Positions 1 through 44,171 of a stretch of DNA of 44,171 nucleotides are shown here, in pieces. The position numbers and the translations under genes were made by a program. Source of the stretch: a virus. Numbering within the stretch: position 1 is the stretch's first letter; each line of letters starts with the position of its first letter. The notes under the pieces are model-generated. The model worked only from the letters and a program-made list of their open reading frames with translations. It was not told the DNA's origin and did not search any database. The stretch is taken from IMG/VR virus record IMGVR_UViG_3300046519_000322, positions 1-44,171 of that record; one strand, given 5' to 3'.

Positions 1-3000
1 TCGTCGGACACGTCCCGGTTCCAGGACCAGTGCGGCGTCTCACTCTCGTCGCCGGTGTAGTCGCCGGGGTGCGCCAGGATCGGCTCCTGCGGAGACCCCA
101 TACCGGGGCCCTGGAAGCCACTGTCGTCATCGTCTTCCTGCAGGCCGCCTTCGGGACCCTCAGGCCCCTGCATACGCGGCATGTCAGGGCCGGGGGTGAA
201 CGGGTCTCCCATGCGGTCCGTGGCGCGGCCGGGCAGCTCGCGCGGGCCTGCCTGGCCGCCCTGTTCCGGGTCGACCAACTGCGGCTGGGCGTTGACGTTG
301 CCGTCCGGGTCGATCTCGTCCGGCTGGATCATGCCGTCGCCGTTGCGGTCGGAGACGGCCGGGCCCATCTGCTGGGTGCCGTCGAGCGCCTGGTCGCCGA
401 ACGGGGACGGCGGCAGGCCGTTCTCGTCGAGCTGGTCGGGGTCGACCATCTGCGGGTCGTCCTCGTCCAGCGGCTGCCCGTCGGGGCCCAACTGCTCCTC
501 GCCGGGCTCCTCGCCCTGCTGCGGCATGCCGGTGCCGTCGTCGTTGACGCGCTGCAGTTCGCCGTTGTTGTCGACCAGGGAGGGGTCGACGATCTGCTTG
601 CGCAGGTCGAGCTGCTTGGCCTTGTCCAGGTCCGGGTCGCGGAACTGCTCCGGCGGGTTGATGAACCCGCAGATCTGGCACTGGATCCCGTCGAAGGTGT
701 CCTTGTCGCCGCAGACCGGGCAGTTCTCCTCGCGGAGCGTGTCGACGTCGGCCGGGGCCTTGATCTCCCCGTACGCCAGCGCGCTGATGGATCCATCGGC
801 GTTGATCATGACGGCGTCAACCACCTTCGCCACGTGGGAGTTGCCCTGCTCCTTCAGCTCCGGCGCGTGCTCGCCCGCAAAGCCCTTCCAGTGGCCCTTG
901 ATGTTCTCCTCGGCCTTGTTACGCCCCGCGCCCAGGTTCTTGGCGCTGGCGTTCGCGTTGGCCTGGTCCTCGGCGGTGTTGAGGCGCTGGCGCACCAGCC
1001 AGGTCACGGCCTGCACCTGGTGTGCGGCGACCGGCTTGCCCTCCTTCTCGGAGATGGCGGCGGCGGCGTTGCGGTAGGTGTTGGCGGCGTGCTCGTAGTA
1101 GTGCCGGGCGTGCTTGCCGCTCTGGGCGCCAGGGAAGCCCTGGTGGGCGTCGTTCTCGACGTCGGTGATCCGGCGCCCGGCCGCCACGGACAGTGCGTGC
1201 CGGTCGACGACCACCCGGCCGGACAGCCGACGCTCGGCGCCGGACTTCTTCTCCTCGTCGGTCTGCGGTTCGTAGCCGCCGTGCTCGATGAGGTGCGCGA
1301 AGTCCTGGGTCTTCGGTGCCTTCAGGACCGGCTGGTGGTGCTCGCCGTCCATGATGCGCTGCGCCTTGTCGGCGTGCATGCCCATGGTGACGGTGTGCGC
1401 GGGCTTGTCCGGGTCGTCCTTGAGCGGCCGGACGGCCGCCTGCCGGTGGAAGGAGTGGGCCGCGTTGAACATGTTCATCGGCCAGTTGGTGCGCGGGCTG
1501 TAGGCCGACAGGACACCGGCGCCCTTGTGGGCGGCCTCTTCGTCGGTCTTGATGCTGGGGTCGAGCTTGGCGATGGCCTTGGCGACGTGGTGGGCGTCGC
1601 TGTACCAGCGCATGCCCGAGTCCTTCTCCTCTGGCGTGGCCTGGTCCCAGTGCTTGACGATGTGGTCGTGGTGCAGCGGGACTTGCTTGTACCAGGGGTG
1701 GTCTCCGGCGGGCTCGTACGGCTGGCCGCGCTTCGGCTTCGGGGTGCCGTACTCGTCCAGTTCGGGCTCGGCCGCCTTCGGCGCGGGCTTCTTCGCAGCC
1801 GCCATGGCCTCCAGCGCGGCGGTACGGCGGCGGCCGAACAGCTTCTGCTGCTCCCACTGCGGTGCGGCCGGAGCGGGAGCCTGGGCGCGCGTGCGGGACT
1901 TGGTGGTGCGCTGCCTTGGCGCGGGCTCGGCGCCGTGGAACGGGCCCTTGGAGCCGTCGCCGAACGGGGTACGCGGGTGCGGCGAGTGGGCGACGTAGGC
2001 AGGTACCGAGTCCATGCGGCGCTCGTACGCGGCCTGGGCGCGGTGGTGGCCGTCAGCAACCTGGTAGACGCCGTGGCGGTGCACCAGCACCAGCGGCGGC
2101 ACCTTCTCCGGGTTCTCGGCGTAGCCCCGGCTGGCGTTCTCGACGCGGCCGTCGCCGCCGCCATGGTGCTTGAAGTCGATGTGCTGGGGGTTGATGTGCT
2201 GCAGGTGGAACTCCAGGCTGTGCACATCGGAGGACTCGTCGTGCGGGTCGTCGGGCCGGTTGTGGGCCAGGTGGTTGGCGGCCCAACCGATGCCCTCGCC
2301 GTCGGCGCCCTCAGCGGCCTCGCCGTGGTACTCGGGGTCGCCGTAGACGTGAGGGTGCCGCTCGCCGATCTCGTCCCACGAGAACGGGCCGGTGCTGTTG
2401 GCCTCCACCTGCAGGGCGTTGAGGCTCGGCTTCAGCGGCGTGAAGGGCTTCGAGTGCGACACCGCGTCCTCGCGGCGCTGCCGGTTCTCCGTGGTGCCCT
2501 CGAACGGGACGTGCGGCACGGCGGGCTTGGCGTGGGAGACGGGGTGGGCGGGCTTCGGCTGGGGTGTCGCGTCCTCGCCGTCGTCGTCGCCCTCCAGGTC
2601 GTCGTGGTCCTCGAACTGGGAGTAGTCGGTCGCGGCCGTCTTCGAGGCGGCCTTGCCGAGGCCGGAGGTGTCCACGCCGAGGAAGTGCGCGGTGGGGTCG
2701 GCCGGGGGCTCGACGAGCACCGAGTTCTCGAAGAAGCGCAGGCCGAAGCAGGTCTCGCGGACCAGCTCGCCGACCTTCTTTCCGCCCGCCGTGGCGCGGA
2801 AGATCCGCTTGCCCTTCAGATGGGGGATGTGGGAGCAGTAGTCGGCCGGGGTGCGGGCCTCGTTGCCGCAGGCGGAGCACACGGAGCGCTCGACGTCGCA
2901 GCCCATGGAGGTCCGGTCGATATGTCCGGCCAGGATCGCCTTGGCCAGCTTGGGGAACCGGGTGGCGTCGATCTCCATGAGGACTTCGGCCCAGGTGTCC

Positions 3001-3311
3001 GGCGAGCCGTCGGGGTTGCGGTCCTGGTGAAGGGCGGCGTCGATGATCACGCCTCGGGCACGCCGGTGGTTGTCATTGACGTGGTTCACGAAGACCGGCT
3101 TGCCGACGAACGTCTTGTACGACGCCGCGATCTCCTCGGCAGGAAACTCGTCGAAATTGTCGTTGCAGCGTGAACTGATCGCCCTGCTGCGTACGTACAA
3201 GTAGCCGGGGCGAGCCTCGTACTGGAACACCGCACGGTGGGCCGCCTTGGTGACGCGCTGCTGGTCGCCGAGGCTGGCGGCGATGATCTGGGCCGTGGCG
3301 AACTTCAGCAC
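1..3311 (-). CDS. Prohead protease fused to ParB-like and DUF7178-like domains (partial, C-terminus off window)
   Basis: The frame opens at a GTG preceded by AGGAGG 7 nt upstream and runs without a stop past the left edge, giving more than 1,100 residues. Residues 60-145 look like a capsid-maturation (assemblin-type) protease: GKPVFVNHVNDN with candidate His77, and DRTSMGCDV with candidate Ser135. A Cys cluster CSACGN..YCSHI (residues 145-161) follows. After an acidic/Pro-rich linker, residues 403-440 (PPLVLVHRHGVYQVADGHHR) match a ParB/sulfiredoxin-like fold. Roughly residues 545-770 resemble the DUF7178 domain seen in actinophage virion proteins. A zinc ribbon CPVCGDK..CQICG and an acidic, Pro/Gln-rich tail come next. 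In most phages the protease is a separate protein, so the fused modules may be cleaved off and packaged. The protease call is fairly secure; the other domains rest on motif recognition. Confidence 0.72.
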   Translation of the reverse strand, partial: MLKFATAQIIAASLGDQQRVTKAAHRAVFQYEARPGYLYVRSRAISSRCNDNFDEFPAEEIAASYKTFVGKPVFVNHVNDNHRRARGVIIDAALHQDRNPDGSPDTWAEVLMEIDATRFPKLAKAILAGHIDRTSMGCDVERSVCSACGNEARTPADYCSHIPHLKGKRIFRATAGGKKVGELVRETCFGLRFFENSVLVEPPADPTAHFLGVDTSGLGKAASKTAATDYSQFEDHDDLEGDDDGEDATPQPKPAHPVSHAKPAVPHVPFEGTTENRQRREDAVSHSKPFTPLKPSLNALQVEANSTGPFSWDEIGERHPHVYGDPEYHGEAAEGADGEGIGWAANHLAHNRPDDPHDESSDVHSLEFHLQHINPQHIDFKHHGGGDGRVENASRGYAENPEKVPPLVLVHRHGVYQVADGHHRAQAAYERRMDSVPAYVAHSPHPRTPFGDGSKGPFHGAEPAPRQRTTKSRTRAQAPAPAAPQWEQQKLFGRRRTAALEAMAAAKKPAPKAAEPELDEYGTPKPKRGQPYEPAGDHPWYKQVPLHHDHIVKHWDQATPEEKDSGMRWYSDAHHVAKAIAKLDPSIKTDEEAAHKGAGVLSAYSPRTNWPMNMFNAAHSFHRQAAVRPLKDDPDKPAHTVTMGMHADKAQRIMDGEHHQPVLKAPKTQDFAHLIEHGGYEPQTDEEKKSGAERRLSGRVVVDRHALSVAAGRRITDVENDAHQGFPGAQSGKHARHYYEHAANTYRNAAAAISEKEGKPVAAHQVQAVTWLVRQRLNTAEDQANANASAKNLGAGRNKAEENIKGHWKGFAGEHAPELKEQGNSHVAKVVDAVMINADGSISALAYGEIKAPADVDTLREENCPVCGDKDTFDGIQCQICGFINPPEQFRDPDLDKAKQLDLRKQIVDPSLVDNNGELQRVNDDGTGMPQQGEEPGEEQLGPDGQPLDEDDPQMVDPDQLDENGLPPSPFGDQALDGTQQMGPAVSDRNGDGMIQPDEIDPDGNVNAQPQLVDPEQGGQAGPRELPGRATDRMGDPFTPGPDMPRMQGPEGPEGGLQEDDDDSGFQGPGMGSPQEPILAHPGDYTGDESETPHWSWNRDVSD

Positions 3312-3703
3312 ACCGGGTCCTCCTGTGCGGGCGGCGGCGCCTGGTGCGCCCTCGCCCCTTGGGGGTGGACGGGGTGTGGCGAACAGGAGGGCAACCTGGG
3401 AGCCGTCGGTGGCAACAGATTGGAGAAGGAGGTGTGTAGACCTCATGAAGGGGAGAACCGATGGCCAGTGGTTCGGCACAATGCGAGATAAGGTCTCCGC
3501 TTGTCAGCCGAAGCGGAGGGTCCTCTTCCTCGCTTTGGCGACAAATAGACTTATTCTAAATTTACCGATACCGTTCATCCGGCGCGTCGTTGAACGATGC
3601 GACGTCCCGCAGACGACATGCAGAGAGCCCCGGCCGACCTTCCTGGCAAGGAATCGGGTCGGCCGGGGCTCGGCTCCGGTCTACGTCAGCGGTAGATGGC
3701 GGT
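3312..3703. other. Long leader/intergenic region with CAAGGGG element and AT-rich putative promoter
   Basis: This 392-bp stretch has no convincing gene on either strand. It holds the CCCCCAAGGGGCGAG element of the protease gene (3353-3368), a short inverted repeat CACACC/GGTGTG (3309-3314 and 3373-3378) that includes the GTG start, and a small hairpin CCGCTT/AAGCGG near 3500. At 3541-3570 there is a strikingly AT-rich patch whose minus strand contains TAGAAT (3553-3558), a plausible -10 with only a weak -35 (CGGATG at 3576-3581). A strong terminator lies at 3625-3671. I read it as the promoter and long 5' leader of the protease gene. Confidence 0.5.
3625..3671 (-). terminator. Intrinsic terminator-like hairpin after the small membrane protein gene
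   Basis: GAGCCCCGGCCGAC (3625-3638) pairs perfectly with 3658-3671 around a 19-nt loop, a 14-bp GC-rich stem about 30 nt past the stop of the 3704-4006 gene. There is no T-tract, which is common in actinobacterial terminators. Confidence 0.75.
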
Positions 3704-4006
3704 CTACGGCCGGTCTTCCGGAGTGGGATCCGACGTGGCGGTCGCCGGATCGGGGGTGCTGGCCTTGCGGTGCCGTCCCGTGTAGGTCGGCCTGGCAGTG
3801 GAGCCGAGGAGTAGCCCCGCGAGCGGCCAGCGTGACTGAAGCAGGTGGGCGAGCGTGTAGTACGCGGCGCCGAGGACCACGGTCAGCAGGCCGGTGAGGT
3901 TCTGCGTGAACTCGGCGCTGGCGTGGACGTTGTGCGAGGCGAGGAACGCCAGGACGAAGCCGACAGCCATCGGAACGACCGTACGGACAAGAGCGGGAGT
4001 AGGCAC
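3704..4006 (-). CDS. Small two-TM membrane protein, holin-like
   Basis: The 100-residue protein has two hydrophobic segments (about residues 6-25, LVRTVVPMAVGFVLAFLASH, and 37-57, LTGLLTVVLGAAYYTLAHLLQ) and a basic, Pro/Thr-rich tail. This is the usual build of actinophage holins and holin-like proteins. I chose GTG at 4006 because AAGGAG lies 6 nt upstream and the CAAGGGGCGA leader element sits just beyond, as for neighbouring late genes. An upstream ATG at 4111 with GGGGGAGG is the alternative and would add 35 residues of no recognisable character. It ends at a strong terminator and is divergent from the XRE cassette. Holin function is inferred from size and topology only. Confidence 0.6.
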   Translation of the reverse strand: MPTPALVRTVVPMAVGFVLAFLASHNVHASAEFTQNLTGLLTVVLGAAYYTLAHLLQSRWPLAGLLLGSTARPTYTGRHRKASTPDPATATSDPTPEDRP

Positions 4007-4030
4007 CTGAACTCCTTGGGCCAGGGGATG

Positions 4031-4046
4031 CTTCGCCCCTTGACGG
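4031..4046 (-). promoter_or_regulatory. CAAGGGG leader element of the holin-like gene
   Basis: The minus strand reads CCGTCAAGGGGCGAAG. The GGGG can pair with CCCC about 8 nt downstream (AGGGG..CCCC) and GGGCC with GGCCC outside it, forming a leader hairpin just before the AAGGAG of the gene starting at 4006. Confidence 0.55.
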
Positions 4047-4188
4047 CCCGCAGGTACGCCCGGACAGCACCGGGCCCCGGGGATTCGGGCGGCCGTCACG
4101 GCTGTGCTCATGATGGATCGCCTCCCCCGTCAGCTCGTGTCTGTCAGTTTGCTGAGCTGATCGTATGACGCCGGGTGGTACTGGTGTC

Positions 4189-4256
4189 AACTTTCCATGC
4201 ACCTCGGCTTGTTCTGAGCACCCGGGTGTATGGAAACCATGCATCGGCGCTAGGAT
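4189..4256 (+). promoter_or_regulatory. Promoter and candidate operator of the XRE cassette
   Basis: TAGGAT (4251-4256) is a good -10 for the plus-strand cassette. The -35 position is occupied by an imperfect palindrome GTATGGAAACCATGC (4228-4242). A further half-site TTTCCATGCA (4192-4201) is the inverse of TGTATGGAAA (4227-4236) at 9 of 10 bases. Two inverted CCATGCA/TGTATGG units over the -35 suggest autoregulation by the XRE protein encoded immediately downstream. Confidence 0.6.
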
Positions 4257-4305
4257 CCAGGCATGGGTCAATTTTTTTCATCTCGACATAGGGAGGGGGG
4301 ACCCG

Positions 4306-4881
4306 ATGCCTCTAGGTCGCAAGTTCCGCCAGCTGCATGCCTTGAAGCTCAGCCCTGATGGCAAGAAGTACGACATCAGTGTGATCGCCCGCGAGGCTTC
4401 AAGGTTGTACCGCGAGGAGAAAATTCTGCGGACGACCCAGGAGCTTCAGGCTGCCGGTGTCAGTATGAAGGAAATCGCACAGGCGTGCGAGACGATTCGC
4501 GCCGAGCCCGACGTGATCAACCGCCTGTACCTGTCTGAAGTGCGCGACGGCAAGAAGCGGGATGTGAAGTGGGGGGTCGTCGAGGCCCTCAGTCTCTTCT
4601 TCCGTGTCGAGACGGACTTCTGGCGCATCGGTGCCGACGCTACGGACAAGACGCGCAGGATCGAGAAGGAAGTGGAACTTATCCAGCTCGGCTTGCAGGT
4701 GGCCAAGGCCGCCCAGGCGCTCGATAAGCCTACGGACGGTGACCAAGAGAGCACGCAGGGCATGGAGTTGATCGGGGCCCTGCTGCGTGGAGGCCAAGAG
4801 AAGGACCCCGCGCAGGTGGAGAGCATCTTCCGCGTGGCCCTGATGGCCCTACAAGCGGCCCCCGAAGCAGAGACCGGATAG
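4306..4881 (+). CDS. XRE-family helix-turn-helix regulator of the ImmA cassette
   Basis: This 191-residue protein is of the Streptomyces XRE type usually found beside ImmA/IrrE peptidases. It begins MPLGRKFRQLHALKL and has an HTH-like region around residues 35-100 (REASRLYREEKI..GVSMKEIAQACETI, then a segment ending DVKWGVVEALSLFFRV, typical of XRE family members with an insertion). The start is ATG 4306 because GGGAGGGGGG ends 5 nt upstream; an in-frame ATG at 4165 lies upstream of the -10 and cannot be used from this promoter. It is the first gene of the only plus-strand operon here. In known XRE/ImmA pairs the peptidase cleaves or inactivates the repressor; that role is assumed here. Confidence 0.75.
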   Translation: MPLGRKFRQLHALKLSPDGKKYDISVIAREASRLYREEKILRTTQELQAAGVSMKEIAQACETIRAEPDVINRLYLSEVRDGKKRDVKWGVVEALSLFFRVETDFWRIGADATDKTRRIEKEVELIQLGLQVAKAAQALDKPTDGDQESTQGMELIGALLRGGQEKDPAQVESIFRVALMALQAAPEAETG

Positions 4882-4940
4882 CTCCATTGTCAGCCCCGTG
4901 CCTTACGCTGAGTGGCGTCAAGAGGCAGACTCGGTGATCA

Positions 4941-5498
4941 ATGGGGGCTTGGATGGGTGTGATGCGGAACCGGCGTGGCCTGAAGGGGACTTGGGACCAA
5001 GCATTGACGAGGCTGGTGCTCCCCGCGTCTCCCTGGACGGCCGAGGACCTGCTGCGCGCGTACGTGGAGCAGGTGCGCGGTCGCAAGCTCATCCTCAGTC
5101 GCGATCCAGTGGTGGCCTCGCCGAACGGCCCGAGCGGCATGTGGTTTCCCACGCCGGACACCGACCTCGTCTGGGCCCATCCCGCCATATCGGGCATACC
5201 GTACAACCACGTCCTGGGGCACGAGCTTGGCCACATGGTCAACGGAGATGAGCCGGACCGACTCAACCTCACCAGCATCGTGCGCCTCTTGATGGGGGCC
5301 TGCACCAGTACATCGGGCCTCCTCGCGGACGCCCTCTCCTCCGCCGGAGTCCTGTGCCGCGCCGACGGCACGAGCAGTGAGGACCGCGAACGGAAGGCCG
5401 AGAAATTCGGCTACTTCGCCGAGGGCTGGCTGGCCCAGAACGCCCCCCGCAAGGCCACCCTCCTGGAGGCGAATGTGCGAGAGAGCCTCGCCCTCTGA
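4941..5498 (+). CDS. ImmA/IrrE-family metallopeptidase
   Basis: The 185-residue protein carries the zincin motif HELGH (residues 94-98) followed by MVNGDEPDRL, as in ImmA/IrrE family enzymes that cleave XRE or DdrO-type repressors. The preceding segment (DTDLVWAHPAISGIPYNHVLG) fits the substrate-cleft strand of the family. It follows the XRE gene by 60 nt and precedes the membrane protein by 15 nt, a standard three-gene arrangement in Streptomyces. Starts at 4941, 4953 or 4962 are possible; none has a strong Shine-Dalgarno, so the first is given. Likely substrate, by neighbourhood, is the XRE protein upstream. Confidence 0.82.
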   Translation: MGAWMGVMRNRRGLKGTWDQALTRLVLPASPWTAEDLLRAYVEQVRGRKLILSRDPVVASPNGPSGMWFPTPDTDLVWAHPAISGIPYNHVLGHELGHMVNGDEPDRLNLTSIVRLLMGACTSTSGLLADALSSAGVLCRADGTSSEDRERKAEKFGYFAEGWLAQNAPRKATLLEANVRESLAL

Positions 5499-5513
5499 CC
5501 GAGATGAGTAACG

Positions 5514-6788
5514 GTGACCGCCACACCTGACCTGCCCGCCTGGATAGCCAGCATCCTCCTGACTCTGGAAGTCCTGAGGCGTCTCCCTGCCGCGCTCCGC
5601 AACTCACGCAGCCGCCCTCTCTGGATCTTCTTCTTCGCCCTCGACATGGCGATGCTGGCGAAGATCCAGAGCGTTGGGGACTTCCTGTACGAGACCACCG
5701 GCGTAGACGACGTCGCCGTCCTGACCAAACACATCTTCGGGATCGCTGCCGTCGCCGGACTCCTGCGCTGGGTCACCAACGTCGTACCCGGCCGCATGGA
5801 CGGCAGACGCGAGCCCCGCTACCGGATGGTCATCAGCAGCAACCCCCGGCGCATCGTGAGCTGGCTCTTCGTCGTCGCGGTGGTCGCCCTCTTTCCGATG
5901 GCACAGCGGCGTACCGGCAACCAAGAGGACTCGGACTTCATCTTCGTCCAGGCCGGGCACTTCTGGGGCAGTCTGCAGATGCTGCTCTTCTACGCCTACC
6001 TGGTCTTCGGCCTGGTCTGCGCCTCCCTGACCTGTTCCGCCACGGCGCGCGAGCCGTCAGCCAAGGGCGCCTTCAAGTACGGCATGCAGGTCATGTCGCT
6101 GGGCTGCTCCTGTGGCTCGTTCTACGGCATCCTGCGCTCTGGCTACCTGATCGTCCGCCTCTTCAACAAACCGTTCCTCGGCGGCGACCAGTTCGTGAAC
6201 GTCACCTCCGACTTCGCCCTCGTCAGCGCAGTCCTCCTCATCGTCGGAGGCGCGGCGGCCCCGAAGCTGGAGCGCATAGACCACCTCATCAAGGCCCACG
6301 CCGCCATCAACGACCTGCGCCCGCTGTGGCTCACCCTGACCCGGGCAGTCCCCGAGGTGATCTACGACGACCAGGTCCCCCACCGCCGTCCCACCCGCAC
6401 CCGCGATCTTCTGGACCGCCTGTACGACTTCTGGAACTGGAAGCACCTCGACCTGCGCCTGCGTAAGCGGATCCAGGAGATCCACGACGCCTCTCTCCAC
6501 CTCGCCCCCTACGTGCCCACCGACCTGCGCGGGCGCGCCGAGACGGTCACTCGCGAACTTGGCCTGCCTTCGTACGTGGTGACCGCCTACCTCCTCCACA
6601 CCGCCATCCGGCGCAAGAAGGATCACGAGGAGCCCTGCAGTGGTCAGTGCGAGTGCGAGGTCATCCTGCAGGCGACGGAGGACCTGTTCACCAGCACCTC
6701 GAAGCTGCTGCCGGTCGGGCACGCCATGCAGAACCCGCTTCAGATGGGCCTGATCAACCGGCGATTCACAGCGGCCGTGCACGCATAA
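5514..6788 (+). CDS. MAB_1171c-type (DUF6545-like) multi-pass membrane protein
   Basis: The 424-residue protein has six or seven hydrophobic segments in its first ~245 residues (for example IFFFALDMAMLA, HIFGIAAVAGLL, WLFVVAVVALF, LLFYAYLVFGLVC, FALVSAVLLIVGG). A cytosolic C-terminal domain contains LRPLWLTLTRAVPEVIY, RKRIQEIHDASLHL and a Cys-rich CSGQCECEV. This build and its position after XRE and ImmA/IrrE genes match the family annotated as MAB_1171c putative transporter in actinobacteria. Its real activity is unknown. Start GTG 5514 gives the hydrophobic N-terminus expected. A terminator follows 3 nt after the stop. Confidence 0.72.
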   Translation: MTATPDLPAWIASILLTLEVLRRLPAALRNSRSRPLWIFFFALDMAMLAKIQSVGDFLYETTGVDDVAVLTKHIFGIAAVAGLLRWVTNVVPGRMDGRREPRYRMVISSNPRRIVSWLFVVAVVALFPMAQRRTGNQEDSDFIFVQAGHFWGSLQMLLFYAYLVFGLVCASLTCSATAREPSAKGAFKYGMQVMSLGCSCGSFYGILRSGYLIVRLFNKPFLGGDQFVNVTSDFALVSAVLLIVGGAAAPKLERIDHLIKAHAAINDLRPLWLTLTRAVPEVIYDDQVPHRRPTRTRDLLDRLYDFWNWKHLDLRLRKRIQEIHDASLHLAPYVPTDLRGRAETVTRELGLPSYVVTAYLLHTAIRRKKDHEEPCSGQCECEVILQATEDLFTSTSKLLPVGHAMQNPLQMGLINRRFTAAVHA

Positions 6789-6790
6789 CG

Positions 6791-6839
6791 CCGTTGAGCC
6801 GCCTTTCAACGGAAAGACGGCTCAACGGTTTTCAGTTTT
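6791..6839. terminator. Bidirectional terminator between convergent genes
   Basis: CCGTTGAGCCG (6791-6801) pairs with CGGCTCAACGG (6818-6828), followed by TTTTCAGTTTTTT. It ends the plus-strand XRE cassette and separates it from the late gene that stops at 6841 on the other strand. This is the most classical rho-independent terminator in the window. Confidence 0.88.
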
Positions 6840-6840
6840 T

Positions 6841-7275
6841 TCATCCAGTGAGCAGCATCTGCAGGGCCGCCGTCGTCTCCTCCGGAGTCAGCGGCTGGCC
6901 CGAAGCGATCTTCTCCCGCAGCTGCGCCTGCGCCTTCTGCTCGTCCGTCATGCCGTAGTACGGGTCCGGCCTGTGCGTGGCCAGCACCTGCTTCACGGCC
7001 GCCAGGTCCGCCGAGGACGGCGTGACGTACAGCGTGATCGGGGTCTGCGCGCCGACCGGGACCGGCTCGCCCTCGTCGTCGAGCGGGAAGAAGGCCGCGA
7101 GCCGGACGTCCGGGCCGAGCGCCTCGGTGACCTCGTCCTGCAGCTGGCCGATCTGCAGGTCACGGGGCCAGGTGAAGCGCTGGCTGTCTCCTCGGAAGGG
7201 GCACTTCGGGTCGCTGCCGTCGGCCGCCGTCTCAGCGGGGATCGGCTCGGCCACGTCGTCCATCAGTCCAGCCAT
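6841..7275 (-). CDS. Hypothetical phage protein
   Basis: The 144-residue acidic soluble protein is not recognised. It starts 13 nt inside the end of the SWIM/ART-like gene, with AGGAGG 10 nt before ATG 7275, so it is translationally coupled and probably a late or virion protein. The middle (RFTWPRDLQIGQLQDEVTEAL..LAAFFPLDDEGEPVPVG..ITLYV) looks like a compact alpha/beta fold. The C-terminal half (EQKAQAQLREKIASGQPLTPEETTAALQMLL) is helical and resembles a short protein-interaction tail. Confidence 0.7.
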   Translation of the reverse strand: MAGLMDDVAEPIPAETAADGSDPKCPFRGDSQRFTWPRDLQIGQLQDEVTEALGPDVRLAAFFPLDDEGEPVPVGAQTPITLYVTPSSADLAAVKQVLATHRPDPYYGMTDEQKAQAQLREKIASGQPLTPEETTAALQMLLTG

Positions 7276-9482
7276 GTGGTGTCATCCTCCTGTGCCGCCA
7301 GGACGTGCTCCAGGTCGGCGTAGTGGGTCCCCTTGATGTCCAGGCGGTCGAGGTTCGCCGCCCGCACCCCCTCACCCTCGTTGATCAGCGCCTGCTGCTC
7401 AGCGAGAGAGAAGTCCTTCAGCGCCTGCCGCTTGAGGCCCGCCGTCATCGACGGCGTCAGGTCCGACGCCTCATCCGTCGGCACCGCCCCGTCCGTCGAG
7501 GGCAGCGCACCCTCCGGCTCGTCGTGCAGCTCCGCCTCCGTGCCGCCGGGCTCGAACAGCGCCGCCTCCAGACCCCCGTGGGCGTACGACTGCAGCGGCA
7601 GCTGCCGGTTCCAGCCCGCCGGGTCCCCGCCCGCGAGCGGTCCGGCCGACGCCGGGTTCTCCCAGGGCCTCTTCGGCGCCGTGGCTCCCGGCGCCTTGGG
7701 CAGCAGGTACGACGTCCCCGACGGCTCCCCGAACGGCGCGTCGGCATTGGCCAGCGGCCGGATGCCCGCCACGCTCAAGGCCAGCAGCAGCTCCTCCTGG
7801 TCCTCACCGGCGACCACGGTCGCACGGGCGACGACCGACATGGGCGCCTGCTGCAGGGAAGCGTGAGCGGCATGGCCGCCGGGAAAGTCGTGACGCTGGT
7901 GCTCCCAGAGGTGGTCGAAGAGGCCGTCGCCCTTGAACGTCCGGAAGTCCTCGTCGGGCGTGTTCATGTTCTTCCAAGAGACGCCCTTGAGGTGCACCCC
8001 GGCCCCAGGGTGGAGCGGGATCTCACTCTCGCCGTGGTCGTGGTAGCCGTAGATCATTCCGTCGGACTGGTCCGGGTCCTCGTCGATCGCGTGCCGGTCA
8101 GGCTTCTCCGCGTGGAAGACGACCGACGTGGGGTGAGTGCCGTGCCGGTTCGGGCGATCGTCCATCTCGCCGAAGGACTCGGCCACGCCGTGGTTGTCCG
8201 TCCAGTGGCGTCCCAGGCCCTCACTGCCCCGGGCCAGGTCGCTGTGCGGGAGTGACTTCATCAGGTGCTGGGCGCGCTCGTGCATCGGGCGGGACTCGTC
8301 GTGGACGATCGCGTGATCCTCGGGGCGCAGATGGACGTTGACGCCCCGGTGGATATCGCCAAGACCTTCGTGGATGCTGTCCCACTCGTTCGACTTCCGC
8401 TGCTTCTCCGCAAAGTAGTCGTGGTCGCCGTGTTCTTCGGCGTCCATGTCCCACATGGACGGCTCGGGGGCGTCCCACGAGGAGAGCTTGCGAGCGGTCG
8501 CCGGGGCGAGCCGGTTGGTGTCGGCGTCGATGTCGTAGCGGACGACGACATGGCGGGGTACCCAGGTGGGCTTGTGCTCGTCGGCGTTGACGTCGCGGCC
8601 GAACATGCCCCTCGACTGGGCCTCGTACTGCAGGGCCAGCGCGTGGGAGCACATGCGCCCGGCGAACCGGCTGAAGTCGTCGTCGGCGCCCCAGTGGTAG
8701 GCGCCCCACTTGCAGCCGCAGGACCAAGAGTGCGCGGCCACCTTGCCCGGCATGCGCTGCAGGCCGGTCTCGTAGACGTGGTGGTCGCCCTTGACCTCGG
8801 CGTAGACCAGGCCGTCGGAGGCGAGGGTGACGCGCAGGCGGCCCTCGGAGCGGATCCGCTTGGCCTTGGCCACCACGTCGCGCCAGGCGGCCGTGATGTG
8901 GAAGCGGAAGTCGGTGTCAGCGGCGGCCGTCACGACCAGGTCGGAGAAGAGGGCGGACGCCTTCTTGGCCCACGGCGGCGCGTCGTCGTCGCCGTCGCTG
9001 GAGTCGTAGTCATCCTTGTCGTCGGAGTCGTCGTCCGAGTCCTTGGAGTCGTTTTCTCCGGAGTCGTCGTCGTTCTCCGAGTCGTCCGAATCCGGCTCGT
9101 CGCTGTCGCTGTCGGCAAAGGGGTTCTTGCCCGCCGTGACGAACTGGCGGGCCGGGTCCGGGCGCTCGACGAGGATCTGGGACAGCTCCGGGTAGTCGAC
9201 GGCCGCCGTCTGCTCCATGGCCTCGGCGGTGATCGGCGCCGGGCTGAGCTGGGAGGCCGTGTACCGGCCGCCACCCAGACCTCGGTCCAGCACGACCTCG
9301 TACTCCTCGGAGCCGGGGAAGGGGCCGTCCTCGACGTGCTTGACGACGCCGGTGACACCGTCGATCGTCTGTACCCGCTGCTCGGGCTTGTACTCCCAGT
9401 AGTCCTCGGAGCGCACCGCGAGACGCTGCACGCCCAGGGTCTGGTGCTCCAGGCGCTCGCTGCGCTCGAACTTGCCGCCCAC
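7263..9482 (-). CDS. Virion-associated protein with SWIM-type zinc finger and ADP-ribosyltransferase-like domain
   Basis: The 739-residue protein starts at GTG 9482 with GGGAGG 5 nt upstream; this beats a longer ATG at 9548, which lies upstream of the leader element. Residues 1-115 form a small domain, and 122-170 are almost pure Asp/Ser/Glu. Residues 253-285 carry SWSCGCKWG..MCSHALAL, the CxC..CxH pattern of a SWIM zinc finger. Residues 375-505 have the order R-[S/T]-ExE of ADP-ribosyltransferases: DIHRGVNV (Arg379), LGRHWTDNHGVAESFG (Thr428) and HGESEIPLHPGAGVHLKGV (Glu485/Glu487). The C-terminal 200 residues are Pro/Gly/Ala rich. The gene sits among virion genes, so the protein may be injected or act late. 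The ART assignment is inference from motif order; the SWIM finger is seen directly. Confidence 0.65.
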   Translation of the reverse strand: MGGKFERSERLEHQTLGVQRLAVRSEDYWEYKPEQRVQTIDGVTGVVKHVEDGPFPGSEEYEVVLDRGLGGGRYTASQLSPAPITAEAMEQTAAVDYPELSQILVERPDPARQFVTAGKNPFADSDSDEPDSDDSENDDDSGENDSKDSDDDSDDKDDYDSSDGDDDAPPWAKKASALFSDLVVTAAADTDFRFHITAAWRDVVAKAKRIRSEGRLRVTLASDGLVYAEVKGDHHVYETGLQRMPGKVAAHSWSCGCKWGAYHWGADDDFSRFAGRMCSHALALQYEAQSRGMFGRDVNADEHKPTWVPRHVVVRYDIDADTNRLAPATARKLSSWDAPEPSMWDMDAEEHGDHDYFAEKQRKSNEWDSIHEGLGDIHRGVNVHLRPEDHAIVHDESRPMHERAQHLMKSLPHSDLARGSEGLGRHWTDNHGVAESFGEMDDRPNRHGTHPTSVVFHAEKPDRHAIDEDPDQSDGMIYGYHDHGESEIPLHPGAGVHLKGVSWKNMNTPDEDFRTFKGDGLFDHLWEHQRHDFPGGHAAHASLQQAPMSVVARATVVAGEDQEELLLALSVAGIRPLANADAPFGEPSGTSYLLPKAPGATAPKRPWENPASAGPLAGGDPAGWNRQLPLQSYAHGGLEAALFEPGGTEAELHDEPEGALPSTDGAVPTDEASDLTPSMTAGLKRQALKDFSLAEQQALINEGEGVRAANLDRLDIKGTHYADLEHVLAAQEDDTTWLD
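8973..9119 (-). repeat. Asp/Ser-coding low-complexity tract
   Basis: About 49 codons encode nearly only Asp, Ser and Glu (residues ~122-170 of the SWIM/ART-like protein), using GAC/TCC/GAG-type triplets. It probably forms a flexible acidic linker. Triplet repetition makes it prone to length change. Confidence 0.8.
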
Positions 9483-9540
9483 CGGCGCCTCCCTCAACGA
9501 CCGAAACCCTTCAGCCCTTGGGGGTCGCTGCCGGTGGGGC
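9477..9540 (-). promoter_or_regulatory. Nested leader hairpin burying the GTG start of the SWIM/ART-like gene
   Basis: GCCCACCGGC (9477-9486), which includes the start codon at 9480-9482, is complementary to GCCGGTGGGGC (9530-9540) apart from one extra G. Inside it CGACC (9498-9502) pairs with GGTCG (9523-9527), and the loop holds the CCCCCAAGGGCTGA element (9511-9526). Confidence 0.6.
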
Positions 9541-9555
9541 GACAGCAAGGGGCAT

Positions 9556-9924
9556 TCAGTGGAAGACGGCGAACAGAGAGATGGCGGCGATGATCAGGGA
9601 GATGCCTGGGATGATGCCCTTGTAGAGGAAGTCGCGGCGGCCTTGCTGGCGGGAGCGCTCCTCTTCGGAGCGGGAGCGCGCCTCTTCGGACGCTTCCTCC
9701 TCCAGCTTCTTCACCGCCTCTTCCAGGTGGTCGACGCGCTGCTGCAGGAGACGCTTTTCTGCTTCGAAGTGATCGCGGGTAACGAAGCCGTCCAGGCGCT
9801 TCTTGACGTCGTTCAGCTCCTGCTTGATCTGCCCGTATGTCAGGCTGACGCGTTCGCGAGTGTTGTCCGAGTCACGCTCGATCAGCCGCCACAGCTCCCC
9901 GATGCTCTGGGGTTCGGTCGTCAT
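9556..9924 (-). CDS. Coiled-coil protein with C-terminal membrane anchor, holin/spanin-like
   Basis: The 122-residue protein starts at ATG 9924 with AGGAG 9 nt upstream. Residues 15-95 are a charged heptad-rich coiled coil (YGQIKQELNDVKKRLDGF..LLQQRVDHLEEAVKKLEEEASEEARSRSEEERSR). Residues ~104-121 form a single hydrophobic segment, IIPGISLIIAAISLFAVF. This architecture is common for the second membrane protein next to actinophage endolysins. It lies directly downstream of the endolysin gene, separated by a terminator, and has its own CAAGGGGTGA leader element. A lysis role is inferred from topology and position. Confidence 0.65.
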   Translation of the reverse strand: MTTEPQSIGELWRLIERDSDNTRERVSLTYGQIKQELNDVKKRLDGFVTRDHFEAEKRLLQQRVDHLEEAVKKLEEEASEEARSRSEEERSRQQGRRDFLYKGIIPGISLIIAAISLFAVFH

Positions 9925-9950
9925 GGGCGCAACTCCTAGGTGGGGGTGGG

Positions 9951-9967
9951 TCCTCACCCCTTGGCGG
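9951..9967 (-). promoter_or_regulatory. CAAGGGGTGA leader element of the coiled-coil membrane gene
   Basis: The minus strand reads CCGCCAAGGGGTGAGGA. Its GGGGTG can pair with CACCCC about 6 nt downstream, placing a hairpin just ahead of the CTAGGAG ribosome site. Confidence 0.55.
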
Positions 9968-9992
9968 CAGTGCTCAGTGGTCCAGACAGGGC

Positions 9993-10030
9993 GAAGGCCC
10001 GGATTGCGGACGATCACAATCCGGGCCTTC
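9993..10030 (-). terminator. Terminator after the endolysin gene
   Basis: GAAGGCCCGGATTG (9993-10006) and CAATCCGGGCCTTC (10017-10030) form a perfect 14-bp stem with a 10-nt loop, 11 nt beyond the endolysin stop. Confidence 0.8.
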
Positions 10031-10040
10031 ACTGTGGGTG

Positions 10041-10916
10041 TTACTTCTTGCGCAGACCGTTGGCGACCTCGAAGGCGTACTGCCAGGTCTTCGGGCCGCA
10101 CAGGCCGTCGGCCGGGCCGAGCGCCGACAGGTAGTGCTGCTGCAGCGCCTTGACCTTCTTCAGGTCGATGGATGACATCGTCTCGGACGGGCCGACGGCG
10201 TACTCCGGGCCCCAGTTGCCCTTGTCGAGCCACTTCTGCAGCTGCAGGGCGTACTTGTTCCTCGCGCCGAGCCTGAAGTACTCACGGCCGGGGAAGGCCG
10301 GGCACTTCGGGGTGCTCGGGGTCGGCTTGCTCGGCGTGGGCGGAGTCGGCGGCTTGGGAGCGACCGGGGCCGACCAGCGCCAGGAGGCGACCGCCTTGCC
10401 GCCGCGCGGGTCGGCAGGGTCGGCCGTGGGCGGGCAGACGCCGTCGGGGAAGTGCGGGGCGAAGTATCCGGCGACCTTGGTGGCGCGGCGGGCGGTGACG
10501 TGGGACCAGACGCCGTTGCCCTGGCCGTTGTCCTCGGACCCGGTCTTGATCGAGTTCCCGCCCTTGGTGTACACCCAGGTCTCGTCGAAGCCGACGACGA
10601 TCTCAGTGTGCGCGCCGTTCGAGAAGTCGACGAGCGCTCCCACCGAGGGGTACTCGGACCACAGGCCGTGCTGCTTGGCGTAGGCCGCCATGGCCGCCAC
10701 GGAGGCTGTCTTGGGCACGATCGCATCGAGGCCGACGTCGTGGAACATGTCCCAGTCGAAGATCATGCACCACGCGACGCCGTCCCAGCCGTACTCCTTG
10801 CCGAACGGGGTGTGGTTGTCCCAGCCCTCGACGGAGTTCCAGGTCTCGTAGATCTTCTCGGGTATGGACTGGACGTGGTCGACGAGGCGGCGCCAGTCGG
10901 GGGTCGAATCGGTCAC
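10041..10916 (-). CDS. Endolysin: CHAP-like amidase with C-terminal peptidoglycan-binding domain
   Basis: The 291-residue protein has no signal peptide. The N-terminal ~155 residues match the CHAP-like cysteine hydrolase pattern of Streptomyces phages: DGVAWCMIFDW (Cys50), GAHTEIVVGF (His103) and a following VYTKGGNS polar residue. A Pro/Thr/Lys linker (residues ~182-203, PPTPPTPSKPTPS) leads to a peptidoglycan_binding_1-like domain (YALQLQKWLDKGNWGPEY..VKALQQHYLSALGPADGLCGPKTWQYAF). It should cleave host wall peptidoglycan at lysis. The GTG start at 10914-10916 lies in the 3' arm of a 14-bp inverted repeat, so translation is probably restrained until late. A second CHAP enzyme is encoded immediately upstream. 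Confidence 0.85.
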   Translation of the reverse strand: MTDSTPDWRRLVDHVQSIPEKIYETWNSVEGWDNHTPFGKEYGWDGVAWCMIFDWDMFHDVGLDAIVPKTASVAAMAAYAKQHGLWSEYPSVGALVDFSNGAHTEIVVGFDETWVYTKGGNSIKTGSEDNGQGNGVWSHVTARRATKVAGYFAPHFPDGVCPPTADPADPRGGKAVASWRWSAPVAPKPPTPPTPSKPTPSTPKCPAFPGREYFRLGARNKYALQLQKWLDKGNWGPEYAVGPSETMSSIDLKKVKALQQHYLSALGPADGLCGPKTWQYAFEVANGLRKK

Positions 10917-10971
10917 GGGTTCCTCCCGGAGGGTGGTGAGATCTCACCCCTTCGGTTGGAACCCGTGACCG
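10910..10971 (-). promoter_or_regulatory. Nested inverted repeat sequestering the endolysin start
   Basis: CGGTCACGGGTTCC (10910-10923) is perfectly complementary to 10958-10971. The minus-strand 3' arm contains the GTG start and follows directly on GGGAGG. The loop holds a second perfect palindrome GGTGAGATCTCACC (10935-10948), overlapping the GAAGGGGTGAG element (10943-10956). It can also act as the terminator of the upstream CHAP gene, which stops at 10981. Confidence 0.8.
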
Positions 10972-10980
10972 AGACAGCAA

Positions 10981-11778
10981 TCAGTGGCTGTGAGGTACCT
11001 GCAGGGCCCGCCAGATGGTCTCGTTGGGCACGCCGGTGTACGCGCCGCCAGGAGAGCCGCACGTCACGTGCCAGTTGCCCCACGCGGTGAGGTCGCCGGA
11101 GCCGATGTCGGCGGTCGGCGTGTAGCTGCCTGCACCGACCGCGATCAGGCGCTGGGCTGCAGCCAGGACGAGCGGCGACGTCCGGCCGATGTCGAACCAG
11201 TCGGCGCCGGGGTATGGCGCGTAGGCCGCCGCCGTGCCGGAGGACGTCTTGAGCAGGGTGCCGTCGTCGACCCAGCCCGGGTCGGCGGTCACCATCGGGC
11301 TGCAGTACTTCGGGTATCCGTAGCCGTAGACGTTGGTGTCGGAGCGGTTGCGCACCCGCAGGTAGACGCCGTCGCCCTCGGCCGCACCGGTGGTGTTTGA
11401 ATTGCCTTCTATCGTCCAGATCTGGGTGGAGTTGTAGGCATACACCAGGCCGGTGTGGTCACCGCCGTTGGTGCCCAGCATGACCTGCGCGCCGACCGCC
11501 GGGTACCAGCTCCACCGGTTCCAGGACTGGTAGGTGTTGATGACCTCCAGGCAGTCGGGGCTGTTGGGGATGATGCCGACATCACCGGCCCGGTAGGCCA
11601 GCCACAGCAGGAAGATGACGCACCAGGACTGGCCGTCGTACCCGGCCATCCCGGGCGTCTCCTTGGCGTACTTGTTCAGGTTCGACCAGGTGTTGGAGAC
11701 ATAGTCCTCCTGGTACTTGATGGCGGCTTCCTGCTGCCCGAGTTCGAACAGCGTCTGGGGCGCGATTGCGGCTACCAC
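10981..11778 (-). CDS. Second CHAP-like peptidoglycan hydrolase, tail-associated or accessory lysin
   Basis: The 265-residue protein begins at GTG 11778, five nt after GGAG and 15 nt past the tail-spike stop. A longer upstream extension of the frame overlaps the spike gene and is rejected. Catalytic pattern: GYDGQSWCVIFLLWLAY (Cys53), GGDHTGLVYAYN (His108), TIEGNSN (Glu124/Asn126). The C-terminus (WFDIGRTSPLVLAAAQRLIAVGAGSYTP..WGNWHVTCG) resembles a divergent copy of the wall-binding segment of the endolysin next door, so the two genes look like diverged duplicates. Its place after the tail spike suggests it may be virion-associated, opening the wall at infection, but this is inference. Confidence 0.78.
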   Translation of the reverse strand: MVAAIAPQTLFELGQQEAAIKYQEDYVSNTWSNLNKYAKETPGMAGYDGQSWCVIFLLWLAYRAGDVGIIPNSPDCLEVINTYQSWNRWSWYPAVGAQVMLGTNGGDHTGLVYAYNSTQIWTIEGNSNTTGAAEGDGVYLRVRNRSDTNVYGYGYPKYCSPMVTADPGWVDDGTLLKTSSGTAAAYAPYPGADWFDIGRTSPLVLAAAQRLIAVGAGSYTPTADIGSGDLTAWGNWHVTCGSPGGAYTGVPNETIWRALQVPHSH

Positions 11779-11792
11779 GGGGGCTCCAGGGG

Positions 11793-14700
11793 TCAGGACG
11801 GGTCGAGGATGCGCCAGCCGACCGTCGAGGTGTCGCTGGCCGACGTTGAGGTGACGGCGAACGAGGTGCCCGCCGTCCGCGCGGAGACGTACGGGGTGCC
11901 GACCGTGCCGCCCGGGGCCTGGGTGGTCAGCATGACGACGCTGCCCGCCCCGATCGCCGTGGTGTTCACGGTGGCCGTGCCGCCGACGAGGACGACCGTG
12001 CCCATACGGGCGCCAGTGCCGGTCGCGGGCACCACGGTGCGCCCGGCCAGCGTGACGGAGCCGTCGCCCTGGCCGAGGAGGTTGACGGTGCCGTTCAGGG
12101 CGTTCGGCTTGACCGCGATCAGGCCCAGCGCGGTGCCGTACGTGCCCGCGTCCGCCCTGAGGCAGGTGGTGGCGCCCGAGCCGGGCGACGCCTCCACGAC
12201 GCCGCTGAGGATCGCGCCGGAGGTCGCGTTGGTGAGCCAGACGCTCGTACCGTCGGACGCCTCGGTGTAGAAGCCGCTGACGACCGTGCCGTTGCCGCCG
12301 TAGATGATCAGGCCGGTGGTGCACTGCTCGGCGCCGGAGCCGGTGATGTTGACGGCCAGGCAGTTGTCCAGCCGGTACCCGGCCGGAGTGTTGGAGGCGG
12401 AGCAGGCATTCAGGGTCGTGTAGGCCATGCCGTCGAGCCAGAAGCCGCCGGTGACGTTGCCTTCGGCGGAGCACGAGATCAGCGACGTCGAGGTACCGCC
12501 CAGGACGGTGTCCTGCGGAGAGCGCAGGTGGAAGCCGAGGCCGCCACAGGTCCGCACCCGCACGCGGTGCAGCGTGCTGGAAGCCAGCTCGTGGCAGAAG
12601 ACACCGTCGCCGCCAAAGCTCTGGATGAGCATGTCCCGCAGGCTGATGTTCGCGGTCGACGGCGCGGAGAAGCGGGTGAAGCGCACGCCGGAGCCGTAGC
12701 CGCGCCCGGGGCCGGACAGCTGCAGCGCCTGCAGGGTGACGCCGCTGATGTCGGTGCCGGTGATGCAGTCCAGGGTCTGGTTGGTCGACTGCAGGATGGA
12801 CACGCGGGCGCCCGCGCCGATCGCGTTGACGCCGCTGGCCCAGGTGAGCGAGGCGTTCAGGATGTAGCGGCCCGCCGGGAAGTACAGCGTGCCGCCCCCG
12901 GCCGCGCTGGCCGCGTTGATGGCGGCCTGGATCGCCGGGGCGTCGTCGGTGACGCCGTCGCCCTTGGCGTTGTACTTCTTGACGTTCAGCCAGTCCACCG
13001 CGAGCGAGGGCCGCGTCGCGCGCACCGGCGCAGTGGTTGGGCCGGTCGCCGTGGTGACGGTGGCGCCGATCGTGACGGCCGTGTTGGTGCCGTCGTCGTA
13101 CAGGCCCTGAGCGTCGGCGTGGAGGTAGGCGATGTCGAGCTGGACGTTGGAGGCGCCGGACAGGCGGACGCCGTACTGGGGCGAGTTGGTGCCGCTGCCG
13201 TTGTCGTCCACGCCCGGGTAGCAGGTCAGTCCGCTGACCACGACCGGCATGGTGGAGCCGACCAGGGACAGGCCCGCGTAGTTCGCGCCGCCGGAGCCGC
13301 CGTTGCGGCCGTCACGGCGGGTGACCAGCTCGCCGATGGTCAGCGGGCCGTTGCCGGTGGCGTCCACGCGCACGCCGTCCCAGCCGTTGCGGTCCGTGCT
13401 GCAGGCGGACATGACGGCGCCGCCGGAGCCCGCGCCGTTGCCCCAGGAGCCAGTGATGTAGTAGCCGTAGTTGCCGTTCCACTCCGAGCGGCAGCCCAGG
13501 AGGGTGGAGTTGGCGATGTTGTTGAGGATGAAGCCGGTCGCCCAGCAGCCGATGACCTGGCAGTCGTCCAGGGTGATGTCGGTCATGCGGTTGAGCAGCA
13601 TGCCGTTGCCACGGCAGTTGTCGACCATGACCGAGTGCAGGCGCCAGGAGTACGGGAAGACGTTGCTGACCCCGGCGGTGACGATGCCGTTGTTGGACAT
13701 CTTCCGGATCGTCACGTTGCGCATGACGAGGTTCTGGACGTTCCCGGCGGCGTAGATGCCGTCGACCGGCTTGGTGCCGTCCAGCGTCGAGCCGTCGAGC
13801 ATGATGTCCTGCAGCCGGTGCTCGGCCGCCAGGCTGGAGTAGCCGCCGGTGGTCTGGTCCTGGTAGGTCAGCAGCGCGGTGCCCGTGAAGGAGGCCAGCG
13901 GCTGGATGTAGGACGGCGGGTCGGTCAGGCCCGGTCCGGACATCAGGCTGGAGTGCACGCCCTGCAGGACCACGCCCGGCTTCGGCTTCAGGGTGGCGCT
14001 GGTGCGGTAGACGCCCGCCGGGAAGTAGACGATGCCGCCGGAGGGGCAGGCGTCGATCGCGGCCTGGATCGCGGCCCGGTCGTCGGTGGCGCCGTCGCCC
14101 TTGGCACCGTAGAGCTTGTCCTTGACGTTGTACCAGGCCAGCGCGGAGCCGCCGAGCTGGGCGACGGTGGCGTAGTCCTGCGGGTTCACGCCGTCGGCCG
14201 CGCCGGTGATGCGCTGGCCGTTCAGGGGGATGCTGGCCGTCGGCAGTCCCACCTGGTGCAGCAGCGGCATCTGGTGGACGTGCTGGGCGTCGGCCGCCTT
14301 GCCGCTGGCCCCGGCCGCCCGGGTCCCCAGGGCCTGGATATCGGTGTTGTCACCGCTGATCGGCGTGGCGCTCCCGCCGCCGGTGCCGAGGTTGGCAGGC
14401 AGCTGGTCCAGGGGTACGCGGCCGGAGCCGTCCAGTCCCGCGTACCCGTTGGGCAGGCCGCGCGTGTTGACGGGCTGGAAGAAGATGCCCGGCGCGAGGG
14501 CCTCGGCCAGCCGGGGCGCGGTGGCCAGGTCGACCGTCCCGCCGTCGTACGGCACGGCGATGAAGTAGGTGGCCGTGGCCAGCCCGGACAGCGTCTCGGT
14601 CACCTCGTAGGTGCCGCCGCCGACCGGAAGCGTGTCGGGGTCGTTGGTGGCCTGGACGCTCAGGGATATCTTCCCCAGGGAGTCGAGCGTGGCCGTGTAC

Positions 14701-14828
14701 GGCCGCCGGTCGGCGATCTCCCCGCTGTTGGTGAGCACGCCGACGAGCTGCAGCCGAACCGTTCCGCTGCGGGGATTGCCCGAGCCGTCCGTGTAGGTCC
14801 GCGTGACCGGAACCAGCGTGAATGTCAT
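11793..14828 (-). CDS. Tail spike / receptor-binding protein with two pectate-lyase-type beta-helix repeats
   Basis: The 1,011-residue protein overlaps the portal stop by ATGA. Residues 1-110 form an N-terminal domain (TFTLVPVTRTYTDGSGNPRS). A linker NGYAGLDGSGRVPLDQLP and AAGASGKAADAQHVHQ follows, as in actinophage tail fibres. Two Pectate_lyase_3 modules then open with near-identical signatures: GAKGDGATDDRAAIQAAID..GGIVYFPAGVY (about residue 241) and NAKGDGVTDDAPAIQAAIN..GGTLYFPAGRY (about residue 630). Both continue into long runs of short beta-strand turns. The C-terminus is Gly/Thr/Val rich. Such spikes bind or degrade surface polysaccharide. It is unusual for it to be coupled translationally to the portal gene. 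Confidence 0.85.
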   Translation of the reverse strand: MTFTLVPVTRTYTDGSGNPRSGTVRLQLVGVLTNSGEIADRRPYTATLDSLGKISLSVQATNDPDTLPVGGGTYEVTETLSGLATATYFIAVPYDGGTVDLATAPRLAEALAPGIFFQPVNTRGLPNGYAGLDGSGRVPLDQLPANLGTGGGSATPISGDNTDIQALGTRAAGASGKAADAQHVHQMPLLHQVGLPTASIPLNGQRITGAADGVNPQDYATVAQLGGSALAWYNVKDKLYGAKGDGATDDRAAIQAAIDACPSGGIVYFPAGVYRTSATLKPKPGVVLQGVHSSLMSGPGLTDPPSYIQPLASFTGTALLTYQDQTTGGYSSLAAEHRLQDIMLDGSTLDGTKPVDGIYAAGNVQNLVMRNVTIRKMSNNGIVTAGVSNVFPYSWRLHSVMVDNCRGNGMLLNRMTDITLDDCQVIGCWATGFILNNIANSTLLGCRSEWNGNYGYYITGSWGNGAGSGGAVMSACSTDRNGWDGVRVDATGNGPLTIGELVTRRDGRNGGSGGANYAGLSLVGSTMPVVVSGLTCYPGVDDNGSGTNSPQYGVRLSGASNVQLDIAYLHADAQGLYDDGTNTAVTIGATVTTATGPTTAPVRATRPSLAVDWLNVKKYNAKGDGVTDDAPAIQAAINAASAAGGGTLYFPAGRYILNASLTWASGVNAIGAGARVSILQSTNQTLDCITGTDISGVTLQALQLSGPGRGYGSGVRFTRFSAPSTANISLRDMLIQSFGGDGVFCHELASSTLHRVRVRTCGGLGFHLRSPQDTVLGGTSTSLISCSAEGNVTGGFWLDGMAYTTLNACSASNTPAGYRLDNCLAVNITGSGAEQCTTGLIIYGGNGTVVSGFYTEASDGTSVWLTNATSGAILSGVVEASPGSGATTCLRADAGTYGTALGLIAVKPNALNGTVNLLGQGDGSVTLAGRTVVPATGTGARMGTVVLVGGTATVNTTAIGAGSVVMLTTQAPGGTVGTPYVSARTAGTSFAVTSTSASDTSTVGWRILDPS

Positions 14829-17008
14829 ACCTGCAGCTCCATGTTGATGTCGGCCTCCGTGATGTGGCGGCGCATGCCGAGGTGGCGCGGGCCCTGGTAA
14901 AGGCCGACGGCCTGCTTGCGCTCGATCGCCTCGGGGACCGGAACCTCGGCGTCGTCCTCGACGACCGGCTTGACCGGCACCTTGACCTTGGGCTGGTGCT
15001 CGTCGGCCAGGGCCTTCATCCGCTCGTGGTTCTGGAACAGACCCACCACGTCGTCCAGGCGCGGCCGGGGGTACGGGATCAGCGAGGACTGCTTGGGCAT
15101 GTCACCGCGCGCCTCGTCGGACTCGTCGGGGCGCTGCTCTGCGCCGCCCTGGCTGCCGTCGACCGGCTCCGTCTCCATGCCGGGCTGGGCGACCCCACCG
15201 TCCGGCGGCGTTGAGGTCAGGTCCTGCATGGTCGGCGCGATCGTGGGCTGCGTGGTGACCGGGTCCATGCCGAGGATCGGGATCCGCGACGGCGCGGTCG
15301 GCATCGCGCTGGGGTCCTGGGACTCGTCCAGGGCGCGCGGCTCGAAGTCGGAGCGCAGGTCCTGGCCGATGGGCAGGCCCTTGTCCTTGAGCGCGACATA
15401 GATGGCCTTGCGGGTCTCCTGCTCGGCCACCGCCATCTCGACGGCCTCGTCGCGCGACTTCTCGATCTCCTCGTCGAAGTCGATGTTGATGTTGTGCAGC
15501 CGGGTCTTCATGCTGATCGGCACCCCGGCCTCGCGCAGGGCCTCGAAGAACTCGTTCTGCGCGGCCTCGTCCTGCAAGCTCATGGTCTTGAACTGCAGGT
15601 CGGGGATCAGCAGCTTCGGCTGCTCGACGATCCGGCCCTCGCCGGTCTCCTCGTCGATCTCGTAGATCTCCTCCATCTTCACGTACCGCTTGCCGTTGCG
15701 CTCTTCGTAGTCGAAGTGCTCCTGGGCCTCGGCGACGACGAGGGCCCGCTGGCGGTAGTGGGAGGAGATGAGGTTCTGGTAGTTGGTCAGCATCTGCGTG
15801 ACCAGGTCGCGGTTGAGGGCGTCGGCCGCGTACGTCTCACCGGAGGACGCACCGGCGAGCATGGTCTTGGACAGGCCGAAGGTCTGCAGGACCCGTCCCT
15901 CGATCCGGTCAAAGTCGCCGGTCAGGTCGGGGATGTCCTCCTTGCCCAGCACCGACTCCATCTGGACCGCGAAGTGGGTCATGATGATGCGGAAGTCGCC
16001 CGCGAGGGCCGCGTCCACGGCCTCCTCGAAGTCGGCGAGGTCGTCCATGGTCGGGATCCACGGCACGTTCGTGCCGAGGTCGGACGCAGACGCGCCGAGC
16101 TTGGCGTGGATGAGCGGCGTGTACAGCCTGTCGGCGATGGAGTCGACGGCCGCGTTCAACATTTCTTCCTGCATGAGCGAACGCATCGCTCTGTACAGCA
16201 GCGGGATGCCCCGGGGGTTGAACGTGTCCGCCTCGAACTTGATCTGCCGCAGCAGGATGTTCGACACCGGCATGAGGGCGTTGTCGTCGGAGTAGTACGT
16301 CAGCTCCGGGTACGCCGTGATGAGCTTCTCGTACTCCCAGGCGGGCTGCCGGGTGCGGATCAGCTCCTTCATGCTCTGCGGGAGCCGGATCAGGAACCGG
16401 GGCTCGCGCAGGAACGGGCTCGGCTGCACCTCGACGTCGTCGGGGTTCAGCAGCTCCTCGTCGTCCCAGACACCGAGGTCCTCGTTGAAGGTACCCAGCG
16501 GCCACGCCTCGCCGGTGGTCCAGTACTCCCGGCCCATCTTGACCAGGAACTTCTGGTAGTCCAGGCCGTCCTCGGAGAGGAAGTGGTCCGTGTAGAACTC
16601 CGTGAGCCGCTCGTCCTTGCACGTCATCTTCAGTCCGAGCAGCGGGTACTTCGAGTAGATGTCGACGCAGGAGCCGACCAGCGGATGCGAGATGTAAAGA
16701 AGTCGGCAGTACGCCCGCATCTTCTGCATCTGCGCCGGGTCGTCGAACTGGAACGGGAGATTATTTTGTCTCCAATAAAACAGCGGGTCGCGCGGCCTGA
16801 CCGTGGCGAAGTCCACCGAAGGACCGCCCGCACCGCCGCCGGTGAAGCCCGCCGCTGCCGTCCTCCGTTGGGCGACGCGCCGGTTGGCGCGCATCTCGGC
16901 CTCTTCGCCCGACTCGCTCGGCCGCGAGGAAAAGCGGCGGAACAAGCGGTCGATCCGTGACTGCTCGCCGTCGTAGTTCGGCTGGGCTCCGCCCCGCTGG
17001 CTTGCCAT
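14825..17008 (-). CDS. Portal protein
   Basis: The 727-residue protein has the portal hallmarks of large actinophages. An N-terminal basic region precedes RPRDPLFYWRQNNLPFQFDDPAQMQKMRAYCRLLYISHPLVGSCVDIYSKYPLLG. A wing/stem region follows (GREYWTTGEAWPLGTFNEDLGVWDDEELLNPDDVEV..RFLIRLPQ). Further on come NPRGIPLLYRAMRSLMQEEML and a crown region with ETYAADALNRDLVTQMLTNYQNLISSHYRQR. The last 200 residues are an acidic, Pro/Thr-rich extension. It forms the dodecameric DNA gate of the capsid. ATG 17008 has AGGAGG 7 nt upstream. Downstream the gene overlaps the tail spike by 4 nt; upstream is a small-gene pair. No terminase is seen in the window. Confidence 0.88.
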   Translation of the reverse strand: MASQRGGAQPNYDGEQSRIDRLFRRFSSRPSESGEEAEMRANRRVAQRRTAAAGFTGGGAGGPSVDFATVRPRDPLFYWRQNNLPFQFDDPAQMQKMRAYCRLLYISHPLVGSCVDIYSKYPLLGLKMTCKDERLTEFYTDHFLSEDGLDYQKFLVKMGREYWTTGEAWPLGTFNEDLGVWDDEELLNPDDVEVQPSPFLREPRFLIRLPQSMKELIRTRQPAWEYEKLITAYPELTYYSDDNALMPVSNILLRQIKFEADTFNPRGIPLLYRAMRSLMQEEMLNAAVDSIADRLYTPLIHAKLGASASDLGTNVPWIPTMDDLADFEEAVDAALAGDFRIIMTHFAVQMESVLGKEDIPDLTGDFDRIEGRVLQTFGLSKTMLAGASSGETYAADALNRDLVTQMLTNYQNLISSHYRQRALVVAEAQEHFDYEERNGKRYVKMEEIYEIDEETGEGRIVEQPKLLIPDLQFKTMSLQDEAAQNEFFEALREAGVPISMKTRLHNINIDFDEEIEKSRDEAVEMAVAEQETRKAIYVALKDKGLPIGQDLRSDFEPRALDESQDPSAMPTAPSRIPILGMDPVTTQPTIAPTMQDLTSTPPDGGVAQPGMETEPVDGSQGGAEQRPDESDEARGDMPKQSSLIPYPRPRLDDVVGLFQNHERMKALADEHQPKVKVPVKPVVEDDAEVPVPEAIERKQAVGLYQGPRHLGMRRHITEADINMELQV
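16756..16781 (-). other. AT-rich hairpin and rare-codon cluster inside the portal gene
   Basis: GGAGA (16756-16760) pairs with TCTCC (16769-16773) around TTATTTTG, flanked by AATAAAA. The codons here (TTT, TAT, AGA, CAA, AAT, AAT for FYWRQNN) are rare in this GC-rich gene, while the residues fit the portal family. Confidence 0.55.
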
Positions 17009-17020
17009 GAATCCTCCTGT

Positions 17021-17053
17021 GGTGGCTCACCCCTTGGGGGTGGGCGAGCCGCC
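17021..17053 (-). promoter_or_regulatory. Leader hairpin with CAAGGGGTGA element before the portal gene
   Basis: GGTGGCTC (17021-17028) pairs with GAGCCGCC (17046-17053) with one G-U, enclosing CACCCC/GGGGTG. The minus strand carries CACCCCCAAGGGGTGAGC. The ribosome site CACAGGAGG lies just downstream and stays unpaired. Confidence 0.6.
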
Positions 17054-17067
17054 ACAGACAGGGCCGA

Positions 17068-17250
17068 TCAGGAGGAGGGGGTCTTCCTCCGCGTCTTCTT
17101 CACCGGCTCCGCCGGGGATGCGTCGGCGTACCCGTACGACTGCAGCTGGGCCGCGCGGGCCTCCTGGCCCTCAGGCAGCTCCAGCACCTCACCGGAGGCG
17201 TAGACGACGCCGTCCAGCTCCAGCGTCACCAGGGCGCGCAGGGAGATCAC
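17068..17250 (-). CDS. Small hypothetical protein upstream of portal
   Basis: The 60-residue protein (MISLRALVTLELDGVVYASGEVLELPEGQEARAAQLQSYGYADAS..KKTRRKTPSS) starts with a 4-nt ATGA overlap on the zinc-ribbon gene and ends before the portal leader hairpin. The core looks like a small beta-barrel or SH3-like fold. Proteins of this type (LxxDGxxYxxGExxExP, then A..L...GYA) are common beside head-tail genes in actinophages. The tail is strongly basic. Confidence 0.72.
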   Translation of the reverse strand: MISLRALVTLELDGVVYASGEVLELPEGQEARAAQLQSYGYADASPAEPVKKTRRKTPSS

Positions 17251-17768
17251 TGCTGGCCTCCCAGGAGCCCGGCGAGGTAGTCGACGTACGCGGCCCGCCC
17301 GAGCGTCCGGCCGCCGGACGCCCGGTAGACGGACTCCTTCTTCCCGAACGGCGGCCCGCCGCCGGAGTCCTTGTCGCCGCCACCGGAGCCGTCCGAGCCG
17401 CCGCTGTCGGAGCCCGAGTCGCTTGAGTCGCTGCCTCCGCCGAACGGAGGCGCACCACCGCCGTCCTCGGCCCCGTCCGCGCCTTCAGCGCCCGGCGGCA
17501 TCGCGTTCGGGTCGTTGGGGTCACCGCCCGGCGGCATCCCGGGCATGGTCGGAGGCGGCATCCCGGGGATCTGCATCGGCATTCCGTCGATCGTCTGAGG
17601 GAACGCCGAGTACATCGGCTGCACCCTGACCAGGAACGACTGATTGCAGAACGAGCACTCCGTGTTGCCGTCCGAGCGGCCGATGACCTGCCCCGATCCG
17701 CAGAACGGGCAGTGCGCGATCGTGATCCCGTCGCCGGACTGATGCGCCACCACTACGCGCAGCGTCAT
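17247..17768 (-). CDS. Zinc-ribbon protein with Met/Pro and Gly/Ser/Asp low-complexity regions
   Basis: The 173-residue protein begins at ATG 17768 with GGAGGTGAG 4-5 nt upstream. Residues ~20-45 carry CPFCGSGQV..TECSFCN, a four-Cys zinc ribbon. A Met/Pro/Gly region (DGMPMQIPGMPPPTMPGMPPGG), a Gly/Ser/Asp linker and a C-terminal helix (RTLGRAAYVDYLAGLLGG) follow. It probably binds zinc and may contact nucleic acid or other virion proteins near the portal. The Shine-Dalgarno lies within a hairpin. Family not recognised. Confidence 0.72.
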   Translation of the reverse strand: MTLRVVVAHQSGDGITIAHCPFCGSGQVIGRSDGNTECSFCNQSFLVRVQPMYSAFPQTIDGMPMQIPGMPPPTMPGMPPGGDPNDPNAMPPGAEGADGAEDGGGAPPFGGGSDSSDSGSDSGGSDGSGGGDKDSGGGPPFGKKESVYRASGGRTLGRAAYVDYLAGLLGGQQ

Positions 17769-17777
17769 ACCGCTCAC

Positions 17778-17798
17778 CTCCACCCCCTACAGGTGGAG
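17778..17798 (-). promoter_or_regulatory. SD-sequestering hairpin of the zinc-ribbon gene
   Basis: CTCCACC (17778-17784) pairs with GGTGGAG (17792-17798). On the minus strand the 3' arm GGTGGAG overlaps the GGAGGTGAG ribosome site, and the loop contains the GTAGGGG variant of the late leader element. Confidence 0.6.
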
Positions 17799-17819
17799 CG
17801 ACGCCCCCGGACAGCACAA

Positions 17820-17850
17820 CGCCCCTCCTGACGTCTAGGCAGGAGGGGCG
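17820..17850 (-). terminator. Terminator after the nuclease operon
   Basis: CGCCCCTCCTG (17820-17830) and CAGGAGGGGCG (17840-17850) form a perfect 11-bp stem with a 9-nt loop, about 60 nt past the SNase-like gene. The 58 bases between hold only a 20-codon frame of doubtful status. Confidence 0.75.
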
Positions 17851-17908
17851 AGTAGCCCGCGCGTGTGGATGCCGAATCGCGACAGGCTGGTGGCCATGGG
17901 GCCTTCGG

Positions 17909-18265
17909 CTACGGTACCGGTTCCGGGACGGGCCGGGGGCCGGTTCCGTCGTACGGGAGAGCCAGTCCGGCGTCGATCAGCGCCTGGCCCAGGTCCTCGG
18001 TGCCGGACAGGACCGTCGCGAGGTAGCGACCGTACTTCTCCCGCTTGTCCTTCTGGGTCCGGACGGTGAGCACCGGCCCATGTTTCTGGACCCAGTCCCG
18101 GACGAAGGCGGTGGCCTTGTCGCCGAGTTCGGTGCCGTGCTCGGCGGCGTTGATGCCGAGGAGGCGCGCCCGCTGCCTGGTGAGCACTCCGAACCCGAGG
18201 TCGAGCTGCAGGTCCAGGGTGTCGCCGTCGACCACCTTCTCCACGGTGGCCTGGTAGATGAACAC
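17909..18265 (-). CDS. SNase-like (thermonuclease) endonuclease
   Basis: The 118-residue protein matches the staphylococcal nuclease fold: VEKVVDGDTLDLQLDLGF (Asp13), RARLLGINAAEHG (Arg34, Glu42) and EKYGRYLATVL (Arg80), the spacing of the catalytic Arg-Glu-Arg set. The length is near the minimal domain, with no signal peptide or anchor, so it acts in the cytosol or is carried by a partner. Its ATG abuts the stop of the small membrane protein. Possible roles are host DNA breakdown or exclusion of rival DNA. Confidence 0.83.
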   Translation of the reverse strand: MFIYQATVEKVVDGDTLDLQLDLGFGVLTRQRARLLGINAAEHGTELGDKATAFVRDWVQKHGPVLTVRTQKDKREKYGRYLATVLSGTEDLGQALIDAGLALPYDGTGPRPVPEPVP

Positions 18266-18478
18266 CTACTGACCTCCGAAGATGATGTGCGGGATGAACC
18301 AGGCCGTCAGGCCCAGCCAGGCGATGACGAAGGCCGCCTTGCCGGGCCGGGTGCTGGTGTGGAACCAGGTCCGAACCCGCTCGGAGAGCGTGTCGCCCAG
18401 CTTGCCGTTGAAGACGCCGTACATCTCGTAGGCGAACGCGGTGCCGAGAATGGCTCCCCAGGTGAGGTTCGGGTCCAT
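18266..18478 (-). CDS. Small membrane protein of the actinophage structural region
   Basis: The 70-residue protein has one clear hydrophobic segment near the C-terminus (AAFVIAWLGLTAWFIPHIIFG) and a weaker one at residues 7-20 (WGAILGTAFAYEMYG). A conserved-looking middle, NGKLGDTLSERVRTWFHTSTRPGK, lies between. Proteins with this pattern are common in Streptomyces phages, usually annotated as membrane or holin-like. It is immediately followed by the SNase-like gene and could help place it at the membrane. Confidence 0.72.
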   Translation of the reverse strand: MDPNLTWGAILGTAFAYEMYGVFNGKLGDTLSERVRTWFHTSTRPGKAAFVIAWLGLTAWFIPHIIFGGQ

Positions 18479-18486
18479 CGCTGCTC

Positions 18487-19728
18487 CTACTCGAACAGGC
18501 TGTGCTGGAGGCTGGCCCGGTGGGAGAAGGCGTGCTCGGCCGGGTCGGTCGGCAGCGACTGCTGGCCACCGGCGGGCGCGCCGCTGTCGGGGTGGGAGAA
18601 GTCGGTCACCACCGACCGCACCGGCGGCTCACCCGTCCCGCGCTCGCCCGGCTCCGCGTGGGAGAACGGCAGCCTGGAAGGGGTGCGCCCCAGTTCGTCC
18701 AGACTGTGCTCCATGTCGTCGGTCCTCCGGTCGTGCGCCTGCTGCAGGTACTTCGTGCGCTGCTCGGTGTCCGCCGGGCTCTCGAAGCGGTCCGCGCGCG
18801 GGGTGTCCCACTTGTGGTTCATCTCGGCCTGGTCGCCGTTCAGCCGGTTCATGATGTCGTTGAACTCGCGGCGCCCCTGCTCGTCGTGATGACGAGTGAC
18901 GGCGTCATCGACGTGGTCGGAGGCCGCGTTGTTGCTCGGGGTGATCAGCGGGGCCCGCCCGGGGGCCGGGGCCGACGGCGCCGGAGTCGAGGACGGCGCC
19001 GGGGTGTGCTGCGCATCCTCGCCGCCGTGCCACCAGTCCTTCAGCCGCTGGTAGAACCCGGCTACGGTCGGGTCCAGGGAGGCAGCCGAACCGAGGCCCT
19101 CTTCCAGGCCGTCCAGGCGCTTGTTGACCTCGTCGAAGGTGCTGGAGCCGCCGTTGGCGCCCGGGTCGGCCGCCGGGCCGCTGGCGCTCTCCGGAAGAGC
19201 CTTGGGCAGCTGGCCCGGGGTGAAGTTCTTGGCCCGGTTGGTGACCGGGCCGTCGTGCGTGCCGCCCCACGACTCGTACGCCAGCGGGTAGGCGTCGGCG
19301 TGCACCCGGACGGCCTCGGTGGCCAGCTTCAGGCACTCGACCATCGGCACGCCGGGGTTCTGCCGCGCCGCCACGGCGGCCAGGCGGGCCGCCACGGTGT
19401 CCATGGCCTGCTCCTGGGCGGCCGTCACCTGCCGCCGGGCGGCCGTCTTCTGAGCGGTCGCCGTACGCGTCTGGGACAGCAGCTGCCATCGCTCGGTCAG
19501 GTCGCCGGTCAGGTCCTGCAGCGGGTAACCGCGCAGGGACGCCACGGCCTGCAGCTGCGAGTCGGCCAGCGCGAACCGGTTGACCAGGTCGACGTCGTTG
19601 GCCGCCTGGTAGAGGAACTGGCCGACCATGCGCTCGGCGTCGTTCAGGGCGGCCGTACGGGCCAGCTCACGACGCTCGTGGTCGAGGTCGCGGCCGGTCT
19701 CGTCCCACATCAGGGATGCGATGTCCAT
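18487..19728 (-). CDS. Large hypothetical virion-region protein with helical N-half and low-complexity C-half
   Basis: The 413-residue protein starts 3 nt after the preceding stop. Residues 1-165 are helical (MDIASLMWDETGRDLDHERRELARTAALNDAERM..AARRQVTAAQEQAMDTVAARLAAVAARQNPGV). Residues 185-275 are Pro/Ser/Ala rich. The C-terminal third is hydrophilic, with recurring R-LPFSHAEP, TDFSHPDSG and HAFSHRAS phrases. Similar SH-containing phrases occur in the protease fusion (PVSHAKPA, AVSHSKPF). I do not recognise the family; position just before the portal cluster suggests a head or internal protein. Confidence 0.7.
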   Translation of the reverse strand: MDIASLMWDETGRDLDHERRELARTAALNDAERMVGQFLYQAANDVDLVNRFALADSQLQAVASLRGYPLQDLTGDLTERWQLLSQTRTATAQKTAARRQVTAAQEQAMDTVAARLAAVAARQNPGVPMVECLKLATEAVRVHADAYPLAYESWGGTHDGPVTNRAKNFTPGQLPKALPESASGPAADPGANGGSSTFDEVNKRLDGLEEGLGSAASLDPTVAGFYQRLKDWWHGGEDAQHTPAPSSTPAPSAPAPGRAPLITPSNNAASDHVDDAVTRHHDEQGRREFNDIMNRLNGDQAEMNHKWDTPRADRFESPADTEQRTKYLQQAHDRRTDDMEHSLDELGRTPSRLPFSHAEPGERGTGEPPVRSVVTDFSHPDSGAPAGGQQSLPTDPAEHAFSHRASLQHSLFE

Positions 19729-19731
19729 GGG

Positions 19732-21897
19732 TCAGGCGCCCTTTCGCTCGGCGAGGAGGCCCGACTGCACGCGTCGGCGGAACGCAGCCGCCGTCGGGGA
19801 CAGGCCGGAGCCGGAGTTGTACGCGGACGCCATGCCGCTGTCGGGTATGGTCACCGGCTGGCCCTGCGGCACGGCCGCCGAGGACGGCACGACCGGCTGG
19901 CCCATCGGCTCGGCCCCGTTGTAGGGGGCGGCACCGGCCGGGGCGGCTGCGTCCATCTGTCCCGCGAGCGGGCCGGGCTTGCCGGGGCCGTTGATCGGGG
20001 TGTCGCCGGACGGCGACGGCGAGGTGGACGGGTTGGTGGTGGCCAGGTCGATCCCGGTGGCGGCCTGGACCTGCAGGTAGGTGCCATCGGTGGGCAGCGC
20101 CTGCGCGGCGGCCACCTTGTGGGTCAGCTCCCGGTGCTGGGCGATCCGGCGGCCCAGGGCGGGCTCGACGGACGTCAAGGCCGCGTGCGCGGACAGCCAC
20201 GCACCGCGCGAGTGCGGGTTGTCGGTGAACCCGGCGTAGATACCGGCCTCCAGCTCCGGCGAGCCGGGCCGGACCACCGGAGTGCCCTCCTTCCAGCGGG
20301 CCGCGTACTTGTAGCCCTTCTGGAAGTCCGGGTGCTGCATGTCCTGCCGGGACGCCACGCGACGCGAGGCGAACGCGGGGTGCTTCAGGGACTGCCCGTT
20401 GTCACCGCCCATGGAGTACGGCACGTCCTGCGCGGGCGCGGCCGGGGCAGTGCTGGTGTAGCCCTGGGTGTACTGGGGCGCGGCGTGTGCGTCACCGAAC
20501 GAGGGCGCCGTGTCTGCCGCGCGGGCGTCCGCAGCGCCGTCACCGGCCTGCCCGACGTTCCTGGGCGGCGTGGAGCGCGGCGAGTTGGCGATGTTCGGCT
20601 CGATGATCTGGTTCGGCTGGGTCCACTGGTCGGCCCGCCGCTGCAGGGAGGCGTGCGGCTGGTGGCCGGAGGAGACCTGGCCGCCCTGGTCGTACTGGGC
20701 GTCGCCGGTCATGCCGTGGGCCTCGCCGCCCTCGTCCAGCGTCCACGGGAACGCCACGGTGGTCGGCAGCGGCGTCTTGTGGTCCTGGTCGTGGACGTCG
20801 ACCGACTGCTGGACCTGCTCCAGGCCGGACGCGGCCGTCTTGGGCCGCTGGGAGACGTCACCGGCCTCCTGGGTCTGCTCGGTCTCCTCCTGCGCCGGTT
20901 CGGCCTGCGGAGTGGCGTTGGTCGGCCCGCCCTGCGCCGGGAGGTCCCCGGAGATGGAGTGGCCGCCCGCGCGCTCCGGCGAGGAGCTGCCGCCACCGCC
21001 GGACAGGGACGGCTCGGCGCCGGGGCCGGTCAGCTGGCCGCTGCTGTCGTGGCCGCCGGGCTGCTCGGGGCTGGAGTTCCCGCCCTGCTGGGACATCTGG
21101 ATCGCCGGGGCCGCGCTGGAGGTCTCCGTGCCGGAGACGGCGGTGTTGATGTCGGCGACCGGCGGCGCGAAGTTGTCGAAGACGTCCGGGGGCAGCGGGG
21201 TCGGCTTGTTGGTGACGCCGTCCGGCGCGGTGGTCTGCTGGATCTGGTCCACGCCCGAGGCGGCCTCGACGGTGACGGCCTGGGTGCGCAGGAACGTCGC
21301 GTAGCCGACGAAGATGTCCTCGGCCGTCTGGGACTGCGCGCCGAGGCTCGCGCTGACCTGGCGGGCCTTGCCGACGGCCTGCTCGGCGAACTCCTCCTGG
21401 TCGGCCTTGACGAAGTCCGGCACGCCGCCGAACCACAGCGCGGCCTGCGCGATCAGCTGGCCGTGGTCGAACGGGGTGTCGGCGACCTCGGTGTCCAGCC
21501 AGTCGGACGCGGACGTGCCGCGCGCGACGGAGGAGACAACCGGGGTGAACCTCTCCCGGATCGAGGTGTCGGCCAGGTCCGCCTCGTGGTCCAGCGCGGC
21601 GGTGCGCTGCGCGGCACGGTCGAACTCGTGAAGCTGGGCGACGAGCTTGAGCTGCTCGTCGAACGATGCGGCACGCTCGATCCGCTGCAGCAGCTCGGAG
21701 CGGTCAGGGCTGGGCATGCTGTTCTCCTCCTGCGCGCCCGCGCGGCGCATCCGGCGACGTACGGAACGGTCTTCGCGGGAGGGGTTGCGGCGTGGGCCGC
21801 GCGCAGCAGGACGCATCGGCTCGCGAGAGGACTCCTCGGCGGTCCAGGACTCGTCCGTCCACAGGTCGTCCGGTGCGTCGTGTCGAGCGTCGTACAT
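19732..21897 (-). CDS. Large Gln/Ser/Pro-rich hypothetical virion-region protein
   Basis: The 721-residue protein starts at ATG 21897 with AAGGAGG about 10 nt upstream; a GTG nine bases earlier is too close to that site. After a basic, Arg-rich N-terminus (MRPAARGPRRNPSREDRSVRRRMRRAG) comes a helical domain (SELLQRIERAASFDEQLKLVAQLHEFDRAAQRTAALDHEADLADTSIRERFTPVVSSVARG..) at residues ~60-220. It has the look of a domain found in actinophage proteins encoded near the portal. Residues 230-500 are low complexity. Residues ~520-640 form another ordered part (HPAFASRRVASRQDMQHPDFQKGYKYAARWKEG..LEAGIYAGFTDNPHSRGAWLSAHAAL). Function unknown. Confidence 0.7.
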   Translation of the reverse strand: MYDARHDAPDDLWTDESWTAEESSREPMRPAARGPRRNPSREDRSVRRRMRRAGAQEENSMPSPDRSELLQRIERAASFDEQLKLVAQLHEFDRAAQRTAALDHEADLADTSIRERFTPVVSSVARGTSASDWLDTEVADTPFDHGQLIAQAALWFGGVPDFVKADQEEFAEQAVGKARQVSASLGAQSQTAEDIFVGYATFLRTQAVTVEAASGVDQIQQTTAPDGVTNKPTPLPPDVFDNFAPPVADINTAVSGTETSSAAPAIQMSQQGGNSSPEQPGGHDSSGQLTGPGAEPSLSGGGGSSSPERAGGHSISGDLPAQGGPTNATPQAEPAQEETEQTQEAGDVSQRPKTAASGLEQVQQSVDVHDQDHKTPLPTTVAFPWTLDEGGEAHGMTGDAQYDQGGQVSSGHQPHASLQRRADQWTQPNQIIEPNIANSPRSTPPRNVGQAGDGAADARAADTAPSFGDAHAAPQYTQGYTSTAPAAPAQDVPYSMGGDNGQSLKHPAFASRRVASRQDMQHPDFQKGYKYAARWKEGTPVVRPGSPELEAGIYAGFTDNPHSRGAWLSAHAALTSVEPALGRRIAQHRELTHKVAAAQALPTDGTYLQVQAATGIDLATTNPSTSPSPSGDTPINGPGKPGPLAGQMDAAAPAGAAPYNGAEPMGQPVVPSSAAVPQGQPVTIPDSGMASAYNSGSGLSPTAAAFRRRVQSGLLAERKGA

Positions 21898-21903
21898 GCA
21901 AAT

Positions 21904-21944
21904 CACCCCTCCTTCCGCCCCTTGAGGGGGCCGAGAGAGGGGTG
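21904..21944 (-). promoter_or_regulatory. Nested leader hairpin overlapping the Shine-Dalgarno of the 721-aa gene
   Basis: CACCCCTC (21904-21911) pairs with GAGGGGTG (21937-21944), and within it GCCCC pairs with GGGGC around TTGA (21917-21931). On the minus strand the outer 3' arm is part of the GGAGGGG ribosome site and the loop carries CTCAAGGGGCGG, the late leader element. Confidence 0.65.
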
Positions 21945-21964
21945 AGACAGGAAGAGGGGGTGGG

Positions 21965-22210
21965 TCAGTCGGAGACGGGCTCCTTGGCGGGCGTGTACTC
22001 CAGGATGTCGCCGACGCCGCAGTCCAGTACGCGGCAGATGGCGGAGAGGGTGGCGAAGCGGACGGCGGCGACCTTGGCGTTGCGCAGCTTGGAGATATTC
22101 GCCTCCGTGATGCCAGCCTGCCGGGCCAGCTCGGCCGGGCTCATGCCGCGCTCGCGGAGGATGGCGTCGAGGCGGATGGTGATCTCGTGCTCAAAGTCGG
22201 TGGGCGGCAT
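21965..22210 (-). CDS. Small XRE/Cro-CI-family regulator
   Basis: The 81-residue protein is almost a bare helix-turn-helix domain: ITIRLDAILRERGMSPAELARQAGITEANISKLRNAKVAAVRFATLSAICRVLDCGVGDILEY, the classic YozG/Cro-CI layout with recognition helix ITEANISKL. It starts 2 nt after the 4-TM gene ends, so the two are co-transcribed from the operator-bearing promoter at 22799-22855. It is the natural candidate to bind the paired TTATCGT palindromes there and set up autoregulation; this is inference from position. Confidence 0.85.
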   Translation of the reverse strand: MPPTDFEHEITIRLDAILRERGMSPAELARQAGITEANISKLRNAKVAAVRFATLSAICRVLDCGVGDILEYTPAKEPVSD

Positions 22211-22211
22211 G

Positions 22212-22784
22212 TCAGACCACGTTCTCCAGCTCGGCGTCGAGCTTCTTCGCCCGTTCGTGCTCTGCCACCCACTTGATGCGGTTGCCGACCGCTCCGACCA
22301 GCAGCAGGGCGAACGCTCCGCCGGACATCACCGAGCCCAGATCGAACTGGTTCGAGGGCACGTCGATGCCGAAGTAGAACTTGGTGATGACGCCGATGAA
22401 GCCGGGGGCGAGGATGATCAGGATGCTTGCGATGCCGACCGTGATCATCACTCGCCGCGCCCGCGTCTTGGCGTAGTGGTCGTAACGGCTCTCCCACATG
22501 AGGTAGCTGTACGCAAGGACTACCAAGGCGACCTGCAGGAGGCTCGGCAGGGCGGCGACGAGGCGGTCGGTGAAGCTCGGGTCCGCCAGCTCGACTGTGA
22601 CGGCCTGGACGGCGCCGGGGAGGTCCTTCGGCGCGGGTGTGCCAGTCTCCTTCGCGCTGACCATGGGGTGCAGCAGCGTCTGGAGGGAGTTGTAGGCGGC
22701 GAAGACCATGAGGGCCACGGGGAGCGCCGTCCTGGTGGACCGCGTGAGCATCCAGTTGGCGACGGCTTCGGTGCGAGATGTCAT
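22212..22784 (-). CDS. Four-TM membrane protein co-transcribed with the small XRE regulator
   Basis: The 190-residue protein has hydrophobic segments at about residues 21-41 (ALPVALMVFAAYNSLQTLL), 79-98 (LPSLLQVALVVLAYSYLMW), 110-135 (MITVGIASILIILAPGFIGVI) and 150-166 (GGAFALLLVGAVGN). It ends in a charged tail KWVAEHERAKKLDAELE. A hydrophilic loop lies between TM1 and TM2. DUF2975-type membrane proteins are often paired with YozG-like XRE regulators in bacteria, and this pair has the same arrangement and size. It is the first gene after the double-operator promoter. Role unknown, perhaps signalling or exclusion. Confidence 0.75.
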   Translation of the reverse strand: MTSRTEAVANWMLTRSTRTALPVALMVFAAYNSLQTLLHPMVSAKETGTPAPKDLPGAVQAVTVELADPSFTDRLVAALPSLLQVALVVLAYSYLMWESRYDHYAKTRARRVMITVGIASILIILAPGFIGVITKFYFGIDVPSNQFDLGSVMSGGAFALLLVGAVGNRIKWVAEHERAKKLDAELENVV

Positions 22785-22798
22785 GGCGAGGTGAGTCC

Positions 22799-22855
22799 TT
22801 ATCGTGGACGATAACGATTAGCTCGATGATAGTTATCGTCCACGATAAGAGTCAA
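22799..22855 (-). promoter_or_regulatory. Near-consensus promoter with two 16-bp palindromic operators
   Basis: On the minus strand TTGACT (22850-22855) and TATCAT (22826-22831) are separated by 18 nt. That spacer is filled by TTATCGTGGACGATAA (22833-22848). A second copy in the opposite sense lies at 22799-22814, covering about +5 to +20. Each copy is palindromic except for its central GG/CC, and the centres are 34 bp apart. Confidence 0.88.
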
Positions 22856-22860
22856 GCGGG

Positions 22861-24597
22861 TTAGCGGCCCTTCCAGTTCGGAAGGTGCGGGCCGATGTAG
22901 CCGACGTGGACCTTCTCGGTCGGTCCGCAGGTGTCGTCGTAGAAGTGCATCCGGGGCGCCGGGCCGCCGCTGCCCTGCCCGATCCGGACGTGGAGCCCCA
23001 TGAACACCTCGCCCAGGCCCGGCACTTCGAACAGCCGGGTCCGCTTCCAGTCGCTCCCGGTGCGCTCCAGGCTCACCTCGGAGGGCCGGAACCAGGTCCG
23101 GGGGATCAGGTCGGTGGCCTGCGGCCACTCCAGGTACGTCGCGAAGTGCGGCAGCACGTGCGTGCCGTGCTCCTTCTTGGCCGCGACGTAGGCGTTCAGC
23201 GCCTCCATCGTGTTCCACGTCCGCCGCAGCCACGACGTCGAGGACGCGTGCCCGTACAGCTTCTGCAGCGGAGCCCGCACGCTGTCGAGGACCTGCACAT
23301 GCTCCAGCAGCTCGGGCGCCAGCTCCAGCAGCTCCTGCCAGCTCTCCGGCCCCCTGGACGGCTCCGGCACCGGCTCCCCGTACGCCCGGCCCGGCACCTG
23401 CGCCAGCTGACGGCGCAGCCATCCCACCTCGCCGGTCAGCCGCTCCACCTCGGCATCGGACAGCTCGCTGAGCGCCTGCGCCTCCTGGGCCTGCCGCTCG
23501 GCCTCCTTCGCCTGCTGGGCCAGCGGCTGTGCGCGCAGCTCCTGCAGCCTGCTCTCGGCGTCGTCCCTGGACGCCCGCACCTGCTGAGCCATCTTCCGCT
23601 CGTCGTCCAGGACGCCCTGCAGGTCGGCCAGCTGCCGCTCCAGCTCACGGGTACGCTCGACGGCCTGGTCCTTCTCCAGCAGTATCCGCTTGGGCGCCAC
23701 CGTGATCTCCGGCAACACCCACGTCTCGCGCAGGTCCTTCACGCACCAGCGGGCCGCGCTACCGTAGTGCGGCCGGAGCGCGGCGTACCGGGTGACGGCC
23801 TCGGCCGTCTCCTTCAGCAGCTGCTCCATGTTCCCGCCGGACGGCCGCCGCACACGGTAGTCGGCCCAGCCCCACTCCTCCTGGCGAGGACTCGTCGGTA
23901 GGATCAGCGCCCCGCCCCGAGACAGCTGCAGCCTGCTCTCCGGCAGCACGGTGGGGGTGTTGACGAGCCGGTCCTGATCCCCGAAGACGCGCACCTCCAC
24001 CACCCGCCCTCGCAGGGAAGGGGGCAGGTAGGTGCCGAGCGTGGGTTCCGTCTCGTGCACCACAGCGCTGATCGGCCGCTTGTCGTGGGTGATGACGGTG
24101 ATGTACCAGGAGGCCGCCGACATGGCGGAGAACATCTTGCTGTAGTCCGGGAGGTCCACTCCCTTGGTGAAGGTGTAGTCGACCAGCGGCATGCGCCCGG
24201 AGACCCAGTCATACGGGCGGACATCGCCGAACATGATCATCGGCGACTGCCAGTCCAGGTTCCAGGGGCTGTCGGCCTCGGCCGTCAGCCTCCAGCACAT
24301 CTCGATGTTGACGTCGCTGGTGTCCAGCTTCTTCTTGGACAGCCTCAGGAGGGCGGCTGCAGTCAGGTCCGGCTGCAGCTCCAGCCGGGCCTTGATGCGG
24401 TCGCCGTCCCAGGTGCGCCAGGCGGCGTCGAACCCCCACCACCACTTCGGGTCGTCGGAGGGGGTGAACTCCCTCCAGTGCTGGAACGGCTCCTGCTGCA
24501 GGCGCTGGCGGATCGCCCGCAGAGAGCTGGAGTTCTTCACTCGACCGCTGGTGTGCCAGACCGTCTCCGGCCAAGGCTGAAGCGACTTCCGCTTCAT
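22861..24597 (-). CDS. 578-aa coiled-coil protein of unknown function
   Basis: ATG 24597 has TAAGGAG upstream. Residues 1-300 are an ordered Trp-rich domain (PKWWWGFDAAWRTWDGDRIKARLEL..WNLDWQSPMIMFGDVRPYDWVSGRMPLVDY..SAASWYITVITHDKRPISAVVHETEPTLGTYLP). Residues ~305-400 are a long coiled coil (LLEKDQAVERTRELERQLADLQGVLDDERKMAQQVRASRDDAESRLQEL). The C-terminus ends RMHFYDDTCGPTEKVHVGYIGPHLPNWKGR, a phrase I associate with Streptomyces chromosomal proteins that share a DDT.GPTxKxHVGYxGpHL end. It stands alone between two promoters; the 93-bp leader carries TTGTCA as a possible -35. No catalytic motif is evident, so it may be an accessory (moron) gene. Confidence 0.75.
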   Translation of the reverse strand: MKRKSLQPWPETVWHTSGRVKNSSSLRAIRQRLQQEPFQHWREFTPSDDPKWWWGFDAAWRTWDGDRIKARLELQPDLTAAALLRLSKKKLDTSDVNIEMCWRLTAEADSPWNLDWQSPMIMFGDVRPYDWVSGRMPLVDYTFTKGVDLPDYSKMFSAMSAASWYITVITHDKRPISAVVHETEPTLGTYLPPSLRGRVVEVRVFGDQDRLVNTPTVLPESRLQLSRGGALILPTSPRQEEWGWADYRVRRPSGGNMEQLLKETAEAVTRYAALRPHYGSAARWCVKDLRETWVLPEITVAPKRILLEKDQAVERTRELERQLADLQGVLDDERKMAQQVRASRDDAESRLQELRAQPLAQQAKEAERQAQEAQALSELSDAEVERLTGEVGWLRRQLAQVPGRAYGEPVPEPSRGPESWQELLELAPELLEHVQVLDSVRAPLQKLYGHASSTSWLRRTWNTMEALNAYVAAKKEHGTHVLPHFATYLEWPQATDLIPRTWFRPSEVSLERTGSDWKRTRLFEVPGLGEVFMGLHVRIGQGSGGPAPRMHFYDDTCGPTEKVHVGYIGPHLPNWKGR

Positions 24598-24690
24598 GGT
24601 GTTCTCCTTACGCTGGCGGTGTTTGCATTGTGGTGGCGGCCACTGACAACCACAGCCAGACCAGAGAAAACCAGCGACGAAACGTAAAGA

Positions 24691-25242
24691 TCAGCGCATT
24701 TCGTAACGAGATTCGGTGGGCCCGAACTGGTTCTGGTAGTGGTTGCCCGCGCTTCCGTACGGCCTCGTGGGGACGGCCTGCATGGGGATGAGGCACAGCT
24801 GGGCGATCGGCATCAGCCGCCGGAGCCGGATCGGCTTGCCGGACAGGTTGGCGATCTCCAGCGTGATCTGTCCGCTGAACCCCGGGTCGATGAAGCCCGC
24901 CGTCACGTGCACGGTCAGGCCCAACCGGCCCAGGGAACTCTTTCCTTCGACCCTCGCCGCCAGGTCGGGCGGCAGGGTCACACGCTCGACGGTGCAGCCG
25001 AGAAGGAAGGCTCCTGGCTCCAGCAGCCAGCCGTCCCCGTCGATCTCGTGGAGCGTGGTGTGCCCGGCTCGCACGTCCGCCACGTCGATCGCCGAACCCT
25101 CGGGGAACGGCCGATCCAACGTACGCACGTACTGGTCGAGCAGCATGTCCACGGAGGCGGGCTGTACCCGCTCCGGGTCGAACGGGGAGATGTCAAAATC
25201 TCCCGAGATGATGCGGTCTTTGATCTGCCAGTCGGCGAGCAT
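24691..25242 (-). CDS. dcd: dCTP deaminase
   Basis: The 183-residue protein carries the family blocks: VQPASVDMLLDQYVRTL, LEPGAFLLGCTVERVTLP, GKSSLGRLGL (residues 100-109, with Ser102 and Arg106 matching conserved active-site residues) and TAGFIDPGFSGQITLEIAN with catalytic Glu129. It ends IAQLCLIPM..PTRPYGSAGNHYQNQFGPTES, the nucleotide-contacting tail. It converts dCTP to dUTP, feeding dTTP synthesis for phage DNA replication. ATG 25242 has AAAGGGG upstream and is preferred to an in-frame ATG 21 nt earlier that would place the leader element in the coding region. Whether it is mono- or bifunctional cannot be told. Confidence 0.92.
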   Translation of the reverse strand: MLADWQIKDRIISGDFDISPFDPERVQPASVDMLLDQYVRTLDRPFPEGSAIDVADVRAGHTTLHEIDGDGWLLEPGAFLLGCTVERVTLPPDLAARVEGKSSLGRLGLTVHVTAGFIDPGFSGQITLEIANLSGKPIRLRRLMPIAQLCLIPMQAVPTRPYGSAGNHYQNQFGPTESRYEMR

Positions 25243-25258
25243 GTGGTGGTCCCCTTTC

Positions 25259-25276
25259 TCCACCCCATGGGGGCGC
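25259..25276 (-). promoter_or_regulatory. Leader hairpin variant before dCTP deaminase
   Basis: The minus strand reads GGCGCCCCCATGGGGTGGAG, a CCCC/GGGG hairpin in which the CAA of the late leader element is replaced by CAT. CGCC/GGCG forms a second small hairpin just upstream. Confidence 0.4.
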
Positions 25277-25297
25277 CGACTGGCGGTGAGACAGCTA

Positions 25298-25492
25298 CTA
25301 CGCGGCCCTGGCGCTCACCAGCGCCGTGGCCAGCATGTCGGCCAGGCCGGGCCGTTCGCGGACGGCGGGCTCCGTGCAGGGCCACTTCGTCACGACGATC
25401 TGGAAGTGCACCAGGTCGCCGTCGGCCTCGGTCGCCAGGCTGAAATGGACGACGCCGCAGCGCGAGCACACCTTGTCGATGGCCTTAGTCAC
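25298..25492 (-). CDS. Small hypothetical protein with one CxxC
   Basis: The 64-residue protein (MTKAIDKVCSRCGVVHFSLATEADGDLVHFQIVVTKWPC..) overlaps the upstream membrane gene by 8 nt. CSRCG and later Cys could hold zinc. It is the last gene of the operon that starts near 27250. No family recognised. Confidence 0.62.
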   Translation of the reverse strand: MTKAIDKVCSRCGVVHFSLATEADGDLVHFQIVVTKWPCTEPAVRERPGLADMLATALVSARAA

Positions 25493-25640
25493 GGCGGCGC
25501 CCCGGAAGGTTGCCCCAGGCCCAGAACCATATGGTGATCGCCGTGAGCGCCCCGACGAAGACGCCCGCGCCGGAGTCCTTGGCGAGCCAGGCGGCGCCGC
25601 CGGTGGCGATACCGAAGGCGGCGCCGATGAGGGTGCGCAT
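25485..25640 (-). CDS. Very small membrane protein
   Basis: The 51-residue protein MRTLIGAAFGIATGGAAWLAKDSGAGVFVGALTAITIWFWAWGNLPGRRRD has two hydrophobic helices and a basic end. Its ATG shares a base with the stop of the preceding gene (TGATG). With the next gene it forms a pair of tiny, similarly built membrane proteins. Confidence 0.65.
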   Translation of the reverse strand: MRTLIGAAFGIATGGAAWLAKDSGAGVFVGALTAITIWFWAWGNLPGRRRD

Positions 25641-25831
25641 CAGTCGGTACCCCCGCTGAGCGCCCAGGCCAGGATGATGCAGCCCAGGTCCCACAGCGCG
25701 TCGGCCAGGCGGAACCACACCGCGATGATCAGGCCGATGCCGACCAGGCAGGCAATCTCCGTGCTCTGGCCCGCGTGGTGGGCGACCCCGGCGGCGATGG
25801 CGCCGAGGATCGCCCCGATCGCGAATCTCAT
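25640..25831 (-). CDS. Very small membrane protein
   Basis: The 63-residue protein MRFAIGAILGAIAAGVAHHAGQSTEIACLVGIGLIIAVWFRLADALWDLGCIILAWALSGGTD has two or three hydrophobic stretches. Its N-terminus (MRFAIGAILGAIAAGVA) resembles that of the next gene product (MRTLIGAAFGIATGGAA), suggesting local duplication. It overlaps the upstream gene by ATGA. Confidence 0.68.
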   Translation of the reverse strand: MRFAIGAILGAIAAGVAHHAGQSTEIACLVGIGLIIAVWFRLADALWDLGCIILAWALSGGTD

Positions 25832-26406
25832 CGCACCTGGTCCTTCGCCGTGACACGGTGCTGCGGGCAGCGCGGGTATCCGTCGTGGTCGGGCGTCCAC
25901 CCCTCGGGCAAGAAGTCGGCGCGCACGAAGGTCGCCGAGCAGCAGCGGCAGGGGATGAGGGGCTCGGCGACCGGCTCCGGATACGGCTGCAGACGCAGCG
26001 CGCGGGCCTGCTCGTGCGTGCGGTGGATCTCGGAGTGGGCGGCGGTCAGCTCACTCATCAGGGTGGCCGTGGCGCCCCGCAGGTAGTCCGAGAGGAGGTC
26101 GAGGGTGACCTTGCGGGCACGCTTGGGCGCCCACCGGAACCAGCGGCCCATGCCCTCGGCCAGGGCCTCCGCCATCCGGTCGGCGTACCAGCTGACCTGC
26201 CTGTCGTGTGAGTCCCGCAGCTGCTTCAGGTCGGACTTGTGAAGCGGCGTCACGTCGACCCGGCGCCCCGCGAGGGCGGCGGTGACAGCGACGATGTCGT
26301 CCTCGGTCATCCCCTTGAAGAACTTCTTGATGACCCTGCTGCTGCCCGAAGGCGAGTAGACGAGAGTGACCGTCGTGCCGGTGCGCTCGGTGGTGGTGTC
26401 GTTCAT
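25828..26406 (-). CDS. Hypothetical protein with C-terminal Cys/His cluster
   Basis: The 192-residue protein has 4-nt overlaps on both sides. Residues 1-60 include VTLVYSPSGSSRVIKKFFKGMTEDDIVAVTAAL. The middle is helical and basic. The C-terminus carries IPCRCCSATFVRADFLPEGWTPDHDGYPRCPQH, a likely zinc-binding CxCC..C..H set. Not recognised; probably a small nucleic-acid or protein-binding factor. Confidence 0.72.
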   Translation of the reverse strand: MNDTTTERTGTTVTLVYSPSGSSRVIKKFFKGMTEDDIVAVTAALAGRRVDVTPLHKSDLKQLRDSHDRQVSWYADRMAEALAEGMGRWFRWAPKRARKVTLDLLSDYLRGATATLMSELTAAHSEIHRTHEQARALRLQPYPEPVAEPLIPCRCCSATFVRADFLPEGWTPDHDGYPRCPQHRVTAKDQVR

Positions 26407-26951
26407 GCTGCCTTGACCCCCATGGCGGTGGTGGTGGAGAGGTTGATGACGTCGTTGCGGGCGGTCTGCTGGCGCTGGACCGTGTCGACGACCGTCTGCC
26501 AGGCCATGCCGCAGAACCGGCCCAGCATCCGCTCGATGTTCAGGACGGCCTCGGGATCGACTCGGACCTTGCGCGCGGTGGCCTCCATCAGCATCTTGGC
26601 CATCTGTTCCGTACGTTCTCCGCTGGTACCCAGATTCAGGATGTCCAGCGGGTGGTCGTCCTCCCCGTACAGGAACGTCTGGGCGCAGGTGGACCGGTAG
26701 GGGCGTATCCCCTTCTCGGTGCCGATCTTGCGCAGGTTCCGCCGGTAGTCGAGGTAGTTGCCGACCAGGGACACGAACGGCTGGGGAACGCCCAGCAGTT
26801 GAGCGATGTCCGTGTGCGTCCAGCGGAAGCTGGGCCGGGCCCGGTTGGAGAGGTCGTCGATGGCGGCCATGGCCACCAGGCGGTGGGCTTCCTTGTCACG
26901 CAGGTCGAGGTTGTCGCGGACGGCAAACAGGTGCGGATGTGCTGCGGGCAT
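26403..26951 (-). CDS. Hypothetical protein with HTH-like segment
   Basis: The 182-residue protein contains RWTHTDIAQLLGVPQPFVSLVGNYLDYRRNLRKIG around residues 43-78, which has the spacing of a helix-turn-helix (DIAQLLGVPQPFVSLV). A helical C-terminus follows (VRVDPEAVLNIERMLGRFCGMAWQTVVDTVQRQQTARNDVINLS). It may be a DNA-binding regulator of the early region. It overlaps the next gene by ATGA; AGGAAGG precedes ATG 26951. Confidence 0.7.
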   Translation of the reverse strand: MPAAHPHLFAVRDNLDLRDKEAHRLVAMAAIDDLSNRARPSFRWTHTDIAQLLGVPQPFVSLVGNYLDYRRNLRKIGTEKGIRPYRSTCAQTFLYGEDDHPLDILNLGTSGERTEQMAKMLMEATARKVRVDPEAVLNIERMLGRFCGMAWQTVVDTVQRQQTARNDVINLSTTTAMGVKAA

Positions 26952-26974
26952 GGCGGGTTGCCCTTCCTGAAGGT

Positions 26975-27250
26975 TCAGAGTGTGATGGCTGCCAGCAGGT
27001 TGCGGCGGTAGTCGAACACGGAGCGCATGGTGAAGCTCCCCTGTCCACCGTTGACCAGCTCCAGGGGGCCGACGAGTCCGCGAGTGCGGTTCAGCCGAGA
27101 CCTCCGTACCAGGTCGTCCATCTCATCCTGAGTCAGCCCCAGCCACTCACGGGCGAGATCCGGAGTGAAGGTGTAGTCGTCGATCTCTTCCTTGGGAAGC
27201 TCGACGGGTACACGTGGCTTCGAGGGCATGGAGCACTCAGATGAAGGCAT
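26975..27250 (-). CDS. Hypothetical protein, first gene of the 27-25 kb operon
   Basis: The 91-residue protein contains KPRVPVELPKEEIDDYTFTPDLAREWLGLTQDEMDDLVRRSRLNRTRGLVGPLELVNGGQGSFTMRSVFDYRRNLLAAITL. LAREWLGLTQDEMDDLVRRS could be a helix-turn-helix, and the end DYRRNLLAAI echoes DYRRNLRKIG of the next protein, suggesting related DNA-binding pieces. ATG 27250 has AGGAG 8 nt upstream; a second ATG 21 nt in is possible. Confidence 0.65.
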   Translation of the reverse strand: MPSSECSMPSKPRVPVELPKEEIDDYTFTPDLAREWLGLTQDEMDDLVRRSRLNRTRGLVGPLELVNGGQGSFTMRSVFDYRRNLLAAITL

Positions 27251-27319
27251 GGATGATCTCCTGGCGGGTGGAGATTGAAGAAAGTTGATCTTGCGGACTG
27301 GCGGGTCCGCGTGGCCTTC

Positions 27320-27348
27320 ACTCTACACGCACATACCACCGTGCCCAG
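27320..27348 (-). promoter_or_regulatory. Putative promoter of the 27-25 kb operon
   Basis: The minus strand has TAGAGT (27320-27325), the same -10 as the accessory promoters, with CTGGGC (27343-27348) 17 nt upstream as a weak -35. The GCAAC-N4-GATGC operator is absent here. Confidence 0.5.
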
Positions 27349-27403
27349 GCATATGCAGAAAACTGACGCTCAGTTACTTTTGCAGGCCAGAGCCGGACAT
27401 GAC

Positions 27404-27439
27404 GGAGCCCCACCCCCTGGATAGAAGGGGTGGGGCTCC
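27404..27439 (-). terminator. Terminator after the 27449 gene
   Basis: GGAGCCCCACCCC (27404-27416) and its exact complement (27427-27439) form a 13-bp stem with a 10-nt loop, 10 nt past the stop codon. Confidence 0.82.
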
Positions 27440-27448
27440 ATGGCCAGT

Positions 27449-27853
27449 CTACGCCCGCGCGTGCGCCAGCAGCTGCGTCACCACCCTGTCGAGCCGGGCT
27501 GTGCTGGCCGTCAGGTCGGCGTCGGCGAGCAGGTCCCTCACCGTCATGGACGCGTACCGGCCATCCGTCAGGCTCAGGTCCCGGCGCCACACGGTCAGGT
27601 CGATGAGCACCGTCACCATGACCGTCCACCCCCTGAACCCAGACCCCTCGGGCGGGGCCGCGTTGATCACCTTCTGTACCACCGCGCACCCGGCCTGACC
27701 GGGGCACGACTCCTCGACGGCCTTCCGCAGCGGCGCCTTCAGCCCCTTCGCCGCCTCCGGGACCTGCTCCTCTTCCTCGACGGACACGTACACCAGGTAC
27801 GTCGCCGTCAGCTTCCCTGTCGTCTCCGCCTCGGGAGACACGTCCTTCGCCAT
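27449..27853 (-). CDS. Hypothetical protein
   Basis: The 134-residue protein (MAKDVSPEAETTGKLTATYLVYVSVEEEEQVPEAAKGLKAPLRKAVEESCPGQAGCAVVQKVINAAPPEGSGFRGWTVMVTVLIDLTVW..) has a two-strand, one-helix pattern and two Cys. ATG 27853 is preferred over ATG 27862 because GAGAGG lies 9 nt upstream of the former and only abuts the latter. Last gene before a strong terminator. Not recognised. Confidence 0.65.
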   Translation of the reverse strand: MAKDVSPEAETTGKLTATYLVYVSVEEEEQVPEAAKGLKAPLRKAVEESCPGQAGCAVVQKVINAAPPEGSGFRGWTVMVTVLIDLTVWRRDLSLTDGRYASMTVRDLLADADLTASTARLDRVVTQLLAHARA

Positions 27854-27866
27854 GCCGGTCATCCTC

Positions 27867-28316
27867 TCAGGCGGCCGTGGCCATGTCGGCGGCCGTCAGC
27901 GGCCTGAACTGGTTGACGATCCGGCCCCGCTGCAGGTGCACGATCTCGCCGAGCCGGGTCAGGTAGAAGTGGCCCGGCGCGCGCCGGACGAGCGTCTGCA
28001 GGCCCTTGCCGCTCATGGGCTGCGTCTGCGGGATCGGCTTGCCGCCCGTGGGCGCGGCCCAGTGCTGGTACTCCCCGTCGAGCTTGCGCATGTCCTGGCT
28101 GTAGTGGAGCGGGACGTACTGAATGACGGTCCAGTCGTCGGCGGTGACGACGAACCCCCCACCCTTCTGCGGCTTGACGTCGCGGTCCGAGTGGACCTGG
28201 GTGAGGACGTAGTCGACCTGGGAGCCGTGGACGATCTCGGCGTGCCGGGTGCGGTGGTTCAGGCGCAGGTAGGCGTCGGCGCCCGCGATGGTGCGCCGGT
28301 TCATGATGGCGGTCAT
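27867..28316 (-). CDS. Hypothetical protein
   Basis: The 149-residue basic protein begins MTAIMNRRTIAGADAYLRLNHRTRHAEIVHGSQVDYVLTQVHSDRDVKPQKGGGFVVTADDWTVIQYVPLHY and ends with RAPGHFYLTRLGEIVHLQRGRIVNQFRPL. AAGGA precedes the ATG. The alternation of strands suggests a small beta-rich fold. No family recognised. It follows a terminator and starts the short 28.3-27.4 kb unit. Confidence 0.68.
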   Translation of the reverse strand: MTAIMNRRTIAGADAYLRLNHRTRHAEIVHGSQVDYVLTQVHSDRDVKPQKGGGFVVTADDWTVIQYVPLHYSQDMRKLDGEYQHWAAPTGGKPIPQTQPMSGKGLQTLVRRAPGHFYLTRLGEIVHLQRGRIVNQFRPLTAADMATAA

Positions 28317-28372
28317 GGTGTTCCTTCGTGGCGGTCGAGGAACTGCTGATGGAGTTGTAAAGAAGTGACGGG

Positions 28373-28398
28373 GCCGGGCAGTTGGCGGGCTGCCCGGC
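28373..28398 (-). terminator. Terminator of the promoter-A operon
   Basis: GCCGGGCAG (28373-28381) pairs with CTGCCCGGC (28390-28398) around an 8-nt loop, 4 nt beyond the stop at 28402. Confidence 0.7.
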
Positions 28399-28401
28399 TG
28401 G

Positions 28402-28545
28402 TCAGGCTTGGTCGTCGTTGAGCTGGTCGAGGAGTGCCGCTTCGGCGGGGTGGCACTGCCTGCACATCTTGTGCGGGGTGTCCTCGTGGAGGCCCTGCTT
28501 GTGCTCCGAGGCCAACATCAGGGTGTACGCGGTCGGGTCCGGCAT
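28402..28545 (-). CDS. Very small protein with CxxCH motif
   Basis: The 47-residue protein MPDPTAYTLMLASEHKQGLHEDTPHKMCRQCHPAEAALLDQLNDDQA starts 2 nt past the preceding stop. CRQCH plus nearby His could bind zinc. Tiny CxxC proteins of this kind are common in actinophage accessory regions. Confidence 0.65.
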   Translation of the reverse strand: MPDPTAYTLMLASEHKQGLHEDTPHKMCRQCHPAEAALLDQLNDDQA

Positions 28546-28547
28546 GG

Positions 28548-29339
28548 TCAGGCCCTCTGCAGCCGCGTGCCGTTCTTCCAGGCTTCGAGGTCGTCGCCCT
28601 TGGCCTGCTGTAGCGCCTGGTCCGCGCCGCACTGCACGCACAGGGTGTAGACCGTCGTGAGGTTGGTGCCCGGCTCCGGCCCGTCCGCGTAGAAGCCCGC
28701 GATGACGACGTTCCACAGCTCGCCCAGGGTGCGCTCCCTGGTCGTCCCGGCCTTCACTGCCTTCGCCAGCGCGGCGCAGGGCGCCTTGTGGACCGTCGCT
28801 CGCCGCAGCGGCGACTGGGTCCGGTGGGAGAGCTGGACGATGCCCCACTCCTTCGGCTCGGCGTCCTCGGCCGGTTTGGGGGTTTCCTCGGCGCCCAAGC
28901 CGTTCTCATCGGCGATCTTCATGGCGATCTGCTCGGCCTGGGCGTGGTCGTCGACACCCCCGCGCGCTTCGATACGGCGCTGCAGTTCCTCTCGGTCCTT
29001 GGCGGTCGGCGTGTAGGGCTCGTCCCACTCGGCGGCGTCGCGGAATCCGTCCCACATCGGCTCGGGGTAGACCCAGTCGCGCGCCAGAGCGATGCCCGCG
29101 AGCATGGCCGAGCCGGAGCCCTTGAGCCGGGCGTTGGCGTAGAACTCCTTGCCCTGCTTGTCGAGCTGGTGAAAGAGGATCTCGCGCACGCGGGTGCCGA
29201 CGTCGCTCTTCAGTAGCTCCTCATCGGTCATGGCGCCGTAGTCGCTGGCGAGCGCGACGTCGGCCTCGGCGTCGAGGAACAGGTCGACCAGCTCGCGGAT
29301 GCGGGCGCGGCGTTCTTCGGGCGTGGGCGTGGTGGTCAA
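28548..29339 (-). CDS. Hypothetical protein, first gene behind operator-promoter A
   Basis: The 263-residue protein uses a TTG start, supported by AAAGGAG 6 nt upstream and a promoter 34 nt upstream. Its N-terminal half is helical (RRARIRELVDLFLDAEADVALASDYGAMTDEELLKSDVGTRVREILFHQLDKQGKEFYANARLKGSG). The C-terminal half contains QLSHRTQSPLRRATVHKAPCAALAKAVKAGTTRERTLGELWNVVIAGFYADG and ends with CVQCGADQAL. Not recognised. Confidence 0.7.
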   Translation of the reverse strand: MTTTPTPEERRARIRELVDLFLDAEADVALASDYGAMTDEELLKSDVGTRVREILFHQLDKQGKEFYANARLKGSGSAMLAGIALARDWVYPEPMWDGFRDAAEWDEPYTPTAKDREELQRRIEARGGVDDHAQAEQIAMKIADENGLGAEETPKPAEDAEPKEWGIVQLSHRTQSPLRRATVHKAPCAALAKAVKAGTTRERTLGELWNVVIAGFYADGPEPGTNLTTVYTLCVQCGADQALQQAKGDDLEAWKNGTRLQRA

Positions 29340-29372
29340 GGCGTTCTCCTTTGTCCCCTTGGCGAGATCCCC

Positions 29373-29401
29373 ACTCTAACGCATCACGTGTTGCGTGTCT
29401 A
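29373..29401 (-). promoter_or_regulatory. Operator-promoter A (TAGACA-N17-TAGAGT)
   Basis: The minus strand has TAGACA (29396-29401) and TAGAGT (29373-29378), spacer 17 nt, with GCAACACGTGATGC inside it and GGG after the -10. The -35 begins with the TAG stop codon of the upstream gene. Confidence 0.82.
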
Positions 29402-30004
29402 CGGGATGAGGCTGGCCTCGCGCGCCTTGGCGGACATGTGCGTGAGGCTGGCCGCGCATCGCTCGCCCTGGTCGTTCTCGTGGGGGCGTACCCGGTCGGC
29501 AGCGTCGAGACTGACCTCCGCGCTGCAGGTGGCGGCCTCGGGGCACCGGTACTTCTTGGCGGCCTGCCACGGGTCGACGAGGGCCTGCAGCGGGGTCACG
29601 TTGAGAATGAGCGTCGGGGACAGATTCTCGCGCAGGTCGCCGAGGACGCGGTCGATGGCGTCACGCCGGACGAGACGGGTGAGCTTCTCGATGTCCTTCT
29701 GCTGGCCGATGGCGGCCAGTTCGTCGGCCACCGCCTGCTCGTCGAAGCCCTTGGTATAGGCGGAGGCGGGGCTCGCCTGGATGACGAGCATGCCCCGCCG
29801 CGCGCCGGTGCTGCTGTCCTGGACTCCCGACCTGGACGAGGCGTCGGCGGGGGCCAGGGAAAAGGAGGCCCCCTCCGAGCCGGGAGTGAGTTCCCATAGG
29901 CGCGTGTCCAGCAGGAGCGCCGGGCCGGTGGAGCGGCGGGCGGCCGTTCGGGAGGCCGCCTTGGTGGCGTACAGCTCTCGCGGTTTCAGCTCGGACAGGC
30001 GCAT
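29399..30004 (-). CDS. Hypothetical protein
   Basis: The 201-residue protein has a disordered, basic first half (MRLSELKPRELYATKAASRTAARRSTGPALLLDTRLWELTPGSEG) and a helical second half (FDEQAVADELAAIGQQKDIEKLTRLVRRDAIDRVLGDLRENLSPTLILNVTPLQALVDPWQAAKKYRCPEAATC..). Its TAG stop is shared with the -35 of promoter A. The opening MRLSELKPRELYATKAASRTA resembles small phage proteins that begin with a short basic SELKPR segment, but I name no family. Confidence 0.68.
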   Translation of the reverse strand: MRLSELKPRELYATKAASRTAARRSTGPALLLDTRLWELTPGSEGASFSLAPADASSRSGVQDSSTGARRGMLVIQASPASAYTKGFDEQAVADELAAIGQQKDIEKLTRLVRRDAIDRVLGDLRENLSPTLILNVTPLQALVDPWQAAKKYRCPEAATCSAEVSLDAADRVRPHENDQGERCAASLTHMSAKAREASLIP

Positions 30005-30040
30005 GGTGGGGCTCCAGGGGGTGGCGTGGACAATTGACCC

Positions 30041-30063
30041 ACTCTAACGCATCAATGGATGCC
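30041..30063 (-). promoter_or_regulatory. Operator-promoter B (operator and -10, no clear -35)
   Basis: The minus strand reads GGCATCCATTGATGCGT directly before TAGAGT (30041-30046). GCATC-N4-GATGC is a perfect inverted repeat. The -35 position (CCCCAT) is poor, so activation may be required. Confidence 0.7.
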
Positions 30064-30084
30064 ATGGGGTGGGATGCGGGCAGT

Positions 30085-30456
30085 TCAGGCGGCGGGCAGG
30101 ACCTGTCGGAAGGCGAGCACGGCCATGACCCCTGAGCCGGGCACGCGGGTGCGGCGTGAGATCTCCTCGACGCTCAGCCCGTTCAGCAGGTACAGGTCGG
30201 TGATCACCTCTATCTTCGCCCACGGCACGCCCGAGACGGCGAACTCCGTGTGCTCCTCCTTCAGGCGGGCGTGCAGCCGCCAGCCGTACTCGGTCAGGTA
30301 CAGGGTTCCGCGCACGGACTTCGCGTACTTCTTGGCGCGCAGGCTCTCCCGGAAGTTGCAGCCGGATGCGTTGATCCGGCCGGTGCCCGGGTCGGCGTGG
30401 AGCAGGGCCTGACGCTCGGCGGCGGTCAGCTTGCTGGTGATGCTATTGCGGGCCAT
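30085..30456 (-). CDS. Hypothetical protein, possibly DNA-binding
   Basis: The 123-residue basic protein MARNSITSKLTAAERQALLHADPGTGRINASGCNFRESLRAKKYAKSVRGTLYLTEYGWRLHARLKEEH.. ends with LYLLNGLSVEEISRRTRVPGSGVMAVLAFRQV, where VEEISRRTRVPGSGVMAVL fits a helix-turn-helix. A DNA-binding role is suggested but not shown. Confidence 0.66.
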   Translation of the reverse strand: MARNSITSKLTAAERQALLHADPGTGRINASGCNFRESLRAKKYAKSVRGTLYLTEYGWRLHARLKEEHTEFAVSGVPWAKIEVITDLYLLNGLSVEEISRRTRVPGSGVMAVLAFRQVLPAA

Positions 30457-30510
30457 GGGGACTCCTGGCGGTGAGTCGGAACGAATGGGTGCCTGGCGGG
30501 CAATCCGAGG

Positions 30511-30789
30511 CTAGCGCTCGACGCTCTCGGCGAAGCGGTTCTCGGCGATCTGAATTGCCTCGCGGACGTCGGCGGCCAGCTGCGGCTCGGCGCCGGACAG
30601 CGGCCACGAGCGCGCCGAGACGGACACCAGGGAGCCGTCCCTGCTGGTCACGGCGCGAACGACGTGTCCACGCTTGCTGCCCTGGGTCAGCTCCAGCTCG
30701 ACGACGGAGCCGTCGCTGCGCGGGGCGGTCAGGCGGATCGTTCCGCCGAGGCGGACGAGCGGCTTGACGGTAGCGGTCATCTGCGGCAT
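30511..30789 (-). CDS. Hypothetical protein
   Basis: The 92-residue protein MPQMTATVKPLVRLGGTIRLTAPRSDGSVVELELTQGSKRGHVVRAVTSRDGSLVSVSARSWPLSGAEPQLAADVREAIQIAENRFAESVER is a beta-rich domain with a C-terminal helix. AGGAGG lies 5 nt before ATG 30789. Not recognised. Confidence 0.66.
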   Translation of the reverse strand: MPQMTATVKPLVRLGGTIRLTAPRSDGSVVELELTQGSKRGHVVRAVTSRDGSLVSVSARSWPLSGAEPQLAADVREAIQIAENRFAESVER

Positions 30790-30826
30790 GGGGCCCTCCT
30801 GTGGCGGGTCAAGAGGTGAACGAGAG

Positions 30827-30864
30827 ACGGCCGCACCTGATGGAGGTCAGGATGTGGCGGCCGT
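30827..30864 (-). terminator. Extended hairpin after the 30915 gene
   Basis: ACGGCCGC (30827-30834) pairs with GCGGCCGT (30857-30864), continued inward by CCTGA/TCAGG after a small bulge. The AT-rich stretch 30870-30920, with TTGACG on the minus strand, may hold the promoter of the next gene. Confidence 0.6.
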
Positions 30865-30914
30865 CACTGATATTGCCGAAACGTGCGTCAATTGATCGAC
30901 GGAAATCTGTTTTT

Positions 30915-31226
30915 TTACTTACTCGTTACTGTGGGCTGCCGGTCCTCCGGGCCCCAGTCGTCCGGCGAGATGCCGATCGTCGCGAGCGCCGGACCCTGGA
31001 CGATCTGCTCCGCGCTCTCCGTGGCCAGCGGCCCGTACCAGGCGACGCGCTGGCCGCTCGCCGGGTTGCGGAAGATGGCCAGCGCGGCCGGGAGCAGCAG
31101 CGGCGGCGCGAACCGCAGCAGGTACACCGAGTCGTCCTGGCCATCGAGCGGCTCGATCGTCGTCTCGGCCGGGTGCCAGCCGTGCGGGGACGGGTCCCAG
31201 CTCTCGGGGATGGGCACCATGAACAT
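30915..31226 (-). CDS. Hypothetical protein
   Basis: The 103-residue acidic protein MFMVPIPESWDPSPHGWHPAETTIEPLDGQDDSVYLLRFAPPLLLPAALAIFRNPASGQRVAWYGPLATESAEQI.. starts within the stop of the preceding gene (TGATG), so the two are coupled. A hydrophobic helix lies at LLLPAALAIFR. Not recognised. Confidence 0.68.
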   Translation of the reverse strand: MFMVPIPESWDPSPHGWHPAETTIEPLDGQDDSVYLLRFAPPLLLPAALAIFRNPASGQRVAWYGPLATESAEQIVQGPALATIGISPDDWGPEDRQPTVTSK

Positions 31227-31846
31227 CAGACCCCCTCCGGGGCGGCCACCAGGGTGGTCGGTTCGAAGCTGGACCAGGTGGCGCCGTCCTTGGCCTTGTG
31301 CGCGCGCAGCTCGTTGGCGACGGCGCGGCCCAGCTCGGTGAGCCGGAAGCGGGCCCACGGCATCAGCCGCCACTCGGTGTGGCCGGTCATCAGGCCCGGC
31401 CGGGGGTCGTACGAGCCATTGAGCGGGCGGCCGTTCGGCTTCAGGAAGTACTCGCCGTCCTCGCTGACGCCCGGCATCTCGATGGTGATGAGCCTGGCGT
31501 CGACCATGTCCATCAGGGCGTCGGCCTCGCAGTGCCCGTACACGGTGACCGACTCGCCGCCGACGGGCTTGAGACGCAGGCCGTACTGGTCGGCCGCGTC
31601 CTCGCCGCCGAGGGAGGAGTGCCGGTTGCGGGCGGCCCACAGCATGGGCCAGTTGCGCTGGGAGAGGGTGAGCCGGTCCCAGGTGATGCGACCGCTGTAC
31701 TCGACCTCCACGTTCTCCACGTAGCCGAGGAGGCTCCAGTGGTCCTTGCCCCAGCGCTCGGGGGCGATCTGCTCGCGGCCCTCGCGGGCCTGCCACTCCG
31801 GAGAGGCGTTCATCAGCTCGGCGAGCTGGGTCATGTCGATGGTCAT
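31226..31846 (-). CDS. Hypothetical protein, first gene behind operator-promoter C
   Basis: The 206-residue soluble protein MTIDMTQLAELMNASPEWQAREGREQIAPERWGKDHWSLLGYVENVEVEYSGRITWDRLTLSQRNWPMLWAARNRHS.. contains GRITWDRLTLSQRNWPMLW..GLRLKPVGGESVTVYGHCEADALMDMVDARLITIEM. This looks like an ordered alpha/beta fold, followed by RFRLTELGRAVANELRAHK, reminiscent of a winged-helix end. No family recognised. TSS from promoter C would lie about 25-30 nt upstream of ATG. Confidence 0.7.
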   Translation of the reverse strand: MTIDMTQLAELMNASPEWQAREGREQIAPERWGKDHWSLLGYVENVEVEYSGRITWDRLTLSQRNWPMLWAARNRHSSLGGEDAADQYGLRLKPVGGESVTVYGHCEADALMDMVDARLITIEMPGVSEDGEYFLKPNGRPLNGSYDPRPGLMTGHTEWRLMPWARFRLTELGRAVANELRAHKAKDGATWSSFEPTTLVAAPEGV

Positions 31847-31879
31847 GGGGTTGCTCCCTTGTTCCTAGGCAGTGATCCC

Positions 31880-31908
31880 ACTCTAGGGCATCAATCGTTG
31901 CGCGTCTA
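31880..31908 (-). promoter_or_regulatory. Operator-promoter C (TAGACG-N17-TAGAGT)
   Basis: The minus strand has TAGACG (31903-31908) and TAGAGT (31880-31885) with a 17-nt spacer CGCAACGATTGATGCCC. It carries GCAAC-N4-GATGC, and GGG follows the -10. Confidence 0.82.
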
Positions 31909-31927
31909 CTGGTTCGGGAAACGCAAA

Positions 31928-31953
31928 GGCCCGCCCCGGTGAAGGGGCGGGCC
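31928..31953 (-). terminator. Terminator of the 33.9-32.0 kb operon
   Basis: GGCCCGCCCC (31928-31937) pairs with GGGGCGGGCC (31944-31953) around GGTGAA, 12 nt past the stop of the 31966 gene. Confidence 0.8.
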
Positions 31954-31965
31954 CATGCCATCTGA

Positions 31966-32622
31966 TCAGCGGATCTCGCCGTCGTAGACGCCGTCCGGCT
32001 CGCTGGCCTCCTCCATGGTGTCGACCTCGGCCTGGTAGCCCTCCAGCAGGTGCTCCAGGGCGTCCTGGGTCACGCCGTCCGGGTGGTTGGGGCCGCCGAG
32101 CGCGTCGACCAGCTCGTGCTTGCGGACCACGATGTCGCCGTGCGGCACGAGGGCCTCGGCCCAGATGTCCAGCCGGACCGGCTCGCCGGTGGTCTCGTCC
32201 CTGGACACGTACAGCACCGGGTCCTCGGCCCCGCTCGCCAGCAGATCCCGCAGGTTGTCAGTGGTCACGGTCAGCATCTCGTCGTACTCCCCCTCGTAGC
32301 TGGGCCAGCGGTCGCCAGCCCAATTCTGGTGGTCGCCGTGCTTGTGCGGCGGCCGATCGCACTCGGTCTCCTGCGCCTGCAGGATGATCCCGAAGGAGCC
32401 GCAGGTCGGGCCGGTGGGCTCGCGTGCTTCCATGTCGGCCTCCAGGGCTTCCTGGGCCTTCCGGCGGGCGCGCACGGTGGCAGCGGCCTTCGTGGAACGT
32501 TCGGAGCGCGCCCGGCGCGCCTCGGGACTGTTGTAGCGGGCCTCCTTCTTCGCCTTCTCAGCCGCGACGACGTCCGGGTGCGAGGCGGCCAGCTCCAGCA
32601 GCAGAGACTTCACGGACCTCAC
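31966..32622 (-). CDS. Hypothetical protein with basic N-terminus and Cys/His cluster
   Basis: The 218-residue protein starts at GTG 32622 through a GTGA overlap with the preceding gene. Residues 20-65 are very basic and helical (AEKAKKEARYNSPEARRARSERSTKAAATVRARRKAQEALEADME). CGSFGIIL..TECDRPPHKHGDHQN follows, a probable Cys/His metal site of a kind repeated in actinophage small proteins. The C-terminal part is acidic (GEYDEMLTVTTDNLRDLLASGAEDPVLYVSRDETTGEPVRLDIWAEALVPHGDIVVRKHELVDAL). Function unknown. Confidence 0.68.
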   Translation of the reverse strand: MRSVKSLLLELAASHPDVVAAEKAKKEARYNSPEARRARSERSTKAAATVRARRKAQEALEADMEAREPTGPTCGSFGIILQAQETECDRPPHKHGDHQNWAGDRWPSYEGEYDEMLTVTTDNLRDLLASGAEDPVLYVSRDETTGEPVRLDIWAEALVPHGDIVVRKHELVDALGGPNHPDGVTQDALEHLLEGYQAEVDTMEEASEPDGVYDGEIR

Positions 32623-33341
32623 GCCGACTGCCCACCAGGCATCGGGCACTCGGGGTGCGGGTGGACTTCCTCGCCGTTCTCCTCGAAGCACAGGCCGCAG
32701 GCCAGCAGGCGGGCGTACTTCGTCTCGGTGTCATAGGCCCAGCGCAGGACCTCGCCGGGGAAGCGGTCCACCTCGCTGTACCAGCTGCCGCCGCCGCTGC
32801 CGTCGGCCGGGTCGATGCCGACGCGGTAGTAGATCCGGCCTGCCGTGATCTTGGTGATCTTGCACAGCTCGGGGTCGCGCTTGCCGGTGTCCGGGTTGAT
32901 GTCCTCGACGACCTTGTGGGCATGCCAGAACCGGCGGCCGACGCGCGGCAGCGGGTCGTGCGTCAGGCGCGTTGCGGGCGCGGGCCCCTCGTCCTCCTTC
33001 ATGACGGCCAGCAGGCCGCGCAGCTTGGCCAGCGGCACCGTGTCCCGGTGCCGGTGCTCGATGTTGACCCCGGCGTCCTTCAGGTCGGCCAGCAGCTGCT
33101 CGCGCTCCTTCATCTCCGCGTACTGCGCGGGCGTGACCAGGGTCCGCGCCCAGCCGATGTTCTGCTTGGCCGCGCCGGTGACACGGTCGAACTTGGTGTC
33201 GTCCTCGTAGGCGGCGCCCTTCCTGGTGACGTACACGTACACGAGACCGATCCGGGAGACGACGACCTCCTCGGCACTCGCGTTGCGGTCCTCCGACACG
33301 AGGACGAGCGGCTCGCCCTTCTGCAGAGCAGGCAGAGCCAT
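32619..33341 (-). CDS. Hypothetical protein
   Basis: The 240-residue protein begins MALPALQKGEPLVLVSEDRNASAEEVVVSRIGLVYVYVTRKGAAYEDDTKFDRVTGAAKQNIGWARTLVTPAQYAEMKEREQLLADLKDAGVNIEHRHRDTVPLAKLRGLLAVM. A small beta domain is followed by helices, as in actinophage proteins whose N-terminus reads VxxxGxxYvyV.r.g..y.fd..tG. The C-terminus holds LLACGLCFEENGEEVHPHPECP, a CxxC..H.H..C site. GTGA overlap downstream. Not assigned. Confidence 0.68.
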   Translation of the reverse strand: MALPALQKGEPLVLVSEDRNASAEEVVVSRIGLVYVYVTRKGAAYEDDTKFDRVTGAAKQNIGWARTLVTPAQYAEMKEREQLLADLKDAGVNIEHRHRDTVPLAKLRGLLAVMKEDEGPAPATRLTHDPLPRVGRRFWHAHKVVEDINPDTGKRDPELCKITKITAGRIYYRVGIDPADGSGGGSWYSEVDRFPGEVLRWAYDTETKYARLLACGLCFEENGEEVHPHPECPMPGGQSA

Positions 33342-33342
33342 G

Positions 33343-33672
33343 TCACACCTCCATGACGAGGATGCCGTCGCCGGTCTCGCCGGACGGCCGGGTGCGGAAC
33401 CCGGCCCGGTCCAGGGCAAAGACGGCGGTGGCGCGGAGCCCGGCGCGCTCGTACTGGCGGGCCGAGTCGGGGATGCCGTCGCGGCCGACGATGGAGACGA
33501 CTGCCAGACCGATGCGGTCGGGGCGCTCCTCGGGGTCGGCGGTCTCGGTGATGAGGTACCCGGGCGCCCGGACGTGGGCAGGGCCGCCGGGCTCGTCCTC
33601 GTGGATGTCCACGGCGGGGACGTGGGCCTCGTCGAGGACGCGGGTGATGCGGTCACGAAGGTGCACGGCCAT
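33343..33672 (-). CDS. Hypothetical protein
   Basis: The 109-residue protein MAVHLRDRITRVLDEAHVPAVDIHEDEPGGPAHVRAPGYLITETADPEERPDRIGLAVVSIVGRDGIPDSARQYERAGLRATAVFALDRAGFRTRPSGETGDGILVMEV has alternating strands and helices ending in short parallel strands. AGGAGG lies 8 nt upstream of ATG 33672. Not recognised. Confidence 0.68.
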   Translation of the reverse strand: MAVHLRDRITRVLDEAHVPAVDIHEDEPGGPAHVRAPGYLITETADPEERPDRIGLAVVSIVGRDGIPDSARQYERAGLRATAVFALDRAGFRTRPSGETGDGILVMEV

Positions 33673-33674
33673 GA

Positions 33675-33983
33675 TCAGACCTCCTTGGAAGACGGGCGGG
33701 CGGTGAAGCGCAGGACGAAGGCGATCGCGCCGACGGCGAAGAGGGAGGCACCGGTGTTCTTCTGGTTCTCGCCCTTCTCCTTGAGGATCTTGGCGTCGTC
33801 GTAGTCCTTCTTCTCGGTGCTCTCGTAGTTGAGCACCTCGCCCCACACGGCGGAGGAGTGGATGTCCATCCGGTTGTCGCCGGTGACGGAGTTCTCGTCG
33901 CCGACGAGCCAGAAGGTGCCGCCCGCGATGATGAGGGCGAGGCCGCCGAGCGTGAAGAAGAGTCTGCGCTGGCTGGTGGGCAT
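33675..33983 (-). CDS. Two-TM membrane protein
   Basis: The 102-residue protein has helices at residues 8-26 (LFFTLGGLALIIAGGTFWL) and 77-94 (TGASLFAVGAIAFVLRF), separated by a polar loop (ENSVTGDNRMDIHSSAVWGEVLNYESTEKKDYDDAKILKEKGENQKN) that should face one side of the membrane. It opens the operon that ends at 31928. A superinfection or envelope role is possible but not shown. Confidence 0.7.
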   Translation of the reverse strand: MPTSQRRLFFTLGGLALIIAGGTFWLVGDENSVTGDNRMDIHSSAVWGEVLNYESTEKKDYDDAKILKEKGENQKNTGASLFAVGAIAFVLRFTARPSSKEV

Positions 33984-34009
33984 GGTGGTGTTCTCCTAGG
34001 CGGGAAGGA

Positions 34010-34042
34010 ACGGCCGCGCCCCATTGTGTCGGGCGCGGCCGT
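34010..34042 (-). terminator. Terminator after the Excalibur-domain gene
   Basis: ACGGCCGCGCCC (34010-34021) pairs with GGGCGCGGCCGT (34031-34042), a 12-bp stem with a 9-nt loop. Confidence 0.8.
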
Positions 34043-34062
34043 CGGGGCGGTGCGGGATCGGA

Positions 34063-34524
34063 CTACTCGCAGGCGACGCCGTCGCCGTCGCGGTCGAGGT
34101 GGGAGTCGTAGCCGGGGTCACCGGAGTACAGCGGGGCGGCTCCGGCGGCGCGGGCCTCGGAGCAGTTGCTGTAGTAGGTGCTGTCGCCCCCGCTCGTGCC
34201 GCCGCTGCTGTCGTCGTAGCTGTAGCCGCTGTCGGCGGTCTCGGTCTCGGTGACGGTGACGGTCGGCGCGGGCTTCGGCTTGGCGGTCTTGGTGACCGTG
34301 ACCTTCGGCGCCGGGGTCTCGGTGACGGTCGTGGTCACCGTGGCGGTCGCGGTGACGTGGACGGCGGGCTTGGCGGCCACCGGCTCCGTCTTGTCGCCGG
34401 AGCTGCCGATGGCCGAACCGATACCGAGGAGCAGGACGGCACCGGCCCACACGCGCTTGCGCTTGTACAGCGGGCGGGCGTCGGCGGGACGCGGGGCGGG
34501 CGGAGTGGTGTACGGGCTGGTCAT
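34063..34524 (-). CDS. Membrane-anchored protein with C-terminal Excalibur (calcium-binding) domain
   Basis: The 153-residue protein has a short Pro-rich cytosolic start, a TM helix at ~25-43 (VWAGAVLLLGIGSAIGSS), then a Thr/Val-rich stalk (VTATATVTTTVTETPAPKVTVTKTAKPKPAPTVTVTET). The last ~37 residues form an Excalibur domain, YYSNCSEARAAGAAPLYSGDPGYDSHLDRDGDGVACE, with the DxDxDG calcium loop and paired Cys. It should display the domain outside the cell. Its start region is nearly the same as that of the next gene (YKRKRVWAGA / YKMKRTWAGA), as is its leader AGGGGGGATCATG, so the two are paralogues. Confidence 0.85.
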   Translation of the reverse strand: MTSPYTTPPAPRPADARPLYKRKRVWAGAVLLLGIGSAIGSSGDKTEPVAAKPAVHVTATATVTTTVTETPAPKVTVTKTAKPKPAPTVTVTETETADSGYSYDDSSGGTSGGDSTYYSNCSEARAAGAAPLYSGDPGYDSHLDRDGDGVACE

Positions 34525-34562
34525 GATCCCCCCTGGGATGCGTTGTGGTGGTGGACGGTGGT

Positions 34563-35102
34563 TCAGCAGGACTCTTCGAGCTTCACCGAGTAGAGCGTGA
34601 CGGTGATCTCCGTGGAGTGGCTGCCGGGGGCGGGCTCCTGCTTGCAGACCTTCCAGTTGCGGTCCCACAGCAGCATCCGCTCGGCGCCGGAGGCGTCCTT
34701 CTCGCGCAGGTTGAAGAACCCGGCGGCCTGGGCGGCGTCCTGGGCGGCCTGGTGGTTCATGCCGACCAGGTCCGGCAGGTCGCCGTTGTCGGCGGGCGGC
34801 GCAGCTGCCTCGGCCGACTTGGACGCCTTCTCGATGGCGTTCTTGAGGTCGTCCTGGCCCTTCTTGTTGTCCTTCTGCAGCTGCTTGAGGGCGTCGTCGG
34901 CCGACGTGGCCGACGGGGTCGCGGTGACCGTCTTCGTCGGCGCCGGAGCCGGAGCGCTGGCGGTGTCCTTGGCCTTGTCGTTGCCGCCCGCGATGGAGCC
35001 GATGACGAACAGGCCGACGAAGGCACCGGCCCAGGTGCGCTTCATCTTGTACCAGGGGCGCGAGGTCTTGGCGGGCTGCTGCGGAACGTTCGGGTCGTAC
35101 AT
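34563..35102 (-). CDS. Membrane-anchored protein with PASTA-like C-terminal domain
   Basis: The 179-residue protein has PWYKMKRTWAGAFVGLFVIGSIAGG as start and TM anchor, a Pro/Ala/Thr linker, and a Lys/Gln-rich helix (DDALKQLQKDNKKGQDDLKNAIEKASK). A C-terminal domain follows: GDLPDLVGMNHQAAQDAAQAAGFFNLREKDASG..WKVCKQEPAPGSHSTEITVTLYSVKLEESC. LPDLVGMN..AQDAAQAAGF and V..Q.PAPG fit a PASTA domain, which binds muropeptides or beta-lactams in kinases and PBPs. With the Excalibur neighbour it suggests a cell-surface module made early in infection. Confidence 0.75.
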   Translation of the reverse strand: MYDPNVPQQPAKTSRPWYKMKRTWAGAFVGLFVIGSIAGGNDKAKDTASAPAPAPTKTVTATPSATSADDALKQLQKDNKKGQDDLKNAIEKASKSAEAAAPPADNGDLPDLVGMNHQAAQDAAQAAGFFNLREKDASGAERMLLWDRNWKVCKQEPAPGSHSTEITVTLYSVKLEESC

Positions 35103-35145
35103 GATCCCCCCTAGGGATACGTGAGTTGACAGTGTGGTGGGTGGT

Positions 35146-35412
35146 CTACGGGGCCAGCCACGAAGTGGCGGAACGGCTGGCGTTGTCCATCACCTCGTGC
35201 TGCACCCGGCGGGCGTCCTCGCGGGCCCGTTCCAGAGCGGCGGCCGTGTCGAGGCCGCTCGGGGAGCAGCTCGGGGTGGTGGTGATGGAGACGACATGAG
35301 GCTGCATCGGGACCGGCTGGGCGCCGGTGTCCTGGAACTCTGCCGCGCAGATGATCGTGCCGAACACGGCGACCAGGACGGCGGCGTACTTGACGGTGTC
35401 ACGGCGGCGCAT
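35146..35412 (-). CDS. Small exported or membrane-anchored protein
   Basis: The 88-residue protein starts MRRRDTVKYAAVLVAVFGTIICAAEF, a basic then hydrophobic segment that is either a signal peptide or an N-terminal anchor. A polar tail (DTGAQPVPMQPHVVSITTTPSCSPSGLDTAAALERAREDARRVQHEVMDNASRSATSWLAP) follows. Encoded beside the Excalibur and PASTA-like proteins, it may act at the envelope too. Confidence 0.66.
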   Translation of the reverse strand: MRRRDTVKYAAVLVAVFGTIICAAEFQDTGAQPVPMQPHVVSITTTPSCSPSGLDTAAALERAREDARRVQHEVMDNASRSATSWLAP

Positions 35413-35422
35413 CAGGTCTCCC

Positions 35423-35740
35423 TCAGAACGGGGGCGGGCAGTGCTCGCGGACGGGCCTGTGGTCGACGTCGCACCAGGGCTCGTGACCGGCGCGGCCGGT
35501 CGGCATGACCTTCAACGGCTCCGGCTCGCTGACCGGCACGGGCAGGTCCTTGGTGAGACGGACGGTGGGCTCCTCCCACCGCTCGTCCATGTAGGGGTCG
35601 TAGGCGTCGCTGCCCCAGTCCGGCTCGACCGGCCCCGCGTACAGCGGCAGCTGACCGGTGCGCTCCAGGAAGGCGAACTCGCTGGAGAAGCACTCCGGCA
35701 CGCCCAGCTCGACGGCCTCTTCGATGGTGATCGGCTGCAT
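35423..35740 (-). CDS. Hypothetical protein
   Basis: The 105-residue acidic protein MQPITIEEAVELGVPECFSSEFAFLERTGQLPLYAGPVEPDWGSDAYDPYMDERWEEPTVRLTKDLPVPVSEPEPLKVMPTGRAGHEPWCDVDHRPVREHCPPPF ends with a CDVDHRPVREHC Cys/His set. Its ATG shares one base with the preceding stop. Not recognised. Confidence 0.66.
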   Translation of the reverse strand: MQPITIEEAVELGVPECFSSEFAFLERTGQLPLYAGPVEPDWGSDAYDPYMDERWEEPTVRLTKDLPVPVSEPEPLKVMPTGRAGHEPWCDVDHRPVREHCPPPF

Positions 35741-36075
35741 CACTGGGACTCCCTGGCGATCGTCAGGTGGAGGTGCTCGGCGAGGGCTCCGGCGGCGACG
35801 TGCGCGGTGCTCCAGGTGCGGCCGGTCCAGGCCCGCTCGCAGCTCTCGGCGTAGTCGGCCAGGGGCTGCAGGAGATCCACGGGCCAGGCGACGCGCACGC
35901 AGTTCCCGGCCGCCGGGCGGCACTCGGAGGCGACGCCGAGCCGGGCGTTCAGCTCCTCCGGCGCGTCGGGCTCGTCCGAGAGGGCACTGGCGTCCAGGAA
36001 AGCGCGGGGGATGAGGAGTTCGGTGATGCAGGGCCGGTTGGCGGCAACCCATTCTCTGCGGCCGTCGTCGCTCAC
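35740..36075 (-). CDS. Hypothetical protein with DUF6907-like features
   Basis: The 111-residue protein begins at GTG 36075 in a GTGA overlap. It reads MSDDGRREWVAANRPCITELLIPRAFLDASALSDEPDAPEELNARLGVASECRPAAGNCVRVAWPVDLLQPLADYAESCERAWTGRTWSTAHVAAGALAEHLHLTIARESQ. Four Cys and a helical end are visible. The resemblance to small Streptomyces proteins is loose and I do not assign function. Confidence 0.6.
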   Translation of the reverse strand: MSDDGRREWVAANRPCITELLIPRAFLDASALSDEPDAPEELNARLGVASECRPAAGNCVRVAWPVDLLQPLADYAESCERAWTGRTWSTAHVAAGALAEHLHLTIARESQ

Positions 36076-36269
36076 CGCTCGGCCCTCGGGGTCACCCAGG
36101 CGCGGCCGACGATGGCGAGGACGGCGGCGGCGACCGCGTACAGGCCGGTGACGTTGGAGCACAGGGCCTGGCCCTGCGGGGTGGAGCCGTAGTGGTAGTG
36201 CAGCCACAGCCAGACGGCGGGCGTGAGGGCGGACGGTGCTATCGGCGCGAACGCCAGGATGGGACGCAT
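36072..36269 (-). CDS. Small two-TM membrane protein, first gene behind operator-promoter D
   Basis: The 65-residue protein MRPILAFAPIAPSALTPAVWLWLHYHYGSTPQGQALCSNVTGLYAVAAAVLAIVGRAWVTPRAER has two hydrophobic helices. It heads the operon that also encodes the Excalibur and PASTA-like surface proteins, adding to its envelope character. Confidence 0.68.
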   Translation of the reverse strand: MRPILAFAPIAPSALTPAVWLWLHYHYGSTPQGQALCSNVTGLYAVAAAVLAIVGRAWVTPRAER

Positions 36270-36362
36270 GGCGGGGTGTTCTCCTCGTGGCGGGTCGAGG
36301 GGGGTGGTGGTGGTTGGTTGCGGGTACCCAGCTGGCGGGCGAGAGCACCTGACAACGGCTCC

Positions 36363-36391
36363 ACTCTAATGCATCAACAGTTGCGCGTCTA
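36363..36391 (-). promoter_or_regulatory. Operator-promoter D (TAGACG-N17-TAGAGT)
   Basis: The minus strand has TAGACG (36386-36391) and TAGAGT (36363-36368). The 17-nt spacer CGCAACTGTTGATGCAT contains GCAAC-N4-GATGC with a central CAACTGTTG symmetry. It drives the 36.3-34.1 kb operon. Confidence 0.85.
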
Positions 36392-36399
36392 GGGGTGGG

Positions 36400-36870
36400 T
36401 CAGTCTTCCGTGAGGGCCTCCATCACCGACCAGGCCCTGCCGCCGACCTTCTCTCGGACCAGGTGAAACCCCTTGGCGCCCAGGCCGCCCTCGTCCAGCA
36501 GCCACGCCGTGCTGTGCGCGGTCAGCTGCTGGAACGTCATCACCTGCCGGTGAGCAAGGGAGTTGGTGACCCGGTGGCCCATGTAGGTGTGCCCCATCAG
36601 GTCGTACAGCTCCCCGCCATGGCACCGGTCGCAGTTGCTGCGGTCCGGCTCGGCGGGCTCCTCGGAGCCGAGGAGAACGGACGTCCGGATGCGCTCCAAC
36701 AGCCCCAGGTACGGGCCGGGCTGCTCGGCGGCGGTGATCAGCTTGGAGACGAGGTGGTCGGCCTGCGGGTGCCCGCTCTGCAGGAGGATGGTCATCAGGT
36801 CCTCGGCCTCCCGCAGGCTGTAGGTGGGCCGGGTCGGCTTGACCGCCTGGATGATCTTCGGCTCGCTCAC
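36400..36870 (-). CDS. Hypothetical protein with Cys/His cluster
   Basis: The 156-residue protein starts at GTG 36870 (GTGA overlap). It has a helical first half ([68 protein letters not shown]), then [25 protein letters not shown], a CxxCH..H..H site. It ends SVMEALTED. Last gene of the promoter-E operon; promoter D begins within 10 nt of its stop. Not recognised. Confidence 0.67.
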
Positions 36871-37151
36871 GGCGTCTCCTTGAGCAGTTCCATGATGAGG
36901 GCGGTCGTCCGCAGGCGGCCGTGAGTGTACTGGCAGCGCCCGCACTCGCGCAGGTGCTCGGCCTCCCGCTGGCGCGCCCGGGTCAGGCAGGAGACGCGGC
37001 CGGGCTCCGGGCGGCAGACGAAGAACTGCACGCCCGGCAGGTACAGGCCCGGCGGGATCGGGTGCTTCATGTCCTCGGTGACCTCTTCGAGCGGCGCCTT
37101 GCAGCCGTCGCAGGTGATCACCTTGCCGGACCGGGTCAGGGCAACAGGCAC
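36867..37151 (-). CDS. Small Cys-rich hypothetical protein
   Basis: The 94-residue protein [94 protein letters not shown] has two CxxC motifs (CDGC, CGRC) plus two further Cys, a likely zinc site. Not recognised. Confidence 0.66.
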
Positions 37152-37153
37152 GG

Positions 37154-37351
37154 TCAGTCCTCGTAGGTTCCGTCGTGGTGGCCTTCGTCGTACCCCTTGC
37201 TCCAGCCGACCTGGCGGGACTCCTCGACCACCTTGTCGACCAGCTTCCGGGCCTCCGGCTCAGGCAGGGGCTTCCCAGCCAGCAGGGCATCGATGACAGC
37301 CTTGCGGGCCTGGGCGGCGGCGTTGCTGGTGCGGGGCTTTCCTGCACCCAT
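37154..37351 (-). CDS. Very small hypothetical protein
   Basis: The 65-residue protein [65 protein letters not shown] is helical, with a basic start and acidic end. It lies 2-3 nt from both neighbours. Confidence 0.64.
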
Positions 37352-37354
37352 GAG

Positions 37355-37837
37355 TCAGTCCTCCTTGGCGATCCAGTGGCTGGGCGCGGTGTCCGGGCCG
37401 GGCCGGTACGCGATCCAGTCGGTGACGTTGGTGTCGTGGCGGCTGGCCAGGGCTCGCTTGCCCCATTCCTGGGCGCCGGAGCGGTCGTCCGGCGCCAGGT
37501 AGGGGTTCGTCTCGTACACCACGGTGTCGGCGCCGATGCCGTAGCGCAGCACCCAGGCGGCGTCGCTGCTCCCGGCGGCCTCGTGGACGAGCGTCCACAG
37601 CGACCAGGTGACACCCTCCCACCAGCCGTACTTCGGGGCGTAGCGGACGACCCAGCCGTTGTCGGCGGCGAGGTGGGGCCGCTCGTCGTCGGCGGCCGGG
37701 TGCCGGGGGTCGAGGGTGATGCCCACGACCTCCCCGGCGGCGCAGGCGTGGGAGACGAGGTCGCCCGCGCTCATGGCGTGGTCGGTCTGGTACTTGTCGA
37801 GGGCGTCGGCCCAGTCGTCAGCGCAGGCGATGGGCAT
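37355..37837 (-). CDS. Hypothetical protein
   Basis: The 160-residue acidic protein MPIACADDWADALDKYQTDHAMSAGDLVSHACAAGEVVGITLDPRHPAADDERPHLAADNGWVVRYAPKYGWWEGVTWSLWTLVHEAAGSSDAAWVLRYGIGADTVVYETNPYLAPDDRSGAQEWGKRALASRHDTNVTDW.. is rich in aromatic residues and has no recognised motif. It starts 3 nt after the preceding stop. Confidence 0.67.
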   Translation of the reverse strand: MPIACADDWADALDKYQTDHAMSAGDLVSHACAAGEVVGITLDPRHPAADDERPHLAADNGWVVRYAPKYGWWEGVTWSLWTLVHEAAGSSDAAWVLRYGIGADTVVYETNPYLAPDDRSGAQEWGKRALASRHDTNVTDWIAYRPGPDTAPSHWIAKED

Positions 37838-37839
37838 GA

Positions 37840-38193
37840 TCAGCTTTCCAGCTCGATGATGGCGTCGTTGGACATGCGCGGCTTGAGGATCAGGCCCGTG
37901 CTGCCGTGGACGCGCAAAGCGCCGTCGCGCATGGTGCACTCGATCGCGTAGTCGGGGCGGGCGGGGTCGGGCAGAAAGGAGATCTCCGAGCGGCGGGGCA
38001 GCAGGTGGTCCGGCCTGTCGTAGTTGCGGATGAGGGTGTCTGTCTCGCTGACGTCTCCACGCAGCCCGGCGCTGTGCTTGCGCTCGTCAGCGAGGCGCCG
38101 CCGCAGCAGGTCGAGCTTGTTCTGCACCCACTTGGGCAGGGCGTCCTCGCGCTCCTCGCGCTCCTCGTCGGACTTCAGGCGGCTGTCGGTCAT
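37840..38193 (-). CDS. Hypothetical protein with DUF7239-like opening
   Basis: The 117-residue protein opens with a charged helix REEREDALPKWVQNKLDLLRRRLADERKH, the pattern of small actinophage proteins (LPKWxQxKLxxLxxRLAxxR) grouped as DUF7239. It continues to a beta-rich end (SEISFLPDPARPDYAIECTMRDGALRVHGSTGLILKPRMSNDAIIELES). The family link is from memory of the pattern, not a search. Role unknown. Confidence 0.67.
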   Translation of the reverse strand: MTDSRLKSDEEREEREDALPKWVQNKLDLLRRRLADERKHSAGLRGDVSETDTLIRNYDRPDHLLPRRSEISFLPDPARPDYAIECTMRDGALRVHGSTGLILKPRMSNDAIIELES

Positions 38194-38196
38194 GGA

Positions 38197-38643
38197 TCAG
38201 TTCTCCTTGATGTAGTGGTGGAGGGCGTCGGCGGCATCCTTGCGGCGCATGTAGGGGCCGCCGACGTGGCCGTCCGGCGCGGCGAAGTACGAGCTGCGGC
38301 CGACGAGGAACGTGATGCCCTTGCTGGGGCCGGTCGTCGGTCCGGCGTACCCGACGGCGTCGGCGGTCGGGTACGCCTTGAGGATCAGCTTCTCCAGGGC
38401 CTCCTGCGGGTGCGGACCGCTCTCCATCGGCGAGACCCAGTCCGGGAACTCCCGCTTCATCAGCTGCTGGCCGATGTCCCAGCCCCACAGCTTGATGAAC
38501 TGCGGGTACATGGGCTGGTCGAGGCGGAAGCCCTTGCCGGGGCACGGCACGCCGTTGCCGGAGTCGTGGGCGCGCAGGGCGCCGGTCGGCGTCACGGTGA
38601 CGGGGTAGCTCCGGCAGCCGGGGCAGGTGGCGGAGTTGGGCAT
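38197..38643 (-). CDS. Hypothetical protein with zinc-like Cys pair
   Basis: The 148-residue protein begins MPNSATCPGCRSYPVTVTPTGALRAHDSGNGVPCPGKGF, a CPGC..H..C set often seen in actinophage small proteins. QPMYPQFIKLWGWDIGQQLMKREFPDWVSPMESGPHPQEALEKLILKAYPTADAVG.. follows, ending RKDAADALHHYIKEN. Not recognised. Confidence 0.67.
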   Translation of the reverse strand: MPNSATCPGCRSYPVTVTPTGALRAHDSGNGVPCPGKGFRLDQPMYPQFIKLWGWDIGQQLMKREFPDWVSPMESGPHPQEALEKLILKAYPTADAVGYAGPTTGPSKGITFLVGRSSYFAAPDGHVGGPYMRRKDAADALHHYIKEN

Positions 38644-38645
38644 GG

Positions 38646-39596
38646 TCAGTTCTCCTGCGCGGCGGCGGGACGGTAGCTGCTGCAGCGCAGGTGCCCCTGC
38701 TCGTCGCAGTCGTGCAGGAGGTCCTCATCGGTGGCGGGCTCGGCCTTGGTGTCGGTGTCCTTGCCGCAGGAGGCGTTGGAGGTGTCGGCGTGCCACCAGA
38801 ACTCGTCGCGGCCGTAGATGGTGTGCAGGATGCGCAGGTCGCAGTTCTTGCACACGACGAGCGACTGCGCCTCGATGTGCGCGGCGATCCCGGCCTCCAG
38901 GATCGACTGGATCATGGCCACGTTGGCGTCACCCCACACCTTGATGTCCAGGTGCACCGTGCGGTCGGCGAGGTCCTTGCCGTCCCTGGCGTCGCGGCTA
39001 CTCAGCCGGGTATCGGCCTCCAGCAGCGCAACGCGCGCCCCGTGCTCGCGGGCGTCCTGGCCGAGGAACGTGACCTTGCGCAGCAGACGGTTCAGGCCTG
39101 GGAAGCGGCGGTTGACTTCCTTGCGCTCCGCCTTCTCGGCTTCCTTCTCGGCCTCGTACGCGGCCTGCTCCTTGGCCTTCTTCTCGTCGGAGAGCTGCTG
39201 GATGTACTCGCGGATCTGCTCGGGGTCGGCCACGTACGTGGTGTTGCCGGGGCCGTAGGAGCTGGGGCGCGCCTTTTTGTCGTCGGTGGTGATCACGTGG
39301 CGGACGGAGTCGGCCATGTAGGGCCCGGTCCGCTCGGCAGCGATGAAGAACGGGCCGACCCCGGCGGTGTTTGCGCCGGGCAGCTCGATGACGAAATTCC
39401 GCGACCAGGGCTTGAATTCGAGGATGCCGCCCGCTTCGACGGCGGCGCGCAGCCGGTTGCGGGCGGTGCCGATGCTGACGTCGGCGGCCGAGGCGACCTT
39501 CTTGGAGGCCTCGGTCATGGTGAGCAGGCCGGGGGCGGCGTCGCGGATCGCCTCCAGGGCGATCGTGGTGGCCTCGTCGACCTTGGGGAGTCCCAT
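38646..39596 (-). CDS. Putative HTH protein with coiled coil and zinc site, first gene behind operator-promoter E
   Basis: The 316-residue protein has an N-terminal winged-helix-like segment (PGLLTMTEASKKVASAADVSIGTARNRLRAAVEAGGILEFKPW, residues ~22-65). A Lys/Glu-rich coiled coil follows (QLSDEKKAKEQAAYEAEKEAEKAERKEVNRRF, ~135-168). A C-terminal region has CKNCDLRILHTIYGRDEFWWHADTSNASCGK, a CxxC..H..C site. It is a candidate DNA-binding regulator of the early region, though not shown to bind the operators. Confidence 0.7.
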   Translation of the reverse strand: MGLPKVDEATTIALEAIRDAAPGLLTMTEASKKVASAADVSIGTARNRLRAAVEAGGILEFKPWSRNFVIELPGANTAGVGPFFIAAERTGPYMADSVRHVITTDDKKARPSSYGPGNTTYVADPEQIREYIQQLSDEKKAKEQAAYEAEKEAEKAERKEVNRRFPGLNRLLRKVTFLGQDAREHGARVALLEADTRLSSRDARDGKDLADRTVHLDIKVWGDANVAMIQSILEAGIAAHIEAQSLVVCKNCDLRILHTIYGRDEFWWHADTSNASCGKDTDTKAEPATDEDLLHDCDEQGHLRCSSYRPAAAQEN

Positions 39597-39676
39597 GGTG
39601 TCTGTTCTCCTGACAGCGGGGGATGGTGGTGGGAGCGTAGGGGCCGGGTCTGACACCGGCCCCGCCCAACGGCCCC

Positions 39677-39705
39677 ACTCTATCGAAACACTTGTTGCGT
39701 GTCTA
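39677..39705 (-). promoter_or_regulatory. Operator-promoter E (TAGACA-N17-TAGAGT, degenerate operator)
   Basis: The minus strand has TAGACA (39700-39705) and TAGAGT (39677-39682) with 17-nt spacer CGCAACAAGTGTTTCGA. The left half-site GCAAC is kept; the right is GTTTC instead of GATGC. It drives the seven-gene unit 39.6-36.4 kb. Confidence 0.8.
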
Positions 39706-39711
39706 GCTGGC

Positions 39712-40341
39712 TCAGTCACCGGTGTCGGTGTAGTGCTGCCAGCCGCAGTGCGGGCAGTTGGCGTTCCAGCCGCAGCCGGTGTCCTTGAAGGTGACGCCGG
39801 GGCGCAGGCACTCGGGGCAGGCGGTGCGGGCGGGCTTGGAGCTGGGGCCGAACGGGCCGTCGTGGTCAGGGCTGCCGTCGGCGTGGCGCAGCGACGGGAA
39901 CCGGCCGTCGCCGGAGAACAGCTCGTTCTCGAACGGGTCCGGGTCCGGCGTGCGGTTGGTCCAGCGGAACGTGGCGCGGGCGAGCTGCTTGCTGCAGTCG
40001 GGGCAGTCGCCCGCGTCCGGCTGCAGCACCGAGACCTGCTCCTCACCGGCGCGCGTCCACAGGGCGGAGGGGGTGATGCGGACGGCGGCGCGCTCGGCGC
40101 GGGCCACAAGGACGGCGGCGGCGTGCTCGCGGGTGTAGCGGGGGCGCTCCGGCATGGCGCCGGTGGGGTCGGCCCAGTAGAAGTACCGCAGCTGCCCGTG
40201 GGCGGGCACGGCGAACGTCAGGCCGATGAACTTGCCCTCGTGCTCGTGGGTTTGGGTCTGGGTGGCCCTGGGGTGCTTCTCGGCGATGATGCGCCGCAGG
40301 TCGATGGCCTCGGTCTCGTGCGGGGTCTCGGTGTCGGGCAT
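39712..40341 (-). CDS. Hypothetical protein with two zinc ribbons
   Basis: The 209-residue protein starts at ATG 40341 behind AGGCAGGA. It has an N-terminal domain (ETEAIDLRRIIAEKHPRATQTQTHEHEGKFIGLTFAVPAHGQLRYFYWADP). CPDCSKQLARATFRWTN lies in the middle. At the C-terminus is CPECLRPGVTFKDTGCGWNANCPHCGWQHY, giving three CxxC pairs. Likely a zinc-dependent nucleic-acid or protein binder. It is the only gene between promoter/hairpin F and promoter E. Confidence 0.68.
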   Translation of the reverse strand: MPDTETPHETEAIDLRRIIAEKHPRATQTQTHEHEGKFIGLTFAVPAHGQLRYFYWADPTGAMPERPRYTREHAAAVLVARAERAAVRITPSALWTRAGEEQVSVLQPDAGDCPDCSKQLARATFRWTNRTPDPDPFENELFSGDGRFPSLRHADGSPDHDGPFGPSSKPARTACPECLRPGVTFKDTGCGWNANCPHCGWQHYTDTGD

Positions 40342-40368
40342 GTGGCGGTCCTGCCTCTCGGATGACAA

Positions 40369-40412
40369 CGACCCCACCCTAGGGCACCAGTTGATGCCAT
40401 TGGGTGGGGTCG
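40369..40412 (-). promoter_or_regulatory. Operator F inside a terminator-like hairpin
   Basis: CGACCCCACCC (40369-40379) pairs with GGGTGGGGTCG (40402-40412). The 22-nt loop is an operator copy, GGCATCAACTGGTGCC on the minus strand, followed by a -10 like TAGGGT (40376-40381) that lies in the stem. There is no -35. Confidence 0.72.
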
Positions 40413-40429
40413 AGAGAATTCGTCAGGGG

Positions 40430-40870
40430 TCAGTTCCCCTTGGGCTCGGTCAGGTCGGTGCGTACGCGGTCGATCTTGCGGATGGCGCGGCGGGCGTCCG
40501 AGCCGGGGTCGAGGACCTCACGCATGCCGTGGGCGGCGGCCTCGGCGCCGGAGGCGAACAGCGGCACGGGCGAGACGTAGTCGAGGATCGCCTCGGCCGT
40601 CTCCGGCGTGATCTCCCCGGAGACGGCCGCGATGCGCAGCCCGAGGCTCTCACCCATGTCGTGGCATCCGGCCCAGCCCGCGCAGACCCGGGCGCGCTCG
40701 TCGTCGCGGTCGTGCTGGTGGCACAGGAACAGCGCGCCGGGCTGGGCGTAGGTCGGGCCGTCGAAGGCGGGGAGCTTGGCGTACTCCTTCTCGTCCCAGA
40801 CGCCGGAGGGAACGTCCTCGCGGTACGGGCAGGAGGCGCAGGGGCGCGGCGCGGGCGGCTGGACGGTCAC
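40430..40870 (-). CDS. DUF6283-family protein
   Basis: The 146-residue protein opens VTVQPPAPRPCASCPYREDVPSGVWDEKEYAKLPAFDGPTYAQPGALFLCHQHDRDDERARVCAGWAGCHDMGESLGLRIA. The RPCxxCPYR..V.pG.W....Y..L..fd......P..fxCHq......C.GWa pattern is characteristic of DUF6283, common in actinobacterial phages and plasmids. Four conserved Cys and two His probably bind metal. GTG 40870 overlaps the upstream stop by GTGA and has AGGAG 6 nt upstream. Function of the family is unknown. Confidence 0.82.
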   Translation of the reverse strand: MTVQPPAPRPCASCPYREDVPSGVWDEKEYAKLPAFDGPTYAQPGALFLCHQHDRDDERARVCAGWAGCHDMGESLGLRIAAVSGEITPETAEAILDYVSPVPLFASGAEAAAHGMREVLDPGSDARRAIRKIDRVRTDLTEPKGN

Positions 40871-41193
40871 GGCTGCTCCTGGGCGGGCTGGACGGCGAAC
40901 GACTTGCACACGCAGCCGGGGACGGCGCAGATGCCGCCGGAGGCGTGCCAGTTGTAGGTGTGCCCGCACCGGGGGTCGTCGCAGGGGTCGGCGAGGTACG
41001 GGCGCGGGGGCATGGGCCAGCCCTCCTCCTCTTCGGCTTCGCTCAGGGCGTCGAGTTCGTCCTCAAGACACGCCGTGTGCCACGACGTTGACGGCCGCTC
41101 CACCTTCCCGGCGTCGTCCAGCTCGGCAGGGGAGGTCACACGGTCGTCCGGCGGGACACGCTTCCCGCATACGTCGCAGCACGGCTGGGGCAT
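40867..41193 (-). CDS. Cys-rich small hypothetical protein
   Basis: The 108-residue protein MPQPCCDVCGKRVPPDDRVTSPAELDDAGKVERPSTSWHTACLEDELDAL..CDDPRCGHTYNWHASGGICAVPGCVCKSF has a CxxC..H..C LIM-like start and a C-terminal CDDPRCGH..H...C..PGCxC zinc pattern seen in many Streptomyces small proteins. AAGGAG lies 8 nt before ATG. Confidence 0.7.
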   Translation of the reverse strand: MPQPCCDVCGKRVPPDDRVTSPAELDDAGKVERPSTSWHTACLEDELDALSEAEEEEGWPMPPRPYLADPCDDPRCGHTYNWHASGGICAVPGCVCKSFAVQPAQEQP

Positions 41194-41195
41194 CT

Positions 41196-41627
41196 CTAGA
41201 TCTCCTTCGTTGCGTGGCGTGCCCGGTCGGCGGTCGGCCTGGGATCCCCGCACACGCCGCAGTGCGTCCACGTGTTCCCGTCGGCGTCGCGGGCGGGCTC
41301 GTCGCCCTCGTCCAGCGCGGTCACCCACACGTGCTCGTGGTCGGGGGTGAGCGGGAGGACGACGGTACGGACGGCGTCGATGGGCTTGGTGGAGAGGAGG
41401 GAGGGGGAGCACACTCCGATGCTGCGGCCGAGCCGGGCGACCGTCGCGGCGGCGTGCTCGGCGGCGTAGGCGCGGGCGGCCTCGGCGAGCGCGGTGACGT
41501 CCTCCAGGGGCACACCGGCGGCCAGGAGGCGCGCGGCGGCGGTCTGGAGGGCCAGGGCGGCGCGCTCCAGGGCGGCGCGCTCCTGGGCGTAGGGGCTGTG
41601 CTGCGGGCGGTCGGGCTTGGCGGGCAT
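41196..41627 (-). CDS. Hypothetical protein with C-terminal CxxC
   Basis: The 143-residue protein has a long alanine-rich helix (QERAALERAALALQTAAARLLAAGVPLEDVTALAEAARAYAAEHAAATVARL) then HEHVWVTALDEGDEPARDADGNTWTHCGVCGDPRPTADRARHATKEI, where H..H..HCGVCG could hold zinc. The start lies 8 nt after AAGGAG, with the first, divergent copy of the repeated start sequence. Confidence 0.66.
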   Translation of the reverse strand: MPAKPDRPQHSPYAQERAALERAALALQTAAARLLAAGVPLEDVTALAEAARAYAAEHAAATVARLGRSIGVCSPSLLSTKPIDAVRTVVLPLTPDHEHVWVTALDEGDEPARDADGNTWTHCGVCGDPRPTADRARHATKEI

Positions 41628-41712
41628 GGTGCTCCTTGAGCTGTGGCGGGTCAGCGGGCGGGTGCCGCGTCGGGCGCTGGCGGGCGCTGGCGCAGCGGGA
41701 TGTGTGGGGCGC

Positions 41713-42081
41713 TCAGTCGACGTCGTCCCAGTCGGCCCAGCGGGGGCGGCTGAGTCGGATGCTGAACACATAGGCGGTGTCGTTGGCGCGCACCTGGCGG
41801 ACGATCGGGGCGTGTTCGTGGGTGTGGAGGAACTCGCACACGGTGAGGCTGGCGTGGGTGCTGTCGTCGGCGGTGCGCTCCAGGGGGACGAGGTTCTCGC
41901 CGGGGTAGGGCGGCCACTGGTAGGCGCCGAGCACCTCGGCCTGCGTCCATGCCCAGTTGGTTGCGGCGGTGCGGGTGGCGGCGCGCACCCGGATCACGTC
42001 GGCGTCCTCGGGCACGAGGGCGCGGAGGGTGTCGACGGCGGCGGACGGGCGGGGCTGGGCGGGGCTGGCGTACGGGCCCAT
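41713..42081 (-). CDS. Hypothetical protein
   Basis: The 122-residue protein MGPYASPAQPRPSAAVDTLRALVPEDADVIRVRAATRTAATNWAWTQAEVLGAYQWPPYPGENLVPLERTADDSTHASLTVCEFLHTHEHAPIVRQVRANDTAYVFSIRLSRPRWADWDDVD starts behind CCAGGAGCACCCGACCATG, a variant of the local start sequence. Not recognised. The 85 bp to the next gene hold two direct copies of GGGCGCTGGC (around 41680). Confidence 0.62.
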   Translation of the reverse strand: MGPYASPAQPRPSAAVDTLRALVPEDADVIRVRAATRTAATNWAWTQAEVLGAYQWPPYPGENLVPLERTADDSTHASLTVCEFLHTHEHAPIVRQVRANDTAYVFSIRLSRPRWADWDDVD

Positions 42082-42117
42082 GGTCGGGTGCTCCTGGGGT
42101 CGGTGGCGGACGGTCGG

Positions 42118-42672
42118 TCAGTGGCGGCAGTCGCCACGGTGGTGGTTGCTGCGGCCACACTTGTCGCCGTTGCTGTCGTAGCTGGTGCACCAGGTGCCGG
42201 GGATGCCGTTGACGGCGCTGAGGTAGCCGAGGGTGGACAGCAGGCGCTCGCGGTGGTCGGGGTCGGCGTGGGCGGTGACGAGGGCGGCGAACGCCTTCGT
42301 CTCGTCGTAGGACAGGCGGGGCGTGCCGTCCTGGAATCGGTCGGTGAGGGCGGCGGCGTTGGCGTCGAGGGGGTTGGTGTCGGCGGCGGCCTGGGCGGCG
42401 GCGAGCAGCAGGGTGCGCGCGGTGGTGTCGTCGGCGGCCGTCCGGTCGAGAGTGCCGATCATGTCGAACCCGCTGTCGGGGCGCTGCCAGCGCGGGCCGT
42501 CGTTGACCAGGAGGGACGCGCGGGGCGCGGCGGGCCAGCTCACGCCGGTGCGGCCGTCGTAGTGGTCGCGGGTGCTGGGGAGGCGGCGAGAGGCGTGGCC
42601 GAGGTTGTTCGAGCAGAGGTGGACGGCGGTGGGGCTGACGAGGGTCTCGTCGCAGCGGGGGTCAGTGGCCAT
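42118..42672 (-). CDS. Hypothetical protein with Cys/His sites
   Basis: The 184-residue protein has MATDPRCDETLVSPTAVHLCSNNLGHASRRLPSTRDHYDG at the start and TWCTSYDSNGDKCGRSNHHRGDCRH at the end, both Cys/His clusters of the C..N..H..H type. An alanine-rich helical middle lies between (TTARTLLLAAAQAAADTNPLDANAAALTDRF). ATG follows CAGGAGCGCCCCGCC, the repeated start sequence. Confidence 0.64.
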   Translation of the reverse strand: MATDPRCDETLVSPTAVHLCSNNLGHASRRLPSTRDHYDGRTGVSWPAAPRASLLVNDGPRWQRPDSGFDMIGTLDRTAADDTTARTLLLAAAQAAADTNPLDANAAALTDRFQDGTPRLSYDETKAFAALVTAHADPDHRERLLSTLGYLSAVNGIPGTWCTSYDSNGDKCGRSNHHRGDCRH

Positions 42673-42712
42673 GGCGGGGCGCTCCTGGGTGTGTGGCGGG
42701 CGGTGGCGAGGG

Positions 42713-43138
42713 TCATCGCTTGTAGTTGGCGCGGCTGCGGGTGGAGGCGTTGCCCTTGGACTCTTTGCCCCTGGGCGCGCTGACGCGGCGGTCGATGGGG
42801 GGCAGGGTGCGGTATTCGGGGGTGGGTTCGAGGACGGTGGTGCGGGAGGCTTTCCAGTCTTCGAACGTGAGCAGGGCGAGGGGGCCGTCGGTCGAGGCGG
42901 TCTCCTGGTCGATGTAGCGGTTGTATGCGGTGAGGAGGCGGGCGAGGGCGGGGCGCGTGCCGGGTGCGGTGCCGGTGGTGTAGGTGTCGCTGGCGTGCCG
43001 GGCGTCGTACCCGGCGAGGTACTCGTCCATCTCAGCGGCGCCGGTGAGCTGGAGGGCGCCGAGGGTCTCGGTGGTGGGCGAGAGCTGGTAAGCGGACTCG
43101 GCTGCGGTGCGGCGGGCGGTGGTGGTCGGCGTGGCCAT
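42713..43138 (-). CDS. Hypothetical protein
   Basis: The 141-residue protein MATPTTTARRTAAESAYQLSPTTETLGALQLTGAAEMDEYLAGYDARHASDTYTTGTAPGTRPALARLLTAYNRYIDQETASTDGPLALLTFEDWKASRTTVLEP.. has no recognised motif and a basic C-terminal tail (GKESKGNASTRSRANYKR). It uses the repeated start sequence CAGGAGCGCCCCGCCATG. Confidence 0.62.
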   Translation of the reverse strand: MATPTTTARRTAAESAYQLSPTTETLGALQLTGAAEMDEYLAGYDARHASDTYTTGTAPGTRPALARLLTAYNRYIDQETASTDGPLALLTFEDWKASRTTVLEPTPEYRTLPPIDRRVSAPRGKESKGNASTRSRANYKR

Positions 43139-43185
43139 GGCGGGGCGCTCCTGGGGTCTGTGGGTGCTGGCGGGTGGTGGGTGGC

Positions 43186-43220
43186 GCTGCGCCCCCGTGG
43201 CGGTGCGATGGGGGCGCAGC
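43186..43220 (-). terminator. GCGCCCC hairpin between small genes
   Basis: GCTGCGCCCCC (43186-43196) pairs with GGGGGCGCAGC (43210-43220), an 11-bp stem 16 nt past the stop at 43236. It is nearly the same as the hairpin at 44046-44080. Confidence 0.75.
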
Positions 43221-43235
43221 AGGCTTGTGGGTGGG

Positions 43236-43550
43236 TCAGGCGGGCAGTGCGCGGGTGGCCTGCTGGCGGGTCACGAAGGCAGCGCGGGCGGCGAGGCGCA
43301 GCGCGGGGCGCTCCTCGGCGGGGCCGTGTATGGCGCGGTCGCCCCAGGTGCGGAACTGGGTGTCAGTGAGGGCGGCGAGGGCGGGCAGGTGCTCGGTGGG
43401 GATGTCGAGGGGGGCGTACTGGTTGCCGGGGCGGCCGGTGAGGGTGGCGCCGTCCAGGAGGGCGGCGAGGGGGGCGGGCACGTCGTGGGTGGGCTCGGCG
43501 CGGTGGCGGTCGAGGTAGGCGGCGGGGACCTTGACGCGGGCGGTGTCCAT
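43236..43550 (-). CDS. Hypothetical protein
   Basis: The 104-residue protein MDTARVKVPAAYLDRHRAEPTHDVPAPLAALLDGATLTGRPGNQYAPLDIPTEHLPALAALTDTQFRTWGDRAIHGPAEERPALRLAARAAFVTRQQATRALPA is mostly helical, without motifs. Start behind CCAGGAGCCCGCCATG, a shortened copy of the repeated start sequence. Confidence 0.62.
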   Translation of the reverse strand: MDTARVKVPAAYLDRHRAEPTHDVPAPLAALLDGATLTGRPGNQYAPLDIPTEHLPALAALTDTQFRTWGDRAIHGPAEERPALRLAARAAFVTRQQATRALPA

Positions 43551-43601
43551 GGCGGGCTCCTGGGGGCTGTTGGCGGGCGTGTGGTGGGCTGGTTGGGAGC
43601 T

Positions 43602-43629
43602 GGGCGCCCCGGGGCGGTGCGGGGCGCTC
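43602..43629 (-). repeat. GCGCCCC hairpin variant
   Basis: GGGCGCCCC (43602-43610) pairs with GGGGCGCTC (43621-43629) with one G-U, past the stop at 43648. The minus-strand 5' side contains an extra CAGGAGCGCCCCGC that is followed by no gene, a probable decayed copy of the start sequence. Confidence 0.55.
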
Positions 43630-43647
43630 CTGGGGGCGCTCAGCGCC

Positions 43648-43998
43648 TCACAGCTTGGTCTCGTCGGTGATCTTGAGGGTGACGGGGCGGCCGGTGAAGC
43701 CGAGCCAGTCGGCGGCGGCGCGGGCGGCGTCGTCGGGGGTGAGGTGGCGGAACCCGTGCTGCTCGTCGGCGTAGTCGTTGAAGCCGTCGAGGGTGGCGCG
43801 GCGGGTGCCGCCGGTGATCTGCCACTGGTCGACCTTGCCGGTTGCGTTGATGGCGGCGTGGTCGGCGGGGGCGAGCGGGCCGAGGAACATGAGGCCGGTC
43901 AGCCGGGTGTCGTCGCGGTGCGTCCAGACGATCTCCACGGGGACGGGGCGCTGCTCCTCGGCGGGGGTGGGGGCGGGTGCTCCGAGGGTGACGGTCAC
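43648..43998 (-). CDS. Hypothetical protein
   Basis: The 116-residue protein MTVTLGAPAPTPAEEQRPVPVEIVWTHRDDTRLTGLMFLGPLAPADHAAINATGKVDQWQITGGTRRATLDGFNDYADEQHGFRHLTPDDAARAAADWLGFTGRPVTLKITDETKL has an alpha/beta look with a C-terminal helix-strand. GTG start behind CAGGAGCGCCCCC. Not recognised. Confidence 0.63.
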   Translation of the reverse strand: MTVTLGAPAPTPAEEQRPVPVEIVWTHRDDTRLTGLMFLGPLAPADHAAINATGKVDQWQITGGTRRATLDGFNDYADEQHGFRHLTPDDAARAAADWLGFTGRPVTLKITDETKL

Positions 43999-44045
43999 GG
44001 GGGCGCTCCTGGGGGTCTGTGGCGGTCTGGGAGGGGTCGGGGGTG

Positions 44046-44080
44046 GCTGCGCCCCGTCCGGGTCGTGGGCGGGGCGCAGC
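44046..44080 (-). terminator. GCGCCCC hairpin between small genes
   Basis: GCTGCGCCCC (44046-44055) pairs with GGGGCGCAGC (44071-44080), 15 nt past the stop at 44095. It is the second near-identical copy of this hairpin. Confidence 0.72.
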
Positions 44081-44094
44081 GGGGCGCTGAGGGG

Positions 44095-44171
44095 CTACAG
44101 CCACTCGATGGTGTCGGCGCGCAGCAGGAAGGGGCGGGTGCGCTCCTCGGCGGGCACGTTGGTGCAGTCGG
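44095..44171 (-). CDS. C-terminus of a small gene (partial, start off window)
   Basis: The frame enters from the right edge and ends DCTNVPAEERTRPFLLRADTIEWL at a TAG (44095-44097). It is followed by the GCGCCCC hairpin, as for the neighbouring genes. Only 24 residues are visible and no function can be given. Confidence 0.5.
   Translation of the reverse strand, partial: DCTNVPAEERTRPFLLRADTIEWL

Follow-up and report, generated by a model that had tools for sequence, protein, structure and literature searches.

The window, by which we mean the whole stretch of 44,171 nt analysed here, carries on its minus strand two genes, at 10041-10916 and 10981-11778, both matching PHROGs endolysin families, and we therefore considered them as two tandem CHAP-type lysin genes; the pair occupies 10041-11778 and phrog_9589 is matched by both. 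The features around the start codon of the downstream gene, the endolysin, are the following (SD, Shine-Dalgarno sequence):

10041-10916, minus strand: endolysin gene (291 aa), GTG start at 10914-10916; PHROGs endolysin phrog_9589, 7e-25
10909-10923, minus strand: 3′ arm of the stem, containing the GTG and the end of the SD; perfect 15-bp complement of 10958-10972
10922-10927, minus strand: SD, GGGAGG, from the sequence
10935-10948, no strand assigned: inner palindrome GGTGAGATCTCACC in the loop, from the sequence; its left half overlaps the conserved AAGGGGTGA
10947-10952, minus strand: AAGGGG, right half of a bipartite motif, from the motif search
10958-10972, minus strand: 5′ arm of the stem, between both half-motifs, from the inverted repeat
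10974-10977, minus strand: CTGT, left half of the motif, 21 nt before AAGGGG, from the motif search
10981-11778, minus strand: upstream CHAP-type lysin gene; phrog_9589, 6e-51

Precisely, TCGGTCACGGGTTCC at 10909-10923 and GGAACCCGTGACCGA at 10958-10972 (both read on the plus strand) are exact reverse complements over 15 bp, separated by a loop of 34 nt, and among the inverted repeats found whose arms are no more than 60 nt from each other, the element that they delimit (10909-10972) is the longest. An earlier note on this DNA had described a perfect stem of 14 bp at the endolysin start; the stem is there and is one pair longer. The GTG does lie in the 3′ arm of the mRNA, as the note had stated, the endolysin being encoded on the minus strand, and the same GTG is the annotated start of the ortholog FNV58_RS01345 of plasmid pRLB1-9.1, described below. 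The GGGAGG, which had been said to abut the GTG, is present 5 nt before it and belongs partly to the 3′ arm and partly to the loop.

The fold of the stem has a z value of -4.48, and none of 200 shuffles was as good. From Markov simulation, 0.02 perfect 15-mer inverted repeats with a loop of at most 60 nt would be expected in a window; 3 places were observed, one of which is the endolysin stem. No family of Rfam 15 matched in the window at the gathering score. Elsewhere, at 22798-22849, a 21-bp inverted repeat (95% complementary, with more A+T than the genome) lies between minus-strand genes.

The second palindrome reported for the loop, GGTGAGATCTCACC, occurs at 10935-10948 but is not conserved as a palindrome: its left half, GGGGTGAG, coincides with the conserved right half of the genome-wide motif described below, and its right half is missing in two relatives (G005 and G011). 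We rejected GGTGAGATCTCACC as a conserved protein site, as it is not conserved in these two genomes; the database matches of its exact 18-mer are to unrelated bacteria.

Relatives and a bipartite motif

Relatives of the endolysin were collected from viral contigs. As best relative we identified G006, which is plasmid pRLB1-9.1 of Streptomyces sp. RLB1-9 (NZ_CP041653.1, circular, 154,158 bp) and has genes for a portal, baseplate J, a capsid protein, DNA polymerase III alpha, ParA and ParB. Although filed as a bacterial plasmid, it is, judging from its genes, probably a large phage-plasmid, that is a phage living as a plasmid. The same record has an ATP-grasp RiPP gene pair at 69862-71032.

Close relatives keep the stem, and G003, G005, G009 and G011 have a lysin-gene hairpin with largely different arms and a different upstream gene. 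At the endolysin, the z value of the hairpin is -5.2 in G000, -5.5 in G006, -3.7 in G005, -4.5 in G009 and -1.4, hence weak, in G003; at the lysin-like gene of G011 it is -4.9. The proposal of the earlier note that the structure hides the start is supported, in that the SD and GTG of read-through RNA are predicted to be sequestered and that five lineages have, before the lysin gene, an SD-sequestering hairpin, hereafter the lock.

All the lysin-gene hairpin loci have in common CCAAGGGGTGAG or a variant of it, with a CTGT upstream at near-constant distance. The consensus over 64 distinct sites is TTSCTGTC-N~17-CYCAAGGGGYGA, with strong conservation only in CTGT and AAGGGGYGA. CTGT and AAGGGG were demanded by the search, so that their 100% conservation is by construction, whereas the flanks (C at -1 in 92% of the 64 sites, Y at +6, G at +7 in 100%, A at +8 in 88%) and the narrow gap are not. 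The gap between CTGT and AAGGGG is 21, 22 or 23 nt at 13, 38 and 13 of the 64 sites, respectively; in the fetched regions the corresponding numbers on the sense strand are 13, 43 and 15, that is 71 matches versus 2 antisense.

The pattern CTGT-N20-25-AAGGGG has 6 copies in the window, each on the minus strand; several larger records have 11-14, nearly all on the coding strand. The reversed-pattern controls gave 0 matches apart from 2 in one genome. In the window and in related contigs of large Streptomyces phages or phage-plasmids such as pRLB1-9.1, with a frequency of about 6-25 per genome, the motif stands on the coding strand 13-53 nt ahead of start codons, mostly of late genes, and the genes that have it before an SD-bearing start include those of the portal, the endolysin, baseplate J and a sheath-like protein. 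When variants were allowed, a position-weight scan of most of pRLB1-9.1 scored about 22 places higher than 17 bits, of which a single one was not on the plus strand; the Markov-simulated background had 0 places above 14 bits. Besides the endolysin copy, the window contains the following copies, together with one adjoining hairpin:

21918-21950, minus strand: copy with lock stem (9 bp, z -3.3), before the gene starting at 21897
17030-17061, minus strand: copy before the portal gene (ATG 17008), hairpin z -2.5
9957-9989, minus strand: copy before the gene at 9924, no lock, from the motif search
9993-10030, minus strand: strong terminator-like hairpin with no T-run, directly before the 9957-9989 copy; z about -8, 14-bp perfect core
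4036-4067, minus strand: copy before the gene at 4006, at a transcription-unit head, no lock (z 0.4)
3355-3386, minus strand: copy before a GTG about 43 nt past AAGGGG, from the motif search
9514-9545, minus strand: variant copy (CTGTC...CAAGGGCTGA) before the gene at 9482, 26.4 bits
25263-25294, minus strand: variant copy (CTGTC...CATGGGGTGG) before the gene at 25242, 20.2 bits

Counterparts of the hairpin at 9993-10030 occur at the same place in G001, G003, G006, G009 and G011.

In a broad motif scan of viral contigs the hits were mostly single chance matches, and we considered as relatives the contigs having several matches or the same downstream genes; further soil contigs carry the motif together with shared genes. 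Blast of the element against named phages gave chance matches only. The portal protein has kin in Rhodococcus E3, Gordonia Stormageddon and mycobacteriophages, and the motif is absent from the first two, which are portal-gene relatives outside Streptomyces. Other phages with related endolysins (L007, L010 and L013) are without the motif and have ordinary terminator-like hairpins with T-runs just upstream of the gene.

Predicted pairing of start regions in read-through RNA

All the fold and accessibility values are predictions for the RNA alone at 37 °C, and the comparisons for pRLB1-9.1 were made within that one genome. In this genome the 24 motif starts had a mean fold z of -2.0; for a set of 33 other late starts, from which they differ with p 1e-4, the mean was 0.1, and for 100 further starts it was -0.06. 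Over 67 sites, the SD and start codon were paired for 46% of the time with the inter-motif interval, for 5% with the 26 nt before CTGT and for less than 1% with AAGGGG, while at control starts (n=78) pairing with the matching interval was 7%. The arm-pair energy was -26.1 kcal for native pairs versus -19.4 kcal for swapped ones, with a p-value of 5e-10 that, like the others computed across sites, overstates independence because orthologous sites were counted per genome; 18 of 64 native pairs exceeded 99% of the swaps.

If the RNA is made to begin at AAGGGG, the accessibility of SD and start codon rises from 0.23 to 0.50 in pRLB1-9.1, versus 0.404 to 0.407 for 32 controls (p 3e-6), and from 0.19 to 0.50 at the endolysin of the window, again as predicted for RNA alone at 37 °C. 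5′ arms are found solely in the inter-motif interval, and in some gene groups they drift by one-sided changes. The lock is missing at some motif sites, inconsistent in the tail sheath group and weak at the endolysin of G003. According to these folding models, the SD and/or the start codon are sequestered by the hairpin in long read-through RNA. A degenerate copy of the motif at 151463 of G006 (L035) has GTGT for CTGT and a 5′ arm that no longer fits the lock; its G003 ortholog is intact.

A putative late promoter and its alternatives

We favour, with somewhat better than even confidence, a reading in which the stem locks the translation of read-through RNA and is coupled to a late promoter that carries the DNA for the 5′ arm in its interior; the promoter activity, the start sites, the reader and the timing are what we infer. 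Precisely, CTGT and, 21-23 bp further on, AAGGGGYGA would form a DNA element directing initiation at or just past AAGGGG, and the DNA between the half-sites would encode the hairpin 5′ arm. Read-through RNA having both arms would fold, hiding SD and start codon, and would be silent, while RNA begun at the motif would be without the 5′ arm and hence open and translatable. The logic of T4 gene e would be used here genome-wide, for many late genes. Transcripts that start inside the loop, which the earlier note had taken to speak against a start-hiding structure, would by analogy with T4 gene e (PMC3014915) complete the lock, and the evidence suggests such starts.

More tentatively, the motif might define a new late transcription class of Streptomyces phage-plasmids, with a CTGT-N22-AAGGGGYGA promoter used by a phage-modified RNA polymerase that starts at or near AAGGGG, with inter-motif DNA repeatedly made into anti-SD arms, and with roughly half of the late genes silent on read-through RNA and translatable solely from transcripts of their own; we consider this wider proposal possible rather than probable. 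No report of the motif or of the lock was found in the literature searched, the coverage of which left most subscription journals outside.

The spacing of the motif is maintained at sites having no lock and the register of the stem relative to CTGT ranges from -4 to +16, which argues against the motif being a mere consequence of the hairpin. The motif is also found at the heads of transcription units (4036-4067 in the window, after divergent genes; 138820 and 10357 in pRLB1-9.1) and immediately 3′ of strong terminator-like hairpins (the groups before 9924, MSGTTPR and MPVQQ), positions in which a promoter is required in the short remaining gap. No sigma-70-like site was found around the endolysin.

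These observations also bear on an explanation that we regard as unlikely, namely that the motif is a pure RNA element, in which CUGUC at the foot of the hairpin and AAGGGGUGA in or near the loop contact a phage RNA-binding protein or the ribosome, shutting or opening the hairpin in a manner likened to coat-protein operators, RegA targets and Mu Com. The strand specificity of the motif, its constant proximity to starts and, at locked sites, the position of CTGT beside the stem foot and of AAGGGG in the loop would all suit such an element, as would the resemblance of AAGGGGUGA to an SD, GGGGUGA being able to pair with the 16S anti-SD. However, the motif and its 22 ± 1 spacing persist without a hairpin, AAGGGG in the RNA is variously unpaired, paired with a 5′ CCCC or paired with a 3′ CCCC, and at unit heads and after terminator-like hairpins a promoter is needed anyway.

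As regards the reader of the putative promoter, candidates are FNV58_RS00795, a 130-aa protein of pRLB1-9.1 having only sigma region 4 (Pfam PF08281, 26.6 bits with a cut-off of 25.7), a match that recurs in related genomes, and FNV58_RS00700, a WhiB protein encoded by the same plasmid. A phage sigma-70 region 2 was looked for and none was found, and the search for a single-subunit RNA polymerase was uninformative, its control having matched nowhere. Two facts sit less easily with a promoter. AAGGGGYGA is G+C-rich for a -10 or melting element, which counts against this reading; moreover, in the ortholog pair pRLB1-9.1 5715 and G003 L089:3108 the SD starts 1 nt past AAGGGG, so that a conventional start 7 nt downstream would lose the SD and the start would have to fall within AAGGGG, which is unusual for a sigma-type promoter.

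A further explanation is translational coupling, in which ribosomes finishing the CHAP gene would melt the 5′ arm and so enable translation of the endolysin. The CHAP stop codon (10981-10983) lies 8 nt ahead of the 5′ arm, and at most locked sites the upstream reading frame ends 2-20 nt before CTGT. We judge this quite unlikely, since a terminating ribosome would probably reach only part of the 15-bp stem, the upstream gene varies by lineage while the SD-sequestering hairpin is kept, and the bipartite motif is left unexplained.

The motif could also serve as the operator of a repressor, or of a partition protein, by which late genes are silenced in the plasmid state, as stoperators do, with the hairpins as an extra safeguard. 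The many oriented intergenic copies fit this picture, as does the state of pRLB1-9.1, a circular resident plasmid that encodes ParA and ParB, but a plain operator needs no fixed place 13-53 nt before starts on one strand; in the window the L5 stoperator consensus is not enriched, the 13-bp cluster A stoperator repeats (GGTGGCTGTCAAG) being at chance level. We consider an operator very improbable.

Least probable of all is that the stem is an RNase III processing site or the terminator of the CHAP message, which the earlier note had proposed to be one element with the lock, for although the stem is G+C-rich and at a gene boundary, and Streptomyces terminators may be without a T-run, 10909-10972 has neither a T-run after the stem nor a terminator call, the 3′ arm overlaps the gene, with the SD and start codon inside it, the 5′ arms keep to the inter-motif interval, and what look like the terminators of this genome are separate, stronger hairpins upstream of CTGT, such as the better terminator-like one at the neighbouring gene junction (9993-10030).

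The favoured reading, a lock combined with a late promoter, can be set against the presence of such terminators. At the level of sites, lock and preceding terminator show a trade-off (rho -0.30, p 0.014, the sites not being independent); across gene groups it is not significant (rho -0.14, p 0.59). Neither group E, at the unit head (z near 0 in 5 of 6), nor group D, after terminators, has the lock, which fits because little read-through is expected there. A division of labour, with the lock only where no terminator precedes, is suggestive.

The T4 lysozyme lock is a textbook curiosity that concerns a handful of genes. If the reading proposed here is confirmed, the same type of lock logic arose in unrelated actinophages as a genome-wide rule, and a ready-made motif becomes available to locate late promoters in large Streptomyces phages, for which none is described here. 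It would also point to a way in which a phage maintained as a plasmid could prevent translation of its lysis and virion genes when read-through is leaky; the prediction can be tested directly at over 20 sites of a single sequenced strain, Streptomyces sp. RLB1-9.

Comparison with known systems

Mu mom/Com and the translational operators of phage coat proteins each act on one gene via a known RNA-binding protein. As in the present case, the start region of a phage gene is sequestered in a hairpin; the difference is that those systems depend on that protein and concern a single gene, whereas here many genes are involved.

In cluster K mycobacteriophages the SAS/ESAS, an oriented repeat, stands just before many start codons, partly with inverted repeats (PMC3203893), and the position just upstream of many start codons is shared with our motif. 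However, SAS belongs to non-structural genes, and its authors report no covariation of the inverted repeats at the RNA level (PMC3203893), whereas here mostly late genes are concerned and RNA pairing is clearly predicted. The sequence also differs: the 13-bp SAS, GGGATAGGAGCCC, has 1 match with 2 mismatches in the window, which is chance level.

The T4 genes e (lysozyme), soc, 49 and I-TevI have a ribosome-binding-site hairpin with an internal late promoter (PMC3014915, PMC2988022). As in the gene e type, the SD and start are predicted to be hidden in read-through RNA, a promoter-like motif lies over the DNA of the 5′ arm, a lysis enzyme gene is among the users, and in silico the SD becomes free once the RNA is cut back to the motif. 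The bipartite motif, a putative promoter, brackets the 5′ arm. The differences are that the phages are unrelated, that the motif is G+C-rich and bipartite, the T4 late promoter TATAAATA having 0 matches in the window with at most 1 mismatch, and that many late genes, virion genes included, are involved here. By its working principle the arrangement is T4 e-like; it does not belong to the late-promoter system of T4.
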